Below, piece after piece: positions 1-64,000 of a DNA stretch of 64,000 nucleotides. Where the stretch lies: the NCBI RefSeq assembly GCF_001423265.1, contig NZ_LMND01000001.1, forward strand, positions 250,128-314,127. Direction: 5' to 3'. The number at the start of each line of letters is the position of its first letter. Positions within the stretch are counted from its first letter, which is position 1. Source of the DNA: Methylobacterium sp. Leaf108 (lineage in GTDB: Bacteria > Pseudomonadota > Alphaproteobacteria > Rhizobiales > Beijerinckiaceae). The position numbers and the translations under genes were made by a program. The notes beneath the pieces were generated by a model, which searched no databases, was not told the origin of the DNA, and saw only the letters and a list, made by a program, of their open reading frames with translations.

Positions 1-373
1 CCGCGAGGAGTTCGTCGCGCCAGCGCGGCGCGCATTCGCGCCGAGGCGGCCGGTCGCCACCCTTGGCGTCGAGTCCGGGAAAGCAGGCCCCCATCGGCAG
101 GATCGCGACGCGGTCCGGATCGTAGAAGGCCGGCTCGTCGAGCCCGAGCCAGTCGCGCAGGCGAATGCCGGACGGATCCTGGAACGGGATGCCGCTGCGG
201 TGGGCGCGGGTGCCGGGCGCCTGGCTGGCGATGCAGAGGCGAGCCCTGGCGGTGCCCTGGACGATCGGAAGCGGCTCGTGCGGCAGCGGTGCACCGAAGC
301 GCGGCGCGTCGCGGCAAAGGCGGCAGGCACGCAGGGCGGCGGCGGTGCGATCGAAACCCGTGGATGGCGGCAT
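1..373 (-). CDS. Uracil-DNA glycosylase family protein (3' part cut by window edge)
   Basis: Reading the minus strand from an ATG at 373 gives an open frame of about 124 residues that runs off the window. The protein begins MPPSTGFDRTAAALRACRLC and carries SQAPGTRAHRSGIPFQDPSG followed by IRLRDWLG. This is the active-site loop arrangement (GxAPG...G.PF..PSG..LR) of the uracil-DNA glycosylase superfamily (PF03167), which removes uracil or a related damaged base. An early CRLC pair resembles the N-terminal cysteines of iron-sulfur family 4/5 UDGs. The C-terminal half, including the second catalytic motif, lies outside the window, so the exact UDG family cannot be assigned. It lies downstream of the peroxiredoxin gene on the same strand, 57 bases away. 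Confidence 0.75.
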   Translation of the reverse strand, partial: MPPSTGFDRTAAALRACRLCRDAPRFGAPLPHEPLPIVQGTARARLCIASQAPGTRAHRSGIPFQDPSGIRLRDWLGLDEPAFYDPDRVAILPMGACFPGLDAKGGDRPPRRECAPRWRDELLA

Positions 374-430
374 GGCGGGGAGGTAAGGCGCGGCCCCCTC
401 CCCGGCGAGGTCTGGCGGCCTACGGTGGGA

Positions 431-1009
431 TCACGTCGCCGGCGACGGCGCCCTCTCGAGCCACGCCAGCACCTCGGCCGCGCTGCGGTCGGGCGGGAAC
501 ACCGGGTAGAACACCTTGGTGACGCGGCCGTCGTCGACGACCATCGTCAGGCGCTTGAGCAGGATCTGGCCGGCCGCTTCGAAGGTCGGCAGGCGGATCG
601 CCATGGCGAAGGCGCGGTGGGGGTCGGCCAGCAGGGTGAAGGGTAGGTGCAGCCTTTGCGCCACCTCCTGCTGGTAGGCGCTGGTCTGGGTCGACAGGCC
701 GTGGACCTGTGCGACGCCGCGGGCGACCAGCTCGGCATGGTGGTCGCGAAAACCGCAGGTCTGGGGCGTGCAGCCGCGCGCGCCGGGGATCGCGTCCCAA
801 TCGGCCACCAAGTTGGGCTGTCCCGGCTCGCCGGTGCGCGGATAGGCGTAGACCACCGTGCGCCCGGCGAGTCTCGCCAGCGAGACCCGGCCGCCGTCGG
901 TGGCCGAGAGCGAGACGTCGGGGAGGCGAATGCCCTCGAGATGCCGGGCGGCCCCGTCGTCGGTCGGTGCCGGCAGGTCGTCGGGGAGTGCCGTGTAGTC
1001 CTGCGCCAT
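431..1009 (-). CDS. PrxQ/BCP-type peroxiredoxin
   Basis: This 192-aa protein has a redoxin (AhpC/TSA) fold signature. A strand and loop reading VVYAYPRTGEPG is followed by GARGCTPQTCGFRDH near residues 77-90. The first Cys would be the peroxidatic residue and the Cys five residues later the resolving one, the CX4C arrangement of atypical 2-Cys PrxQ enzymes, which reduce hydroperoxides using thioredoxin. There is no signal peptide, so it should be cytosolic. The ATG at 1009 is preceded by a near-perfect Shine-Dalgarno AGGAGG, which fixes the start. The N-terminal about 30 residues precede the redoxin core. Substrate preference cannot be told from sequence. Confidence 0.85.
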   Translation of the reverse strand: MAQDYTALPDDLPAPTDDGAARHLEGIRLPDVSLSATDGGRVSLARLAGRTVVYAYPRTGEPGQPNLVADWDAIPGARGCTPQTCGFRDHHAELVARGVAQVHGLSTQTSAYQQEVAQRLHLPFTLLADPHRAFAMAIRLPTFEAAGQILLKRLTMVVDDGRVTKVFYPVFPPDRSAAEVLAWLERAPSPAT

Positions 1010-1052
1010 CGCAACCTCCTTCGCCTTCCGGGCCTATCGGCGGTCCCGGTCC

Positions 1053-1526
1053 CTACCCGCGGTCCCGCAGGATCCTCGCGCGGTCGCGGTCCCAGTCCCG
1101 CTGCTTCGAGGTCTCGCGCTTGTCGTGGAGCTTCTTGCCACGGCCCAGACCGAGCTCGATCTTCGCCCGGCCCTGGTCGTTGAAATAGATCTTCAACGGC
1201 ACGACCGTGTAGCCCTCGCGCTGGGTGGCGCCGATCAGCTTGTCGATCTGGCGGCGGTGCAGCAGCAGCCGGCGCGGGCGCTTGGGCTCGTGGTTGAAGC
1301 GGTTGGCCTCGAGATATTCCGGGATGTAGGCATTGAACAGCATCAGGTCGTCGCCCGACGGCCCGGCGTAGGCCTCGCCGATCGTCGCCTTGCCCTTGCG
1401 CAGGGATTTCACCTCGGTCCCGGTCAGCGCGATGCCCGCCTCCATGACGTCGGAGATCTCGTAGTGGTAGCGCGCCGCACGGTTGTCCGCGACGATGCGA
1501 CGGGAGGGTTCGGGTTTGGGAGCCAT
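1053..1526 (-). CDS. smpB: SsrA-binding protein SmpB
   Basis: A 157-aa protein matching SmpB along its length. It has the N-terminal [15 protein letters not shown] strand, [17 protein letters not shown], the AYIPEYL segment, and the basic C-terminal tail ([18 protein letters not shown]) that becomes helical in the ribosomal A site. SmpB binds tmRNA (SsrA) and delivers it to stalled ribosomes for trans-translation, tagging incomplete peptides for proteolysis. The length is typical of the family. It lies downstream of dapA on the same strand, an arrangement common in Rhizobiales, with 115 bases between them. The tmRNA gene itself is not in this window. Confidence 0.97.
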
Positions 1527-1641
1527 CTCGATGCCGGTTGGGGCCGGGTGCGCCGTGCCACCGGGTCTTGGGGTAGGATTCGGGATATGGTTTGCCGCGT
1601 CGCGTTCTGCGAGGGCGGCCGGGGCCGTCGGTGCCGGGCGA

Positions 1642-2538
1642 TCAGGCCTCGATCAGTCCCGCGTGCTGAAGGGCCGCGTCGACGATGGCCCTGGTGCCCT
1701 CGCTCACCGTGAGGAGCGGCAGCCGGACCTCGTCGCGCATGAGGCCGAGGCGCGACAGGGCGTATTTCACCGGCGACGGGTTCGATTCGGCGAACAGCCC
1801 GACGTGCAGCGGCAGGAGCACGTCCTGCAGCTGCAGCGCCTTGGCGTAATCGCCCGCCAGGGTCGCCTCCTGGAAGGTCGCCGAGAGCCGCGGGGCGACG
1901 TTCGAGACCACGGAGATGCAGCCGACGCCGCCCTGGGCATTGAATCCGAGCGCCGTCGCATCTTCGCCCGAAAGTTGGATGAAGTCTTCGCCCATGGCCT
2001 GTCTCTGGAGACTGACCCGGTCGAGCTTGGCCGTGGCGTCCTTCACGCCGGCGATGTTCTTGAGCTCGAACAGGCGCGCCATGGTCTCGACACTCATGTC
2101 GACCACCGACCGCGCAGGAATATTGTAGATGATGATCGGGATGCCGACCGCGTCGTTCACGGCCTTGAAATGGGCATAGAGCCCGTCCTGGGTCGGCTTG
2201 TTGTAGTAGGGCGTCACCACCAGCACGGCGTCGGCGCCCACCGCCTCGGCGTGGCGCGCCCGCGCCACCGCCTCGGAGGTGGAGTTCGAGCCGGCGCCGG
2301 CGATCACCGGCACCCGGCCGGCGGCCTCCGCCACGCAGGCCTCGACCACCCGGTCGTGCTCGTCGTGGGTCAGGGTCGGGCTCTCGCCGGTGGTGCCGGT
2401 GGGCACGAGGCCGTGGATGCCCTGGTCGATCTGCCAGTTCACGAAGGCGCGGAAGGCGGCCTCGTCGAAGACGCCGTCCTTGAAGGGCGTGGCGAGGGCG
2501 GTCATGGCGCCCTTCAGGCGTCGTGTGGTCTCGGTCAT
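1642..2538 (-). CDS. dapA: 4-hydroxy-tetrahydrodipicolinate synthase
   Basis: A 298-aa TIM-barrel aldolase that condenses pyruvate with aspartate semialdehyde, the first committed step of the diaminopimelate/lysine branch. It therefore feeds peptidoglycan synthesis. Visible marks are GTTGESPTL (pyruvate carboxylate-binding loop), the catalytic tyrosine in [10 protein letters not shown], and the Schiff-base lysine in IAGVKDAT. The length is typical of DapA. The start ATG at 2538 gives [19 protein letters not shown], the normal N terminus. It is divergent from the lytic transglycosylase gene across a 200-base gap and sits upstream of smpB. Confidence 0.96.
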
Positions 2539-2738
2539 CCTGGCGTTCCCGGCCGTCGATCTCTCACGCTCGCGGGCCCATGGCGGCGTCGCGGCCCCGG
2601 CAGCCGGGCAGACATAGGCCGTCGGCTGCGCCCGCGCAAACGCTTCGGCCCCGCGGTTAACGCGTCCTTAACGGGGCTTGGCTCAGCCTGTCCCACGGCC
2701 GCGCTCCAAGCCCGATTCACGATGGGACCAGACGCACG

Positions 2739-5024
2739 ATGACGGTCACGCTCGTCCCCTTCCGCGGCCTGTCCACGGCCTGCCTCGCCCTCGCGCTCGG
2801 CCTCGCCGCCGCGGGGCCCGGGTTTTCCAACGAGGCGGTGCCCGTCAGCGATGCCGTGGCAGCCGCCGGCCAGCGCGAGGAAGACAAGGCGATCTCGGAC
2901 CCGGTCTCGGCCGATGCGGCCAAGGTCGAGCTGACGGCGCCGGAATCGGCCGCCAAGCCCCTGTCCACCGGCCCGCTCCCGATCAGGGGCAGCGCGGCGT
3001 CCGCCTATGCCTCGGCCGATGCCGATGCGCCGATCGCCTTCCCGCTTCCCGACGCGGCGGTGACGCCGGCCGCCCCGGTGCCGGAGCTGCCCGATCCCGC
3101 CCGGCTGTCGCGCTCGGGCGACACCGACATCGACGCCCTGCGCCAGGCCGTCGACGCCTACCGCAAGGGCCGCGTCGGCGACGGCGACCGCTCGGCGCAG
3201 GCCTTCAAGGACCCGGCCGCGCGCGCCCTGCTCGAATGGGTGGCGATCCGCGCCGGGGCCGGCATCGGCTTTGAACGGACCGTGGCGTTCATGCGCACGA
3301 CACCGGACTGGCCGGCGGGTGCCCTGATCCGGCGACGCGCCGAGGAGGCCCTCCTCACCGAGAAGAAGAGCCCGGCGGTGGTGCGCGCCTATTTCGCCGC
3401 CGCCAAGCCCGCCAGCGTGCCGGGCAAGGTCGCCCTGGCGCTGGCCTTCAAGGCCGACGCCCTCGACCAGGACGCGGTGGCCCTGGTGCGCGACCTCTGG
3501 CGATCCGACAGCTTCGGCAAGTCCCTCGAGACGCGCATCCTCGATGCGTTTCCCGGCGCGATCACCCGCACCGACCACCGCTTCCGCATGGAGCGGGCCC
3601 TCCTGAAGGAGGATTGGGAGCTCGCGGCCCGCGCGGCGGGCTATGCCGGCGCCTCCTACGTCACCCTGGTGAAGGCGCGCCGGGCGGTGGAGGACAAGAG
3701 CGCGGGCGCGGGTGCGGCCCTCAACGCGGTCCCCCTCGTCCTGCGCAACGATTCCTCCTACCTGATGTCGCGGGCCCAGTTCCTGCGCCGGGCCGACAAG
3801 ACCGTCGAGGCCGCCGCCATGCTGGCCGCCGCCCCCACCAACCCGGACGTGCTCGCCGATGGCGACGAGTGGTGGGTCGAGCGCCGGATCGTGGCGCGCA
3901 AGCTCATGGACATGGGCGACGCCAAGACCGCCTATCGGGTCGCCAGCGGCCACAGCGCCCGCACGGTGGAGAAACGGATCGAGGCCGAGTTCCACGCCGG
4001 CTGGATCGCCCTGCGCTTTTCCGGCGACGCGGCGACGGCCGCAGGGCATTTCGCCACCGCCGCCGCCATCGCGGAGACGCCGATCTCGCTGGCACGCGCC
4101 GCCTATTGGCAGGGCCGCGCCGCCGAGATCCTCGGGGGGGCGGAGAGCGCCCGCCCGTACTACCAGCGCGCCGCCCTGCAGCCGATCGCCTATTACGGCC
4201 AGCTCGCCCGGGTGAAGCTCGGCGAGGCGAGCCTGCCCCTGCGCAGCGTCGTCCCCCTCGAGTCAAAGGCCAGGACCGCCTTCGACGACCGGCTCTGCCT
4301 GCGTGCCCTGCGCCTGCTCGAGGCGGCCTCCCTCAAGGAACTGGCGCTGCCGCTCTACATCGACATCGCCACCCGCCTCACCGACCCGGCCGAGATCACC
4401 GCGCTGGGGGACCTCGCCGTGGAGATGCGCGACTCGCGGGCGCTGGTGGCGATCGGCAAGCTCGCGGTGCAGCGCGGCCTGCCCCTCGACGCCCACGCCT
4501 ATCCCACCATCGGCATCCCGGCCTACGAGGCGTCCGCCGCGGTGCCGCTGGTGGAGAAGGCGATGGTCTTCGCCATCGCCCGCCAGGAGAGCCAGTTCGA
4601 TCCGCGCGCGCAATCGAGCGTCGGGGCCCGCGGCCTGATGCAGATGATGCCGGCCACCGCCCAGCGCACGGCCCGGCGGGTGAGCGCATCCTACGACCAG
4701 GACAGGCTCACCAGCGATCCGGCCTACAACGCACGGCTGGGGCACGCCCACCTCGGCGAGCTGATGGAGGACTGGCGCGGCTCCTACATCCTCGCCTTCG
4801 CCTCCTACAACGCCGGCGGCGGCAACGTGAAGAAATGGATCGACGCCTACGGCGACCCGCGCCGCAGCGGCGTCGACCCGATCGACTGGGTCGAGCGCAT
4901 CCCCTTCACCGAGACGCGCAACTACGTGCAGCGGGTGATGGAGAACCTGCAGGTCTACCGCAACCGCCTCGACGGCCGCAGCGCCCTGCTCATCGAGAAC
5001 GACCTCCAGCGCGGCGCGCGCTGA
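2739..5024 (+). CDS. Soluble lytic murein transglycosylase (Slt-like)
   Basis: A 761-aa exported protein with an N-terminal signal peptide (hydrophobic segment around residues 9-28 ending AAGPGFSNEA). A long alpha-helical repeat region (about residues 130-590) resembles the doughnut-shaped U-domain of Slt70. A C-terminal SLT catalytic domain occupies about residues 605-740. The catalytic glutamate is in IARQESQFDPRAQSSVGARG, followed by GLMQMMPATAQ and the AYNAGGGNVKKW motif. Such enzymes cleave the glycan strand between MurNAc and GlcNAc, forming a 1,6-anhydro end, in the periplasm. It is transcribed away from dapA. An Ala/Pro-rich linker follows the signal peptide. Confidence 0.93.
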   Translation: MTVTLVPFRGLSTACLALALGLAAAGPGFSNEAVPVSDAVAAAGQREEDKAISDPVSADAAKVELTAPESAAKPLSTGPLPIRGSAASAYASADADAPIAFPLPDAAVTPAAPVPELPDPARLSRSGDTDIDALRQAVDAYRKGRVGDGDRSAQAFKDPAARALLEWVAIRAGAGIGFERTVAFMRTTPDWPAGALIRRRAEEALLTEKKSPAVVRAYFAAAKPASVPGKVALALAFKADALDQDAVALVRDLWRSDSFGKSLETRILDAFPGAITRTDHRFRMERALLKEDWELAARAAGYAGASYVTLVKARRAVEDKSAGAGAALNAVPLVLRNDSSYLMSRAQFLRRADKTVEAAAMLAAAPTNPDVLADGDEWWVERRIVARKLMDMGDAKTAYRVASGHSARTVEKRIEAEFHAGWIALRFSGDAATAAGHFATAAAIAETPISLARAAYWQGRAAEILGGAESARPYYQRAALQPIAYYGQLARVKLGEASLPLRSVVPLESKARTAFDDRLCLRALRLLEAASLKELALPLYIDIATRLTDPAEITALGDLAVEMRDSRALVAIGKLAVQRGLPLDAHAYPTIGIPAYEASAAVPLVEKAMVFAIARQESQFDPRAQSSVGARGLMQMMPATAQRTARRVSASYDQDRLTSDPAYNARLGHAHLGELMEDWRGSYILAFASYNAGGGNVKKWIDAYGDPRRSGVDPIDWVERIPFTETRNYVQRVMENLQVYRNRLDGRSALLIENDLQRGAR

Positions 5025-5175
5025 AGGCGGCCGGCGCGAGGCGCGGTCTCGCGGCGAGGGATCGGGGAAGGCGGAGCCGCAGCGTCGCGTGGCCGCCCCG
5101 TCGCGGTTTGGCCACGCGGAAGCGGACTCCGTCGCTCGCAAGCCACGCGACGATCACGATGTGACGAAAACTGAA

Positions 5176-5250
5176 TGGCGCGCCCACGGGGAATCGAACC
5201 CCGGTCTGATCCGTGAGAGGGACCTGTCCTAACCGCTAGACGATGGGCGC
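5176..5250 (-). tRNA. tRNA-Glu (CTC anticodon)
   Basis: On the minus strand the acceptor stem GCGCCCA pairs with TGGGCGC. The anticodon arm has a five-pair stem and the seven-base loop CTCTCAC, giving anticodon CTC, which reads GAG (Glu). The T arm CGGGG-TTCGATT-CCCCG is canonical. The discriminator G is followed by an encoded CCA at positions 5178-5176. The D arm GTCTAGCGGTTAGGAC is also typical of tRNA-Glu. It stands alone between the transglycosylase gene and rluD. Confidence 0.95.
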
Positions 5251-5414
5251 GGGGTCGGGGCCTGGGCCCCGACGCTTGTTCCGGCGCGAGACGACTTGCG
5301 TCCGGAGGGCGTTGCTATAGCGAGGGCGGTGGGCGGGAGCAAGGCCCCGGGGGGCGAGAAAAACGCGCCCCGCGCGGTTTCGTGGCCCGGCCTCGTGGAG
5401 CGAAGGGAGCAACG

Positions 5415-6410
5415 GTGCAGGATTCAGAGATCCGGCGTGTGACGCTGGATGCGGACGCCCCCCCGGAACGCCTCGACCGGGTTTTGGCGAGGGCGCTGCC
5501 GGACCTGTCGCGTGTCAGGCTCCAAGACCTGGTCAAGTCGGGGCAGGTGCGCCGCGAGGGCGTCGTGATCGTCGATCCCTCGATTAGGGTCGGGCGCGGA
5601 TCGTCCTTCGAGGTGGTCGTCCCGCCCGCGGTGGCGGCCGAGCCGCTGGCCGAGAGCGTCGCCTTCGCCATCGTCCACGAGGACGACGACCTCATCGTCG
5701 TCGACAAGCCGGCCGGCCTCGTGGTCCACCCCGCCCCTGGGCACGAGGGCGGTACGCTCGTCAACGGCCTGATCGCCCACTGCGGGGCGAGCCTATCGGG
5801 CATCGGCGGTGTCCGGCGTCCGGGCATCGTCCACCGCCTCGACAAGGATACGAGCGGCCTCCTGGTGGTCGCCAAGAACGACCGGGCCCATCACGGGCTC
5901 ACCGCGCAATTCGCCGACCACGGCCGCACAGGACCCTTGGAGCGGGCCTATCTCGCCTTCGTCTGGGGCGCACCGGAACCGCGCAGCGGGACGATCGACG
6001 CGCCCCTGGCACGCAGCCAGCGCAACCGCGAGAAGATCGCGGTGGTCCGGCCGGAGGTGGGACGCGAGGCGATCACCCACTACCGGGTCGAGCGCATCCT
6101 CGGCTCGGCGGCCCCCGTCGCCCTGGTGCGCTGCGAACTCGAGACCGGGCGCACCCACCAGATCCGGGTGCATCTCAGCCATCGCGGACATCCACTCCTG
6201 GGCGATGCGGTCTATGGCGGTGCCTTCAAGACCAAGGCCGCACGGCTCGGACCCGGGGCGCGGGCGGCACTAGTCGACCTCGGGCGGCAGGCGCTGCACG
6301 CCACGCTGCTGGGGTTCGCGCATCCGCGCACCGGGCAGACCCTGCGTTTCGAAAGCCCGCTCCCGCCCGACCTCGCGGCCCTCGCCGCGGCCCTGGAGGC
6401 CGATGGGTGA
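5415..6410 (+). CDS. rluD: Ribosomal large-subunit pseudouridine synthase, RluD type
   Basis: A protein of about 331 aa with an N-terminal S4-like RNA-binding domain (PERLDRVLARALPDLSRVRL, then GQVRREG) and a C-terminal RsuA/RluA catalytic domain. The signature HRLDKDTSGLLVVAKN contains the catalytic Asp, near residue 140. LETGRTHQIRVHL follows later. RluD isomerises uridines of 23S rRNA helix 69 during ribosome assembly. The GTG at 5415 is preferred over a GTG at 5382 because AAGGGAG lies five bases before it, whereas nothing similar precedes the upstream GTG. The gene is followed after 259 bases by rpoH, an order seen in other Rhizobiales. Confidence 0.9.
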   Translation: MQDSEIRRVTLDADAPPERLDRVLARALPDLSRVRLQDLVKSGQVRREGVVIVDPSIRVGRGSSFEVVVPPAVAAEPLAESVAFAIVHEDDDLIVVDKPAGLVVHPAPGHEGGTLVNGLIAHCGASLSGIGGVRRPGIVHRLDKDTSGLLVVAKNDRAHHGLTAQFADHGRTGPLERAYLAFVWGAPEPRSGTIDAPLARSQRNREKIAVVRPEVGREAITHYRVERILGSAAPVALVRCELETGRTHQIRVHLSHRGHPLLGDAVYGGAFKTKAARLGPGARAALVDLGRQALHATLLGFAHPRTGQTLRFESPLPPDLAALAAALEADG

Positions 6411-6669
6411 GGCGCCGTGGCGCCACGGCAACGGTCAAGTCCGTTCGTCGCGTCGGTGCGAAACGGCACTCGCAGGCGCGGCCAATCGTGCCACCTTCGG
6501 CCCGAGTCCGTTTCCGCGCGTTATCGCTTCGGTTCGACTCGTGAACCGGCTACCGGCCCGATCCGTTACCCACTAGAGATGGGGGCGCAGGTCGCCGGCT
6601 CAATGGGAGCGGTGTCGCGCTCCCTGAAATCCGCCCGTATCGGGGGATCGTCGAAGGAGGATTGAGACC

Positions 6670-7560
6670 ATGGCAGGCGCATTGCCCGTGCTCGCCAACG
6701 AAGGCGGCCTATCGCGCTACCTCGACGAGATCCGCAAGTTCCCGATGCTGGAGCCGAACGAAGAGTTCACCCTGGCCAAGGACTGGCGCGAGAAAGGCGA
6801 TCGCGAGGCGGCCCATCGCCTCGTGACCTCGCACCTTCGGCTCGTCGCCAAGATCGCCATGGGCTACCGCGGCTACGGCCTGCCCATCGGCGAAGTGGTG
6901 TCCGAAGGCAACGTCGGCCTCATGCAGGCGGTCAAGCGGTTCGAGCCCGACAAGGGCTTCCGCCTGGCGACCTATGCCATGTGGTGGATCAAGGCGGCGA
7001 TCCAGGAGTACATCCTGCGGTCCTGGTCCCTCGTGAAGATGGGCACCACGGCCAACCAGAAGAAGCTGTTTTTCAACCTGCGCAAGGCCAAGGGCAAGAT
7101 CTCGGCCCTCGACGAGGGCGACCTCAAGCCGGATCAGGTGGCGCAGATCGCCGTCAAGCTCGGTGTCCCCGAGCAGGACGTGATCGACATGAATCGTCGC
7201 CTGTCGGGAGACACCTCCCTCAACGCGCCCCTGCGCGAGGAGGGCGAGGGCGAATGGCAGGACTGGCTGGTGGACACCACGCCGAGCCAGGAGACGGTGC
7301 TGGCCCGCGAGCAGGAGGGGCAGAACCGTCTGTCCGCCCTGCGCGACGCCCTCTCGGTGCTCAATCCGCGCGAGCGGCGCATCTTCGAGGCTCGCCGTCT
7401 GGCCGACGACCCGATCACGCTCGAAGACCTCTCCGGGGAGTTCGGCGTATCCCGGGAGCGGGTGCGCCAGATCGAGGTGAGGGCGTTCGAGAAGATCCAG
7501 GAAGCGGTCAAGCGCAACCTCGCCAGCCGCGAGGCACCCCGGGCCGACGCGCACGCCTGA
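6670..7560 (+). CDS. rpoH: RNA polymerase sigma-32 factor RpoH
   Basis: A 296-aa sigma factor with region 2 (LRLVAKIAMGYRGYGLPIGE, then ATYAMWWIKAAIQEYIL), the diagnostic RpoH box QKKLFFNLRKAK at about residues 130-141, and a region 4 helix-turn-helix (FGVSRERVRQIEVRAFEK). It directs RNA polymerase to heat-shock promoters; alphaproteobacteria often hold several copies. The start is supported by AAGGAGG about nine bases upstream. A 259-base leader precedes it, in which I could not identify a convincing promoter. It converges with the proline-rich membrane protein gene, with a 13-bp inverted repeat in the gap. Confidence 0.96.
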   Translation: MAGALPVLANEGGLSRYLDEIRKFPMLEPNEEFTLAKDWREKGDREAAHRLVTSHLRLVAKIAMGYRGYGLPIGEVVSEGNVGLMQAVKRFEPDKGFRLATYAMWWIKAAIQEYILRSWSLVKMGTTANQKKLFFNLRKAKGKISALDEGDLKPDQVAQIAVKLGVPEQDVIDMNRRLSGDTSLNAPLREEGEGEWQDWLVDTTPSQETVLAREQEGQNRLSALRDALSVLNPRERRIFEARRLADDPITLEDLSGEFGVSRERVRQIEVRAFEKIQEAVKRNLASREAPRADAHA

Positions 7561-7579
7561 GCCGACGTTTCCGTGCCGG

Positions 7580-7606
7580 GTCCGGGTGTGACGGTCACAC
7601 CCGGAC
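7580..7606. terminator. Inverted repeat between convergent genes, probable bidirectional terminator
   Basis: GTCCGGGTGTGAC at 7580-7592 is the exact reverse complement of 7594-7606, with a single base between the arms; the real loop must therefore open one or two inner pairs. It sits in the 70-base gap between the convergent ends of rpoH and the next minus-strand gene. Neither side has a clear T-run, so termination is inferred from position and stem strength. Confidence 0.55.
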
Positions 7607-7630
7607 CGGTCGCTCAGGGTGATTACCCCG

Positions 7631-9028
7631 TCAGCGACGCCACTGGTTGAAGGCGTTCTGGATCACCTGGATGCCGGACGATCCCTTCTCGAAGGTGATC
7701 ACCGCACGCGGCCCGGCCGAGAACTTCAACGCGAGATCGAACCAGCCCTTGTGAAGCAGCAGGTCGGTGTTGCGCTCGACGTCGTTGCGCAGCGACGACA
7801 GCCCGATCAGGAACAGGTTCTCGCGGACCTTGACCGGCAAACCCGACAGGGGCGAACCGCGGGCGTTCTCCTCGTCCTTGGCCTGGATCAGGCCGACATC
7901 CTGCACCGCCCGCGCCGACCCGGCCGGACCGGTGTTCGTGAAAGCCAGCTCGATCGTATGCGAGGCCGGCAGCGTCGCATCGAGGTTGCGCCGCATCGTC
8001 ATCGCGAGGCTCAGGCCCGCGTCCGGAAAATCGATGGTGGCACGAACGGCGGTCTCGAGCGGCTGGCCCTGCTCGCCGTTCACGACATCGAGGCGCCAGA
8101 CGGCCCTCCCCTGGGTGACCGCGGGCGCCGCGCTCGGGTTGTCGCGGTTCTCCTCGATCAGTACCGCGCGTTGCGCCACCGCGACCTCCGGCTGGGTCGG
8201 CAGGGCGGGCGGTCCCGAATTGGCGGCGGGCGCGGTGGCGGGGCGCTCGATGGGTGCGGCCTCGCCGCCGATGCGGTCGGCGAACTTCGTGTCGGCCCCG
8301 TCGGCGGGGGCACCCTGGCTGTCGCCGGCCACGGGCTGGAGATCGCTCGGGCGGTCCCGCAGCAGGTAGGCCGCCGTGGCGATCAGCCCGATGACGATGG
8401 CGAGGACGCTGCCGACGAAGACGTTGCGCAGCAGGCGGGCATTGCTGCGCCGGGGCGCGACCACGTCGATGCGCGGCCGCTGCCGGCCGTTTGCGGCATC
8501 GGCGGGCAGGGTCCCGGCCTCGCTCTCCTCGTCGAGACGGGCGGCGGGGTCGATGGCCGCGGCCGCGTCGTTCCGGGGCGCGTCGACCGGGGCAGGCTGC
8601 GGCGGCGTCCCGTCCGTATCGCGAATCGGCTCGACGGCGACCGGGGCCTTGAGGGCGCGCGGCGGCAGCGGGATGACGGGGGCCACGGCCGGGGGCAGGA
8701 CCGACGGTTCCGGCAGGACCGGATCGGCCGGCGGCAGGACAGGAGCCGGCGGCTCGGGCGGCAACGGCTCCGGCATCGGATCGTCGGCGGGGACCGGAGC
8801 GGCAGGAGCGATCGCCGCCCCGCCGTAGTCGACCTCGAGCCGCTCGATGGCGGCCTCCAGGGCCGACCGCTCACGGTCGATGTCAACCTCCGAGAGCGGC
8901 GGTACGATGGAACGGAGCTGGCCGATCAGGGCCCCGCGCGCGCGGTCGTACACGGCCTTGCGCAGGTCCGCGGAACGGTCGGGCAGGGCGTCGAGCGCGC
9001 GCGCCAGCAACGGGTAGTAGTCGGCCAT
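7631..9028 (-). CDS. Proline-rich single-pass membrane protein of unknown function
   Basis: A 465-aa protein I cannot assign to a function. The first about 65 residues are helical and well ordered (MADYYPLLARALDALPDRSA; later IDRERSALEAAIERLE), resembling a conserved Rhizobiales N-terminal segment. A long Pro/Ala/Asp-rich low-complexity stretch follows (about 70-190). One membrane helix (VFVGSVLAIVIGLIATAAYL) lies near residues 199-220. The C-terminal 240 residues appear globular and would be periplasmic if the N terminus is cytoplasmic. There is no cleavable signal. The gene is monocistronic and convergent with rpoH. Confidence 0.8.
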   Translation of the reverse strand: MADYYPLLARALDALPDRSADLRKAVYDRARGALIGQLRSIVPPLSEVDIDRERSALEAAIERLEVDYGGAAIAPAAPVPADDPMPEPLPPEPPAPVLPPADPVLPEPSVLPPAVAPVIPLPPRALKAPVAVEPIRDTDGTPPQPAPVDAPRNDAAAAIDPAARLDEESEAGTLPADAANGRQRPRIDVVAPRRSNARLLRNVFVGSVLAIVIGLIATAAYLLRDRPSDLQPVAGDSQGAPADGADTKFADRIGGEAAPIERPATAPAANSGPPALPTQPEVAVAQRAVLIEENRDNPSAAPAVTQGRAVWRLDVVNGEQGQPLETAVRATIDFPDAGLSLAMTMRRNLDATLPASHTIELAFTNTGPAGSARAVQDVGLIQAKDEENARGSPLSGLPVKVRENLFLIGLSSLRNDVERNTDLLLHKGWFDLALKFSAGPRAVITFEKGSSGIQVIQNAFNQWRR

Positions 9029-9265
9029 CGTGCGTTTTCGTCCGCTTCTCCCGTGGCCACGCGAACGGGTGTGTCGCGGGGCCGGCCTTCGCTCGTCGAT
9101 GGAGCATCGGATCGTGGCCGGACCGAACGCCAGGGTCCGGGCCGGTGGTCCTAGTCAGGTTCACGTCGGCACGCCGCCGCTTCACCCTGCCCGTCGTCTT
9201 CATGAGCCGCAGGTTTTCGACGTGAACCCGGCGACCGCTTTTGCGAAACCCGCTCCGCGATGCGG

Positions 9266-10558
<1,293 letters not shown>

Positions 10559-10591
10559 CCGTGATCAACCTGTCCTGATTCAGCCCACGCG

Positions 10592-10615
10592 AAAAACCCC
10601 GGGCCGGGCCGGGGC
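10592..10615 (-). terminator. Intrinsic terminator
   Basis: Read on the minus strand, a GC-rich hairpin (CCCCGG, six-base loop, CCGGGG; positions 10614-10597) is followed immediately by TTTTT (10596-10592). It lies about 85 bases past the stop of the small secreted protein gene ending at 10702 and upstream of purA. Confidence 0.75.
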
Positions 10616-10701
10616 TTAATGTCGCCGCTGTCTTGGGCGATCTCATCGTCGATTGCAAGGCGACGCCCGGACCGTCCGGGATGCCCTGCTTGGCCCCGCC
10701 C

Positions 10702-11031
10702 CTACTTGGCCTCGCCGTTGCCGGGCAACTGGCCGGGCTTGATCACGGGCATGCCGCCCGGATCCTTCACCGGCGGCGCGACCGTCATGTCGGGGCTGAT
10801 GCCGGCCGGCGGCTTGATGACGCCGTCGCTCTTTTCGAGCTTGTCGCTCAAGGTCGAACCGGTGGCGTCGCCGGATTCGGGGCGGATCTTGTCGGGGATG
10901 GTCTGGTTCGGCGGCGGCAGGGCCGGGTCGGTGTCGCGACCCTTGAGGGGAGCGTCCGGGGACTGGGCAAAAGCCGCACTGCTGATCAGTCCGGCGAGAA
11001 GGAGCGTGGCGGTACGGGTCAGGCTCGGCAT
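10702..11031 (-). CDS. Small secreted Pro-rich protein, function unknown
   Basis: A 109-aa protein with a clear Sec signal peptide (MPSLTRTATLLLAGLISSAA, probable cleavage after FAQ) and a mature part of about 87 residues rich in Pro, Asp, Lys and Gly, without cysteines or recognisable domains. AGGTCC and GGAGG just before the ATG support the start. It follows the stand-alone secretin N-domain gene on the same strand (87 bases apart), and both are divergent from the Tad pilus genes. A role in that pilus or its outer-membrane assembly is a context-based guess only. The mature part may be disordered. Confidence 0.75.
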   Translation of the reverse strand: MPSLTRTATLLLAGLISSAAFAQSPDAPLKGRDTDPALPPPNQTIPDKIRPESGDATGSTLSDKLEKSDGVIKPPAGISPDMTVAPPVKDPGGMPVIKPGQLPGNGEAK

Positions 11032-11118
11032 GGGACCTCCAGGTCTTGGAGGAGGAAACCGCCGGTTGCCGACGAGGTTCCGATGCCCGCGAGCCCCGGC
11101 CGAGGGATCGGCGGGCCG

Positions 11119-11634
11119 CTACTTGCCGCCGCTGGTCGCCAGGTTGCGGCGGGTGTCGGCCTGGCCGCTGACCTCGCCGAAATACTTGGAGGAATCGCCG
11201 AGCTGGACCGAGGGCTGGCAGTTCGGCGTGCAGGAATAGGATTCGCGGTCGAGCCCGCGCTGCACCATCACCACCGAGGCCTGCGGGGCCTGCACGCTGA
11301 TGGTGGATTCGGCCAGCATCTCGCCGGTCCCGTCGAGGGCGATCAGGTTGGTGGCCCCGAAGCTCTTGCCGGTCAGGATCAGGACGCCGTTCTTCTGGAG
11401 CGACACGTCGGCGACCATGGGATTGCCGACGATGACGGTGCGGGTCTTCTCGGGCAGCCGCATCACCTTGGCGTTGTCGACCGTCACGGTGATCACCGCG
11501 GGAACGCCCTGAGCCGCGCCGTCCCGGATATCGGCCACCGCCGACAGCGCGATCGCCCCGGCCACGACGAGGGCCGCGCGCCACGCCCGGCGGGCGGGCG
11601 AGGGGCGGGAGGTGGTAGCGAGCCGATCGGACAT
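11119..11634 (-). CDS. Stand-alone pilus-assembly/secretin N-terminal domain protein
   Basis: A 171-aa exported protein starting at the ATG at 11634 (MSDRLATTSRPSPARRAWRA, then a hydrophobic stretch ending DGAAQ). The core (ITVTVDNAKVMRLPEKTRTV, IVGNPMVADVSLQKNGVLIL, TGKSFGATNLIALDGTGE) parallels the N-terminal domain of CpaC encoded at 14120. It matches the pilus assembly N-terminal family that precedes secretin domains (PF13629-like), but no secretin follows. The tail has two cysteines (YSCTPNC). It faces away from flp across 511 bases. It may be an accessory periplasmic partner of the CpaC secretin; that role is inferred. Confidence 0.8.
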   Translation of the reverse strand: MSDRLATTSRPSPARRAWRAALVVAGAIALSAVADIRDGAAQGVPAVITVTVDNAKVMRLPEKTRTVIVGNPMVADVSLQKNGVLILTGKSFGATNLIALDGTGEMLAESTISVQAPQASVVMVQRGLDRESYSCTPNCQPSVQLGDSSKYFGEVSGQADTRRNLATSGGK

Positions 11635-12145
11635 GGGAAACACGACTCTTGCGTCAGGAGGCGACGATCGGCCCAAGCGTGCCGGCGGCCGGATCGTCCG
11701 GGCCGGACGACCGAGACTGCTCTCGATCTCGCGGCGACCGGAACGACGGTGCCGGGCAAGAACATCATGGAAGAGTGAACGAACCGCTAAATCCGGCGCT
11801 GGCGGCGATCGGACGGCCCCGAGGGCGGTGGCGCGAGGACGACCGCACTTCATAAGTGTGCGTCGCAAAATCTCCCCCCGCGGCCCCATCGATCACGTGT
11901 TCGTGTAGCCGAACCTTGGCATGCACCCCCGCGGCGGGGTCGATAGTCTCGACCTAGCCTCCGACCCTGCGCCGCCAGGCGATTAAGCGCAATTTTACCA
12001 CAGAAACGTCCCTACCGGCCCGATCCCGTTTCGGTGACCGATTTAACCTAATCTCAAGGCGCTCCTGACAATCTGCACCTGTCACCGAATGAGCCGCGAC
12101 GGTCTTCGAGGACGCATCGTAGATCGTCAAACAAGGACGCACCCC
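11635..12145. other. 511-base gap between divergent pilus genes
   Basis: I see no convincing gene here. The part nearest flp (about 11,980-12,090) is less GC-rich than its surroundings, as expected for a promoter region, and contains GGTGACCGATT at about 12,034 with a related inverted GTCACCGAAT at about 12,081. This could be an operator pair, but no regulator can be named. The start of the 11,119 gene and of flp both lie at its edges, so it must carry divergent promoters. Confidence 0.5.
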
Positions 12146-12316
12146 ATGACCAGCATCTTCAAGCGCTTCGCTTCCGACGAGTCCGGCGCCACCGCCATCG
12201 AGTACGGCCTCATCGCCGCCCTCATCGCCGTCGTCGTGATCACCGCTCTGACCACCATCGGCACCAACCTGAACGCGACCTTCGTCAAGATCGGTTCGAA
12301 CATCAAGGGTTCGTAA
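12146..12316 (+). CDS. flp: Flp/Fap type IVb pilin
   Basis: A 56-aa pilin, the major subunit of the Tad pilus. It has a short basic leader and a processing region SGATAIEYGLIAALIAVVVI, containing the conserved Gly/Ala-x4-Glu-Tyr signature cut by the CpaA-type prepilin peptidase, then a hydrophobic helix and a short polar tail. The ATG at 12146 is used because AAGGAC lies upstream and because it gives the normal short leader; an in-frame upstream ATG at 12089 would add 19 unrelated residues. It heads the cpa/tad gene set and is followed by a hairpin. Confidence 0.95.
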   Translation: MTSIFKRFASDESGATAIEYGLIAALIAVVVITALTTIGTNLNATFVKIGSNIKGS

Positions 12317-12327
12317 GCCGGACATCC

Positions 12328-12350
12328 GACGATCGCTTCGTACGATCGTC
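12328..12350 (+). other. Hairpin just after flp
   Basis: GACGATCG at 12328-12335 pairs with CGATCGTC at 12343-12350 around a seven-base loop, about a dozen bases after the flp stop codon. No T-run follows. In pilus operons such a structure can stabilise the abundant pilin mRNA or partly stop read-through into the assembly genes; which applies here is inference. Confidence 0.55.
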
Positions 12351-12464
12351 CGGTCCTGGGGTGATGGAAGGGGCCAGGCGAGTGTCTGGTCCTTTCCTCG
12401 TTTCCGTTCTTCGTCTCCATGTCGCCCGATCCGTCGCCGACCTCCACGTCATGGGAAGACCGCC

Positions 12465-12971
12465 ATGGGCACGCTGGGACTCCTCGTCGTATTCCCGTTC
12501 CTGATGGCCTACGCGGCCTCCAGCGATCTCCTGACGATGACGATCCCCAACCGGGTGTCGCTCATCTTGCTTATCGGGTTCTTCGCCTTCGCGGCCGCCT
12601 GCGGCTTCACCTGGACCGAAGTCGGGCTGCACGTCGGTGCCGGCAGCCTGGTGCTCGCGGTCACCTTCACGCTGTTCGCCCTCGGCGTCATCGGCGGCGG
12701 CGATGCCAAGCTCGCGGCCGCCACCGCCCTCTGGCTCGGGTTCGACCACCTGGTCGATTATCTGATCGTGGCTTCGATCGCGGGGGGTGCCCTGACGCTG
12801 CTGCTCCTGGTGTCCCGCAGCTATCCGCTCCCCTTCATCGCCGGCCGTCTTCCCTTCGTCCTGCACCTCCACGACCGCAAGACCGGCGTTCCCTACGGCA
12901 TCGCCCTGGCGGCATCGGCCCTGGTGGTGCTTCCCGAGACATTAGTCTGGTCGCGCGCCCTCGCCGCGTGA
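12465..12971 (+). CDS. cpaA: Prepilin peptidase CpaA/TadV
   Basis: A 168-aa polytopic membrane aspartyl peptidase (A24 family, short form without the methylase domain). The two catalytic aspartates are seen in AASSDLLTMTIPNRVS near residue 21 and in GVIGGGDAKLAAAT near residue 79. Around these are about five to six hydrophobic helices. It removes the leader of the Flp pilin. The start ATG at 12465 gives a hydrophobic N terminus directly. It follows flp by 148 bases and is separated from cpaB by 287 bases, so it may or may not share a transcript with the rest. Confidence 0.94.
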   Translation: MGTLGLLVVFPFLMAYAASSDLLTMTIPNRVSLILLIGFFAFAAACGFTWTEVGLHVGAGSLVLAVTFTLFALGVIGGGDAKLAAATALWLGFDHLVDYLIVASIAGGALTLLLLVSRSYPLPFIAGRLPFVLHLHDRKTGVPYGIALAASALVVLPETLVWSRALAA

Positions 12972-13258
12972 AACCATCGGTCCGGCCGCTGGCCGGGCGT
13001 GACCGTGCACCGCCCCTCCCGCGGTGATCCGGCATCCCCTGCGCGACGTCGACATCCGCATTGCGACGCCGTCGACGCGATGTCGTCCACGTCCGCTCGA
13101 CGGATCGCGTCCGCGCACGGGATCGGCCGGGGCCCGGTGTCAAGTCGGCATCGAAGACCCAGCAGGGATCCTACCAAGTGTTAACCGTAATTTGAGGATT
13201 CCCGGAGCATCGTCCTGATCGGCGGCGAGTGGTCGCCCTAGCAGGTTGAAGCCCGGCA

Positions 13259-14065
13259 ATGAAACCAGCGCGCCTTGCCGTCCTCGGGATTGCCCTCGCC
13301 ACGGGTGGCGCTGCCGCTTACCTCATGAGCGGTGGCGAAGCGCCCGCGCCGCAACCCATCGCCTCGGCCCCCCCGCCGCCCAGCATGCCCGTGGTCGAGG
13401 TCCTCGTGGCCGCCGCCGAGCTGCCGATGGGGCAGACCATCCGGCCGGCCGACCTGCGCTGGCAGGCCTGGCCGGAGCAGGGCGTGACCGCCGGCTACAT
13501 CACCCGCACCGCCTCGCCCAAGGGCCTCGAGGAGATCGCCGGATCGGTGGTGCGCACCGCCTTCCTTCCCGGCGAGCCGGTGCGACCACAGAAGCTGGCG
13601 CGGTCCGACGGCGGCTTCATGGCCGCGATCCTGCCCGCGGGCATGCGCGCCGTCGCCGTGGTGATCGACACGCGCGGGTCGAGCTCGGCCGGCGGCTTCA
13701 TCCTCCCCAACGACCATGTCGACCTCATCCGCACCTTCCGCGAGGAGGAACCCGGCAATTCCGGCGACGGCCAGGTCTCCGAGACCCTGCTGACCGACGT
13801 GCGGGTTCTGGCCATCGGCCAGATCGTCCAGGAGAAGAACGGCGCCACCGTCGTCACCGGCGAGACCGCGACCCTCGCCCTGACGCCCGCCCAGGCGGAA
13901 CTCGTCACCCTGGCGCAGAAGGTCGGCTCCCTGTCCCTGTCGCTGCGCAGCCTCGTCGACTCCGGTCGAACCACGACGGAGGCCGAGGCGCCGGTCGAGA
14001 CGCGCTCCGACGCGGCCCTCACGGTGGTGCGCTTCGGCGTCTCGAAACAGCAATCGCGGCGCTGA
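13259..14065 (+). CDS. cpaB: Tad pilus assembly protein CpaB (RcpC)
   Basis: A 268-aa protein with an N-terminal signal or anchor (MKPARLAVLGIALATGGAAA) and an SAF-type domain around residues 45-115 (VLVAAAELPMGQTIRPADLR). A C-terminal Flp-assembly domain follows (AAILPAGMRAVAVVIDTRGS; later GETATLALTPAQAELVTLAQ). CpaB is a periplasmic component thought to connect the CpaC secretin to the inner-membrane machinery. The length is typical. It is followed within three bases by the repeat-rich start region of cpaC, consistent with an operon. Confidence 0.92.
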   Translation: MKPARLAVLGIALATGGAAAYLMSGGEAPAPQPIASAPPPPSMPVVEVLVAAAELPMGQTIRPADLRWQAWPEQGVTAGYITRTASPKGLEEIAGSVVRTAFLPGEPVRPQKLARSDGGFMAAILPAGMRAVAVVIDTRGSSSAGGFILPNDHVDLIRTFREEEPGNSGDGQVSETLLTDVRVLAIGQIVQEKNGATVVTGETATLALTPAQAELVTLAQKVGSLSLSLRSLVDSGRTTTEAEAPVETRSDAALTVVRFGVSKQQSRR

Positions 14066-14067
14066 GC

Positions 14068-14103
14068 CATGTCTCACCGAAACGTCATGTCTCGCCGAAA
14101 CGT
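14068..14103 (+). repeat. 18-bp tandem duplication at the cpaC start
   Basis: CATGTCTCACCGAAACGT (14068-14085) is repeated with one mismatch at 14086-14103. Each copy carries an in-frame ATG upstream of the start I prefer at 14120. Confidence 0.9.
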
Positions 14104-14119
14104 CACGAAGGATTCGTCG

Positions 14120-15670
14120 ATGACCAGCAGATCCCGTGGCCCGTCGCAGCGCGATTCCCGCGCCCCAGTCGTCATCGGCCGCGTCGCGACGGGTCACGCC
14201 CTCGTCGCGGCCGTCGCCCTGGCCGGGGCCATCGCGGCAGCCGGCCCGGCACTGGCGCGCCCCGCCGGGGTGCTCACCGCCGCACCGGTCCTCGACGTCG
14301 GCAGCGACGAATCCGCCACCTCGCGCAAGCTCGACCTGACCATCGGACGCTCACTGATCATCGATCTGCCGCGGGACGCCAAGGAGGTGTTCGTCGCCAA
14401 CCCGAAGGTCGCCAACGCGGTGGTCCGCTCCACCCGCAAGGTGTTCATCATCGGGATGGAGAACGGCGCCACCTCGATCTTCATCATGGACGCCGAGGGG
14501 CGCCAGATCACCGCCCTCGACGTCACCGTGGCGCGCGACCTCAACGTGCTGCGCCAGACCCTCAACCAGAGCATCGCCGGTGCCCGCTTCGACGTGCGCG
14601 CCGCCGGCGACTCGATCCTGCTCACGGGCACGGTCAACTCGGCGGCGGAGGCCGCCCAGGCCCTCGACATCGCCAACGCCTTCGTCGGCCTCGGCGCCGG
14701 CGGGGGAGCGGGGGGCCTGCGCGGCACGGTCGTCAACAACCTCACCATCCGCGGCAAGGACCAGGTGATGTTGCGCGTCACCGTGGTCGAGGTTTCGCGC
14801 ACGGTGCTCAAGCAGTTCGGCATCAACGTCAGCGGCAGCTGGTCGGGCCTGCGCCTGGCCAACACCGCGCCGCTGGGCATCAACGGCGGCCGGTTTCCGG
14901 CCGGCAACCGGATCGGCGGCGTGATCGGCGCCACCGACGCGTTGGGAAACCTCACCGGGAACGGCATCTCCGCGACGCTGCAGGCGTTCGAGCAGGCCGG
15001 CGTCTCGCGCATCCTGGCCGAGCCGACCCTGACGGCGATCTCCGGCGAGGCGGCCAAGTTCACGGCCGGCGGCCAGCTGCCGGTGCCCGGCGCCCTCGCC
15101 TGCTCGGCGTCGACCACCGGCGTCCAGAGCTGCCAGCCCAGCATCACCTTCAAGCCCTACGGCGTCAGCCTCAGCTTCACCCCGGTGGTGCTGGCCGACA
15201 ACCGCATCTCGATCCGCGTCGGGACCGACGTCACCGAGATCGACCAGCAGAACACCCTCAACATCAACTTCAGCGGCACGACGACCGCGGTGCCCGGCTT
15301 CACCGTGCGCAGTTCGGAGACGACGATCGAGCTCGCCTCCGGCGCCACGATGATGACCGCCGGCCTGATCCAGCAGAAGAACAGGGCGGCCATCACCGGC
15401 CTGCCCGGCCTCATCAACCTGCCGATCCTGGGCGCCCTGTTCCGCTCGCGCGACTACCAGCGCGACGAGACCGAACTGATGATCATGGTGACGCCCTACA
15501 TCGCCAAGCCGATGGAGGCCAAGCAGGTGGCGCGCCCCGACGACGGGTTCGTCGATGCCTCCGACAGCCAGGCGATCCTGCTCGGGCGCGTCAACCGCCT
15601 CTACGGCGGCGCGGGCGCCGCGCCGCTCGGCCCGACCTATCGCGGCCGGGTCGGCTTCATCACGGACTGA
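14120..15670 (+). CDS. cpaC: Tad pilus secretin CpaC (RcpA)
   Basis: A protein of about 516 aa that forms the outer-membrane pore for the Flp pilus. After a signal sequence (hydrophobic around residues 20-45, ending PALARPAG) comes the pilus-assembly N-terminal domain (LTIGRSLIIDLPRDAKEVF), a BON-like segment (RFDVRAAGDSILLTGTVNSA) and the secretin domain (VMLRVTVVEVSRTVLKQFGI; ILAEPTLTAISGEAAKF; VPGFTVRSSETTIELASGAT). In-frame ATGs also occur at 14069 and 14087, within an 18-bp duplication; the ATG at 14120 has GAAGGA at a better distance and gives a more normal signal peptide, but the start is not certain. Confidence 0.94.
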   Translation: MTSRSRGPSQRDSRAPVVIGRVATGHALVAAVALAGAIAAAGPALARPAGVLTAAPVLDVGSDESATSRKLDLTIGRSLIIDLPRDAKEVFVANPKVANAVVRSTRKVFIIGMENGATSIFIMDAEGRQITALDVTVARDLNVLRQTLNQSIAGARFDVRAAGDSILLTGTVNSAAEAAQALDIANAFVGLGAGGGAGGLRGTVVNNLTIRGKDQVMLRVTVVEVSRTVLKQFGINVSGSWSGLRLANTAPLGINGGRFPAGNRIGGVIGATDALGNLTGNGISATLQAFEQAGVSRILAEPTLTAISGEAAKFTAGGQLPVPGALACSASTTGVQSCQPSITFKPYGVSLSFTPVVLADNRISIRVGTDVTEIDQQNTLNINFSGTTTAVPGFTVRSSETTIELASGATMMTAGLIQQKNRAAITGLPGLINLPILGALFRSRDYQRDETELMIMVTPYIAKPMEAKQVARPDDGFVDASDSQAILLGRVNRLYGGAGAAPLGPTYRGRVGFITD

Positions 15671-15744
15671 CGGCGGCCCCGTCCGGCTCCAGGCCCAGCG
15701 CGGCCATCCCCGTCAACGCTCCGGCGCCACCAGGATCTCGACCG

Positions 15745-16479
15745 ATGACCTCGAAACCCGTCAAGACCGCGTTCGTCCTCACGGCCCTCGTGGCCCTGCC
15801 CGGTCTGCTGGGCGCCTGCCGCTCGGAGCGGGTGATCACCACCGGCTCGGTCGCGCCGGCGGACTACCGGGCACGCCATCCGATCGTGCTCACCGACAAC
15901 CAGCGCAGCCTCGACGTCTTCGTGACGGGCACCGGCCATCTCGACCCGCGCCAGACGGCGGACCTCGACGCCTTCGTCCTCGAATTCCGCCGCTTCGGCC
16001 GCGGCGTCCTCGTCCTCGACATGCCCCGCGGCGTATCGCCGGCGGTGGGCGCGGGAGTCGAGCGCACCGCGGCGTCGATCCGCCGGGTGGCGGCCGAGGG
16101 CGGGGTGCCCCCGCGCCAGATCGTGGTCGAGAACTACGCGGTGGCCAACCCCGCGCTGTCGGCGCCGGTGCGGGTGAGCTTCCAGCGGATGGAGGCCAAG
16201 GTCGCCAGCCAGTGCGGCACCTGGCCGGGCGACCTCGGCGTCAGCGATCCCGTCACCAGCAACCGCAACGAGCCGTCCTGGAACTTCGGCTGCGCGTCCC
16301 AGACGAACTTCGCCGCCCAGGTCGCCGACCCGGTCGACCTCGTGCGCGGCCGCCCGGAGGGTCCGGTCGACTCCGTCCGGCGCACCCTGGACATCGGAAA
16401 ACTGCGCCAAGGCAAGGATCCGTCAACCAGATGGAATCAAGATGGGCAGACGAGCGTGAAGTCGCAGGTCGGCAACTGA
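15745..16479 (+). CDS. cpaD: Tad pilus lipoprotein CpaD
   Basis: A 244-aa protein from the ATG at 15745 with a lipoprotein signal peptide (FVLTALVALPGLLGACRSE; lipobox LGAC, lipidated Cys near residue 27). The mature part matches the CpaD pilus-biogenesis family: LTDNQRSLDVFVTGTGHLDP, then Arg-rich FRRFGRGVLVLDMPRG, and the late CGTWPGDLGVSDPVTSNRNE with NFGCASQTNFAAQVADP. CpaD is needed for correct localisation of the secretin. It lies 74 bases after cpaC and 80 bases before cpaE. The reading frame is open far upstream, but those upstream codons are a shadow of cpaB/cpaC. Confidence 0.92.
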   Translation: MTSKPVKTAFVLTALVALPGLLGACRSERVITTGSVAPADYRARHPIVLTDNQRSLDVFVTGTGHLDPRQTADLDAFVLEFRRFGRGVLVLDMPRGVSPAVGAGVERTAASIRRVAAEGGVPPRQIVVENYAVANPALSAPVRVSFQRMEAKVASQCGTWPGDLGVSDPVTSNRNEPSWNFGCASQTNFAAQVADPVDLVRGRPEGPVDSVRRTLDIGKLRQGKDPSTRWNQDGQTSVKSQVGN

Positions 16480-16559
16480 GCGAGACGCGGGTCGCGCATG
16501 TCGGGACCACCGCGAGCCTCGCCGTCTTCACCGCGGCAACCTGAACCGGATCACCGACC

Positions 16560-17804
16560 ATGGCGGACCTGCACGAGACATCCGAGCGCCTGATCGCACC
16601 GGTGCCACGCATCACGATCCAGGCCTTCTGCGAGACCCAGGACGCGGCGGGCATGATCGAGGCCGCCTGCCTCGACAGGCGCATGCAGAAGGCCCACGTC
16701 AAGGTGCAGATGGGTGGCGGGCCGGCCGCGGTGGAAGCCTACCGCCACGCCCCCACCCCGAACGTCATCATCATCGAGACGCAAGGGGCCAAGTCGCGCC
16801 CCCTCGAATGCCTCGATTCCCTGGCCGAGGTCTGCGACGAGGGCACCAAGGTCATCGTCATCGGCCACGTCAACGACGTGCAGCTCTACCGCCAGTTCCT
16901 GCAGCGGGGGGTGAGCGAATACCTGATGGCGCCCGTCGACCCGATCACCCTGATCCAGTCGATCTCGGACCTGTTCACGGCGCCCGGCGCCAAGCCCGTG
17001 GGCCGCACCATCGCGGTGGTGGGAGCCAAGGGCGGCGTCGGCTCCTCGACCATCGCCCACAACCTCGCCTGGACCATCGCCCGCGGCCACGGCACCGCCA
17101 CGGTGATCGCCGACCTCGACATCGCCTTCGGGACCGCGGGCCTCAACTTCAACCAGGACCCGCCCCAGGGCATCGCAGAGGCGGTGTTCGCGCCCGAGCG
17201 CCTCGACGGCAACCTCCTCGACCGCCTGCTCTCGAAATGCAGCGACAACCTCAGCCTGCTCTCGGCGCCCGCGATCCTCGACCGCACCACCGACCTGTCC
17301 GAGCCGGCCTTCGACAACCTCGTCGATCTGCTGCGCGCGGCGGTGCCCTGCATCATCCTCGACGTCCCCCACCAATGGTCGGCCTGGACGCGGCGGCTGC
17401 TGATCGCCGCGGACGAGATCGTCATCGTGGCGGCTCCCGAGCTCGCCTCCCTGCGCAACGCCAAGAACCTGCTGACCCTGCTCCAGCAGAACCGCCCCAA
17501 CGACGCGCGCCCGCGCATCGTCCTCAACGGCGTCGGCGTGCCCAAGCGCCCCGAGATCGGCGCGGCCGACTTCGCCAAGGCCCTCGATGCGCCGCTCACG
17601 GCCAGCATCCCCTTCGATCCGGCCCTGTTCGGCACGGCCGCCAACAACGGCCAGATGATCGCCGAGATCCAGCCCGGCGCGAAGGCGTCGGAGGTCTATG
17701 CCGACCTCGCCGCCAAGCTCACCGGCCGTCCCGAGGTCAAGCGCGGCCGGGCGAACCTGCTCGAGCCGTTCCTGGCCAAGATCGCCCGGCGCAAGGCCTC
17801 GTGA
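16560..17804 (+). CDS. cpaE: Tad pilus polar localisation ATPase CpaE (TadZ)
   Basis: A 414-aa protein with an N-terminal receiver-like domain (about residues 18-135; NVIIIETQGAKSRPLECLDS and YLMAPVDPITLIQSI) and a MinD/ParA-like ATPase domain. The deviant Walker A is AVVGAKGGVGSSTIAHNLAW near residue 158. It contains VIADLDIAFGTAGLNF and the later ILDVPHQW strand. CpaE/TadZ places the pilus machine, usually at a cell pole. The N-terminal domain lacks a full set of phosphoacceptor residues I can recognise, as is usual for TadZ. The start ATG follows a short leader without a strong ribosome-binding site. Confidence 0.93.
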   Translation: MADLHETSERLIAPVPRITIQAFCETQDAAGMIEAACLDRRMQKAHVKVQMGGGPAAVEAYRHAPTPNVIIIETQGAKSRPLECLDSLAEVCDEGTKVIVIGHVNDVQLYRQFLQRGVSEYLMAPVDPITLIQSISDLFTAPGAKPVGRTIAVVGAKGGVGSSTIAHNLAWTIARGHGTATVIADLDIAFGTAGLNFNQDPPQGIAEAVFAPERLDGNLLDRLLSKCSDNLSLLSAPAILDRTTDLSEPAFDNLVDLLRAAVPCIILDVPHQWSAWTRRLLIAADEIVIVAAPELASLRNAKNLLTLLQQNRPNDARPRIVLNGVGVPKRPEIGAADFAKALDAPLTASIPFDPALFGTAANNGQMIAEIQPGAKASEVYADLAAKLTGRPEVKRGRANLLEPFLAKIARRKAS

Positions 17805-17880
17805 TGCCCGCGGTCGTCGATCCCGCGATGCCACGGCGTCGCGCCCGGGGCACACCCAACGGCGCGAAGCCGGCATCCCG

Positions 17881-17916
17881 CATCACGATGACCGCCCGTA
17901 TCACGATGACCGCCGA
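17881..17916 (+). repeat. 18-bp imperfect tandem duplication upstream of cpaF
   Basis: CATCACGATGACCGCCCG (17881-17898) and TATCACGATGACCGCCGA (17899-17916) agree at 15 of 18 positions. They lie in the gap between cpaE and cpaF, ending 11 bases before the cpaF ATG. Confidence 0.85.
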
Positions 17917-17927
17917 GGTTTGCCGTC

Positions 17928-19427
17928 ATGTTCGGTAGGAGAAACGGCGCGGCCGCCGCGCAGGCCCCAGCGCCGGGCCCGGCCCGCACGCAGGTGCCGG
18001 TGTCCGTGCGCGAGGAGAAGCCCCAGCCGGCGCAGCGCCAGGACGTGACGCGCCCGGACGGGTCCCGACAGGACGGCGCGCGTCACGAATCCTCGCGTCG
18101 GCCCGAGCCGGTCGCGGTGCAGGAGGCGCAGAAGTCCGAGGACTACTACCGCACCAAGAGCATGATCTTCGGGGCGCTGATCGAAGCGATCGATCTCGCC
18201 CAGCTCTCGCGCCTGGACGCCGAGACCGCCCGCGAGGAAATCCGCGACATCGTCTCGGAGATCATCGGCCTCAAGAACATCGTCCTCTCGATCGCCGAGC
18301 AGGAGGAACTGCTCGACGACATCTGCAACGACGTCCTCGGCTACGGCCCCCTCGAGCCGCTGCTGGCCCGCGACGACATCGCCGACATCATGGTCAACGG
18401 CGCCAACCGCGCCTTCATCGAAGTCGGCGGCAAGATCCAGCTCACCAACGTGCGCTTCCGCGACAACCAGCAGCTGATGAACATCTGTCAGCGCATCGTC
18501 AGCCAGGTCGGCCGGCGCGTCGACGAATCCTCGCCGATCTGCGACGCGCGCCTGCCGGACGGATCGCGCGTCAACATCATCGCCCCGCCGCTGGCCCTCG
18601 ACGGGCCGATCCTCACCATCCGTAAGTTCAAGAAGGACAAGCTGACCCTCGACCAGCTGGTGAAGTTCGGCGCGATCTCGCCGGAGGGCGCCAAGATCCT
18701 CCAGATCATCGGCCGGGTACGCTGCAACGTCGTGATCTCCGGCGGCACCGGCTCAGGCAAGACGACGCTCCTGAACTGCCTCACCCGCTACATCGACGAG
18801 GACGAGCGCATCATCACCTGCGAGGACGCGGCGGAGCTGCAGCTGCAGCAGTCCCACGTCGTGCGCCTCGAGACCCGCCCGGCCAACATGGAGGGCTCGG
18901 GCCAGGTCACCATGCGCGACCTCGTCAAGAACTGCCTGCGCATGCGGCCCGAACGCATCATCGTCGGCGAGGTGCGCGGACCCGAGGCCTTCGATCTGCT
19001 CCAGGCGATGAACACCGGCCACGACGGCTCGATGGGGACGCTCCACGCAAACTCCCCGCGCGAGGCCCTGGCGCGTATCGAATCGATGATCACCATGGGT
19101 GGCTTCACGCTGCCCTCGCGCACCCTGCGCGAGATGATCTGCGGCTCGATCGACGTGATCGTGCAGGCGACGCGCCTGCGGGACGGCTCGCGCCGCATCA
19201 CGCACATCACCGAGGTGATGGGCATGGAAGGCGACGTGATCATCACCCAGGACCTGTTCGTCTACGACATCAGGGGCGAGGACGCGAACGGACGCCTGAT
19301 CGGACGGCACCGCTCCACCGGCATCGGCCGCCCGCGCTTCTGGGAGCGCGCCCGCTACTACGGCGAGGACCAGGCGCTCGCCGCCGCCCTCGACGCCGCC
19401 GCCGCCCTCGACGGAGATCCGATGTGA
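17928..19427 (+). CDS. cpaF: Tad pilus secretion ATPase CpaF (TadA)
   Basis: A 499-aa hexameric ATPase of the type II/IV secretion superfamily. A charged, probably disordered N terminus of about 70 residues precedes the N-terminal domain ([39 protein letters not shown]). Walker A is [19 protein letters not shown] near residue 275. The Asp/His box and Walker B region include [20 protein letters not shown] and [20 protein letters not shown]. The conserved [20 protein letters not shown] follows. It powers extension, and in Caulobacter also retraction, of the Flp pilus, acting on the TadB/TadC platform encoded just downstream. Confidence 0.96.
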
Positions 19428-19447
19428 CCCGCGATGGTCCGCCCGAC

Positions 19448-19475
19448 ATGAGTTCCCTGCCGTGAGAACCCTGCC
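19448..19475 (+). repeat. 14-bp tandem duplication immediately before tadB
   Basis: ATGAGTTCCCTGCC (19448-19461) is followed by GTGAGAACCCTGCC (19462-19475) and then the tadB ATG at 19476. Thus three possible start codons occur at 14-base intervals, each in a different frame. Confidence 0.9.
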
Positions 19476-20444
19476 ATGAACGGGACGAACCTCGCCCTGA
19501 CCGGCGCCCTCATGGCGATCGCCGCCGGCGGCGTCGCCTATGCGTTCCTCGCCCCCTACATCGCCGGCGAGAACCGGGCCGACAAGCGGCGCAAGGCCAT
19601 GAGCGTGGTGACGACGCCGGCCGCCCGCGCGGCCACGGTCAACCGTCGCGACCAGGTGGCGCGCAGCCTCAAGGAGATCGACGCCAAGGCCAGCGGCGGC
19701 AAGGTCAGCCTCGATCTCAAGATCGCCCGCGCCGGCCTCGATTGGTCGAAGCAGAAGTTCTACCTCGCCTCGGCCGCGATGGGCATCGTCTTCGCGCTGG
19801 TGATCTTCCTCGTGACCAAGACGCCGATCGCCGCCCTCGGGGCGGTGTTCGCCGGCGCCCTCGGCCTGCCGCAATGGATGCTGAACCACCTGCGCAAGCG
19901 ACGCATCAAGGCCTTCATCAAGGAACTGCCGACGGCGATCGACATCATCACCCGCGGCATCCGGGCCGGCATCCCCCTGGGCGACTGCTTCCGGATCATC
20001 TCCCGCGAGACGGAAGATCCGTTGCGCTCCGAATTCCGGCAGGTCGTGGAGGCCCAGACTCTCGGGTTGCCGATCGGCGAGGTGATGCAGAAACTCTACG
20101 AGCGCGTGCCGGTGGCGGACGTGAACTTCTTCGCGATCGTCATCAGCATCCAGTCGAGCTCGGGCGGAAACCTGTCGGAGGCCCTCGGCAACCTCTCGCG
20201 CGTCCTGCGCGACCGCAAGAAGATGGCCGGCAAGATCCAGGCGATGAGCATGGAGGCGAAGGCCTCGGGCGGCATCATCGCGGCCCTGCCGTTCGTGGTG
20301 GCGATCCTGACCTACCTCTCCAGCCCGGACTACATCTCGCTGCTCTGGACCACCGACATGGGCCGCGTCGCCCTGGTGGTCTCGGCGCTGTGGATGTCGC
20401 TCGGGGTCTTCACGATGAAGAAGATGATCAACTTCGACGTCTGA
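19476..20444 (+). CDS. tadB: Tad pilus inner-membrane platform protein TadB
   Basis: A 322-aa membrane protein with one N-terminal helix ([20 protein letters not shown]), a cytoplasmic charged region and a type II secretion F domain (PF00482). The F domain shows [40 protein letters not shown] and [20 protein letters not shown], then C-terminal hydrophobic helices. With TadC it forms the inner-membrane base on which CpaF acts. It follows cpaF by 48 bases. No strong ribosome-binding site precedes the ATG; the upstream bases are a 14-bp duplication. Confidence 0.94.
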
Positions 20445-20539
20445 CGCCGGCCGGGGACGGACCGCGTCGCCGCGAACCGCCCCCGTCCCGCGCCGCGCCC
20501 GGCGCAGCCCACCGACCTTCGTCCGCACGGACCGCCAGC

Positions 20540-21502
20540 ATGATCACCGCCATCGCCGACAAACTGATCGACCCCCGCTTCATGGCGATGGTGCTCGTCG
20601 GCATCGCCTCGGCGGCGACGGTGTTCGCCCTTCTCCAGCCGATCATGGAGCCGGACCGCCTCAACAAGCGCATGAAGATGGTCGGCAACGAGCGCGAGGA
20701 GATCCGGCGGCGCGAACGCGAGAAGCTGGGGGCCAAGGCCTCCCTGCGGGTGGCGCCCAAGGCCTACATGAAACGCGTGGTGGAGCAGTTCAACCTCAGC
20801 CGCTGGCTCGGGACCGAGAGCGCCAAGCGCCAGTTGCTGACGGCCGGTTTCCGGTCGCCGGGGGCGGAGACCGGGTTCCTGTTCTTCCGCCTGATCATGC
20901 CGATCGTCCTCCTCGTCCTCAGCATCTTCTACCTGTTCGTGCTGCAGGTCCTCGACCAGCCGGTCTTGATCCGGGTGATGATCGTCATCGTGGCGGCCTT
21001 CCTCGGCATCAAGGCGCCGGAGATCTACCTGTCCAACCGGACCGCCAAGCGGCAGACCGAGATCCGGGCGGCCTGGCCGGACGCCCTCGACCTCAGCCTG
21101 ATCTGCGTCGAATCCGGCATGTCGGTGGAGCACGCCTTCCGCAAGGTGAGTTCCGAGATCGCGATCCAGTCCGTCGCCCTGGCCGAGGAACTGGCGGTGA
21201 TGACGGCGGAGCTGTCCTATCTGCCCGACCGGCGGGTGGCCTACGAGAACCTCGGCAACCGCATCGGGCTCGACGCCGTCAAGTCCGTGACCACGGCGCT
21301 GATCCAGGCGGAACGCTACGGCACGCCGGTGGGCCAGGCCCTGCGCGTGCTCGCCCAGGAAAGCCGCGACATGCGCATGAACGAGGCCGAGAAGAAGGCC
21401 GCCGCGCTGCCGCCCAAGCTGACGGTGCCGATGATCCTGTTCTTCCTGCCGGTGCTCTTCGTCGTGATCCTGACCCCGGCCGCGATCCAGGTCATGCGCT
21501 GA
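20540..21502 (+). CDS. tadC: Tad pilus inner-membrane platform protein TadC
   Basis: A 320-aa paralogue of TadB from the ATG at 20540. It has an N-terminal membrane helix ([20 protein letters not shown]), paired central helices ([38 protein letters not shown]), the T2SSF domain ([40 protein letters not shown]) and a final helix ([20 protein letters not shown]). It is the last recognisable Tad gene here; no tadD, tadE/F or tadG follows, so minor pilins and the TPR protein must be elsewhere if present. Confidence 0.94.
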
Positions 21503-21564
21503 CGCCGACGGCCCGACACCGCCCTGCCCTTCCACTCCGAACGGCTGGGCGCCATATTGCGGTC

Positions 21565-24318
21565 ATGGCTGCACCCAAGACGCCCCGCACCCCATCCGCC
21601 GAGGGATCGGCAGGCAAGACGACGGCGGCCGGGAAGCCCAAATCGTCCGCTTCCAAATCGTCCGCTCCCAAGCCGTCGTACTCGAAGGCGTCGAAGCCCG
21701 AGTTGAAGCCCCTCGACCCGTTCCTGGCCGAACTCCTGAGCCCCGCCCTCAATCGCAACCGGCTGCCCGAGATCGAGGCTCCGAAAGCCGCATCCGGCAA
21801 ACAGGCCCCGGCGAAACGGAAGGCGAAGGCGCCCGAAGGATTCGGCGAGGCGCCGCAATCGGGCTTCGTCGTCGCCGACGCGGCGGAGGTGGACCCGCGG
21901 CTCGCCCAGGCCCTCGGCCTCGGCGAGGGCGATGCGGCCGAACCCGAGACGTCCCTGGCCGCCGACGGCGTCTCGGCCACCGTCGACGCGCTGTCGCGCC
22001 TGCTCACCGAGGGCAACCCGCTCTTCAAGGACGGGAAGACCTGGGCGCCGCACCGGCCCGACCGGCCGCAGAAGTCGGAGGGCGGCGTGCCCTTCCGGCT
22101 GCAATCGGAGTTCGAGCCGGCCGGAGACCAGCCGCGCGCCATCGCCGAACTGGTGGACGGCGTGACGAAGGCGGAGCGCGACCAGGTCCTGCTCGGCGTC
22201 ACCGGCTCGGGCAAGACCTTCACGATGGCCAAGGTCATCGAGGCGACCCAGCGCCCGGCCCTGATCCTGGCCCCGAACAAGACCCTGGCGGCGCAGCTCT
22301 ACGGCGAGTTCAAGAGCTTCTTTCCCGACAACGCGGTCGAGTATTTCGTCTCCTACTACGACTACTACCAGCCCGAGGCCTACGTGCCGCGCTCGGACAC
22401 CTTCATCGAGAAGGAATCCTCGATCAACGAGCAGATCGACCGGATGCGCCACGCCGCCACCCGCGCCCTGCTGGAGCGCGACGACGTCATCATCGTCGCC
22501 TCGGTATCGTGCATCTACGGCATCGGCTCGGTTGAGACCTACACCGCGATGTCGTTCACGGTGTCGCTGAACGAGCGCATCGAGCAGCGCCAGCTCGTGG
22601 CCGACCTCGTGGCGCTGCAGTACAAGCGCATCCAGTCCGATTTCGCCCGCGGCACCTTCCGGGTGCGCGGCGACGTCATCGAACTCTGGCCGGCCCACCT
22701 GGAAGACCGCGGCTGGCGCATCGGCCTGTTCGGCGACGAGATCGAGAAGATCACCGAGTTCGATCCGCTCACCGGCAAGACCCTCAACGAGCTCAAGTTC
22801 GTGAAGGTCTACGCCAACTCCCACTACGTCACGCCGCGCCCGACGCTGCAGCAGGCGGTCAAGGGCATCAAGTCCGAGCTCAACCAGCGCGTCGAGGAAC
22901 TGACCCGGATGGGCCGCCTCATCGAGGCACAGCGCATCGAGCAGCGCTGCACCTTCGACATCGAGATGATCGAGGCCACCGGCGCCTGCAACGGCATCGA
23001 GAACTATTCGCGCTACCTCACCGGGCGCAAGCCGGGCGAGCCGCCGCCGACCCTGTTCGAATACCTGCCCGACAACGCCATCGTCTTCACCGACGAGAGC
23101 CACGTCACGGTTCCGCAGATCGGCGGCATGTACAAGGGCGACTTCCGCCGCAAGGCGACGCTGGCCGAATACGGCTTCCGGCTGCCGTCCTGCCTCGACA
23201 ACCGCCCGCTGCGGTTCGAGGAATGGGACGCGATGCGCCCGCAGTCGATCCACGTCTCGGCGACACCCTCGAAATGGGAGATGGAGCAGACCGGCGGCGT
23301 CTTCGCCGAGCAGGTCATCCGCCCCACCGGCCTCGTCGACCCGGTCATCGAGATCCGCCCGGCGCGCTCCCAGGTGGACGATCTTCTGGGCGAGGTCCGC
23401 GAGGTCGCCCAGGCCGGCTATCGCACGCTGGTCACCACCCTGACCAAGCGCATGGCCGAGGACCTCACCGAATACCTGCACGAGAACAACGTCCGTGTCC
23501 GCTACATGCACTCGGACATCGACACGCTGGAGCGCATCGAGATCATTCGCGACCTGCGGCTCGGGGCCTTCGACGTGCTCATCGGCATCAACCTGCTGCG
23601 CGAGGGGCTCGACATCCCGGAATGCGCGCTGGTCGCCATCCTCGACGCCGACAAGGAGGGCTTCCTGCGCTCCGAGACGTCGTTGATCCAGACCATCGGC
23701 CGGGCGGCCCGCAACGCGGACGCCCGCTGCATCCTCTACGCCGACCACATCACCGGCTCGATGGAGCGGGCGATGGCCGAGACCGAGCGCCGCCGCACCA
23801 AGCAGGTCGCCTACAACACCGAACACGGCATCACGCCACAGAGCGTCAAGCGCGGCATCAGCGACATCCTCGACAGCGTCTACGAGCGCGACCACGTCCA
23901 GGTGGACACGGGGCTGGCCAAGAACGCCGTCACCATCGGCCACAACCTCAAGGCGGTCATGGCCGACCTCGAGAAGCGGATGCGCATGGCCGCCGCCGAC
24001 CTCGACTTCGAGGAGGCCGCGCGGTTGCGCGACGAGCTCAAGCGCCTCCAGGCCACCGAGCTCCTGGTCTCCGACGACCCGATGGCGCGCCAGGGCGACG
24101 TCGAGCGCGAGGCCGGGAAATACGGAGCCAAGCGCAGCCGCATCTCCAAGCCGAGCCTCGACGACATGGGGCCCGGCACCGATCGCGAACGGCCGGTCGA
24201 TGGCGTGGCGCCGGTCTGGCAGGAGCGGCCCAAGGCCCGCTCGACCCAGGGGCTCGGTGGGCAGAAGCCGAGATACCGAGGCCGCGGCAGCGGCGGTTCA
24301 CGCTCGCGTGACGGCTAG
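21565..24318 (+). CDS. uvrB: Excinuclease ABC subunit B with long N-terminal extension
   Basis: A 917-aa protein. The UvrB core begins near residue 175 ([20 protein letters not shown]), with Walker [15 protein letters not shown] near residue 210, the beta-hairpin [12 protein letters not shown] that clamps damaged DNA, helicase motifs through [15 protein letters not shown], and a C-terminal UVR motif ([15 protein letters not shown]) for UvrC/UvrA contact. UvrB verifies lesions in nucleotide excision repair. Usual UvrB is about 670 aa, so roughly 175 N-terminal and 70 C-terminal residues are extra; the N-terminal part is Lys/Pro/Ser-rich, with a 15-bp duplication. The ATG at 21565 is the first in frame; a shorter start cannot be excluded. 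Confidence 0.95.
21637..21666 (+). repeat. 15-bp tandem duplication in the uvrB N-terminal extension
   Basis: CCCAAATCGTCCGCT (21637-21651) and TCCAAATCGTCCGCT (21652-21666) differ at one base and encode the repeated [10 protein letters not shown]; a diverged third unit may follow. Confidence 0.9.
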
Positions 24319-24387
24319 GAGGAACCGGCCGGGCAAACCGGGCTTTTCCTGTTCATCAGCGTCGCTACCCGATGAATGGAGATGTCG

Positions 24388-24720
24388 ATGACGACCCGTC
24401 CCGGTTCCCGCCCCGCCGCCGGCCTGGCAGCCCTGGCCGTCCCCATCGTGGTGGGTCTCCTGGGCTTCGGGGGCTCCGCCCTCGCGCAGACCGTCGAGAG
24501 CCGCCGCGACCAGCCGACGCCCGCGACCCTGCCCGATCCGGAGGAGGTCCGTCAGCGGGAGGGCAACCGCCCGATCGGCCAGGTGGCGCCCCCCGAGGCC
24601 ATCACCTCCTCGACGGCGGTGATGAATTCCGACCGCAAGGGCAAGGCGAGCTACACCAACCCCCTCGACCATCTGCCCGCCAAAGACCGTGCCGGCACCG
24701 GTGGCGGCCGGCGCGAATAG
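24388..24720 (+). CDS. Small secreted protein, function unknown
   Basis: A protein of about 110 aa from the ATG at 24388 (in-frame ATGs at 24376 and 24382 are alternatives; GGAG at 24378-24381 best serves 24388). An N-terminal signal peptide (AAGLAALAVPIVVGLLGFGG, cleavage near SALAQT) is followed by a polar mature part of about 75 residues rich in Pro, Arg, Glu and Asn, with no cysteine and no recognisable domain. It lies 69 bases after uvrB and 68 before the YidB-like gene; there is no evidence of a shared function. Confidence 0.7.
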   Translation: MTTRPGSRPAAGLAALAVPIVVGLLGFGGSALAQTVESRRDQPTPATLPDPEEVRQREGNRPIGQVAPPEAITSSTAVMNSDRKGKASYTNPLDHLPAKDRAGTGGGRRE

Positions 24721-24788
24721 GCGACACGATACGGCGCCGGCACATCCGTGACGGCGCCGGCGGAGACACGGCAACAGGAGCGATGGAC

Positions 24789-25505
24789 ATGGGCCTACTC
24801 GATCAGGTCATCGGCGGCGTGCTCGGCCAGATGATGGGCGGCGGCGGTTCCCAGCGCCAGGAGGGCGGACAGGGACAGGGCGGCGGCTTTCCCGGAGGCC
24901 TCGGTGGCGGGATGTCCCCCATCGTCCAGGCCCTGCTGATGCTCCTGATGCAGAAGGGGATGAGCGGCGGCCTCGGCGACATCTTCGGTGGCGGCGCACG
25001 CCAGCCGCCTCAGGAGGGGGACCGGCGCGAGCGGCAGGACCCGCGCGACGACGGTGACCTCGGCGGGTTCGGACAGGGCGGGGATCGCGGGCCCGACCGG
25101 TACGACGAGCCCGAACGCCGCGGCGACGGCGGCGGCGAATTCGGCGACCTCTCCGGCATGCTCGACGGACCTGGGGGACGCTCGTCCGATCGGATGGGCC
25201 GTCACGACTGGCAGGACGGCTCCGGCGACGGGCCGGGCGGCCTCGACGGGCTGGTCGACCGGTTCCAGCGCGGCGGGCTCGGCGACGTCATGGAATCCTG
25301 GATCGGGTCCGGCCAGAACCGGCCGGTCGAGCCGAACCGGCTCGCCGACGCCCTCGGGCCTCAGACCGTCGACACCTTGGCGAGCCGGACCGGGCTCGAC
25401 CGCGACACGCTGCTGTCCCAGCTCGCCCAGGCGCTGCCCGGCGTCATCGACGGGCTGACCCCCCAGGGGCGGCGACCGACCCCGGAGGACCGGCGCGGCT
25501 GGTAG
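24789..25505 (+). CDS. YidB-like (DUF937) protein
   Basis: A protein of about 238 aa. The start MGLLDQVIGGVLGQMMGGGG matches the typical MGLLD N terminus of YidB-family proteins. AGGAG at 24776-24780 is eight bases before this ATG and only two before the alternative at 24783. A Gly/Gln/Asp/Arg-rich low-complexity middle (about residues 20-135) is followed by a family-like C-terminal segment (GGLGDVMESWIGSGQNRPVE; ADALGPQTVDTLASRTGLDR; LLSQLAQALPGVIDGLTPQG). The role of YidB is not established. Its stop lies five bases from that of mgtE on the opposite strand. Confidence 0.8.
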   Translation: MGLLDQVIGGVLGQMMGGGGSQRQEGGQGQGGGFPGGLGGGMSPIVQALLMLLMQKGMSGGLGDIFGGGARQPPQEGDRRERQDPRDDGDLGGFGQGGDRGPDRYDEPERRGDGGGEFGDLSGMLDGPGGRSSDRMGRHDWQDGSGDGPGGLDGLVDRFQRGGLGDVMESWIGSGQNRPVEPNRLADALGPQTVDTLASRTGLDRDTLLSQLAQALPGVIDGLTPQGRRPTPEDRRGW

Positions 25506-25509
25506 CCCC

Positions 25510-26886
25510 CTACAGCAGCGTCCCCTTCAGGATCACCATGGCGACGCTGAAGTAGATCACGAGCCCGGTCACATCCACCAGCGTCGCCACGAAGGGCGCC
25601 GAGGCGGTGGCCGGGTCGAAGCCCAGCCGCTGCAGCACGAACGGCAGCATCGATCCGGTGAGCGAGCCGAAGGTGACGATCCCGACGAGGGCCGCGCCCA
25701 CGGTCGCCGCCACCAGCATCCAGTGCTCGCCGTAGTCGTAGAGGCCGGCCTTCTGCCAGACGACGATCCGGACGATGCCGATCAGGCCGAGGATGGCCCC
25801 GAGCAGGAGCCCGGTCGGCAGTTCGCGCAGCGCCACCTTCCACCAGTCGCGCAGGCGCACTTCGCGGAGGGCGAGCGCCCGGATCAGCAAGGAGGTCGCC
25901 TGCGAGCCGGAGTTGCCCCCCGAACTCATGATGAGGGGGATGAACAGGGTCAGCACGATGGCCTTTTCGAGTTCGCCTTCGAAGCCCTGCATCGCGGTGG
26001 CGGTCATCATCTCGCCGAGGAACAGGGCGCAGAGCCAGCCGGCCCGCTTCCGGATCATCGTCGGAAAGCCGATGTCCATGTAGGACTCGGGCAGCGCCTC
26101 CATGCCGCCGAACCGCTGCACGTCGCGCGTCTGCTTCTCGACCATGGCGTCGATCATGTCGTCGACGGTGACGATCCCGATCAGATGGCCGACGGCATCG
26201 ATCACGGGCAGGGCCAGGAGATCGTATTTCGAGATCAGGCGGGCGGCCTCCTCGCGGCTGGCGGTGGGCGAGACCGCGAGCGGATGTCGCCCCGGTGCGA
26301 CGCTGAGGACGTTGTCGTCGGGATCGCCGCTGATCAGCCGGCGCAGGGGCACCGCCTTGGTCAGGGCCTGGGTGCGCGGGTCGAGGACGAAGATCGCGTA
26401 GATGGTCTCGCGGGTCTTCTCGACCTTGCGAAGGTGGTCGAGGGTCTGGCCGATGGTCCAGGTCCCCGGGACGGCCACGAACTCGGTGGTCATCAGGGAG
26501 CCGACGCTCTCCTCGCCGTAGGCGCTGAGCCGGTCGACGGTGCCACGGGTCTCGGCGTCCAGGCGCGCGCGCAGATCCGAGCGGCCCGGCTCCTCGATCT
26601 CGCGGAACACGTCGGTGACGCGGTCGGCCGCCATGCCCGAGAGATACGAGGCGACGCGGTCGCGCGGCAGCATCTCGATGATGTCGGCGGCGGCATCGAG
26701 CTCGGGCTGGTCCAACACCTCGACGGCCCGGTCGTGCGGCAGCCCGAGGATGATGGCGGCGGCGACCTCGGGCGCCTCCTCGTTGAGGGCCTCGACGATG
26801 TCGGGGGCGCGTTCGTCGGAGAGGCGGGCCGCCAGGACGGAGGGATCGACGGAGCCGAGCGAGTCGGCGACTTGAAGGGCGTTCAT
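25510..26886 (-). CDS. mgtE: Magnesium transporter MgtE
   Basis: A 458-aa protein in the MgtE order. An N-terminal superhelical domain with Asp/Glu-rich repeats (about 1-130; NEEAPEVAAAIILGLPHDRA, AADIIEMLPRDRVASYLSGM) is followed by two CBS domains (about 135-255; SVGSLMTTEFVAV and LLALPVIDAVGHLIGIVTVD). A C-terminal membrane domain of five helices begins near residue 290, with the pore segments IPLIMSSGGNSGSQ and SLTGSMLPFVLQRLGFDPAT. It is a homodimeric Mg2+ channel gated by cytosolic Mg2+ bound to the N and CBS domains. The start is the ATG at 26886. No Mg2+ riboswitch could be recognised upstream. Confidence 0.95.
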   Translation of the reverse strand: MNALQVADSLGSVDPSVLAARLSDERAPDIVEALNEEAPEVAAAIILGLPHDRAVEVLDQPELDAAADIIEMLPRDRVASYLSGMAADRVTDVFREIEEPGRSDLRARLDAETRGTVDRLSAYGEESVGSLMTTEFVAVPGTWTIGQTLDHLRKVEKTRETIYAIFVLDPRTQALTKAVPLRRLISGDPDDNVLSVAPGRHPLAVSPTASREEAARLISKYDLLALPVIDAVGHLIGIVTVDDMIDAMVEKQTRDVQRFGGMEALPESYMDIGFPTMIRKRAGWLCALFLGEMMTATAMQGFEGELEKAIVLTLFIPLIMSSGGNSGSQATSLLIRALALREVRLRDWWKVALRELPTGLLLGAILGLIGIVRIVVWQKAGLYDYGEHWMLVAATVGAALVGIVTFGSLTGSMLPFVLQRLGFDPATASAPFVATLVDVTGLVIYFSVAMVILKGTLL

Positions 26887-27391
26887 GGGCTTAACCTCGC
26901 ACGGCGGGGACGCGGCCGCCGTGGGTGGCGCCGGTCGCCGGGGCCGCCGCGGCCCGGTGCGAGCCTTCAGGCGGCCATGGCGGCCGGGACACCGTGCGGC
27001 GGCGTCGATCGACTGTGACTGTCGCTGGTCATGGGGTTCGGGTCTGGGTCTGGGGTCTGGGGTCCGTATCGTCCCCGCCCGCATCGTCGGATGCGGGCAC
27101 CGGGAGCGCCGCGCCTGTGCACCCGACGGATGAAGGCGTCAAGCGATTTCGCGCGGTGGATCTCCGGCCGGCCGACGCCACCGCCCGGACCTGACACGAG
27201 GGGCCTGCGACGGCCTGAAGGGACCGCGAATTTTGGGTTCGCGCGAATTCCTGATCCAAAGGACGCCGAGGTCGCGCGGGACCGGGGTGCGCCTGCGCGG
27301 ACCCGCTCCCGGCACGAATGGCCGCGCTCCCGCCGATCTGGTACGCACCGGCGACGCGGCCCGGGACACCCCCGGCGTGTCCGGAGGCGAG
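26887..27391. other. 505-base gap between divergent mgtE and acyltransferase genes
   Basis: No gene is convincing here. Open frames on both strands are shadows without ribosome-binding sites. The stretch holds a run of G-tracts at 27033-27062 and a small inverted repeat CGCGAA / TTCGCG at 27225-27244. Promoters for both divergent genes must lie here. Confidence 0.5.
27033..27062 (+). repeat. G-tract repeat, potential G-quadruplex
   Basis: Five runs of three or four G separated by two or three bases (unit about GGGTCT) form a short degenerate tandem repeat. The spacing satisfies the usual G3+N1-7 quadruplex pattern on the plus strand. On the minus strand, which is the mgtE sense strand, it is a C-rich tract about 150 bases upstream of the mgtE start. 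Confidence 0.75.
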
Positions 27392-28024
27392 ATGTCCATT
27401 CCGCAGACCAAGATCTTCCCGAACCTGACCCGCCTGCTGATGGCCTGGGAGATCGCGGAGTTCGGCTGGGAGATCGGCGAGCATACCTACGGTCGGCCGA
27501 CGGTCCTGGAAGCGGGTGCGGCGGCACTCAGGATCGGCCGCTACTGCTCGATCGCGTCCGACGTCGTGATGGTCCTGGCCAACCACCGCATGGACCTCGT
27601 CACCACCTATCCGTTCAAGACCCTGTCCCACCTCTGGCCGAGCGCGGCGGCGGGCGAGGACGACCACGCCAGCCACGGCGACATCGTCATCGGCGACGAC
27701 GTCTGGATCGGCACCGGCGCCATGATCCTGTCGGGAAGCGACATCGGCACCGGCGCCGTCGTCGCGGCGCGGTCGGTGGTGCGCGGCGTAGTGCCCCCCT
27801 ACGCCATCGTGGCCGGCACCCCGGCGAGGGTCATGCGGCGGCGGTTCGACGACGACACCGTCGCCCGGCTGCTCGCGACGGCCTGGTGGTCCTGGCCGGA
27901 GGACAAGCTCGGCGCCTACCTGCCGTTGATGCTGGGGACCGACATTCACGCCTTCCTCGCCCGGGCCGAGGCGGAACGCGACGGCGGCGAACCGTCTCCG
28001 GAGGGACACCCGCCCACGCCGTGA
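27392..28024 (+). CDS. CatB-related O-acetyltransferase (xenobiotic acyltransferase type)
   Basis: A protein of about 210 aa from the ATG at 27392, five bases after GGAGG. It contains left-handed beta-helix hexapeptide repeats (AGAAALRIGRYCSIASDVVM; DIVIGDDVWIGTGAMILSGS; IGTGAVVAARSVVRGVVPPY) and the family ending YAIVAGTPARVMRRRF. The NHRMD motif holds the catalytic His typical of CatB/Vat acyltransferases. These enzymes transfer acetyl from acetyl-CoA to hydroxyls, for example of chloramphenicol, streptogramins, or sugars in surface polysaccharides. The acceptor here is unknown. The reading frame extends upstream to 27233, but without a ribosome-binding site. Confidence 0.88.
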   Translation: MSIPQTKIFPNLTRLLMAWEIAEFGWEIGEHTYGRPTVLEAGAAALRIGRYCSIASDVVMVLANHRMDLVTTYPFKTLSHLWPSAAAGEDDHASHGDIVIGDDVWIGTGAMILSGSDIGTGAVVAARSVVRGVVPPYAIVAGTPARVMRRRFDDDTVARLLATAWWSWPEDKLGAYLPLMLGTDIHAFLARAEAERDGGEPSPEGHPPTP

Positions 28025-28279
28025 ACGGATGCGATGGCTGCCACGGAATCGCGCGACAAAGTTGGCGTGACGTCGCGTATGGAACCATAGCGCAGGGCGA
28101 GACGTCACGGCGTCCGACGGAAGGCCACCGACCGCCGTCGGGGTGGTGGTATATTGCATGAACGCCGCATCAGGCTTGCATCTTATCGCCATCCTATGAG
28201 AAATATAAGTGTAGCGCCCACTTGTATTGCGCCCAACGGATCGCCTATGTCAGGGTCGTTAGCGAGAAGGAGTTTCGCC

Positions 28280-28369
28280 ATGACGTGGTCTGCCCCCATC
28301 GTTCAAGAAGTTTGCGTCGGCATGGAAGTGACGAGCTACGAGTCTGCCGAGATCGACACCTTCAACTGA
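28280..28369 (+). CDS. pqqA: PQQ precursor peptide PqqA, copy 1
   Basis: A 29-aa peptide starting MTWSAPIVQEVCVGMEVTSY and ending ESAEIDTFN. It matches Methylobacterium-type PqqA. The strictly conserved Glu16 and Tyr20 (E-V-T-S-Y) are the residues that PqqE cross-links and that become pyrroloquinoline quinone. AGAAGGAG lies just upstream. It differs from copy 2 at eight bases, mostly silent, with Gln9 in place of Ser9. No pqqB, C, D or E gene is in the window. The peptide is ribosomally made and then bound by PqqD and modified in the cytoplasm. This is the most divergent and most upstream of the three copies. Confidence 0.95.
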   Translation: MTWSAPIVQEVCVGMEVTSYESAEIDTFN

Positions 28370-28455
28370 GGGTCTCGCAACTGACGGTCTCGAGCTCCCG
28401 CCTGGGACGACTCGTAACGTTCGAATTCCCCAACACCCCTTCAGAGGAAAACGCC

Positions 28456-28545
28456 ATGACCTGGTCTGCCCCCATCGTTTCGGAAGTCTGCGTCGGCATG
28501 GAAGTCACCAGCTACGAGTCCGCCGAGATCGACACCTTCAACTGA
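28456..28545 (+). CDS. pqqA: PQQ precursor peptide PqqA, copy 2
   Basis: A 29-aa peptide (MTWSAPIVSEVCVGMEVTSY then ESAEIDTFN) with the conserved Glu16/Tyr20 pair. It is preceded by AGAGGA and lies 86 bases after copy 1. Its 90 bases differ from copy 3 at a single position, pointing to recent tandem duplication or gene conversion. A perfect 9-bp hairpin follows it, before copy 3. Confidence 0.95.
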   Translation: MTWSAPIVSEVCVGMEVTSYESAEIDTFN

Positions 28546-28551
28546 GGCGTC

Positions 28552-28572
28552 GACGCTCCGTGACGGAGCGTC
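28552..28572 (+). other. Hairpin between pqqA copies 2 and 3
   Basis: GACGCTCCG (28552-28560), loop TGA, CGGAGCGTC (28564-28572). The 9-bp stem is perfect and no T-run follows, so it is more likely an mRNA-processing or stabilising element than a terminator. Confidence 0.65.
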
Positions 28573-28617
28573 TCGCACCGGTTCACCGTCATTCATCATC
28601 ATTCCAAGGATATCATC

Positions 28618-28707
28618 ATGACCTGGTCTGCCCCCATCGTTTCGGAAATCTGCGTCGGCATGGAAGTCACCAGCTACGAGTCCGCCGAGATCGACACCTT
28701 CAACTGA
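28618..28707 (+). CDS. pqqA: PQQ precursor peptide PqqA, copy 3
   Basis: A 29-aa peptide (MTWSAPIVSEICVGMEVTSY then ESAEIDTFN) with Glu16 and Tyr20 intact; Ile11 replaces Val11 of copies 1 and 2. Of the three it appears closest to the PqqA of Methylorubrum extorquens as I recall it. CCAAGGA precedes the ATG by several bases. A strong intrinsic terminator follows 26 bases after the stop, so the three copies form a closed transcription unit without other pqq genes. Confidence 0.95.
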   Translation: MTWSAPIVSEICVGMEVTSYESAEIDTFN

Positions 28708-28732
28708 AGGTCGGTCGGCCGACAGGCCGATG

Positions 28733-28763
28733 GGGCGGCACCCGCGAGGGTGCCGCCCTTTTT
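28733..28763 (+). terminator. Strong intrinsic terminator of the pqqA array
   Basis: GGGCGGCACCC (28733-28743), loop GCGA, GGGTGCCGCCC (28748-28758), then TTTTT. An 11-bp perfect stem plus a T-run is a textbook rho-independent terminator. Confidence 0.95.
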
Positions 28764-28784
28764 CATGCCCGATCAATGAAACGA

Positions 28785-28820
28785 CGAAGGGCCGGACCGC
28801 AGACGCGGTCCGGCCCTTCG
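28785..28820 (-). terminator. 16-bp stem hairpin, probable terminator of the MarR gene
   Basis: Positions 28785-28800 are the exact reverse complement of 28805-28820, with loop AGAC. On the minus strand it lies 28 bases after the regulator's stop codon. The following minus-strand bases (GTCGTTTCATT) are only modestly T-rich. Confidence 0.75.
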
Positions 28821-28848
28821 TGCGTGGCGGCGCCCGCTGCCCCGGGGA

Positions 28849-29361
28849 TTAGAGCCGGTAGCGGATCTGGTCGGTCCAGAAACGCTCCAGGCGTCCGAGC
28901 GCGACGTTGAGACGCCCGAAGTCGTCGTCCGAGATGCCGCCGATCGGCTGGATGGTGCGGGCGTGCTTGTCGTAGAGCGTCTGGATGATGTCGTGGACCT
29001 GCTTGCCCTTCTCGGTCAGGCTGATGCGCACCGAGCGGCGGTCCGTCTTCGAGCGGGCGTGGTGGAGATAGCCGGCCTCGACGAGCTTCTTGACGTTGTA
29101 GGAGACGTTGGAGCCCAGGTAGTAGCCCTTGGTGCGTAGCTCGCTCGCGGTCAGTTCCTTGTCGCCGATGTTGTAGAGCAGCAGCGCCTGGACGCTGTTG
29201 ACGTCCTCGCGGTCGCGGCGCTCGAACTCGTCCTTGATGACGTCGAGGAGGCGGCGGTGCAGCCGCTCGACGAGGTGCAGGGCCTCCAGATAGGAACCCG
29301 CGGACGTGCCGGCCTCGGCGGAGGGGGTGCTGTCGACGATCTTGGCGGCCTTGGATGACAT
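28849..29361 (-). CDS. MarR-family regulator, LdtR-like
   Basis: A 170-aa winged-helix protein. Its core SVQALLLYNIGDKELTASEL, GYYLGSNVSYNVKKLVEAGY and LHHARSKTDRRSVRISLTEK matches the Rhizobiales MarR-type regulators known as LdtR, which in Liberibacter and Sinorhizobium control L,D-transpeptidase and stress genes. The recognition helix falls in the GSNVSYNVKKLV segment and the wing carries DRRSVR. The Ser/Ala-rich N-terminal 20 residues are likely disordered. A DUF6163-like gene lies upstream on the same strand, separated by 162 AT-rich bases that probably hold its promoter. The target is inferred from the family only. Confidence 0.85.
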   Translation of the reverse strand: MSSKAAKIVDSTPSAEAGTSAGSYLEALHLVERLHRRLLDVIKDEFERRDREDVNSVQALLLYNIGDKELTASELRTKGYYLGSNVSYNVKKLVEAGYLHHARSKTDRRSVRISLTEKGKQVHDIIQTLYDKHARTIQPIGGISDDDFGRLNVALGRLERFWTDQIRYRL

Positions 29362-29523
29362 GGGTGCCTCGCGGGAGTTCGGGTGCCGGGCGCCGGCTTG
29401 ATCGGCACCGCCTATGAACCCAACCTAGATCGGCCGAATGAAAAGCAGTTTAAGCGACAAGATGAATTTGCAATTTACCCGCTTGGGTAAATGCAAGATG
29501 AAACCACTACCGTAAGATTCGAT

Positions 29524-29985
29524 TTACCGAGCCTCGTTCGCCGCTAGTGAAGACAAGATGAAGTAGATCACGACAATACTACCTTGTATCGCGATCAGCG
29601 GCATCGACATCGCCAGCAGCTGCGGCGTCAACAGCGCCAGGGTGATGGCGCTGGTGGCGGCCAGCAGCCAGACGACGCCGCCCCAGGCGCTGGTGAGCCA
29701 CAGGCCGACGGCGGCCGTGAAGTCGATCACCGAGAAATAGACGATGACGGTCTGGCGGCCGAACGGCTCGTCCTCGAACGGTGCCGCGTTCGGCCAGACG
29801 TCGAGGATCCGCATCCACGACCACACCCCCTTGGCCAGCCACAGCAGGGCCACGAGGCGCATGAACCAGACCAGCACCATGTCCCAGCCGGTCTGGCTGG
29901 GGGCCGCGACGCGTTCGATCCTGTCCGCATTGCGCTCGCCGCCGCGGGCCTGGCGGGCCGAGCCCAGCTTGATCAATCCCTTCAC
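29524..29985 (-). CDS. Small polytopic membrane protein, DUF6163-like
   Basis: A 153-aa protein whose GTG start (29985) overlaps the TGA of the upstream acyl-CoA hydrolase gene as GTGA, implying translational coupling. About 35 polar residues are followed by four hydrophobic helices: VLVWFMRLVALLWLAKGVWS; VYFSVIDFTAAVGLWLTSAW; GGVVWLLAATSAITLALLTP; MSMPLIAIQGSIVVIYFIL. The pattern resembles the DUF6163 membrane proteins found beside LdtR-type regulators in Rhizobiales, though I cannot confirm the family. Function is unknown. A later ATG (MVLVWFM) would drop the polar leader. Confidence 0.75.
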   Translation of the reverse strand: MKGLIKLGSARQARGGERNADRIERVAAPSQTGWDMVLVWFMRLVALLWLAKGVWSWMRILDVWPNAAPFEDEPFGRQTVIVYFSVIDFTAAVGLWLTSAWGGVVWLLAATSAITLALLTPQLLAMSMPLIAIQGSIVVIYFILSSLAANEAR

Positions 29986-31106
29986 GGTCTCGGGTCCCGT
30001 CCCATCGCCGGGCCGAAATCGGGCTCCGGACCGTCGAGCGGCGCAAAGAAGGCGGCGATCGCGGCCGGGTCGACGGCCTCCGGGGTCGCGGGCGACCAGG
30101 CCGGCGTCCCGTCCTTGTCCACGAGAACCGCGCGGACGCCCTCGAAGAAGTCGTGGCTGGCCGTGACCCGCAGCGCCAGGCGGTATTCGAGGGCGAGCGC
30201 CTGCGCGACGTCGAGCCCGACGCCCCGCCGCATCTGTTCGTGGGCGATGGCCACGCTGGTGGGCGAGCGCGTGCGGATCAGTGCCGCCGTCTCGGCCGCG
30301 AAGGTCGAGTTGGCGATGCTCGAGCCGGCGGCCGCCCGGTCCAGCGCCGCGAGGACGGCGAGGACGGAATCGGCGGCGAAGGCCCCGTCGACGAGGCCGC
30401 GGGCCGCGGCCAGCGGTCCGGGCGCGGGCGGCGGCGCGGCATGGGCGGCCAGGACATCGTCCACCGGTCCGCCCTCGGCCAGGGCCGCGATCACGGCCTC
30501 GATGTCCTGGGGGGCGACATGATGGGTGGCGAGGCCGAGGGCGAGGGCGTCTCCGATCCCGATCCGCGAGCCGGTGAGCGCGAGATAGGTGCCGGCCCGA
30601 CCGGGCAGCCGGGGCAGCGCGTAGGTCATCCCGACGTCGGGAAAGAACCCGATGCCGACCTCCGGCATCGCGAACCCGTAGTTCCCGGAGGCGACGCGGT
30701 GGCTGCCGTGCAGGGAGATCCCGACGCCGCCGCCCATCACGATCCCCTCGATCAGGGAGACGACGGGTTTGGGGTAGCGCTTCACCGCGGCGTTCAGCCG
30801 GTATTCCGACGACCAGAACGCGCGCACCGCCTCGTCCTGCCCGGCCCGGCACTGGTCGTAGACCCGACGGATGTCGCCTCCGGCGCAGAAGGCCCGACCG
30901 CCGGCGGCGCGGATCACCACGCGGGTGACGGCGGCGTCGCGCTCCCAGGCGTCGAGCGCGGCATGCAGCGCCGCGATCATCGCGAGGGACAGCGCGTTGA
31001 GGGCCTTGGGCCGGTTCAGGGTCACCAGACCCGCGGCACCGCGGCGCTCGAACAGGATCTCCGGCTCTGCCCCTCGCTCGGCCCCTCGCTCGGCCCTTTG
31101 CGTCAT
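29982..31106 (-). CDS. 3-hydroxyisobutyryl-CoA hydrolase / enoyl-CoA hydratase family
   Basis: A crotonase-fold enzyme of about 374 aa. The CoA-binding loop is GRAFCAGGDIRRVYDQC and the oxyanion-hole segment is EGIVMGGGVGISLHGSHRVA. FAMPEVGIGFFPDVGMTYAL carries the Glu and Asp seen in 3-hydroxyisobutyryl-CoA hydrolases, which release 3-hydroxyisobutyrate in valine catabolism. The about 370-aa length with an extended C-terminal half (ECH_2 type) favours this over plain enoyl-CoA hydratase. The ATG at 31106 is used; a GTG at 31115 adds three residues. The N terminus contains a duplicated RGAE from a perfect 12-bp tandem repeat. The last codons overlap the downstream membrane-protein gene. Confidence 0.88.
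   Translation of the reverse strand: MTQRAERGAERGAEPEILFERRGAAGLVTLNRPKALNALSLAMIAALHAALDAWERDAAVTRVVIRAAGGRAFCAGGDIRRVYDQCRAGQDEAVRAFWSSEYRLNAAVKRYPKPVVSLIEGIVMGGGVGISLHGSHRVASGNYGFAMPEVGIGFFPDVGMTYALPRLPGRAGTYLALTGSRIGIGDALALGLATHHVAPQDIEAVIAALAEGGPVDDVLAAHAAPPPAPGPLAAARGLVDGAFAADSVLAVLAALDRAAAGSSIANSTFAAETAALIRTRSPTSVAIAHEQMRRGVGLDVAQALALEYRLALRVTASHDFFEGVRAVLVDKDGTPAWSPATPEAVDPAAIAAFFAPLDGPEPDFGPAMGRDPRP
31071..31094 (-). repeat. Perfect 12-bp tandem duplication in the acyl-CoA hydrolase 5' end
   Basis: CCCTCGCTCGGC occurs twice in a row on the plus strand (31071-31082 and 31083-31094), encoding the repeated residues A-E-R-G near the protein N terminus. Confidence 0.9.
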
Positions 31107-31253
31107 CGACCCCACTCGGACTCCCCGCGGACCCCTCTTGCCCGTCCAGGCGCCGTTAGACGAACTCTTGGCGCCCCGGTCAATCGGACCCTCGGAAAGG
31201 GCCGGTCCGCCGGCATCGGCCCCGGGTTACCGGGCGTTCGGCGGATGTGATAG

Positions 31254-32707
<1,454 letters not shown>

Positions 32708-32780
32708 GCGGGATCTTGAGACCGGCCGGAGCGGCTCCCATCTCAAGACCTTCGCAATCGCCCCACGAGGGAGCGCGGTG

Positions 32781-33269
32781 ATGCTCGACAACCCGACCGG
32801 CTATTCCGACCGCCTCGGCACCCCCGGCTACGGCCTGCCGGCGCGCCTGCCGTACGTGCGGGCGAGCCTCGGCGCCCGGTTCGTGGCCTATCTCCTCGAC
32901 ATCATGTTCATCTTCGGCTTCACCGCCCTGCTGACCGTGGCGATCACGCTGATCGGCGTCATCACGTTCGGGCTCGGCTGGACGCTGTTCGCGGTGCTGC
33001 CGGCCAGCGGCATCCTCTACAGCGCCATCACGGTGGGCGGCGCCGGCCAGGCCACCTGGGGCATGCGGATGATGGGCCTGCGCGTGGTGACGCCCGAGAC
33101 AGGCACCCGGGTCGACGTGATCACCGCCGGCGTCCATGCGCTCCTGTTCTACGTGGCGATCTCGACCTTCCTGCTCTGGTTCGTCGACATGCTGTTCGGC
33201 TTCATGCGCTCCGACCGCCGCCTCGGCCACGACCTGCTCCTCGGCCTCGCCGTCGTGCGCGCCCCGTGA
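32781..33269 (+). CDS. RDD family membrane protein
   Basis: A 162-aa protein with the RDD-family pattern: a basic Arg before the first helix (SLGARFVAYLLDIMFIFGFT, containing the Arg and Asp), a second helix pair (LIGVITFGLGWTLFAVLPAS), the conserved GGAGQATWGMRMMGLRVVTP, and a third helix (VHALLFYVAISTFLLWFVDM) ending SDRRLGHDLLLGLAVV. RDD proteins are three-helix inner-membrane proteins, some linked to ion transport, without one fixed function. The ATG at 32781 follows GAGGGAG. It lies between the lipoprotein gene and bpt on the same strand. Confidence 0.88.
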   Translation: MLDNPTGYSDRLGTPGYGLPARLPYVRASLGARFVAYLLDIMFIFGFTALLTVAITLIGVITFGLGWTLFAVLPASGILYSAITVGGAGQATWGMRMMGLRVVTPETGTRVDVITAGVHALLFYVAISTFLLWFVDMLFGFMRSDRRLGHDLLLGLAVVRAP

Positions 33270-33377
33270 CGACATGGTGAGGGCGGCGAGTTGCAAGGCC
33301 ATTGAGCGCGACCGTATTGCCGTTACACTCAAGCGATCCGGTGCCTCGCGCCGGGTCCATCGAGGGCCACGGCCAGC

Positions 33378-34124
33378 GTGACCAGCCATCCGCGCGACAC
33401 CCCGCAGTTCTACCTCACCGCGCCCTCGCCCTGCCCGTATCTACCGGGCCAGGAGGAACGGAAGGTCTTCACCCATCTCGTCGGGCGCCGCGCCCGCGAC
33501 CTCAACGAAATCCTGACGCAAGGGGGGTTTCGCCGCTCGCAGACCATCGCCTACCGGCCGGCCTGCGAGACCTGCCGGGCCTGCATCTCGGTGCGGGTGG
33601 TGGTGGCCGATTTCGTCGCCTCGGCCAGCCAGCGGCGCATCCTGCAACGCAGCGCCGATCTCGTGGGCGCGCCCGAGCCGAACCGGCCGTCCTCGGAGCA
33701 GTACACCCTGTTCCGTCGCTACCTCGACGCCCGCCACGGCGACGGCGGCATGATCGACATGACCGTGCTCGACTACGCCATGATGATCGAGGACAGCCAC
33801 GTCGACACCCATCTCGTGACCTATCGCCGGCGCGGCCCCGACACCGCCATCAACGGCCGCGGCACCGGGGCGCCGCTGGCGCTGTGCCTCACCGACGTCC
33901 TCTCGGACGGGCTGTCGATGGTGTATTCGTTCTACGATCCCGCCGAGGCTGCCCGGTCGCTCGGCACCTTCATGATCCTCGATCACATCCGCCGGGCGGC
34001 CGCGCTCGGCCTGCCGTATCTCTACCTCGGCTATTGGGTCGATGGCTCGCGCAAGATGGACTACAAGGCCCGCTTCAAGCCGCAGGAGCGCCTGTTCGGG
34101 CCGGGCTGGCAGCGGGTGGAATAG
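33378..34124 (+). CDS. bpt: Aspartate/glutamate leucyltransferase (bacterial ATE-type)
   Basis: A 248-aa protein starting at GTG 33378. Family features are the N-terminal [14 protein letters not shown], the cysteine cluster [16 protein letters not shown], the [12 protein letters not shown] lead-in, and the C-terminal [20 protein letters not shown] and [11 protein letters not shown]. Bpt transfers Leu from leucyl-tRNA to proteins with N-terminal Asp or Glu, marking them for ClpS/ClpAP degradation (N-degron pathway). Length and motifs fit bacterial Bpt rather than eukaryotic arginyltransferase. It converges with ybgC four bases away. Confidence 0.93.
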
Positions 34125-34127
34125 GCC

Positions 34128-34532
34128 TCACGGTTCGGGCGGGCGGGACAGGGCCTGCCTCAGGGCATCCGGCAACCTGACCGCGCGACCGTTGCGGACG
34201 GCGGCCACGACGACCTCGGCCCTCACCAGAACCTCGTCGCCGCGCCGCACCTCCTGGGTCATCGGCATCGAGGCGCCGCGCAACGCCCCCGGCATCGTCA
34301 CCACGTCGAGCACATCGTCCATGCGGGCGGGCTTGAGGAAGTCGAGCCCCATCCGGCGCACCACGAAGACGAGGTCGGCCTCGCGCTGGAGGTCGGCCTG
34401 CTCCATGGCCAGCGCCCGCAGCAGTTCGGTCCGCCCGCGCTCCATGTAGCGCAGGTAGTTGGCGTGGTAGACGAAGCCGGAGAAGTCGGTGTCCTCGTAA
34501 TAGACGCGGACGGACAGGCGGTGCGCGCTCAT
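34128..34532 (-). CDS. ybgC: Tol-Pal-associated acyl-CoA thioesterase YbgC
   Basis: A 134-aa hotdog-fold thioesterase. The 4HBT-type motif is RVYYEDTDFSGFVYHANYLR, with the catalytic Asp, followed by YMERGRTELLRAL. YbgC hydrolyses short acyl-CoA or acyl-ACP and is usually the first gene of the tol-pal cluster. Here tolQ, tolR and the rest do not follow; bpt converges instead. The ATG at 34532 overlaps the upstream phosphoesterase stop by four bases, and that gene in turn overlaps ruvB, so the three form one minus-strand operon. Confidence 0.92.
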   Translation of the reverse strand: MSAHRLSVRVYYEDTDFSGFVYHANYLRYMERGRTELLRALAMEQADLQREADLVFVVRRMGLDFLKPARMDDVLDVVTMPGALRGASMPMTQEVRRGDEVLVRAEVVVAAVRNGRAVRLPDALRQALSRPPEP

Positions 34533-35461
34533 GCCGGCGCCTGCGAGGACAGGTCCACCACGACGATCTCCGGGGGGATGCCGAAGCGTACCGGGGCGAT
34601 GCTCATGCCGAGACCGCCCGAGACCACGAGGTCGCCCTGCTCGCGGACATGGCCGTAGGCGTAGCGGCCGCGGTAGCGCGACGGCACCACCGGGGCGTAG
34701 CCGAACATGCGGATCTGGCCGCCGTGGGTATGGCCGGACAGGGTCAGCGCGACGCGGGCCGGTACCTCGGGAAAGATGTCGGGCTCGTGCGCCAGCAGGA
34801 TCGCGGGCTTGTCCTGCGGGATCTGCGCCAGGGTCGCGCCGAGGTCGTCGACGCCCAGGCGTGGATGCCCGCGCCGCCGGCTCGGCAGGAAGGCGAGTTG
34901 GTCGCCCAGGCCCGCGAGCCAGACCTCGTGCCCGCCGGCCCGCAGGGCCAGCGCCTCATTCTGCAGCACGCGGATGCCGGCGGCCCGTAGCGCATCTCCG
35001 GCAATGGTCGGGCCGGCCCCGCGGCGCTGGGCCGACGTGTCCTCCCACCAGTCGTGGTTGCCGAGGATGGCGTGGGTGCCCAACGGCGCCCGCAGGCCGC
35101 CCAGCACGGGCCCCCATTCGGCGGCATCGACGTAGCGGGTGACGAGGCGCATGCCCGAGACGTAATCCCCGAGCAGCACGATGACGTCGCCGCCGAGCCC
35201 GTTGGCGGTCTCGACGATGGCGCGGATGCGCGCCACGCTCATCCAGGGCTCGCAGGCATGGAGGTCGGCCAGGGCGACGATGCGCAGGCTCAAGCCCTCC
35301 GGCCAGGGGCCGAGCGGCTTGATCCGGTAGCGGGTGACGGCGAGCCGGAACGGCTCGATCCCCGTCGCGTAGGCCGCCGTCCCGCCGCCGGCCAGCGCCA
35401 CGGATCCGAGGCCGGCGAGCAGGGTGCGGCGGGTGATCCGGACCGGGGCCCCGTCAGGCAT
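34529..35461 (-). CDS. Tat-exported metallophosphoesterase
   Basis: A 310-aa protein. The N terminus has a twin-arginine signal ([20 protein letters not shown]). The calcineurin-like phosphoesterase domain shows its metal-binding motifs in order: [37 protein letters not shown] and [12 protein letters not shown]. Related enzymes (YkuE/LpxH-like family) cleave phosphomonoesters or pyrophosphates such as UDP-sugars or lipids; the substrate here is unknown. Export suggests a periplasmic or envelope target. It overlaps ruvB by eight bases and ybgC by four. Insertion of such a gene between ruvB and ybgC is unusual. Confidence 0.9.
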
Positions 35462-36575
35462 CCGGCTCCCCGCCCCCGAACAGGCCGAACTGCGTGCCCG
35501 GATCGCGCCTGGGTTCGGCGAAGCCCATGTGCTTGAAGGCGTGGGGCGTCAGCATGCGGCCGCGCGGGGTACGCTGGACGAAGCCCTTCTGGATCAGGAA
35601 CGGCTCGATGATGTCCTCGATGGCGTCGCGGGGCTCGGACAGCGCCGCCGCGATGGTCTCGATCCCCACCGGACCGCCGCCGAAGGAGGTGGCGATCATG
35701 GTCAGGTACTTGCGGTCCATCACGTCGAGGCCGACCGGATCGACGTCGAGGAGCTGCAGCGCACGGTCGGCGATTGCCCGGGTCACGGTGGGCGCATCGG
35801 CCACGATGGCGAAGTCGCGCACCCGGCGCAGCAGCCGCCCGGCGATGCGCGGGGTACCGCGCGCGCGCTTGGCGATCTCGTTGGCGCCCTCGGCCGACAT
35901 GCCCAGGCCCAGCACCCGCGCCCCGCGCGACACGATCAGCTCGAGTTCGTCGACGTCGTAGAATTCGAGCCGGATCGGGATGCCGAAACGGTCGCGCAGC
36001 GGCGTCGTGAGGAGGCCGGCACGGGTGGTGGCGCCCACCAGCGTGAACTTCGGCAGCTCGATCTTCACCGAGCGCGCCGCCGGCCCCTCGCCGATGATGA
36101 GGTCGAGTTGGTAGTCCTCCATCGCCGGATAGAGGATCTCCTCCACCGCCGGATTGAGACGGTGGATCTCGTCGATGAAGAGCACGTCGCGCTCTTCAAG
36201 GTTGGTGAGCTGGGCGGCCAGATCCCCCGCCTTGGCGATCACCGGCCCCGAGGTCGAGCGGAAATTGACGCCGAGTTCGCGCGCCACGATCTGCGCCAGC
36301 GTGGTCTTGCCGAGACCCGGCGGGCCGACGAACAGGACGTGATCGAGGGCCGAGCCGGTTTTCTTCGCCGATTCAATGAAGATGCCCATGTTCGCCCGCG
36401 CCGCGCGCTGGCCGACGAACTCGGACAGGCTGAGCGGCCGGATCGACGTCTCGGCGTCGTCCGCCATCTGGCGCTCGGGGGTGAGGAGGGCCTTGGGGGT
36501 GAGAAGGGCCTTGGGCTTGGTCAAGCGGGCTCGCGCGGCCTCGATCGAGGGGGGACAGGCCGCCGGATGTCGCAC
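35454..36575 (-). CDS. ruvB: Holliday junction helicase subunit RuvB
   Basis: An AAA+ motor of up to 373 aa that drives branch migration with RuvA. Walker A is [18 protein letters not shown], Walker B is [13 protein letters not shown], sensor 1 is [20 protein letters not shown], and sensor 2 lies in [18 protein letters not shown]. The C-terminal winged helix ends [16 protein letters not shown]. The family is about 345-350 aa, so the first about 25 residues from the 36575 start may not be translated; TTG 36524 is an alternative, but no clear ribosome-binding site decides. The N terminus carries a duplicated KALLTP from an 18-bp tandem repeat. Confidence 0.94.
36480..36515 (-). repeat. 18-bp tandem duplication in the ruvB 5' region
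   Basis: GGTGAGGAGGGCCTTGGG (36480-36497, plus strand) is repeated with one mismatch at 36498-36515 and encodes two KALLTP units, just before the conserved RuvB sequence. Confidence 0.9.
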
Positions 36576-36647
36576 ACCCGCGAGGATCGCGCTACACTCG
36601 CGGCCGCCGGGGTGCGAGCCCGGCGCCGCTCGCTTGCGAGGTCCGCC

Positions 36648-37232
36648 ATGGGTGACGCGTCACAGCTCTTCGAGACGATGAGCCTCGACGATTTCGAGGA
36701 GATGCTGGCGGACAAGCCGCGCAACGAGCGCTGGGAGCTCATCGGCGGCCGGGTCGTGCGGATGATGGTCGGCGCCCGCTGGGAGCATGGCCGCATCGTC
36801 CAAAACATCGCGCGGCACCTCGAAAACGGGTTCGTGGCGGCGGGCTCGTCCTGCCAGACCTTCACCGAGACCTTCTTCATGAAGAACCGTGCGCTCGACG
36901 CGGCGATGCTGCCCGACGTCCTCGTGGTCTGCGGCGACCTCGAACCGGGCGCCACATCGGTCGATGACGCCACCGTGCTGTTCGAGGTGCTCTCGCCCGG
37001 TACCGAGGCACGCGACCGTTTCGAGAAATGGCGCGTCTACCAGCGGCTCGCATCGCTGCAGCACTACGTGCTCGTCACCCGCGACCGGGCGAGGGTGGAG
37101 GCGTTCGATCGCACCGACGGCAGCTGGAGCTGCTACCGCGCCCTGGAGGGGCTCGACGCCACCCTCGACCTGCCGGCGATCGGTGCGTCTCTTACCCTGC
37201 GGGACATCTACCGCAGGGTCATCGTCGATTGA
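36648..37232 (+). CDS. Uma2-family (DUF820) nuclease-fold protein
   Basis: A 194-aa protein with the restriction-endonuclease-like fold of Uma2 proteins. The early [11 protein letters not shown] is followed by the metal-site motif [14 protein letters not shown] (Asp) and [20 protein letters not shown] (Glu and Lys of the PD-D/ExK site), then [13 protein letters not shown]. These proteins are common in cyanobacteria and some alphaproteobacteria, and a biological role is not established. It is divergent from ruvB and converges with bfr, inserted in what is normally the ruvAB interval. A nuclease role linked to recombination would be speculation. Confidence 0.88.
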
Positions 37233-37233
37233 A

Positions 37234-37257
37234 CCCGCGGCGCCGGGGCGCCGCGGG
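37234..37257. terminator. Inverted repeat between Uma2 gene and bfr
   Basis: CCCGCGGCGC (37234-37243), loop CGGG, GCGCCGCGGG (37248-37257), placed directly after the Uma2 stop and 16 bases from the bfr stop on the other strand. The 10-bp GC-rich stem without a T-run is probably a shared terminator. Confidence 0.65.
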
Positions 37258-37272
37258 CCGTGATGCCAAAGC

Positions 37273-37770
37273 TCAGTCGGCTTCCGGGGCGATCGGCTCG
37301 AGGCCGCCGATGTGCTTCTGGGCGTAGAGCGGCAGGCCGATCTGGGAGATCAGGGTCTGCTGCGTCTCGAGGAAGTCGATGTGGCCTTCCTCGTCCGCGG
37401 CCAGCGCCTCGAACAGCTGCTTGGAGACGCGATCGTTGATCGAATCGCAGTACTGCGCGGCCTCGAGGTAGAGGGCGCGGGCCTCGGTCTCGGCGGCGAG
37501 ATCGCAGGCGATGATCTCCTCGACGTTCTGGCCGATGCGCAGGGGATCGAGTTCCTGCAGGTTGGGGAAGCCGTCGAGGAACAGGATGCGATCGACGAAG
37601 CGATCGGCATGGTTCATCTCTTCGATCGACTCCTTGCGCCAGAACTTGGCGAGGTCGATGTAGCCCCAGTCGTTCAGCATGCGGAAGTGCAGCCAGTACT
37701 GGCTGACCGCCGTCAACTCGCTGCGCAGGCCGCGGTTGAGGTACTCGACGACCTTGGTATCACCCTTCAT
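37273..37770 (-). CDS. bfr: Bacterioferritin
   Basis: A 165-aa ferritin-like four-helix protein. It has [20 protein letters not shown] (ferroxidase Glu), the haem-axial Met region [31 protein letters not shown] (Glu/His of the di-iron site), and [15 protein letters not shown] with the second Glu-x-x-His. Bacterioferritin oxidises Fe2+ and stores it in a 24-mer shell. The methionine in [10 protein letters not shown] may be one residue off the usual Met52 position by eye. It lies downstream of bfd, 63 bases apart, so the pair probably forms an iron storage and release operon. Confidence 0.95.
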
Positions 37771-37833
37771 GTGCCCGTCTCCCTGAGCGTCACGCCTACG
37801 AGGCGTGACATCGCCGCGAGAGCCGGGCCCGGC

Positions 37834-38091
37834 TCACGCGGCGATGTCCGCCTCCGCTGGTGCGACCTTGACCAGAGAGCAGCCGGTTGCGCAACCCGTC
37901 GCGCAGGTATGCGCGGCCTCCGCGAGGGCCGTCTGCATGATCGCCCGGATGGTGCGGGCGCATCGGCCGCACTTGGGGCTGCATCCGAGGCAGGCGTGGA
38001 CCTGGGCCGGCGTGCGCGGGCAGTCGGCACCCCGGTCGAGGCAGGCGCGCACGGCGCCGTCGGACAGGACGTTGCAGGAACACACGATCAT
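37834..38091 (-). CDS. bfd: Bacterioferritin-associated ferredoxin (Bfd-like) with Cys-rich tail
   Basis: An 85-aa [2Fe-2S] protein. The N-terminal MIVCSCN and the ACLGCSPKCGRC region supply the C-x-C ... C-x2-C cluster ligands of the BFD domain, which delivers electrons to bacterioferritin for iron release. Extra cysteines occur (residues 17, 24, 34, 37) and the C terminus carries TCATGCATGC, a C-x3-C-x3-C array not seen in short Bfd proteins. The length exceeds the usual about 64 aa. It precedes bfr on the same strand. An Irr-like box lies 86 bases upstream of its ATG. Confidence 0.9.
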   Translation of the reverse strand: MIVCSCNVLSDGAVRACLDRGADCPRTPAQVHACLGCSPKCGRCARTIRAIMQTALAEAAHTCATGCATGCSLVKVAPAEADIAA

Positions 38092-38176
38092 GTGCGGCCC
38101 CTCAAGCGAGACGCACGGAGGAGGACACCCCTACGGACCGGCCTTTTCTGAGCACCGACATTCACTTGCCCGTCTT

Positions 38177-38193
38177 TTTAGAACGATTGAAAT
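38177..38193 (-). promoter_or_regulatory. Possible Irr (ICE-like) operator upstream of bfd-bfr
   Basis: TTTAGAACGATTGAAAT contains one perfect TTTAGAA half of the rhizobial iron-control element (TTTAGAA-N3-TTCTAAA). The second half is degenerate. It sits in the AT-rich stretch 86 bases before the bfd ATG. Iron regulation of bfr by Irr is known in Rhizobiales; the assignment here is by eye. Confidence 0.4.
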
Positions 38194-38359
38194 CTACTGT
38201 TCTTTCAACAACTTAGCGGGTCTCTGCGCGGCCCGCAAGCCGATTGGGGGCCCTCATGCCGAGCCATGAGCCGCACGCAGGGTCCGCATCGGTGTGGACG
38301 CAGGACGAAGGGATACCGGCGCGGGCACAACCCGGCCGACGCCGGCCGGCGACAATCCG

Positions 38360-38977
38360 TCAGCGGGCGAGTTCGCGCAGGCCGAGGCGGATCAGCACCT
38401 TGGTCTCGGCGCCCTCCCCGGCCTCGCGCAGGGCGGCGGCGATGGCGGAGGAGGCCTGGACCGGGGCGTAGCCGAGGTTGACCAGGGCCGAGACCGCATC
38501 GGCCGCCGGTTGCGGCGCGGTCCGGTCCTCGACGGCGCCGGCGAGGGCGAGGACGGCGGGGTCGAGGGACGCGAAGGCCGGCGCCTTGTCCTTGAGTTCG
38601 GCGACGAGGCGGGCGGCGAGGCGCGGTCCGACGCCGGGTGCCCGGCTGATGCCGGTCTTGTCGCCCGTGGCGATGGCGGTGGCTAGCGCCGGCGGCTCGA
38701 GGACGGACAGCACCGCGAGCGCCACCTTGGCCCCCACCCCCTGCACGCCCTGGAGCAGGCGGAACCACTCGCGCTCGGCGTCGGACCGGAAGCCGTAGAG
38801 GCGGATCATGTCCTCGCGGACATGGGTCTCGATGGACAGGGCGGCGGCCTCGCCGACGGCGGGCAGGCGCTGGAGCGTGCGGGCGGAGCAATGCACCACG
38901 TAGCCGACCCCGTTCACGTCGAGGATCACCACGTCCTCGCCGAGCGAATCCACCACGCCCTTCAGCTTGCCGATCAT
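38360..38977 (-). CDS. ruvA: Holliday junction DNA-binding subunit RuvA
   Basis: A 205-aa protein beginning [20 protein letters not shown], the oligonucleotide-binding domain with the acidic pin region. Helix-hairpin-helix motifs follow ([20 protein letters not shown] and [20 protein letters not shown]). A C-terminal domain III ([20 protein letters not shown]) binds RuvB. RuvA tetramers hold the four-way junction while RuvB hexamers pull the arms. It normally lies directly next to ruvC and ruvB; here YceI separates it from ruvC, and bfd, bfr and the Uma2 gene separate it from ruvB. Confidence 0.96.
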
Positions 38978-39067
38978 GCGTTGTCCCTTACCCTCGCCGC
39001 ACGTTCCTGTAGATCACCCCCACAGGACTTCCAGCCACACTCAGACACGCTCTTCGAGGATGCCCGC

Positions 39068-39688
39068 ATGATGCGCCTGCCCGTGATCGCCCTCGTCCTG
39101 CTCGCCACGGCGGGTGCCCGCGCGCAGGAGGACGCCGCTCCGAGCGCCGACCCCACCAAGGTTCGGGCCGGGGCCTACGTCCTCGATCCGGCGCACGGCA
39201 AGATCACCTGGTCGGTCAGCCACCTGGGGTATTCCACCTATTACGGCCAGATCACAGACGTGGCCGCCAAGCTCGACCTCGACCCGAAGGAGCCCGCCAG
39301 GAGCCGCCTCACCGCCACCATCGGCATGGCCAGCATCAGCGGCATCAACGCGGCGCTGGACGCCCACATGCGCGGGCCCGACTTCTTCGCCGTCGCGGGC
39401 TTTCCCGCCGCCACCTTCACCGGCACCGGCATCGAGCCCACCAGCCCCACCACCGCGCGCGTCACGGGAGATCTCACCCTGAAGGGCGTCACCAGGCCCG
39501 TCGCCTTCGACGCCACCTTCAACCAGTCCGGCGTCAACCCGATCGACCGGCGCTACACGGTGGGCTTCGACGGACGCGCGGTGATCAAGCGGTCGGAGTT
39601 TGGCATCACCGCCTTCCTGCCGGCGGTGGGCGACGAGGTGACCCTGCGTCTCGAGGGCGAGTTCAAGGCCGCGACCCCGACGCCCTGA
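39068..39688 (+). CDS. YceI-family periplasmic protein
   Basis: A 206-aa protein with a signal peptide (MMRLPVIALVLLATAGARAQ) and a YceI lipocalin-like barrel. It shows YVLDPAHGKITWSVSHLGYS, YYGQITDVAAKLDLDP, HMRGPDFFAVAGFPAATFTG and RYTVGFDGRAVIKRSEFGI. YceI proteins bind polyisoprenoid chains; some are base- or osmotically induced periplasmic proteins. GAGGA lies upstream of the ATG pair at 39068/39071. It is on the opposite strand from ruvA and ruvC, sitting between them, and converges with ruvC 12 bases away. Confidence 0.92.
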   Translation: MMRLPVIALVLLATAGARAQEDAAPSADPTKVRAGAYVLDPAHGKITWSVSHLGYSTYYGQITDVAAKLDLDPKEPARSRLTATIGMASISGINAALDAHMRGPDFFAVAGFPAATFTGTGIEPTSPTTARVTGDLTLKGVTRPVAFDATFNQSGVNPIDRRYTVGFDGRAVIKRSEFGITAFLPAVGDEVTLRLEGEFKAATPTP

Positions 39689-39700
39689 CCTCGGCGCCGG

Positions 39701-40282
39701 TCAGCCTTTCGCCACCGCCTTGGCCAGGGCCGCCGCGATGCGCGCCGCCCCCGGCCCGGCCACCGCGCCGGGCGCGTGCCGCCGCCGGATCGCATGCGCG
39801 CCGCGATGGCTTGCGTGGGTCACGGCGATGGCGAGGGCGTCGGCGGCGTCGGCGGTCTTGAACTCCGCCTTGGGCATCAGGAACATCACCATCGCCTGGA
39901 TCTGCGCCTTATCGGCGTGGCCCGAGCCGACCACGGTCTTCTTCACGAGGTTGGCGGCGTATTCGAACACCGGCAGGCCGGCCAGGGCCGGCACCAGCAG
40001 GGCGATGGCCCGCGCGTGCCCGAGCTTGAGCGTCGCCTGCGCGTCCTTGTTGACGAAGGTCTCCTCCACCGCGACCTCGTCGGGGGCGAACCCCTGGACG
40101 ATCCGGCTGATCCCCTCGTGCAACTCGCGCAGTCGCAGGGCCAGCGGCAGGTCGCCGTTCGAGGTCACGACCCCGCAGTCGACGTAGGCGAGCTTGGTCC
40201 CGACCACCGAGATCAGGCCCCAGCCGGTTCGGCGCAGGCCCGGGTCGATGCCGAGGATACGGGTCGGGGCCTGGCTGGTCAT
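39701..40282 (-). CDS. ruvC: Holliday junction resolvase RuvC
   Basis: A 193-aa RNase H-fold endonuclease. The catalytic carboxylates are visible in [16 protein letters not shown] (Asp), [20 protein letters not shown] (Glu) and [15 protein letters not shown] (two Asp). RuvC cuts Holliday junctions symmetrically after RuvAB migration. The start is taken at the ATG at 40282 ([14 protein letters not shown]); the frame is open upstream to 40489, but that stretch is non-homologous leader. The protein is about 20 residues longer than E. coli RuvC owing to an Ala/Arg-rich tail. Confidence 0.95.
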
Positions 40283-40560
40283 CACACTCTCCCTGCCACG
40301 CGGACCCTGCCGCTGTCTTTCGAAACATACCATGAACGGATGCGGATCCCTGAGTCGACCGGGGTGATACGCGAATGTCACGGCGGGCCGCCCCGAACCG
40401 GACGCCCGAGCGACGCGGCTTGCCTTCGGTGCGGTGCATACATAAAACGCGATTCGAAAATGCCTTTTAAAACAGTACTTTAGTTTCATTCAAAAGAACG
40501 GAGCCCGAGCCCCTCGCCGATCGCGCGAGCCCGTTCGGCTGCCGAATGCGGAGCCTTCCC

Positions 40561-42801
40561 ATGCCATCCCACCCCCTCGTGCGACGTGCGGCCCTCGGCG
40601 CCCTGCGCCGGTCGGCCCTGGCGGCGTCGATCCCGCTGGCCGTCGGCGTCGCGCAGGCGCAGGAGGCCCGAGCGCCTGCTGGCGGCAGCGTCACCCTCGA
40701 CGAGTTGCGCATCGAAGGCGACGGCCGCGGCGGGGCGGGGATCGGCACACCGGGCACGCCACGGGGCATCGAGACGGCCAAGGGTCCGGTCAGCGGCTAC
40801 GTCGCCACCACCAGCGCCACCGCCACGAAGACCGACACGCCGCTGATCCGCACGCCCCAGTCGATCAGCGTGGTCGGCACCGAGCAGATCCGCGCCCAGG
40901 CCGCCCAGACGGTCTCGGAGGCGGTGCGCTACACGCCCGGCATCTTCGCCAACCAGTTCGGCCAGGACCCGCGGGTGGACTGGTTCATCATCCGCGGCTT
41001 TTCGGCCACCGAGGGCGGGCTGTACCGGGACGGGCTGCAGCTCTTCCAGACGGGGTTCGCCAACTACAAGGTCGACGCCTTCGGCGCCGAGCGCATCGAG
41101 GTGCTGCGCGGCCCCTCCGCCACCCTGTTCGGCGGCAGCCCGGTGGGCGGCCTCGTCAATATCGTCTCGAAGCGCCCGCCCCTCGACCCGCTCCGCTACG
41201 TCGAGGTCGGCGGCGGCTCGTTCAACCAGGTCTACGCGGCGTTCGACGTCGGCGGCCCGGTCGATCAGTCGGGCCATTGGTTCTACCGGGTCACCGGCCG
41301 GGTGCAGAAGGCCGACGCCCCCGTCGCCCTGGCGGGGGACGACCGCTACTACATCGCGCCCAGCCTCACCTATAAGCCGGACGGGGCGACCACCTTCACC
41401 CTGCTCACGAGCTTCCAGCGCGACGAGGCCGGCGGTATCGCGCAGTTCCTGCCCTACCTCGGCACCGTCCGGCCCCAGGCGCTCGGCATCCGGATCGACC
41501 GCCGCTTCAACTCCAGCGACCCCCTCGTCGACGGCTACAGCCGCAATCAAGCCAACGTCGGCTACGAGTTCGAGACCCATCTGAGCGACGTCTGGACCGT
41601 TCGCCAGAACCTTCGCTACGCCTTCACCGAGGTGCAGGATCGGCGCTACGTCGGCAACGGCTACGTCGCAGGCGACCCGACCCAGACCGAGCTCAGCCGC
41701 TACGGTTTCCGCACCACGCCGCATGCCGGCACCTTCGCGGTGGACAACCAGGCCGAGGCGCGTTTCTCGGACGGGCTGTTCGGCCACACCGTGCTGATGG
41801 GCATCGACTACAAGAACTACAATCTGTTCGACAATCAGGCCTCGACGCCGTTTCTCAGCCCGTTCCAGGTGCCGCCGATCAACATCCTGTCGCCGCGCTA
41901 CAACCAGACCTCGGCGACGCCGCTGCCCTACCTCGTCACCAACCAGAACCTGCAGCAGCTCGGCCTCTACGCCCAGGACCAGATCCGCCTCACCGAGCGG
42001 CTGACCCTGCTGGTCGGCGGCCGGCAGGATTTCGTCACCAACGACGTGGTCAGCAAGCTCGGCGCCCCGGCCGTGCGGGGGAACGACCAGGCCTTCACCG
42101 GTCGCCTCGGGTTGATCTACAACTTCGACAACGGGCTGGCGCCCTACGTCACCTACGGCACCTCGTTCAACCCGATCGTGGGCACGGATGCTGCCGGCAA
42201 CCCGTTCAAGCCCGATCGCGGCGACCAGATCGAGGTCGGCGCCAAGTTCCAGCCGGTGGGGTGGAACAGCTTCTTCACGGTGGCGGCCTTCGACCTGCAG
42301 CGCTCGAACGTGCTGACGCCCGACCCAAACAACGTCTTCACCAACATCCAGATCGGCGCGGTGCGCTCGCGCGGCGTCGAGGCCTCGTTCACCGCCAACC
42401 TCGTCGAGGGCCTGAACGTCGTGGCGGCGGTGACGAGCTACGACCTCAAGACGGTGGAGGGCACCACCCTCGACCTCGGCAAGGTGCCGGTGGGCATCCC
42501 GCAGACCTTCGCCTCGCTGTGGGGCGACTACACGATCCCCTTCGGCGAGTGGAAGGGCTTCGGCTTCGGCGGCGGCGTGCGCTACGTCGGCGAGTCCTTC
42601 GCCGATGTCGCCAACACCCTGCGGGTATCCGAATACGTGCTGTTCGACGCCGCGGTCCATTACGAGCGCGACGGCTGGCGGGCGGCGCTGAACATCCAGA
42701 ACGCCGGCGACCGCCGCTTCGTCTCGTCCTGCTCCACCGCCACCGCCTGCTTCTACGGCGAGCAGCGGCGCATCACGGCCAGCCTCGGCTACCGGTGGTG
42801 A
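40561..42801 (+). CDS. TonB-dependent siderophore receptor
   Basis: An outer-membrane receptor of about 746 aa with an N-terminal signal (LAASIPLAVGVAQAQEARAP). The plug domain follows (DTPLIRTPQSISVVGTEQIR; ETVSEAVRYTPGIF-like VSEAVRYTPGIFANQFG; IEVLRGPSATLFGGSPVGGL; NIVSKRPPLDPLRYVEVGGG). A 22-strand beta barrel ends with the aromatic ITASLGYRW. It is of the ferrichrome/ferrioxamine-type siderophore receptor class by its VSKRP motif; the ligand is not predictable. The ATG at 40561 follows GGAG; an upstream ATG at 40546 is possible. A 55-base AT-rich stretch before it is the likely iron-regulated promoter. The PepSY gene follows. Confidence 0.93.
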   Translation: MPSHPLVRRAALGALRRSALAASIPLAVGVAQAQEARAPAGGSVTLDELRIEGDGRGGAGIGTPGTPRGIETAKGPVSGYVATTSATATKTDTPLIRTPQSISVVGTEQIRAQAAQTVSEAVRYTPGIFANQFGQDPRVDWFIIRGFSATEGGLYRDGLQLFQTGFANYKVDAFGAERIEVLRGPSATLFGGSPVGGLVNIVSKRPPLDPLRYVEVGGGSFNQVYAAFDVGGPVDQSGHWFYRVTGRVQKADAPVALAGDDRYYIAPSLTYKPDGATTFTLLTSFQRDEAGGIAQFLPYLGTVRPQALGIRIDRRFNSSDPLVDGYSRNQANVGYEFETHLSDVWTVRQNLRYAFTEVQDRRYVGNGYVAGDPTQTELSRYGFRTTPHAGTFAVDNQAEARFSDGLFGHTVLMGIDYKNYNLFDNQASTPFLSPFQVPPINILSPRYNQTSATPLPYLVTNQNLQQLGLYAQDQIRLTERLTLLVGGRQDFVTNDVVSKLGAPAVRGNDQAFTGRLGLIYNFDNGLAPYVTYGTSFNPIVGTDAAGNPFKPDRGDQIEVGAKFQPVGWNSFFTVAAFDLQRSNVLTPDPNNVFTNIQIGAVRSRGVEASFTANLVEGLNVVAAVTSYDLKTVEGTTLDLGKVPVGIPQTFASLWGDYTIPFGEWKGFGFGGGVRYVGESFADVANTLRVSEYVLFDAAVHYERDGWRAALNIQNAGDRRFVSSCSTATACFYGEQRRITASLGYRW

Positions 42802-42912
42802 GAGGGTGAGCAGAGAAAAGGATCCGGTGGTCCGGCTCGCGCCGCTCTCCTCCTCCTGGTGGGGAGGGGAGCGCCTTCCGGGTGAACACACTAGGTGGAT
42901 ATCGGTGACCGC

Positions 42913-44025
42913 ATGAAACCAGCCACCACCCGTGCCTGGGCCGTCGTCCATACCTGGACGAGCCTCGTCTCGACCGTGTTCATGCTGCTTCTGTGTCTCA
43001 CCGGGCTGCCGCTGATCTTCCACCACGAGATCGACGGCTGGCTCGGGGTGGCCGCCCCGGCGCCGCTCACGGCGGGCGCCCCGGCCTCCGTCGACACCCT
43101 GGCGGCCAGAGCGCTCGCCGATCATCCGGGCCGGGTGATCCAGTACATCGGCTGGGACGAGCACGAGCCGGGCCTCGCCTTCGTCATCCTCAACGCGACC
43201 GCCGGCAGCCACCCCAACGACTCGATCACCGTGAACTACGACGCGGCGCGGGCGGAAAAGCTCGGGCCGGCGTCGAGCGCGCTGATGCAGGTGGTGCTGC
43301 GCCTCCACGTCGACCTGTTCGCCGGCCTGCCCGGCAAGCTCTTCCTCGGCGCGATGGGAACGTTGCTCGTGGCGGCGATCGTGTCGGGGGTGGTGCTGTA
43401 CTGGCCGTTCACCCGGCGCCTGGCCTTCGGCACCATCCGGCCGCGGCGGCGCATCGCCTGGCTCGACGTCCACAACCTCATGGGCATCGTCACCGCGACC
43501 TGGCTCGCGGTGGTGGGGCTCACCGGCGTCATCAACACCCTGTCCGAGCCGCTGATCGGGCGCTGGAAGGCCACCGAACTCGATGCGATGACACAGGCCC
43601 ACCGCGGCGAGCCGGCGGTGGCGGCCAACACTTCCCTCGACCGCGTGCTCGCCACCGCGCGGGAGGCGGCACCGGGCATGGAGGCGGCCTTCATCGCCTT
43701 TCCCGGCAGCGGCTTCAGCACCGCCCGCCATTACGGCGTGTTCCTGAAGGGCTCGACGCCGCTGACCTCGAAGCTGCTCCAGCCGGTGCTCCTCGATGCC
43801 GGCACCGGGGCCGTGGCCGATACCCGGACCCTGCCGTGGTATCTCACCGCGATCCTGGTGTCGCAGCCGCTGCATTTCGGCGACTACGGCGGAATGCCCC
43901 TCAAGCTGATCTGGGCGGCCCTCGACATCGTCGCGATCGTCGTGCTGGGCAGCGGCCTCTACCTCTGGTGGACCCGCCGGCGTAGCGCCGGGGCCGCCGC
44001 CTTCGCCCTGGCGGAGGCGCGGTGA
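42913..44025 (+). CDS. PepSY-associated inner-membrane protein (siderophore reduction/uptake type)
   Basis: A protein of about 370 aa with four hydrophobic helices: one at the N terminus (VSTVFMLLLCLTGLPLIF), two central (LGAMGTLLVAAIVSGVVLYW; LMGIVTATWLAVVGLTGVIN) and one near the C terminus (IWAALDIVAIVVLGSGLYLW). These enclose PepSY-like periplasmic regions. Conserved histidines (AVVHTWTS, FHHEIDG, RLHVDLF, DVHNLMG) fit the PepSY_TM family, often encoded beside siderophore receptors and thought to reduce ferric siderophores. ATG 42913 is used; a GTG at 42895 would add six residues. The stop overlaps the next gene as GTGA. Confidence 0.88.
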   Translation: MKPATTRAWAVVHTWTSLVSTVFMLLLCLTGLPLIFHHEIDGWLGVAAPAPLTAGAPASVDTLAARALADHPGRVIQYIGWDEHEPGLAFVILNATAGSHPNDSITVNYDAARAEKLGPASSALMQVVLRLHVDLFAGLPGKLFLGAMGTLLVAAIVSGVVLYWPFTRRLAFGTIRPRRRIAWLDVHNLMGIVTATWLAVVGLTGVINTLSEPLIGRWKATELDAMTQAHRGEPAVAANTSLDRVLATAREAAPGMEAAFIAFPGSGFSTARHYGVFLKGSTPLTSKLLQPVLLDAGTGAVADTRTLPWYLTAILVSQPLHFGDYGGMPLKLIWAALDIVAIVVLGSGLYLWWTRRRSAGAAAFALAEAR

Positions 44026-44198
44026 GGCGCGTCTTCGCGATCCCCGCCCTCGTCGCGGTCCTCACCGTGGCGGGCCTGCTGAGTGCGCTGCTGTTCGAGG
44101 AGGCCGGTCCGCCGATCTCCTGGCTGGCCCTGGGCGTGCCGCTGCTGCTCCTGGCGTGGCACCTCCTGCGCTTCGCGAGGCGCCGCCGCCCCGGCTGA
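44022..44198 (+). CDS. 58-aa two-helix membrane protein coupled to the PepSY gene
   Basis: A GTG at 44022 overlaps the PepSY stop codon (GTGA). The 58-residue product begins MRRVFAIPALVAVLTVAGLL, continues with a short polar turn (FEEAGPPIS), and has a second helix WLALGVPLLLLAWHLLRFAR ending in a run of arginines. Such tiny partners often accompany PepSY siderophore proteins. No function can be assigned. No ribosome-binding site of its own is visible beyond GGAGG-like sequence in the PepSY tail, consistent with translational coupling. Confidence 0.75.
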   Translation: MRRVFAIPALVAVLTVAGLLSALLFEEAGPPISWLALGVPLLLLAWHLLRFARRRRPG

Positions 44199-44206
44199 GT
44201 TGCCGT

Positions 44207-45370
44207 TCAATGAGCGGCGATGCGCCGGCTCGGGGCGATGTCGTTGGCCATGACCTCGCCGAACGGGCCGTCGTTGCGCGCGCCGCTGGCGGGCACGCCG
44301 GTGGTGGCGCGCAGGGGGAGCTTGGGGAAGACCAGTTCGGCGAAACGATAGGCTTCCTCCAGATGGGGATAGCCCGACAGGATGAAGCGATCGATCCCCA
44401 GATCGATGTACTCCTTCATCCGGTCGGCGACCTGATCGGCCGAGCCGACCAGCGCCGTGCCGGCGCCGCCGCGCACGAGGCCGACACCGGCCCAGAGGTT
44501 GGGCGAGACCTCGAGCTTGGTGCGGTCGCCGCCGTGCAGGGCCATCATCCGGCTCTGGCCCACCGAATCCTGCCGCTTGAGGGTCGCCTGCGCCTTGGCG
44601 ATCGTGGCGTCGTCGAGCCGCGAGATCAGGTTCTCGGCGGCATTCCAGGCCTCGCCCTCGGTCTCACGCACAATGACGTGGAGGCGGATGCCGTAGGAGA
44701 AGGTTTTTCCTTTCCGGTCCGCCGCCTCACGCGCCTTCGCGATCTTCTCCGCCACACCGGTGGGGGGCTCGCCCCAGGTGAGGTAGACCTCGCAATGCTC
44801 GGCGGCGACCTCGATGCCGGCCGGCGAGGAGCCGCCGAAGTACAGCGGCGGATACGGCTTCTGCACGGGCGGGAAGATCACCCGGCCCTCCTCCACCTTG
44901 AGGTGCTTGCCTTCGAAGGAGACCGTCTCGCCCGCCATCAGCCCGCGCCAGATGTGCAGGAACTCGTCGGTGACGACATAGCGCTCGTCGTGGTCGAGGA
45001 AGACGCCGTCGCCGCGCAGCTCCACCGGATCGCCGCCGGTGACCACGTTGATGAGGAGGCGCCCGTCCGAGATCCGGTCGAGGGTCGCGGCCATGCGCGC
45101 GGCCATGGCGGGCTCCTGCAGGCCCGGGCGCACGGCCACGAGGAAGCGCAGGCGCTTGGTCAGCGGTACCAGGGACGAGGCCACCACCCAGGAGTCCTCG
45201 CACGAGCGGCCGGTGGGCAGGAGCACGCCGTAGTAGCCGAGTTCGTCGGCCGCCTGCGCGATCTGCCGGAGGTAGGACTGCGTGACGGCGCGTGCCCCCT
45301 CCTGGGCGCCGAGGTAGCGGCCGTCGCCGTGGGTGGGCAGGAACCAGAGGACGTCGGTCTCGGCGGTCAT
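44207..45370 (-). CDS. ssuD: FMNH2-dependent alkanesulfonate monooxygenase
   Basis: A 387-aa bacterial-luciferase-like TIM barrel. It matches SsuD throughout: [80 protein letters not shown] and [19 protein letters not shown]. It cleaves C1-C14 alkanesulfonates to aldehyde and sulfite using FMNH2 from SsuE and O2. It is last in the minus-strand operon ssuE-A-C-B-D, 40 bases after ssuB. The C-terminal about 25 residues ([20 protein letters not shown]) are a common SsuD tail. Confidence 0.96.
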
Positions 45371-45410
45371 GGGGATTCTCCGTTGGGGTGGCCGGGAACG
45401 CGCGGCGAGC

Positions 45411-46244
45411 TCAGGTGCGAGCCGGCGCGCGCTCGCGCAGCAGGTGATCGAGGATGCGGCCCTCCAGCGCCGCCAGGGCGGCGTCGCCCCGCCGCCGCGG
45501 ACGGGGGACGTCCACCGTGAGGTCGAGGGCGATGCGGCCGTCCTCGACGACGAGGATGCGGTCGGCCATCGCCACGGACTCGGCGACGTCGTGGGTCACG
45601 AGGATCGCGGTGAAACTTTGCGCCCGCCAGATCCGCTCGATCATGTCCTGCATGTCGATGCGGGTGAGGGCGTCCAGCGCCCCGAGCGGCTCGTCGAGGG
45701 CGAGCAGGCCGGGCCGGCTGACGAGGGCCCGGGCCAGGGCGACGCGCTGGCGCTGGCCGCCGGACAGGGTGGCGGGCCAGTTGCCCGCCTTCTCGGTCAG
45801 GCCGACCTCGGCCAGGGCCGCCTGCGCCCGGGTGCGGCGCTCCGCCCGCGGGACGCCTTCGCCGAGGCCCACCGCGACGTTGTCGACCACCTTCGCCCAG
45901 GGCAGCAGGCGCGGCTCCTGGAACATGATGCGCTTGGTGGGTGCGCGCAGGGCCCCGGCGGTGTCGAACGCGATGCGGCCGGCGCTGGGCTGCTCCAGCC
46001 CGAGGACGAGACGCAGCAGGGTGCTCTTGCCGCAGCCCGAGCGCCCGACGACGGCCACGAACTGCCCGGCCGGAATGTGCAGGTCGAGGCCTTCGATCAC
46101 CCGGTGCCCGTCGAAGGATTTGGCGAGGCCCCGCAGGGTGACGGCGACGCCGGTGGCCGACGCCGCGGGCCCCGTCTCCTGCGGACGGGGGGCCGTGCGG
46201 ACGGCCGGTGCGTCGATCGTGCGCGACAGGGTCGTTGCGGTCAT
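45411..46244 (-). CDS. ssuB: Aliphatic sulfonate ABC transporter ATP-binding protein
   Basis: An ABC ATPase of about 277 aa. Walker A is [15 protein letters not shown], the Q-loop is [14 protein letters not shown], the signature is [15 protein letters not shown], Walker B with D-loop is [16 protein letters not shown], and the H-loop is [11 protein letters not shown]. The Arg/Gln-type Q-loop motif and context make it the SsuB energiser for SsuA/SsuC. An ATG at 46244 is used; a GTG at 46307, closer to the ssuC stop, would add 21 residues, and no ribosome-binding site decides between them. The N-terminal about 35 residues are low complexity. Confidence 0.93.
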
Positions 46245-46328
46245 GGACGGGGTCCGGCTGTTGGTCGAGGCGAGGAGAAGGGGGCTCGTGTCGGCTGGGG
46301 CGGGCACGCGCCGCTCGGAATCGCGTCG

Positions 46329-47120
46329 TCAGATCGTCCGGTAGGCCGGGTTCCAGGCGAGGAAGGTGCGCTCGAGGACCCGCGTCAGGGTGTCGGCGAT
46401 CTTGCCGAGCAGGGCGTAGATCACGATGGCCAGCACCACGACGTCCACGAGCATGAACTCGCGCGCCTGCATCGCCATGTAGCCCAGCCCCGAGGAGGCC
46501 GAGATCGTCTCGGCCACGATCAGCGTCAGCCACATGATGCCGAGCGCGTAGCGCAGACCCACGAAGATCGACGGCAGGGCGCCGGGCAGCACCACGCGCC
46601 GGAACAGGGTCAGGGGCGACATGCCGTAGGTCCGCCCCATCTCCACCAGCTGCGGGTCCACCGAGCGGATGCCGTGCAGGGTGTTGGCGTAGATCGGGAA
46701 GAACACGCCAATGGCCACGAGGAAGAGCTTGGCCTCCTCGTCGATGCCGAACCACAGGATGACCAGCGGGATCAGCGACAGGTGCGGGATGTTGCGCACC
46801 ATCTGCAGGGTGGTGTCGGTGAGCTTTTCGGAGAGCTGCGACAGGCCGTTGGCGAGGCCCAGGGCGAACCCGATCGTCCCGCCGACGAGGAAGCCGCTCG
46901 CCGCGCGCAGGAAGCTGACCCAGAGGTTGGTCCAGAGCTCGCCGCTGCGTCCCGCCTGCCAGCCGGCCGCGACGACGTCGGTGGGGGCGGGCATGAACCG
47001 GGTCGAGACGAGCCCGGTCGAGGCCGCGGCCTGCCAGCCGAGGATGATCGCCGCCGGCACCAGCCAAGGTACGAAGCGGGCCGCGTGAACGCGCAGGCGA
47101 GGGAACGACACGGCGCTCAT
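46329..47120 (-). CDS. ssuC: Aliphatic sulfonate ABC transporter permease
   Basis: A 263-aa permease of the BPD_transp_1 family with about six helices (WLVPAAIILGWQAAASTG; AASGFLVGGTIGFALGLANG; LVAIGVFFPIYANTL; others). The EAA loop EMGRTYGMSPLTLFRRVVLP contacts SsuB. An early segment NLWVSFLRAASGFLVGG and GLGYMAMQAREFM are characteristic of SsuC/TauC. The start ATG overlaps the end of ssuA (4 bases), giving tight coupling. Confidence 0.94.
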   Translation of the reverse strand: MSAVSFPRLRVHAARFVPWLVPAAIILGWQAAASTGLVSTRFMPAPTDVVAAGWQAGRSGELWTNLWVSFLRAASGFLVGGTIGFALGLANGLSQLSEKLTDTTLQMVRNIPHLSLIPLVILWFGIDEEAKLFLVAIGVFFPIYANTLHGIRSVDPQLVEMGRTYGMSPLTLFRRVVLPGALPSIFVGLRYALGIMWLTLIVAETISASSGLGYMAMQAREFMLVDVVVLAIVIYALLGKIADTLTRVLERTFLAWNPAYRTI

Positions 47121-48076
47121 CCTCGGCCGAACCTGGCGTCGGCGGGTGGAGTCCAGACCGCGTCCGCGACGCGGACGGGCCTGGCGATGAGCCCGAGGCC
47201 GTGGAAGCGGTCGGCCACCCTCTGCTGGTCGGCGATCGTTCCCGGCGCCATCGGCGCGATGGTGAAGCGGATGCGCTCGACCGCGCGCTGCGAGGCGTCG
47301 AGGGGCACGTTCGTCACCTTGGAAAGGGCGGCGGCGACCTCGGAGCGGTTGGCCTCGCACCAGGAAGCGACCTCCGCCAGCACGTCGAGGACGGCGGCGA
47401 GGACCGCCGGCTGCTGCCGGGCGGTGTCGGCGTTGGCCAGGAAGTAGTTGTGCGTCTCCATCAGGTCCGAGACGCGCTGGAGGATGCGGGTGGTCGGAGC
47501 CCGCTCGGCGATGGCGAAATACGGGTCCCACACGGTCCAGGCGTCGACTGCGCCGCGGCTGAAGGCGGCCGCCCCGTCGGCGGGGGTGAGATGGACCGGC
47601 TCGATGTCGCCGTAGCCGAGACCCGCTCTCTCGAGGGCGACGACGATGAAGTTGTGGGCGCTCGACCCCTTGGCGAAGGCGACGCGCTTGCCCTTGAGGT
47701 CGGCGACCGTGCGGATCGGCGAAGCGGCGGCCACCAGGATCGCCGAACCCGAGCCGCCGCCGGGCTGCGCGGCGGCATAGACGAGGTTGGCGCCGGCGGC
47801 CTGCGCAAAGACCGGCGGGGCGTCGCCGGTCTGGCCGAGATCGATGCTGCCGAGCCCGAGCGCCTCGAGGAGCGGCGGCCCGGCGGAGAACTCCGACCAG
47901 CGCACGCCGACGCCGAGCGGTTTCAGGCGGGCCTCGATCACCCCCTGCTGCTTGGCGACGACGAGGATGCCGTTCTTCTGGTAGCCGATGCGCAGGACGC
48001 CGGTCTCGGCGGCCCGAAGGGGCGAGGCCGCGGCCGCCGACAGGCCCATGGCGAGGAGGAGGCGCCGGTCGATCAT
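47117..48076 (-). CDS. ssuA: Aliphatic sulfonate-binding periplasmic protein
   Basis: A 319-aa substrate-binding protein with a signal peptide (MIDRRLLLAMGLSAAAASPL, cleavage near LRAAE). Its NMT1/SsuA-type lobes include LRIGYQKNGILVVAKQQGVI, VRWSEFSAGPPLLEALGLGS, IDLGQTGDAPPVFAQAAGAN, KGKRVAFAKGSSAHNFIVVA and AVDAWTVWDPYFAIAE. These match sulfonate-binding SsuA rather than nitrate or taurine binders (FSAGPPLLEAL, TGDAPP). It overlaps ssuE upstream by four bases (ATGA) and ssuC downstream by four bases. Confidence 0.94.
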   Translation of the reverse strand: MIDRRLLLAMGLSAAAASPLRAAETGVLRIGYQKNGILVVAKQQGVIEARLKPLGVGVRWSEFSAGPPLLEALGLGSIDLGQTGDAPPVFAQAAGANLVYAAAQPGGGSGSAILVAAASPIRTVADLKGKRVAFAKGSSAHNFIVVALERAGLGYGDIEPVHLTPADGAAAFSRGAVDAWTVWDPYFAIAERAPTTRILQRVSDLMETHNYFLANADTARQQPAVLAAVLDVLAEVASWCEANRSEVAAALSKVTNVPLDASQRAVERIRFTIAPMAPGTIADQQRVADRFHGLGLIARPVRVADAVWTPPADARFGRG

Positions 48077-48654
48077 CGCGCGGCGCTCCGGAGCGCGAGG
48101 CTGTCCTCGACGGAGGCGGACCGGCTCAGGATGGCGCGGGCGAGTTGCCCGCCCGCGTCCGCGACGCGCTGGATCACGCCATCGTCGCGCAGCACGCCGT
48201 CCTGGAAGTCGGCGTCGCTGGCATAGACGGCGGTGGGGATCGTCTGGGCGCCGAAGAAGCCGAACAGCGGACGAAAGGCGTGCTCGACGACGAGGGCGTG
48301 GCGGGGGCCGCCGCCGGTGGCCGCGATCGCCACGGGCGTGTCGATCAAGGCGTCCGGCCCGACGAGGTCGAACAGGTGCTTGAACAAGCCGGTGTAGGCG
48401 CCCTTGTAGACCGGCGAGGCGACCACGAGGGCATCGGCCTCCTCGATGGCCTCGACGATCCTCCGGGCGGGCAGGGACAGGGCGTCGCGCGACCAGGCCG
48501 ATCCCAGCGCGGGGCCGGCATCGACCATGTCGAAGAGACGGATATCGAGGGCGACCTCCCCCGCCGCGCGATCGGCGATGGCCTCGACCAGGGTGCGCGT
48601 CTTGGAGGGCCGTTGGATGTTGGCACTGAAGCCGACGAGTCTGGGACGGGCCAC
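48073..48654 (-). CDS. ssuE: NAD(P)H-dependent FMN reductase
   Basis: A 193-aa flavodoxin-fold reductase starting at GTG 48654. It opens RLVGFSANIQRPSKTRTLVE (phosphate-binding loop for FMN), then ADALVVASPVYKGAYTGLFK and TPVAIAATGGGPRHALVVE. It supplies FMNH2 to SsuD. It is the first gene of the ssu operon; a sigma70-like promoter (TTGACG, 17-base spacer, GACAAT) lies about 90 bases upstream. The GTG start is the only reasonable one, since the next Met is deep inside the fold. Confidence 0.94.
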   Translation of the reverse strand: MARPRLVGFSANIQRPSKTRTLVEAIADRAAGEVALDIRLFDMVDAGPALGSAWSRDALSLPARRIVEAIEEADALVVASPVYKGAYTGLFKHLFDLVGPDALIDTPVAIAATGGGPRHALVVEHAFRPLFGFFGAQTIPTAVYASDADFQDGVLRDDGVIQRVADAGGQLARAILSRSASVEDSLALRSAAR

Positions 48655-48982
48655 GGGGCGTGCCTTTCGGACTGGAACGGGACGACGTCGGGACGGACCG
48701 GGGCGTCGGCGACGCCGCCGCTCGCCCGCGTCTCGATGGCCCCGATTGTCGCGAGGTCGCGCCTCACCGTCAATGAAAAGTCCTTTCGAAAGAACGCCGT
48801 TTGAGAGAGCGCTGATATCCCGGGCGGCGATCCGCCAGAACTTTCTCCCGAAACCGAGGAAAACGTGACGCCAACCCGGTCATCGGCCACAACACGGACG
48901 AAAACCACCATCTGATCCGAGGGCGTTGCGTTCGCTAAAAAGAACACGGTGGAGGCGGGTCCGCAGCGCGCTGTCGCTTCGG
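48655..48982. other. 328-base gap upstream of ssuE
   Basis: No gene is seen. Near ssuE lies a promoter-like pair (48745-48773) with the 10-bp palindrome CTTTCGAAAG at 48783-48792 directly upstream of its -35 box, a possible activator or repressor site. Further away GTTC-N8-GAAC occurs at 48929-48944. The left half is AT-richer than flanking genes. Confidence 0.5.
48745..48773 (-). promoter_or_regulatory. ssuE: Sigma70-like promoter of the ssu operon
   Basis: On the minus strand TTGACG (48773-48768) and GACAAT (48750-48745) are separated by exactly 17 bases. The -35 matches consensus in five of six positions and the -10 in four of six. It points at ssuE, whose start is about 90 bases downstream. 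Confidence 0.5.
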
Positions 48983-50047
48983 TCAGTGGATTCCCAGGAT
49001 GGCCAGAAGCCCGAGGCTGAGGGCGACGAGCACGAGGAGCGAGCCGACGACGGCGAGCGTCACCCGCGGCCCGGCGCCGGCCACGACGCGGATGTCGACG
49101 CCGAGCCCCAGGGCCGCCATGGCGACCACGGTCAGATAGGCCGCACCGTCGGCGATCGGCGGCAGCGCCGGCTCGGGGATCGCCCCGGCCGAGCGCAGGC
49201 CCGCCAGGGCGAGGAAGCCCAGGATGAACCAAGGCACGAGGGGGCGGATCGGGAGGCCGTTCGGCCGGCCCTTGCCGCCGGTGCGCAGGGACAGAGCCAG
49301 CACCACCGGGCCGAGCATCAGCACGCGCACCAGCTTCACGAGGGTGCCGATGTGGACGCTCGCCAGCGAGACCGGTGCCGTGGCGGCCAGGACCTGGGGC
49401 ACGGCGTAGACGGTGAGACCGGCCAGGGCGCCATAGGCCTCCGGCGACAGGCCGAGCAGCGGCACCAGCACGGGGAGGCCGAGCACGGCCAGGACGCCGA
49501 ACACCGCCGTGAAGGCGATGGCGGCGGCCACGTCGTCCGCGTCCGCGCCGATCACCGGTGCCACGGCGGCGATGGCGGAGTTGCCGCAGATCGCGTTGCC
49601 GCAGGCGATCAGCGTGGCCATGCGGTGCGGCAGGCCGAGCGCCCGGCCGATGGCGTAGCCCGACGCGATCGCCACGGCGACGACCCCGGCAATGCCGACG
49701 AGCAGCCCCGGCCCCGCCGCCGTGAGCGTCCCCAGGCTGAGGGAGGCGCCGAGCAGCACCACGGCGATCTCCAGCACCGTCCTGGCGCAGACGTCGATCC
49801 CCGCCTGCCACCGCGCCGACGGCGTCCGGAGCGACCGCAAGGCCGTTCCCAGCAGGATGGCCAGCACGACCGCGTCGAGCCAGGGACGCCCCCACAGCCG
49901 GACCTGGAGCGCGGCCGCCGCCGAGGCCGCGGCGGCCACCGCGAGGCACAGGCCGAGCCCGGGGGCGATGGCACCGAGGGCGGCGAACGGGCGCAGCCGC
50001 AACGGTGGCGCGGAGGGGACTACGAGCATCGGGCGCGGCATCGTCAT
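48983..50047 (-). CDS. YeiH-family putative sulfate/sulfite exporter
   Basis: A membrane protein of about 354 aa with roughly ten helices, matching the YeiH family (PF03601): LDAVVLAILLGTALRSL, ARTVLEIAVVLLGASLSLG, LIACGNAICGNSAIAAVAPV, VIGADADDVAAAIAFTAVFG and VYAVPQVLAATAPVSLASVH. The CGNAICGNSAIAAVAPV segment is diagnostic. AAAGGAA five bases before the ATG at 50047 fixes the start. Members are annotated as sulfate exporters from context; placement upstream of ssuE on the same strand suggests removal of sulfite or sulfate from sulfonate breakdown. The gap to ssuE (328 bases with its own promoter) argues against one transcript. Confidence 0.88.
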   Translation of the reverse strand: MTMPRPMLVVPSAPPLRLRPFAALGAIAPGLGLCLAVAAAASAAAALQVRLWGRPWLDAVVLAILLGTALRSLRTPSARWQAGIDVCARTVLEIAVVLLGASLSLGTLTAAGPGLLVGIAGVVAVAIASGYAIGRALGLPHRMATLIACGNAICGNSAIAAVAPVIGADADDVAAAIAFTAVFGVLAVLGLPVLVPLLGLSPEAYGALAGLTVYAVPQVLAATAPVSLASVHIGTLVKLVRVLMLGPVVLALSLRTGGKGRPNGLPIRPLVPWFILGFLALAGLRSAGAIPEPALPPIADGAAYLTVVAMAALGLGVDIRVVAGAGPRVTLAVVGSLLVLVALSLGLLAILGIH

Positions 50048-50159
50048 GGACGTTCCTTTCGGAACGCCACGATGGCACCGCGCACTCATGCACTCCAATG
50101 GAACGTTGCGATGCTTTCGATCGCGTAGATCGATCGATCGGGCCGGCGAGGCGCCGGTC

Positions 50160-50477
50160 TCAGGCCCCGCGGGGCGGCACCGTTTCGACCTCCACGAGGC
50201 TGAGCGCCCGCAGCACCGCCAGGGCGACGAGCTCGGCGTCGGTCTCGCCGGCCTCGGTCGCCGGCAGGATCGCGACGGTGCTGACCTCCATGCCCGTGGT
50301 CAGCCCGACGGCGACCTTGAGCACGTCGCCCTCCGGGGCGTCGTCGCCCCGCACGAGGCAGACCCGGTAGCCGTGGGCCTCGCCGTAGACCCGCTCCGTG
50401 GTGACCTGGATGCGCGGCTCGGGACGCTGTGGTTCGGGGCGCGGCGCTCCGAACGTGGGGCGGATGATGTTGTCCAT
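50160..50477 (-). CDS. Conserved small protein, function unknown
   Basis: A 105-aa protein from the ATG at 50477: MDNIIRPTFGAPRPEPQRPE, then a proline-rich lead, then a compact alpha/beta-like segment (VYGEAHGYRVCLVRGDDAPE; DVLKVAVGLTTGMEVSTVAI; DAELVALAVLRALSLVEVET). There is no signal peptide or membrane helix. I do not recognise the family. The frame continues upstream to 50765 without a better start. It lies alone between YeiH and the divergent PilZ gene. Regular hydrophobic spacing and a normal start suggest it is real. Confidence 0.7.
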   Translation of the reverse strand: MDNIIRPTFGAPRPEPQRPEPRIQVTTERVYGEAHGYRVCLVRGDDAPEGDVLKVAVGLTTGMEVSTVAILPATEAGETDAELVALAVLRALSLVEVETVPPRGA

Positions 50478-50646
50478 GGCCCCATTATACCCGAACGGCC
50501 GGGTTTTGCAGCCGCAAGCCCCGGCCGCGAGGCAATTCGCGGCCCGCGAGCCCCCGGTCCGCCACCGCATCGCGGGGTGGGCCGAACCGGCATGATACCG
50601 ACAAGACGACGCTTTTCCCGCGCCATTCCTTAAATGCACGGGTGAC

Positions 50647-50934
50647 ATGCTGAGGATCAGACGCGACAGGATCCTCGACATGCTCGACCGCCGCCAGTCC
50701 CCGCGCTCCCGTTTCGACGAGGTCGGTTCGATCGCCGTCGACGAACACACCTCCCTGCCCTGCATCGTCTACGACCTTTCCCAGTCGGGGGTTCGCCTGA
50801 CGCTGCCGGGTACCGACGCGGTGCCGCAGACCTTCGTCCTCACCGCGCCCTGCATCGAGGGCGCCCGGATCTGCATGGTGGCGTGGCGGGACGACGAGAC
50901 CATCGGCGCGCACTTCCGCCAGCGACCGCTCTGA
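50647..50934 (+). CDS. PilZ-domain protein
   Basis: A 95-aa protein that is nearly all PilZ domain. The RxxxR c-di-GMP-binding motif appears as DRRQSPRSRFDE, and the second motif D-x-S-x-x-G as YDLSQSGVRLTLPG, followed by ARICMVAWRDDETIGAHFRQ. PilZ proteins are receptors for cyclic di-GMP and control motility, pili or polysaccharide. The start is uncertain (ATG 50647 or 50680). It is a single-domain protein about 30 kb from the Tad locus, so a link to the pilus is only possible. Confidence 0.87.
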   Translation: MLRIRRDRILDMLDRRQSPRSRFDEVGSIAVDEHTSLPCIVYDLSQSGVRLTLPGTDAVPQTFVLTAPCIEGARICMVAWRDDETIGAHFRQRPL

Positions 50935-51097
50935 CCGGCCCGCGCGGGTCGTCCGCCCGGCCCGAGCCTCGGGAACCGGATGCTTAAGACCCCTTAAACC
51001 TGCCGCATTTACCACTGCGTCTGCGGGTCAATTCGGCGCGCGATGCAGCATCGGGGGGCTCGCGCCCCGGCCCGTCGCGGCGCCGATCCGGCCGAAC

Positions 51098-51142
51098 CTT
51101 TCGAGGCGAGACCTGTCGGGGCGAGACCTTTCGGGGGGACGA
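51098..51142 (+). repeat. 15-bp tandem repeat upstream of the penicillin-binding protein gene
   Basis: CTTTCGAGGCGAGAC (51098-51112), CTGTCGGGGCGAGAC (51113-51127) and a partial third unit CTTTCGGGG (51128 on) lie in the untranslated leader, ending ten bases before the ATG. Confidence 0.85.
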
Positions 51143-51151
51143 CGAAGGCGC

Positions 51152-53320
51152 ATGGCGAATGGACGCGGACGCGGCGACAGGGGCGAACCGAATTTCGACG
51201 TGCCGGAGGGACGCCATCCCGGTTCGTCGCGGCTCGACCTGCGCCTGTCGCGGGACGATCGCGCCGGCGGGGCCGGGCGCAGGGATAAGCCGGACATGAA
51301 GCCTTCCCCGCGCCGGACCCCGGCCATCAAGAAGGGGCGGCGCCGTCGCTCCTTCCTCGGGCGGATCGTCTATGCCGGCGTCGTACTGGGGCTGTGGGGC
51401 GTGATCGGGCTGGCCGGGCTCATCGCCTACCACGCCTCGCGCCTGCCGCCGATCGACCAGCTCAAGGTGCCCAAGCGCCCGCCCAACATCGCGATCCTGG
51501 CCAGCGACGGCTCGCTGCTGGCCAACCGGGGCGAGACCGGCGGCCGGGTGGTGAGCATCAAGGAACTGCCCCCCACCCTGCCCCGCGCCTTCGTGGCGAT
51601 CGAGGACCGGCGGTTCTACTCGCATCTGGGCGTCGACCCCGTCGGCATCGCCCGCGCCATGGCGCAGAACGTCACCCGCCGCGGCGTCTCGCAGGGCGGC
51701 TCGACCCTCACCCAGCAGCTCGCCAAGAACCTGTTCCTGACCCCGGAACGCTCCGCCTCGCGAAAGATCCAGGAGGCGATCCTGGCGCTCTGGCTGGAGC
51801 ACACCTACACCAAGGATGAGATCCTCGAACTCTACCTCAACCGGGTCTACTTCGGGGCCGGCGCCTACGGCGTCGAGGCGGCGGCGCAGCGCTACTTCGG
51901 CAAGCCGGCCAAGGCCGTCACTTTGGCCGAAGCCGCCATGCTCGGCGGCCTCGTGCAGGCGCCCTCGCGGCTCGCACCCAACCGCAACCTGCCCGCCGCC
52001 CAGGCGCGGGCCGCCCAGGTGCTCGCCGCCATGGAGGACCTGGGTTTCGCCAAGCCCGCCGACGTGAAGCTGGCCCTGGCGAACCCGGCCCGGCCGGCGC
52101 GCTCGGGCGGGGGCGGCTCGGCCAACTACGTCGCCGACCTCGTGATCGACGTCCTCGACGACTACGTGCCGAAGTTCGAGAGCGACATCGTCGTCCAGAC
52201 CACCGTCGACACCGGCCTCCAGGGGGCGGCCGAGAAGGCCCTGGTGGACGAGCTCACCCTCAAGGGCGCACGCTACAACGTCGCCCAGGGCGCCCTGGTC
52301 TCGATGAAGCCCGACGGGGCGATCCGCGCGCTGATCGGCGGGCGCGACTACGCCCTGAGCCAGTTCAACCGCGCCACCACCGCCAAGCGCCAGCCGGGCT
52401 CGGCCTTCAAGCCGTTCGTGTACCTCGCGGCGGTGGAGCGCGGCCTCTCCCCCGACAGCGTGCGCGACGATTCCCCCGTCAGCATCAAGGGCTGGTCGCC
52501 CGAGAACTATTCTCGCGACTATCGTGGGCCGGTGTCTTTGCGCGAGGCGCTGGCGCTCTCCCTCAACACCGTGGCGGTGCGCCTCGGCCAGGAGGTCGGC
52601 CCGAAGGCGGTGGTGCAGACGGCCCAACGCCTCGGCATCGCCTCACCGCTCCAGGCCAACGGCTCTATCGCGCTGGGCACCTCCGAGGTGACGCCGCTCG
52701 AACTCGTGGGCGCCTACGCCGCCTTCGCCAACGGCGGCACCGGCGTCATCCCCTACGTGGTGTCGAGCGTGAAATCGGCCGAGGGCAAGGTGCTCTACAA
52801 GCGCCCCGAGGGCGGCCTCGGCCGGGTGATCGAGCCCAACGCCGTCTCGATGATGAACGCGATGATGCACGAGACCTTCGTCTCGGGCACCGCCAGGAAG
52901 TCCGAGATCCCCGGCTGGGATCTCGCCGGCAAGACCGGCACCAGCCAGGATTTTCGCGATGCCTGGTTCATCGGCTATTCCGCGACCCTGGTGACCGGCG
53001 TCTGGCTCGGCAACGACGACGGCGAGCCGACCAAGAAGGTCTCGGGCGGCAATTTGCCCGGCGAGGTCTGGAAGACCTACATGACCACCGCCCTCAAGGG
53101 CCAGAGCCCGACGATGCTGCCGGGCGCCGGCCGCTGGCGCCAGCGCGGCCCGGCCGAGGCGCCCGCCGTCACCGGCAGCACCCCGGGCGGCCTCATCGGC
53201 GCCCTGCTCGGCGAACCACAGCCCGCCCCGGCCAAGGTCGCCGCCGCCAACCAGCGCGCCCGCGGCCCGAGCCAGGACGACCGCAACTTTTTGGAGAAGC
53301 TTTTCGGGGTGGGCGAGTAG
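51152..53320 (+). CDS. Class A penicillin-binding protein, PBP1A family
   Basis: A 722-aa bifunctional peptidoglycan synthase. A basic cytoplasmic N terminus of about 65 residues is followed by one membrane anchor (IVYAGVVLGLWGVIGLAGLI). The glycosyltransferase domain (about 100-290) has catalytic Glu in AFVAIEDRRFYSHLGVDP and SQGGSTLTQQLAKNLFL. The transpeptidase domain has SxxK in RQPGSAFKPFVYL (Ser near residue 418), SxN as ALSLNTVAVRL, and KTG in AGKTGTSQDFRDAWF near residue 593. It polymerises and cross-links glycan strands in the periplasm. GAAGG precedes the ATG. The C-terminal 70 residues are Ala/Pro-rich. Confidence 0.96.
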   Translation: MANGRGRGDRGEPNFDVPEGRHPGSSRLDLRLSRDDRAGGAGRRDKPDMKPSPRRTPAIKKGRRRRSFLGRIVYAGVVLGLWGVIGLAGLIAYHASRLPPIDQLKVPKRPPNIAILASDGSLLANRGETGGRVVSIKELPPTLPRAFVAIEDRRFYSHLGVDPVGIARAMAQNVTRRGVSQGGSTLTQQLAKNLFLTPERSASRKIQEAILALWLEHTYTKDEILELYLNRVYFGAGAYGVEAAAQRYFGKPAKAVTLAEAAMLGGLVQAPSRLAPNRNLPAAQARAAQVLAAMEDLGFAKPADVKLALANPARPARSGGGGSANYVADLVIDVLDDYVPKFESDIVVQTTVDTGLQGAAEKALVDELTLKGARYNVAQGALVSMKPDGAIRALIGGRDYALSQFNRATTAKRQPGSAFKPFVYLAAVERGLSPDSVRDDSPVSIKGWSPENYSRDYRGPVSLREALALSLNTVAVRLGQEVGPKAVVQTAQRLGIASPLQANGSIALGTSEVTPLELVGAYAAFANGGTGVIPYVVSSVKSAEGKVLYKRPEGGLGRVIEPNAVSMMNAMMHETFVSGTARKSEIPGWDLAGKTGTSQDFRDAWFIGYSATLVTGVWLGNDDGEPTKKVSGGNLPGEVWKTYMTTALKGQSPTMLPGAGRWRQRGPAEAPAVTGSTPGGLIGALLGEPQPAPAKVAAANQRARGPSQDDRNFLEKLFGVGE

Positions 53321-53627
53321 CGGCGGGGCGATCGCGCTTCTACGCAGTATTACCACTTCCGGTTGATCACTTCGTGATGCGGACATGGGCTTCGCTCAGG
53401 CGCCGCGCGGGCTCGGTGATGCGGTTCCCGCTCGATCCAAGCGGAAACCGTATAAGCCATCCCGTCGAAGCGGAACGGCGGCGGCGCAGCGCCTGAGGAT
53501 CTGACCTCAATCAGGTTGCCTCTGCGATGGCTGCTTGCGACCCTAAGCGGACTTTCCGAGAGTGCATGGTAGCCTGCCCGGAATAGCCTCCGAACCGATG
53601 TAGCTATGGACTTCAGCGAAAGTTCGT

Positions 53628-53933
53628 ATGCCTGTGTTTCCAATATTTTCTGCTTTCGTCAGTACAATTTTAGTAGTGTTTCTATTTGCGCTCGCAGCTT
53701 ATGGGGCACCGATAGCCTATGCCGATGCAAAGATTGATGCGGGTCATATACCAGAACTCTCATTCTACGTTGGCGTACTTACGATCACACCGCTTTTGTT
53801 AGCTGGAATATGGACATCGGGTATTGCATTTGCCGTCGGCGCTCGACCGCTGTTCAAATGGGCTGGGCTCTGCTTCTTTGTCTCAGCAGTAGCTGTATTT
53901 TTGCTTATGTTCGTTCAGAAGCCGGATATTTAA
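53628..53933 (+). CDS. Small AT-rich membrane protein, function unknown
   Basis: A 101-aa protein with three hydrophobic helices: IFSAFVSTILVVFLFALAAY; SFYVGVLTITPLLLAGIWTS; WAGLCFFVSAVAVFLLMFV. No domain is recognised. Base composition and codon use (TTT, TTA, ATA codons) are visibly AT-rich compared with the flanking genes, suggesting recent acquisition. No strong ribosome-binding site precedes the ATG. It ends 42 bases before the left end of the insertion-like element at 53976, so it is probably part of the same foreign patch. An antisense frame overlapping its start is a less likely gene. Confidence 0.55.
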   Translation: MPVFPIFSAFVSTILVVFLFALAAYGAPIAYADAKIDAGHIPELSFYVGVLTITPLLLAGIWTSGIAFAVGARPLFKWAGLCFFVSAVAVFLLMFVQKPDI

Positions 53934-53975
53934 TGTCTATGGAAGCGGCCAGATTAAACGTCAGCTTTCCACCGA

Positions 53976-54562
53976 GGCTGTGTGAAAACGCCGAAGTCTT
54001 TGGTCAGTGAAGAAGGATTTTGTCCAGAGCGCTCTCTACAGGACTGCCACCAGACTGCCCGCCGTGTATAAAGCGCTATCCCATTTCGTGTAGGCCTTTA
54101 ACATGAACAACTATTGCAGGGCACAAGCGCCTAAGACGCCTGCAGTCAGCGCAGCTGATATCTGGCACTGATAATCATGCTTGGACAGCTTCTCCTTCTA
54201 TTGCTATCGATGTTTTGTGTATACCATATGTTTAAGCAGGTTGGACATGCAATCACCTACAAGAAATTTCTTGCTAGAAATGGTATTTGGTCAAAAACAG
54301 ATAAACCAGTGAGATATTGGTTTGGTATATCATTTTGTTCGCTGATTGGCCTTCTGTTCGCCATGATGGCCTTAATATCAATATTTATTATCATTCGCGA
54401 TATAATTAACTAATATTACTGTCGCTGCATCTGCTCACAGGTATTGTGCCCCAAGACCGGAACGGCGGCTAACCACCAAAGCCGTGTGAAAACGCGAACG
54501 CCACGCGCAACCGAAGAAGAACCTTCTAACGCAATTGGAACTCTTGGCGTTTTCACACAGCC
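53976..54562. mobile_element. 587-bp non-autonomous element with 17-bp terminal inverted repeats and 8-bp target duplication
   Basis: GGCTGTGTGAAAACGCC at 53976-53992 is the exact reverse complement of 54546-54562. The element is flanked by an identical 8-base TCCACCGA at 53968-53975 and 54563-54570, the pattern left by transposition. No transposase frame is present. Inside lie the AT-rich 78-aa membrane protein gene and, at 54481-54495, another partial copy of the end sequence (GCCGTGTGAAAACGC, 14 of 15 bases). An 8-bp duplication with ends beginning GGC fits families such as ISL3 or IS1595, but the family is not proven. It may be a MITE, a decayed IS or a cargo-carrying derivative. Confidence 0.75.
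54177..54413 (+). CDS. 78-aa AT-rich membrane protein inside the mobile element
   Basis: A 78-aa protein with two hydrophobic segments (MLGQLLLLLLSMFCVYHMF and FGISFCSLIGLLFAMMALIS running into IFIIIRDIIN) separated by a basic aromatic loop (ITYKKFLARNGIWSKTDKPV). It is not recognisably a transposase fragment. Codons are strikingly AT-rich for this genome. It lies wholly between the terminal inverted repeats, so it looks like cargo or a remnant. Whether it is expressed is unclear. Confidence 0.5.
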   Translation: MLGQLLLLLLSMFCVYHMFKQVGHAITYKKFLARNGIWSKTDKPVRYWFGISFCSLIGLLFAMMALISIFIIIRDIIN

Positions 54563-54608
54563 TCCACCGATTCCAGTCGCTCGGCCGCCACACCGATCGA
54601 GCTTCACC

Positions 54609-55448
54609 CTAAAGCATCGGCAAACTACGCGGCTGCGTCCCACGCGGAAAAGCCGCGTCGATGGCCATGAGGTCGTCCCGGTCCAGAACCAGCGCGGCGC
54701 CCGCCGCGTTCTCGACGGCGCGGTCCGCCCGTGCGGTCTTGGGGATCGTGAACACGCCCTCGAGCCGGGTAAGGAACGCCAGGGCGACGGCGTGGGGCGT
54801 GGTGCGGTGGCGGGCGGCGACCTTGGCGAGGACGCGGCCGCCGGTGGTGGCGGGACGCGGGAAGGAGCCGCTGCCGAAGGGCGAGTAGCCCACCACCGCG
54901 ACGCCGTTGGCCCGGCACCAGGGGATCACCGCATGCTCGATCGCCCGCTGCCCGAGGTGGTACAGCACCTGGTTGCAGGCGATCACGCCGGGGCCGGCGA
55001 TCCTCAACGCCTCGTCGAGCTCGGCGACATCGCAATTGCTCACGCCCCAGGCCAGGATCTTGCCGGCCGCCTTGAGGTCCTCGAACCCGGCGATGGTCTC
55101 GGCGAGGGGATGCCGGCCTGGCCAGTGCAGCAGGTAGCAATCGAGCCGGTCGGTGCCCAGGCGCCCGAGGGAGGCCTCGCAGGCCTTCACCACGCCGGCC
55201 CGGGTGGCGTGGTCCGGCACCACCTTCGAGACCAGGAAGACCGCGTCGCGCCGGCCGGCGATGGCCTCGCCGACGATGGCCTCGGCGCCGCCGTACATCT
55301 CGGCGGTGTCGATATGGGTCAGGCCCGCGTCGAGCCCGGCCCGCAGCGCCGCCACCGCCTGGTCGCGCGGGCCCGCGTCGATGCCCCAGGTGCCCTGCCC
55401 GATTATCGGGACGCGCGGTCCGCCCCGTCCGAATTCCCGTTCCGCCAT
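54609..55448 (-). CDS. Aldo/keto reductase
   Basis: A TIM-barrel oxidoreductase of about 279 aa. The catalytic tetrad is visible: Asp and Tyr in THIDTAEMYGGAEAIVGEAI, Lys in VFLVSKVVPD, His in DCYLLHWPGRHPL. WGVSNCDVAELDEAL and the NADPH-binding FTIPKTARADRAVENAAGAA follow. It reduces aldehydes or ketones with NADPH; the substrate is unknown. An ATG at 55448 is chosen (MAEREFGRGGPRVPIIGQGT); the frame is open to 55502. It lies just right of the mobile element, transcribed toward it. Confidence 0.9.
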   Translation of the reverse strand: MAEREFGRGGPRVPIIGQGTWGIDAGPRDQAVAALRAGLDAGLTHIDTAEMYGGAEAIVGEAIAGRRDAVFLVSKVVPDHATRAGVVKACEASLGRLGTDRLDCYLLHWPGRHPLAETIAGFEDLKAAGKILAWGVSNCDVAELDEALRIAGPGVIACNQVLYHLGQRAIEHAVIPWCRANGVAVVGYSPFGSGSFPRPATTGGRVLAKVAARHRTTPHAVALAFLTRLEGVFTIPKTARADRAVENAAGAALVLDRDDLMAIDAAFPRGTQPRSLPML

Positions 55449-55669
55449 CGGTTCAAGGCTCCGTCCATCGCCGACCCCGGGACGCCCCGCGGCCTTATTC
55501 ACGCCATCATGCGCCGGTGATCAAGGAACCGGCTTGGATGCAACGCACAGGGCGGCGTATCGCAGCATCACCGAGGACCGACCGTGAGATTGCCCGCCCC
55601 GCTCCAACGTCGCGACGGCCGGCCGGGCGGCGCACGCGTCGGGGCCCGGCCCGCTCGGGCGGTGTCCTG

Positions 55670-56767
55670 ATGCTGCCGCAGCACCGCTGGTTCTGGGTCG
55701 TGATCCTCCTCGCCTGCGGCGGGGCGGGGCTGCTCTACAACATGCTGTTCGCCGCCGGGGCGACGCCGCTGGCCGGCCTCGCCTACGGCCTGGCCGTCGG
55801 CGGCACCGTGCTCGCCTTCGACCGGGGGTTGATCCTGGCCGGCCTCCAGGCGCGGATGCGCCGGCTCCCGGCCTGGTTCTACGTGCCCGCGGCCGAGATC
55901 GCCTACGTCCTGATGATCGCGCTGGGCATCGCCGTCGGCGGCGTCGTGGTCTGGGCCCTCGGGCTCACGCACGACAGCCTGGCCGACGCCGTGCGGATCA
56001 CCCCGCGGGTGCTGGCCTATTCGCTGGCCGTCTCGGCGCTGCTGGTGTTCGTGATCCGCATGCGCGACCTCATCGGGGGCGAGGTGTTCGTGAACTTCCT
56101 CGTCGGGCGCTACCACCGGCCGGTGCGCGAGGAGCGCATCTTCCTGTTCCTCGACGTGGTCGGCTCCACCGCCTTCGCCGAGACCCACGGCGACCTCAAG
56201 GCCCAGGCCTATCTCGGCGCCATCTTCGCCGCCATGGCCGAACCGGTGCGACGCAACCTCGGCTCCACCGACGACTACATCGGCGACATGGCGATGATCA
56301 CCTGGCCGATGGAGCGCGGCCTCAAGCGCGGGCGCTGCGTGGCCTGCGTGTTCGACGTGCTCGACCGGCTGGAGGCGGAGGCGGAGATCTGGAAGGCCCG
56401 CTTCGGCACCGTGCCGCGCCTGCGCGCCGCCCTCCACGGCGGCTCCGTGGTGACGGCCGAAGTCGGGGTCGACCGGCACAAGATCGCCTATTTCGGCGAC
56501 ACCGTGAACGTCACCGCCCGGATCGAGACCCTGTGCCGGCCGCTCGGCACCGAGATCCTGATCTCGGACGACCTGCTCGCACGTTTGGGCGGCCTGCCGC
56601 CGGGCATCAGCGCCCGCTCGCTCGGCGCCCATGCCCTGCGCGGGCGCGGCGCCCCGCTCAGCGTCTCGACCCTCGAGCGGGGCGCCCCCGCCCAGCCGGA
56701 GGCGATCGCCGCGCAGGGGCGGGCGGAGGAGGTCGTCCCCTCCCGGATCGCGGCCTCGGCCCGATGA
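55670..56767 (+). CDS. Membrane-anchored class III adenylate/guanylate cyclase
   Basis: A protein of about 365 aa. The first about 145 residues form four hydrophobic helices ([72 protein letters not shown]). The C-terminal cyclase domain has metal-binding Asp in [18 protein letters not shown], the second in [13 protein letters not shown], and [15 protein letters not shown] and [14 protein letters not shown] for substrate contact. At the position of the usual adenine-recognising Lys (K-x-x-G-D) an Asp is found. It makes a cyclic nucleotide in response to an unknown membrane signal. Its stop overlaps the UPF0178 gene start. Confidence 0.9.
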
Positions 56768-57228
56768 GCGCCATCGTCGTCTACATCGACGCCGACGCCT
56801 GCCCCGTGAAGGACGAGACCTACCGCGTCGCCGAACGCTACGGCCTGCGCGTGGTGGTGGTCGCCAACAGCTACATGCAGCTCCCCCGAGCCGACTGGAT
56901 CGAGCGGGTGGTGGTCTCCGACGGGTTCGACGCCGCCGACGACTGGATCGCCGAACGGGCGCGGCCGGGCAGCATCGTGATCACCTCCGACGTGCCGCTG
57001 GCCAGCCGCTGCGTAAAGGCGGGCGCCGAGGTGCTGGCCCCCACCGGCAAGCCGTTCAGCGAGAACTCCGTGGGCATGGCGCTCGCCACCCGCAACCTGA
57101 TGCAGGACCTGCGCGAGGCCGGCGCCATCACCGGCGGCCCCAAACCGTTCTCGGCGCGGGACCGCTCGGCCTACCTCGGCGCCCTCGACCGTACCGTGGT
57201 GCGCCTGAAGCGCGGCGGCTTTGGCTGA
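56764..57228 (+). CDS. UPF0178 / YaiI-YqxD family protein
   Basis: A 154-aa protein starting at an ATG that overlaps the cyclase stop (ATGA). DUF188 signatures are [51 protein letters not shown] and [20 protein letters not shown]. The acidic [10 protein letters not shown] and SDVPLA resemble a PIN/NYN-type nuclease site, but no activity is established for the family. It is followed two bases later by recO. Being coupled to the cyclase gene is a feature of this locus. Confidence 0.92.
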
Positions 57229-57230
57229 CG

Positions 57231-57971
57231 ATGCAGTGGACCGACGAAGGGCTTGTGATCGGCCTGCGCCGGAACGGCGAGACCGCCATCGTCCTCGACG
57301 TGCTGACGCCCGGCCACGGCCGCCACCTCGGCCTCGTCCACGGCGGCCGCTCGCGGCGGATGCAGCCGGTGCTGCAGCCGGGCAACCACGTCCGGGTGAC
57401 CTGGCGGGCACGCCTCGACCAGAGTCTCGGCGCCTTCGCGGTCGAACCGATCGCCGCCACCGGCCTGAACCTGATCGGGTCGGCGCTGGCCCTCTACGGC
57501 ATCGGCCACATGACCGCCCTGCTGCGGCTGCTGCCCGAGCGCGACCCCCATCCCGACCTCTACGCGGCGGCACAGGTGCTGCTGGCGCACCTCCAGGACG
57601 AGGTGGTGGCGCCGATCCTGATGGTGCGGTTCGAACTCGCCATGCTCGCCGAACTCGGCTTCGGCCTCGACCTGTCGGCCTGCGCCGCCACCGGCGGCAA
57701 CGACGCCCTGATCTACGTCTCGCCCCGCAGCGGACGCGCCGTCAGCGCCTCGGCCGGCGAGCCCTACCGCGAAAAACTGCTCGCCCTGCCGGCCTTCCTG
57801 CGCGCACGCGGCGAGGACGCGCGCATCGCAGCCCCCGACGCGCGATCCGTTACGGAGGGGTTTACCTTGACGGGATACTTCCTCGACCAGCACGTCTGGG
57901 GACCGCGCGGCCTGAGGCCGCCGGAGGAGCGGGCGCGATTCGTCGCGCTCGGCAAAGCCGCGGACCGTTGA
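57231..57971 (+). CDS. recO: DNA repair protein RecO
   Basis: A 246-aa protein with an N-terminal OB fold (MQWTDEGLVIGLRRNGETAI, VLTPGHGRHLGLVHGGRSRR) and a C-terminal helical domain. The zinc-finger cysteines of many RecO proteins are reduced here to a single clear Cys (LSACAATGG), as in many alphaproteobacteria. RecO loads RecA onto SSB-covered DNA with RecR in gap repair. It starts two bases after UPF0178 and precedes parC by 42 bases, the gap holding a parS-like site. Confidence 0.93.
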   Translation: MQWTDEGLVIGLRRNGETAIVLDVLTPGHGRHLGLVHGGRSRRMQPVLQPGNHVRVTWRARLDQSLGAFAVEPIAATGLNLIGSALALYGIGHMTALLRLLPERDPHPDLYAAAQVLLAHLQDEVVAPILMVRFELAMLAELGFGLDLSACAATGGNDALIYVSPRSGRAVSASAGEPYREKLLALPAFLRARGEDARIAAPDARSVTEGFTLTGYFLDQHVWGPRGLRPPEERARFVALGKAADR

Positions 57972-57982
57972 TGTTCATGCTA

Positions 57983-57998
57983 TGTTCCACGTGAAACA
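57983..57998. other. parS-like centromere site
   Basis: TGTTCCACGTGAAACA matches the bacterial chromosomal parS consensus TGTTNCACGTGAAACA at every fixed position. ParB binds this palindrome, loads condensin and moves the origin region. It lies in the recO-parC intergenic gap, starting 12 bases after the recO stop. I found no second site by eye in the window. Confidence 0.85.
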
Positions 57999-58013
57999 CA
58001 CGCCCCGGAGTCC

Positions 58014-60266
58014 ATGATGGGCCAGCCCTTCGAGCCGCGATCCGGCGACGGCATCGAGAGCGTCGAACTGAAGTCGGCGCTGGAAGAGCGCTACCTCGCC
58101 TATGCGCTCTCCACGATCATGCACCGGGCGCTGCCGGACGCCCGCGACGGGCTCAAGCCCGTCCACCGGCGCATCCTGTTCGCCATGCGGCTCCTGAAGC
58201 TCGACCCGACCTCGGCCTTCAAGAAATGCGCCCGCATCGTCGGCGACGTCATCGGCAAGTACCACCCCCACGGCGACACCGCCGCCTACGACGCCCTGGT
58301 GCGCATGGCCCAGGACTTCGCGCAGCGCTATCCGCTCGTCGACGGCCAGGGCAACTTCGGCAACATCGACGGCGACAACCCGGCCGCCCAGCGCTACACC
58401 GAGGCGCGGATGACCGAGGTCGCGCGCCTGCTGATGGAGGGGCTCGACGACGATTCCGTCGACTTCCGGCCGAACTACGACGGCCAGGAGGAGGAGCCCA
58501 TCGTCCTGCCGGCGGCCTTCCCGAACCTGCTCGCCAACGGCAGCCAGGGCATCGCGGTGGGCATGGCGACCTCGATCCCGCCCCACAACGCCGCCGAACT
58601 CTGCGACGCGGCCCTCTACCTGATCGGGCACCCGGAGGCGACCTCGGGCCAGCTCCTCACCTTCGTGAAGGGGCCGGACTTCCCCACCGGCGGCATCCTG
58701 ATCGATTCCGCCGAGGCCATCGCCGAGGCCTACCGCACCGGGCGCGGCGGGTTTCGCGTGCGCGCCCGCTGGGCCAAGGAGGACCTCGGCCGGGGCACCT
58801 GGACCATCGTCGTCACCGAGATCCCCTACGGCATCCCCAAGGCGCGGCTCATCGAGAAGCTGGCCGAACTCCTCCAGGAGAAGAAGCTGCCGCTGCTGGC
58901 CGATGTGCGCGACGAATCGGCCGAGGACGTGCGGGTGGTGCTGGAGCCGCGCTCGCGCAGCGTCGATCCGGTCATCCTGATGGAATCTTTGTTCCGGCTC
59001 ACCGAGCTCGAAGCCCGCGTGCCCCTCAACATGAACGTGCTGGTGGGCGGCCTCGTCCCCCGGGTGATCGGCCTGGCGGAAGCCCTGCGCGAATGGCTCG
59101 ACCACCGCCGCGTCGTGCTCCAGCGCCGCTCGCGCCATCGCCTCGGGCAGATCGAGCGGCGCCTCGAGATCCTCGGCGGCCTGCTCGTCGTCTACCTCGA
59201 CCTCGACGAGGTCATCCGCATCATCCGCGAGGAGGACGAGGCCAAGCCCGCCCTGATCAAGCGATTCGACCTCACCGAGGTGCAGGCCAACGCCATCCTC
59301 GACACCCGCCTGCGCAGCTTGCGCAAGCTCGAGGAGATGGAGCTCAAGCGCGAGCGCGACGCCCTCACCAAGGAGAAGAACGGCCTCGACGAGTTGCTCG
59401 GCTCGGACAAGCTGCAATGGTCCGACATCACCAAGCAGATCCGCGCGGTGAAGAAGACCTTCGGCCCCGAGACCAAGCTCGGGTCCCGCCGCACCACCCT
59501 GGAGAACCCGCCCGACACCGCCGGCATCGACTTCACCTCCGCCATGGTCGAGCGCGAGCCGATCACCGTGATCGTCTCCACCAAGGGCTGGATCCGGGCG
59601 CTCAAGGGCCACGTCACCGACCTGTCGGGGGTCGCCTTCAAGGGCGACGACGCGCTCAAGCTCAGCTTCCTCACCGAGACCACCGCCAAGATCCTGGTGC
59701 TGGCCTCCAACGGCAAGGTCTTCACCCTGGAGGCGGCCAAGCTGCCGGGCGGACGCGGGTTCGGCGATCCGATCCGCCTGATGGTGGATTTCGACGACGG
59801 TACCGAGATCGTCGCCGCCCTGCCCTACCAGCCCGGCGGCCGGTTCCTGGTGGCGGCCAGCGACGGGCGCGGCTTCCTGGCGCCGGGCGATGCCCTCGTC
59901 GCCAACACCCGCAAGGGCAAGGGCGTGATGGGCCTCGACGCGCCCGCCACCGCCGCCCTGCTGGTGCCCGCGCAGACCGGCGACCACGTCGCCGTGTGCA
60001 GCGCCGACCGGCTGCTCCTGGTGTTTCCGATCACCGAGATGCCCGAACTCGTGCGCGGCAAGGGCGTGCGCCTGCAGCGCTGCCGCCAGAGCACGCTGTC
60101 GGACGCCTGCGTCTTCACCCTGGCCGAGGGCCTGCCCTGGCGCGACGCCGGCGGCCAGCCGCGCCTCGCCAACGCCGCCCTCCTGGAGCGCTGGATGGGC
60201 CACCGCGCCGACGCCGGCACGCTGATGACGCGAAGCTTTCCGAAGTTCGAGCGGTTCGGGAAGTGA
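58014..60266 (+). CDS. parC: DNA topoisomerase IV subunit A
   Basis: A 750-aa type IIA topoisomerase subunit. The winged-helix DNA-gate domain starts [20 protein letters not shown]. The quinolone region [20 protein letters not shown] precedes the catalytic Tyr in [11 protein letters not shown] (near residue 128). The tower and coiled-coil follow, then a short C-terminal beta-propeller ([37 protein letters not shown]). The lack of the GyrA box and the shorter C-terminal part favour ParC over GyrA. With ParE (not in this window) it unlinks daughter chromosomes. Confidence 0.94.
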
Positions 60267-60566
60267 GGGTGGGGTGACGTCGCTGCGGCAGCGATTTTGC
60301 CGGTATGGAGGGTCTACATTTGGGAGGTGCTTTGGACGTCCGGTGTGGGTTGGGAACCCGACGTTGACTCTTCGCCCTGAAGCGAACGTCCCGCCTTTGA
60401 CCCTCAAGAGCACCGTTGATCCTTAAGAGCAATTGGCGTGCTAGTGGTGGAAATCTGACAGATGGTACCCACGCCCACCGTCCGCGATGGGTGGAGAACT
60501 GCCGTCCGCTACTCTATTGGTGGTGCGTCACCGGAGCCGAAGGGTGCGATTTTCTGAGACTTGCAT
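60267..60566. other. 300-base gap, less GC-rich, with a degenerate tandem repeat
   Basis: I see no gene. Base composition drops relative to parC. A 19-bp degenerate tandem duplication lies at 60397-60434. The stretch leads into a short AT-rich open frame. Confidence 0.5.
60397..60434 (+). repeat. 19-bp imperfect tandem duplication
   Basis: TTGACCCTCAAGAGCACCG (60397-60415) and TTGATCCTTAAGAGCAATT (60416-60434) agree at 14 of the first 16 positions. Non-coding. Confidence 0.75.
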
Positions 60567-60815
60567 ATGTTGATCTTCGATGTGCTGCTTGAATGGGTCG
60601 GGCATCGGACCGCTCGGTGGCTTCTCCCAACCATAAGTCTAGGGATCATAACGGCGGACGACATTCTTTCGAACAAACTCGGGTTTAATTGGTTCGGCTT
60701 TCAGCAGACAAAGGAAGGCTCACTTCTATGTTCGGCTACTATGTCAGCCTGGATAGGTTTGATCTTCTGGGCCTTGGTGCTCGTTCTAGTTTTAGCCCTT
60801 CTTGGCGCGAGTTGA
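60567..60815 (+). CDS. Small AT-rich membrane protein, function unknown (tentative)
   Basis: An 82-aa open frame from the ATG at 60567 (MLIFDVLLEWVGHRTARWLL). A first half with moderate hydrophobicity (LLPTISLGIITADDIL), a polar middle (NKLGFNWFGFQQTKEGS) and a C-terminal helix (WIGLIFWALVLVLVLALLGA) suggest a one- or two-pass membrane protein. No family or ribosome-binding site is recognised. Base composition is lower in GC than its neighbours, resembling the AT-rich patch at 53.6-54.4 kb. It could be an acquired orphan gene or a chance frame. Confidence 0.4.
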   Translation: MLIFDVLLEWVGHRTARWLLPTISLGIITADDILSNKLGFNWFGFQQTKEGSLLCSATMSAWIGLIFWALVLVLVLALLGAS

Positions 60816-61166
60816 ATGTGCATCCTACTGACCGCTTTGGGTCGATTTCGCTGAAAAACCCAGGACCGGATAAAAGCAGCATCGCGGGCTGCTCCAGACG
60901 TAGAAGATCGTACCATCGCATCACTTGGAGACCGCCGCGTTATTGGGATTGCACCGGCAATGAGAGACGAACTTTCTCCGAATTGCAACCTTAGATGACG
61001 CCTATTGTGCTATATCCGAGTTTTTCAAGAAAATCGGTCGAAAGCCGCCATCCAAATTCGACGTTATGCCAACCTCGTCTTCCGCTCCAGCATCTCGACG
61101 GTGCCGGAACTCGCCCTCCGCGCCCGAGGTTGACCGAGCCTCTCCCAAAACAAGCGGCACAGGTTC
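60816..61166. other. 351-base gap, no confident gene
   Basis: Nothing convincing is seen; composition returns to high GC near 61,080. The oxidoreductase promoter should lie near its right end. Confidence 0.5.
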
Positions 61167-62468
61167 ATGGCGAGCGATTCGACTCTTTCACGACGCCGTC
61201 TCATCCAGGCCGGCTCGGCGGCAGTCACCGGGGTGGCGCTGGGCGCGGCGGCTCCGGCCCGTGCCGCCGGGCCGTCGAGACCGGCCGATACCGGTGTGGT
61301 CGAGGACGGGCGGGTGACCTTTCCGAACTGGCGCGGGGGCGGCGACATCACCCCGCCGCCGCCGCCGGCCCCGATGCCGCCGGGCGAGCGCGTCGGCTTC
61401 GCCGTCGTCGGCCTCGGGCGCCTGAGCCTGGAGGAACTGCTGCCGGCCTTCGCCCAGACCAGGAAGGCCCGCGTCGTCGCCCTGGTGTCCGGCTCGCCGG
61501 ACAAGGCGCGGCTGGTGGCGGTCCAGTACGGCATCGCTCCCGATGCGGTCTATGGCTACGACGAATGGGAGCGCATCGCGAAGAACCCGGCGATTCGCGC
61601 GGTCTACGTCGTGACGCCCAACGGCCTCCACCGCGAGCATGTCCTGGCCGCGGCCGCCGCCGGCAGGCACGTGCTGTGCGAGAAGCCGATGGCCAATTCC
61701 TCGGCCGAGGCGCGGGAGATGATCGCGGCCTGCGAGGCGGCCAAGGTCAATTTGATGATCGCCTACCGCTGCCAGTACGAGCCCTTCAACCGCGAGGTGA
61801 CGCGCCTCGCCCGCTCGGGCGAGTTCGGCAAGCCCCGGATGATCCAGGCGTTCAACGGCCAGACCACCGGCCTGCCCGAGCAATGGCGCCTCAGGAAGGA
61901 TCTCGCCGGCGGCGGCGCCCTGCCCGACATCGGCCTGTACTGCCTCAACGGTGTGCGTGCGATCCTAGGCGAGGAGCCGGTGTCCGTCAGCGCTCGGCTG
62001 CATTCGACGCCCGGCGACCAGAAATTCGCCGAGGTCGAGGAGAGCGTCGCCTTCACCCTCACCTTCCCCTCCGGCGTCATCGCGCAATGCGCCACCAGCT
62101 ACGGCGTCCACGAATCGCGCCGGCTGCAGGTGCATACCGAGCGCGGCGACATCGACCTGCGCAATGCCTTCGCCTACCGCGGCCAGCGGCTCGTGGTCTC
62201 GCACCCCGACGGCAAGGTCGAGGCCCGCGACGAGCGGGTGCTGGCGCAGAAGAACCAGTTCGCCCTCGAGATCGACCACATGGCCGACTGCATCCTGAGC
62301 GACCGCCGCCCGCACACGCCCGGCGAGGAGGGCCTGCAGGACCATGTGGTGATGGAAGCGATCTACGAGGCCGCCCGCACCGGGGCGGTGGTGACGGTGG
62401 CGCCCCCCGCCGGGGCGGCGGCCGGGCTCGACGCGACGCGGGGGCCGCAGCCCGAACCGGCGGGCTGA
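61167..62468 (+). CDS. Tat-exported Gfo/Idh/MocA oxidoreductase, glucose-fructose oxidoreductase-like
   Basis: A 433-aa protein with a twin-arginine signal (LSRRRLIQAGSAAVTGVALG, cleavage near ARAAG) and a Pro-rich linker. The Rossmann domain (VGFAVVGLGRLSLEELLPAF) has the EKPMA motif carrying the catalytic Lys (VLCEKPMANSSAEA). The C-terminal domain includes GGGALPDIGLYCLNGVRAIL. The DIGLYCLN segment is very like periplasmic glucose-fructose oxidoreductase of Zymomonas, which couples glucose oxidation to fructose reduction with tightly bound NADP. The actual sugar is unknown. An OprB porin gene follows on the same strand, supporting a periplasmic sugar role. Confidence 0.9.
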   Translation: MASDSTLSRRRLIQAGSAAVTGVALGAAAPARAAGPSRPADTGVVEDGRVTFPNWRGGGDITPPPPPAPMPPGERVGFAVVGLGRLSLEELLPAFAQTRKARVVALVSGSPDKARLVAVQYGIAPDAVYGYDEWERIAKNPAIRAVYVVTPNGLHREHVLAAAAAGRHVLCEKPMANSSAEAREMIAACEAAKVNLMIAYRCQYEPFNREVTRLARSGEFGKPRMIQAFNGQTTGLPEQWRLRKDLAGGGALPDIGLYCLNGVRAILGEEPVSVSARLHSTPGDQKFAEVEESVAFTLTFPSGVIAQCATSYGVHESRRLQVHTERGDIDLRNAFAYRGQRLVVSHPDGKVEARDERVLAQKNQFALEIDHMADCILSDRRPHTPGEEGLQDHVVMEAIYEAARTGAVVTVAPPAGAAAGLDATRGPQPEPAG

Positions 62469-62671
62469 TCCCGACCGTTTCGCGCATGGCGGCAGGGGCG
62501 CCGCCCGTCCGGTCGACCCTGTGGCACGTCGGCACTGGCCGCGTGAAAAACGCCCGCGCGGCGCTGCGAGGCGGATAACGGCGGTCAGGCCGGTTGCCGA
62601 TCTGTCACGACGGCGTGATAGATCGACGCGACCGGCGGTTGTCGCCCTTCCACGAGCCGTTTCGAGAGACG

Positions 62672-64000
62672 ATGAGGCGCTTCTTCCGGTTGCGGGTGCT
62701 TGCCGTCGCAGCGCCCCTTCTCTGGCTCGCTCTCGCGCAGACCCCCGTCCTCGCCCAGAACGGCGCTGACGCGGCCGCCGCGCGGCTCGCGCGTGTCGCT
62801 CGCGAAGGTGTGCGCATCGGCTCGCCGCTCGGCGCCGGCGACGATCCGCAGACCTCGGTGGCCCAGCCCGAAGCCTCCGGCAAGCCCTCGGCCAACCTGA
62901 ACACCTCCATCGAGGGGAGTCTGGGCGCCTACGGCGATCCCCTCGGCCTGCGCGCGTTCCTGCGCACCCGGGGGATCGAGTACAGCCTGACCTACATCGG
63001 GGAGAGCCTGGGCAACGCCACCGGCGGATCGCGCCGCGGCGCGATCTACCAGGGCCGGCTCGACGTCCAGTTCGACGCGGATCTCGAAAAGCTGATGGGC
63101 TGGCAGGGCGCGAGCTTCCACACGAACTACTACCAGATCCACGGCACCGGCCTGTCGCGCTACTTTCTCAACAACATCATCGCCGTGAGCGCGATCGAGG
63201 CGCTGCCGTCATCCCGCCTCTACGAGCTCTGGCTCGACCAGAGGCTCTTCGACGGTCAACTCAGCCTCAAGGTCGGCCAGATCGCCGCCGACACCGAGTT
63301 CGCGGTCAGCCAGACCGGGACGCTGTTCGTCAACTCGACGTTCGGCTGGCCCAACATCATGGCCGACGTCCTTCCCAGTGGCGGTCCGGTCTACCCGCTC
63401 GCCGTTCCGGCGGTGCGGGCGAAGTATGTGCCGAACCAGAACTTCTCGCTCCAGGTCGGCATCTTCGACGGCGACCCGTCCGGCCCGGCCCGGCCCGACA
63501 ACAATCCCGATCCGCAGCGCCGCAACCGCACCGGCACCAACTTCCGGACAAACGACCCCGCCCTGGTGATCGCGGAGGCGGCCTATGCCTACAACATCAT
63601 GAGCGGCGATCTCGGCGAGCCGGGCACGGTGACGCTGGGCGGCTGGCACCATTTCGGCCGCTTCGACAGCCTGCGGTTCGACGATGCCGGCGGCCGGCTC
63701 GCCGACCCCGCCACCACCGGCATCGCCAGGCGCTTCCGGGGCGACAGCGGGATCTACGGCATCGTCGACCAGACCCTCTACCGCGAGCCCGACGACCCCA
63801 ACGACGGTGCCAGCGCCTTCGTGCGCGTCTCGGGATCGCCGGGCGACCGCAACCTCGTCGACCTCTACGTGGACGCCGGCATCGCCTACAAGGGCCTGTT
63901 CAAGGGCCGCTCCGACGACACCGTCGGCATCGCCTTCGGCCTGTCGCGGTTCTCGCGCAGCGCACGGGGCTTCGACCTCGACACGATCCTGGCCACCGGC
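62672..64000 (+). CDS. OprB-family carbohydrate porin (3' end beyond window)
   Basis: From the ATG at 62672 the frame stays open to the window end (443 codons). A signal peptide (FFRLRVLAVAAPLLWLALAQ, cleavage near VLAQN) precedes barrel sequence typical of OprB: RTRGIEYSLTYIGESLGN, LEKLMGWQGASFHTNYYQIH, YELWLDQRLFDGQLSLKVGQ, VRAKYVPNQNFSLQVGIFDG and GTVTLGGWHHFGRFDSLRF. OprB porins admit glucose and related sugars across the outer membrane. The gene starts 203 bases after the oxidoreductase gene. The C-terminal strand motif is not visible because the gene is cut. Confidence 0.9.
   Translation, partial: MRRFFRLRVLAVAAPLLWLALAQTPVLAQNGADAAAARLARVAREGVRIGSPLGAGDDPQTSVAQPEASGKPSANLNTSIEGSLGAYGDPLGLRAFLRTRGIEYSLTYIGESLGNATGGSRRGAIYQGRLDVQFDADLEKLMGWQGASFHTNYYQIHGTGLSRYFLNNIIAVSAIEALPSSRLYELWLDQRLFDGQLSLKVGQIAADTEFAVSQTGTLFVNSTFGWPNIMADVLPSGGPVYPLAVPAVRAKYVPNQNFSLQVGIFDGDPSGPARPDNNPDPQRRNRTGTNFRTNDPALVIAEAAYAYNIMSGDLGEPGTVTLGGWHHFGRFDSLRFDDAGGRLADPATTGIARRFRGDSGIYGIVDQTLYREPDDPNDGASAFVRVSGSPGDRNLVDLYVDAGIAYKGLFKGRSDDTVGIAFGLSRFSRSARGFDLDTILATG

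Follow-up and report, generated by a model that had tools for sequence, protein, structure and literature searches.

Genes and signals at the locus

The window analysed here is a stretch of 64 kb from Methylobacterium sp. Leaf108. It contains three consecutive pqqA genes, which are preceded by a putative promoter and followed by an intrinsic-terminator-like site (Table 1). The first-pass annotation had described three genes of 90 bases with the residues Glu16 and Tyr20, spacers of 86 nt (copies 1 and 2) and 72 nt (copies 2 and 3), eight base differences between copies 1 and 2 and a single one between copies 2 and 3, and a terminator with an 11-bp stem and a T5 run, and all of these features were confirmed. 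The three translations exceed the curated cut-off of Pfam PqqA (PF08042, 21.1 bits) with scores of 33.3, 34.2, and 34.7 bits, respectively, and all three retain the Glu-x3-Tyr pair that becomes PQQ. The copies constitute one 106-nt direct-repeat family, the only such family reported between 27900 and 29200. For described RNA elements, a search of 27900–29000 yielded 13 Rfam matches at E values up to 5, all far below the gathering scores.

Table 1 Features of the array region and its conserved neighbours, in window coordinates
Feature	Position	Strand	Description
mgtE divalent-cation transporter gene	25510-27084	-	conserved upstream neighbour, divergent from the array
Conserved upstream box	28195-28210	+	TATGAGAAATATAAGT, proposed activator/operator site; core AAATATAAG conserved
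Proposed -35	28222-28227	+	TTGTAT within conserved CTTGTATTGCGCCCAA (28221-28236); alignment of 86 upstream regions, putative role
Proposed -10	28245-28250	+	CTATGT, 17 nt past the -35; alignment and analogy with the AM1 operon promoter, putative role
Shine-Dalgarno-like site, copy 1	28267-28272	+	AAGGAG
pqqA copy 1	28280-28369	+	90 bases, 29 aa, MTWSAPIVQEVCVGMEVTSYESAEIDTFN; Pfam PqqA match
Shine-Dalgarno-like site, copy 2	28443-28449	+	AGAGGAA
pqqA copy 2	28456-28545	+	90 bases, 29 aa, MTWSAPIVSEVCVGMEVTSYESAEIDTFN; Pfam PqqA match
Spacer 2 hairpin	28552-28572	+	9-bp stem, no T run
Weak Shine-Dalgarno-like site, copy 3	28604-28610	+	CCAAGGA
pqqA copy 3	28618-28707	+	90 bases, 29 aa, MTWSAPIVSEICVGMEVTSYESAEIDTFN; Pfam PqqA match
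Intrinsic-terminator-like site closing the array	28732-28763	+	exact 11-bp stem 28733-28743/28748-28758, then T5 ending at 28763
Terminator-like site of the convergent marR-like gene	28784-28821	-	
marR-like winged-helix regulator gene	28849-29361	-	conserved downstream neighbour, opposite strand to the array

The pqq operon and PQQ-dependent enzymes of the same genome

The absence of pqqB to pqqE from the vicinity of the array, as claimed earlier, was upheld: tblastn with the PqqB, PqqC/D, and PqqE proteins of the same genome gave no match across the window. The genome comprises 4.47 Mb on 35 contigs and is rated 100% complete. A profile search revealed four pqqA genes, the three of the array and one on contig C31, which is not the contig of the array. 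The C31 copy heads pqqB, a pqqC/D fusion, and pqqE; pqqC/D was named from its TENA/PqqC and PqqD domains, and pqqB and pqqE were named from lactamase-fold and radical-SAM/SPASM domains, respectively, together with gene order. 

Upstream of the C31 operon lie genes for a response regulator and a histidine kinase, called MxbM and MxbD by position; mxbM is reported to adjoin pqqA in strain DM4 (PMC9320726). A formyltransferase of the tetrahydromethanopterin pathway is encoded near the operon, and the operon pqqA is followed by a 7-bp stem, unlike most operon copies. Two PQQ users are encoded, an MxaF-like methanol dehydrogenase, the gene of which has mxaI nearby (1318 bits to 1h4i), and a XoxF (1289 bits to 6oc5), the gene of which is about 10 kb from the pqq operon. 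Because both enzymes are present, the strain probably needs PQQ, and its genome contains pqqA, pqqB, pqqC/D, and pqqE.

Distribution of pqqA layouts in the genus

We searched 111 genomes of the genus with the PqqA profile and obtained 329 matches, with at least one in every genome. Exactly one tandem cluster was present in 106 of the 111 genomes, and all 106 were examined, i.e. that of the window and 105 fetched loci, which extended up to 4.5 kb to each side and less at contig ends; 36 further loci were also fetched. A stand-alone tandem array, with no pqqB following, was present in 87 genomes, which makes this the commonest layout of the genus. Two copies were found in 77 of these genomes, three in nine, including the strain studied here, and four in one. 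These sizes are lower bounds because tandem repeats break assemblies, and six loci, including the four-copy array and that of the nearest relative (G072), stop within 300 bases of the array. Another 20 genomes have a tandem pair at the head of the pqq operon; 19 of these are clusters, and the second copy of the remaining one (G109) fell below the profile threshold and was recovered by pattern. Of the other four genomes, G039 has one stand-alone copy besides its operon copy, and G025, G037, and G110 show a single operon copy. The assemblies of G037 and G110 are fragmented drafts; G025 is rated 99% complete, and the operon copy alone was found in it.

The orphan array had been regarded as unusual. 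This view could not be maintained, as the layout is the predominant one, normally with two copies, and orphan pqqA genes are already in print (PMC11317620). The annotation had also named what would speak against it, namely an operon supplying all PqqA beside an untranscribed array, or the array being a standard feature of the genus. A pqqA-pqqBCDE operon does exist elsewhere in the genome, and the array, usually in double form, is standard in the genus, so that half of this counter-case holds.

The 36 further loci comprised 25 single operon copies, the G109 pair, the G039 stand-alone copy, eight more stand-alone loci, and a frame without ATG (L164). For 24 of the 25 operon copies pqqB was in reach, and one (L171) was assigned from mxbM/mxbD alone; one of the eight stand-alone loci (L165) is probably a cut piece of an array. 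The L164 frame (4435–4524, G072) is pqqA-like, its first codon is not ATG, and it has its own GC-rich hairpin and T run; it is perhaps a decaying copy. Locus L152 (G013) holds two extra pqqA frames in opposite orientation, at about 4574 and 6124, some 1.5 kb apart, one of which has a normal core followed by an unrelated C-terminal tail beyond residue 22. At least three species (L154, L157, and L161; G009, G049, and G054) have a second stand-alone single pqqA with Thr4 (MAWTAPVV...), the upstream region of which differs from that of the array and holds ATGAGAGAAAACTAAG and TCTTCTNANGAAGA.

Arrays of at least three copies occur in three or more separate regions of a locus tree, with a minimum of five copy-number changes. 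The tree covers 83 of 86 rows and is gappy, and 38 of its 78 internal branches are open; three arrays are missing from it, including two three-copy ones, and it was used only for the statement that several lineages are involved. A family-wide sample of 258 genomes, which included 17 of this genus, contained 134 with a PqqA match, and among the 150 matches listed, tandem clusters outside the genus were confined to one other genus (g35), with a spacing of about 445–465 bases. According to two papers (PMC3707593, PMC4161386), certain Methylobacterium strains lack pqqA, yet all 111 genomes contained at least one copy. A 90-base gene that escaped annotation is a likely reason.

Conserved place of the stand-alone array

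The neighbours of the array are conserved as well. An mgtE homologue was found at 66 of the 87 stand-alone loci, in all 66 cases upstream and on the opposite strand, with a median gap of 420 bases. A marR-like gene was found at 38 loci, always downstream and on the opposite strand (38 of 38), with a median gap of 178 bases. Within the 4.5 kb searched, 84 of the 87 loci have one or both of these neighbours, and two of the other three begin near a contig start. The array of the window is flanked by both genes in the arrangement that is typical of the genus.

Several features of the window surroundings were recorded in addition. Between mgtE and the array lies a gene for a hexapeptide-repeat transferase (27233–28024, + strand), which tblastn found at no other stand-alone locus and which looks like a strain-specific insertion. 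An imperfect inverted repeat, CGTGACGTCGCG / CGAGACGTCACG, with arms 20 nt apart, is located at 28066–28109, 85 nt 5′ of the promoter block described below. Further downstream, a 720-aa open frame (31227–33389, - strand) has no Pfam match at E 0.001; partial matches to it, with about 54–68% identity, recur near many array loci.

A promoter-like block upstream of the arrays

Alignment of 86 upstream regions revealed a conserved block with the consensus TATGAGAAATATAAGTgT.G.Gc.C.CTTGtATTGcGcCCAA...At.G.CtATaT, which spans 56 bp in the window (28195–28250). Conservation reaches at least 95% at 31 of the first 62 block positions. Of 88 loci, 87 carry the core AAATATAAG no more than 300 bases upstream, and the single miss is cut by a contig end; at three loci (L065, L114, and L132) the core is present and the longer pattern was missed. 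By analogy with known promoters, we infer that CTTGTAT...CTATAT is the -35/-10 core and that the AT-rich box is an activator site. A consensus promoter scan, based on an E. coli-type consensus, detected no sigma-70-type site in the array region.

In our searches the block was encountered only before the array. The 16-mer box has one exact copy in the whole genome, that of the array, and a scan of all contigs with the longer pattern found the array locus alone. A search for a box regulon within the genome gave three further sites with three mismatches versus two for a reversed control. A 30-base pattern was then applied to 84,980 species, each represented by one genome. All 68 stretches that it matched belong to Methylobacterium, Methylorubrum, or MAGs that carry the name of their family; in 65 of the stretches pqqA follows 92–206 nt downstream, and the other three meet a contig end first. 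Exact box strings matched no paper in the open-access literature searched.

To a weight matrix of the box, the true site scored 45, and the regions before mxaF, xoxF, mxbD, and the pqq operon scored -6.4, -11.4, -17.4, and -20.9, respectively, against a background of 440-nt window chunks with a 95% point of -14.2 and next-best values after the true site of -6.5 and -6.9. By this matrix no strong copy of the box precedes mxaF, xoxF, mxbD, or the pqq operon of the genome, and a regulator shared with mxa is therefore not supported. The values for mxaF and xoxF that exceed the 95% point would reflect AT-rich background, and a weak site at mxaF is conceivable.

Altered, related boxes precede some extra single pqqA copies (L159, L167). 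At two Methylorubrum-type loci read base by base (L076 and L138, 4380–4490), an insertion of about 80 nt separates the block from the first pqqA, and the block-to-pqqA distances suggest such an insertion in about a dozen of the 68 stretches. This insertion fits a leader that begins downstream of the block.

The promoter of the pqq operon in our set is different, with a conserved block CTTG...CGATATA that matches the promoter listed for AM1, i.e. TTGCAG-16-CGATAT; the same paper found no start there in strain DM4 (PMC9320726). Between this promoter and pqqA, the operon leader contains a conserved direct repeat, TCTTA-N6-TCTTA (11-base spacing), in both operon layouts, for example at about 10115–10135 (- strand) of L011. 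It is possibly a response-regulator or leader element.

Stem-loops behind the internal genes

In the window, folding of the whole of spacer 2 gave a z value of -2.7, and spacer 1 showed no excess (z +0.6). For 96 spacers of the genus, the best stem within the first 40 nt past the internal stop codons was stronger than in dinucleotide shuffles (mean z 1.32, SE 0.16), a result that is based on shuffled single sequences and a hand-set pattern. By comparison, the value was -0.68 in the 40 nt directly ahead of the next start, -0.23 behind the final pqqA of 45 operons, and -0.25 in 91 control stretches; the spacers of tandem operon copies gave 1.81 (n = 20), and the array ends gave 4.65 (n = 84). 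Runs of four T are scarce in the spacers (18 of 96) compared with the array ends (70 of 84), showing that most internal hairpins are not ordinary terminators. RNAalifold on MAFFT alignments detected no shared spacer structure in any of three clades. The hand-set hairpin pattern was matched by 14 of the 96 spacers, some of them with pair changes on both sides, which counts for little as the pattern itself favours pairs. Our guess is that the post-stop hairpins protect or end one-gene messages.

Peptide classes and selection

We compared 192 stand-alone copies from 96 loci, leaving out the L164 frame and the tail-altered L152 copy. Residue 4 is Ser or Thr in all 192, and it is Ala in all 25 single operon copies that were fetched, out of 106 single-hit clusters. 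The tandem copies that head operons in another clade have Ser4 in 34 of 40 cases and Ala4 in six. At residue 9, the 25 single operon copies uniformly have Ser, and the stand-alone copies have Gln, Ser, or Ala, apart from one Leu and one Asn. Glu16 and Tyr20 are invariant in the 192 stand-alone copies, and residues 12–26 vary in single copies only. An isoform code in residues 9 and 11, which differ between the copies of the window, was rejected, since their variation among the stand-alone copies is mostly clade-wise and not position-wise; as, moreover, a single promoter-like block lies ahead of all copies, the earlier suggestion that the array peptides are reserved for different conditions was not retained.

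Between genomes, pN was 0.069 and pS 0.318 (pN/pS 0.22; 3000 sampled pairs of 182 array genes). Change is thus biased to synonymous sites, which indicates at the sequence level that selection acts on the array peptide. A chance repeat or decay as the source of the array is ruled out by this bias, by the recurrence of the stand-alone array in 87 of 111 genomes, and by the conserved box.

Expression and gene order in related systems

Toyama and Lidstrom reportedly found in 1998 that M. extorquens can do without its operon pqqA. The two orphan copies of strain AM1 have already been proposed as the reason (PMC6520949). These genes, pqqA2/pqqA3 or META1p4628/4629, resemble the array in that they are consecutive and lie away from pqqABC/DE, and they respond to lanthanides (PMC6414531, PMC11317620). 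AM1 has two orphans and the strain studied here three; they presumably occupy the same place, and the two pairs of AM1 names are presumably equivalent. The Methylorubrum species in our set share the promoter block of the array.

With lanthanum, the log2 changes in AM1 were -3.7 and -3.4 for META1p4628/4629, -1.7 to -2.0 for pqqB, pqqCD, and pqqE, and -3.1 to -8.0 for mxa genes; the operon pqqA is absent from the lanthanum table of this source (PMC6414531). In NdCl3, pqqA2/pqqA3 were fourfold higher than in Nd2O3, and the Discussion of the same paper words the direction differently (PMC11317620). A rise in NdCl3 over Nd2O3 is at odds with a rule by which lanthanides simply switch the orphans off. 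In strain CM4, growth on chloromethane reportedly raises two pqqA paralogs that are consecutive (PMC5585157), and an AM1 production strain with a phaR deletion reportedly shows lower levels of two pqqA homologues (PMC6520949).

Methylobacterium aquaticum 22A also has a tandem pair, but as the head of its operon pqqA1A2BCDE (PMC4392154, PMC5784242). In this strain pqqA1A2 are reported to rise on methanol, and pqqBCDE with calcium only (PMC5784242). In Methylobacterium oryzae CBMB20, pqqA is separate, like the array, at 930 kb from pqqBC/DE, but one gene and no array is reported; the paper mentions a separate pqqA for some species of the genus (PMC4161386). Likewise, Methylosinus trichosporium OB3b has a stand-alone pqqA apart from pqqBCDE, with one copy and no array reported; its expression value of 11857 versus 166–372 for pqqE/CD/B was likened there to that of mxaFI (PMC3615186). 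The 20 genomes of our set with the layout of the M. aquaticum 22A type have a promoter other than that of the array. The Methylophilaceae belong to another bacterial class than Methylobacterium. In this family, e.g. in Methylovorus sp. MP688, 3–12 pqqA copies are reported, in most cases beside a single set of the remaining pqq genes (PMC4109929; Ge 2015 as cited).

Stand-alone or tandem pqqA genes in the genus are thus already known. In the open-access literature searched, no paper was found that describes the conserved position across the genus, the difference at residue 4, the promoter block, or the post-stop hairpins.

Interpretation and alternatives

With a probability of roughly 70%, we propose that the array is the stand-alone pqqA locus of the genus, serving as a separately regulated extra supply of PqqA for PQQ enzymes encoded elsewhere, and that the third copy is a modest dosage step. 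The first-pass annotation had suggested PqqA precursors, a separate transcription unit, and a role in dosage or supply, and these suggestions are supported by the promoter-like block, the synonymous bias, the conserved place, and the AM1 expression departing from that of pqqBCDE.

PqqA is consumed at one molecule per PQQ, and the PQQ enzymes turn over. Copy number and a separate promoter would therefore raise the substrate and not the enzymes: one promoter and two to four substrate genes, with no enzyme genes, would increase the peptide that is consumed without those that are reusable. One transcript would start about 7 nt past CTATGT (28250), each copy would have a ribosome site of its own for translation, and the products would enter PqqD/PqqE cross-linking in trans. 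By extension from AM1, expression of the array should be high during production of the calcium enzyme MxaFI and low in the presence of lanthanides. Relative to the usual pair, a third copy would increase the dosage by up to about half. Counting against a supply function, most species manage with two copies, and the 99% complete genome G025 shows the operon copy alone.

The variation of copy number among lineages, with arrays of at least three copies on at least three parts of the gappy tree, would also be explained by neutral tandem duplication, in which slippage at the 106-nt repeats, or crossover between them, makes the number drift and a third copy is idle. We consider this unlikely in view of the pN/pS value of 0.22, the conserved place and promoter block, and the retention of at least two copies in 87 genomes. 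This evidence concerns the array and not the third copy as such, for which neutral duplication may hold. The separation of the stand-alone and single operon peptides at residue 4 (192 of 192 Ser/Thr versus 25 of 25 Ala), together with a residue 9 that is uniformly Ser in the latter and variable in the former, would be compatible with isoform specialisation, i.e. a functional difference from the operon peptide, for example in PqqD/PqqE affinity, so that a different substrate and not more of it is provided. Such a split is, however, expected from shared ancestry alone, Ala to Ser is a mild change in the leader, and both residues serve in operons, as seen in the operon-heading tandem copies (34 of 40 Ser4, 6 of 40 Ala4), which makes this explanation quite improbable.

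A role of the array peptide outside PQQ synthesis, such as the lanthanide handling that PMC11317620 suggests for PqqA, would agree with the separate promoter-like block, the lanthanide-dependent expression in AM1, and the divergent MgtE-family cation transporter gene at 66 of 87 loci. The invariance of the PQQ-forming Glu16 and Tyr20 in all 192 copies and the variation of residues 12–26 in single copies only argue against such a role, and we give it very little weight.

Beyond the proposed supply function, it is possible, though rather doubtful, that the 56-bp block is the single-target operator of a dedicated PQQ-demand regulator, which, together with stable one-gene messages made by the hairpins, would set the amount of PqqA independently of the PQQ enzymes throughout the genus, with lineages tuning it by the number of copies. 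The first candidates for the protein that reads the box are the marR-like neighbour, by its position, and MxbM, by its function; sequence so far supports neither of them.

Each PQQ uses up one PqqA, so the peptide has to be supplied at a higher rate than the enzymes. A second source, present across the genus and preceded by a promoter block of its own, would be a concrete reason for the dispensability of the operon pqqA in M. extorquens. The short, highly conserved block offers a handle for finding the regulator, and the arrays of two to four copies represent a natural dosage series for asking whether the substrate peptide limits PQQ.
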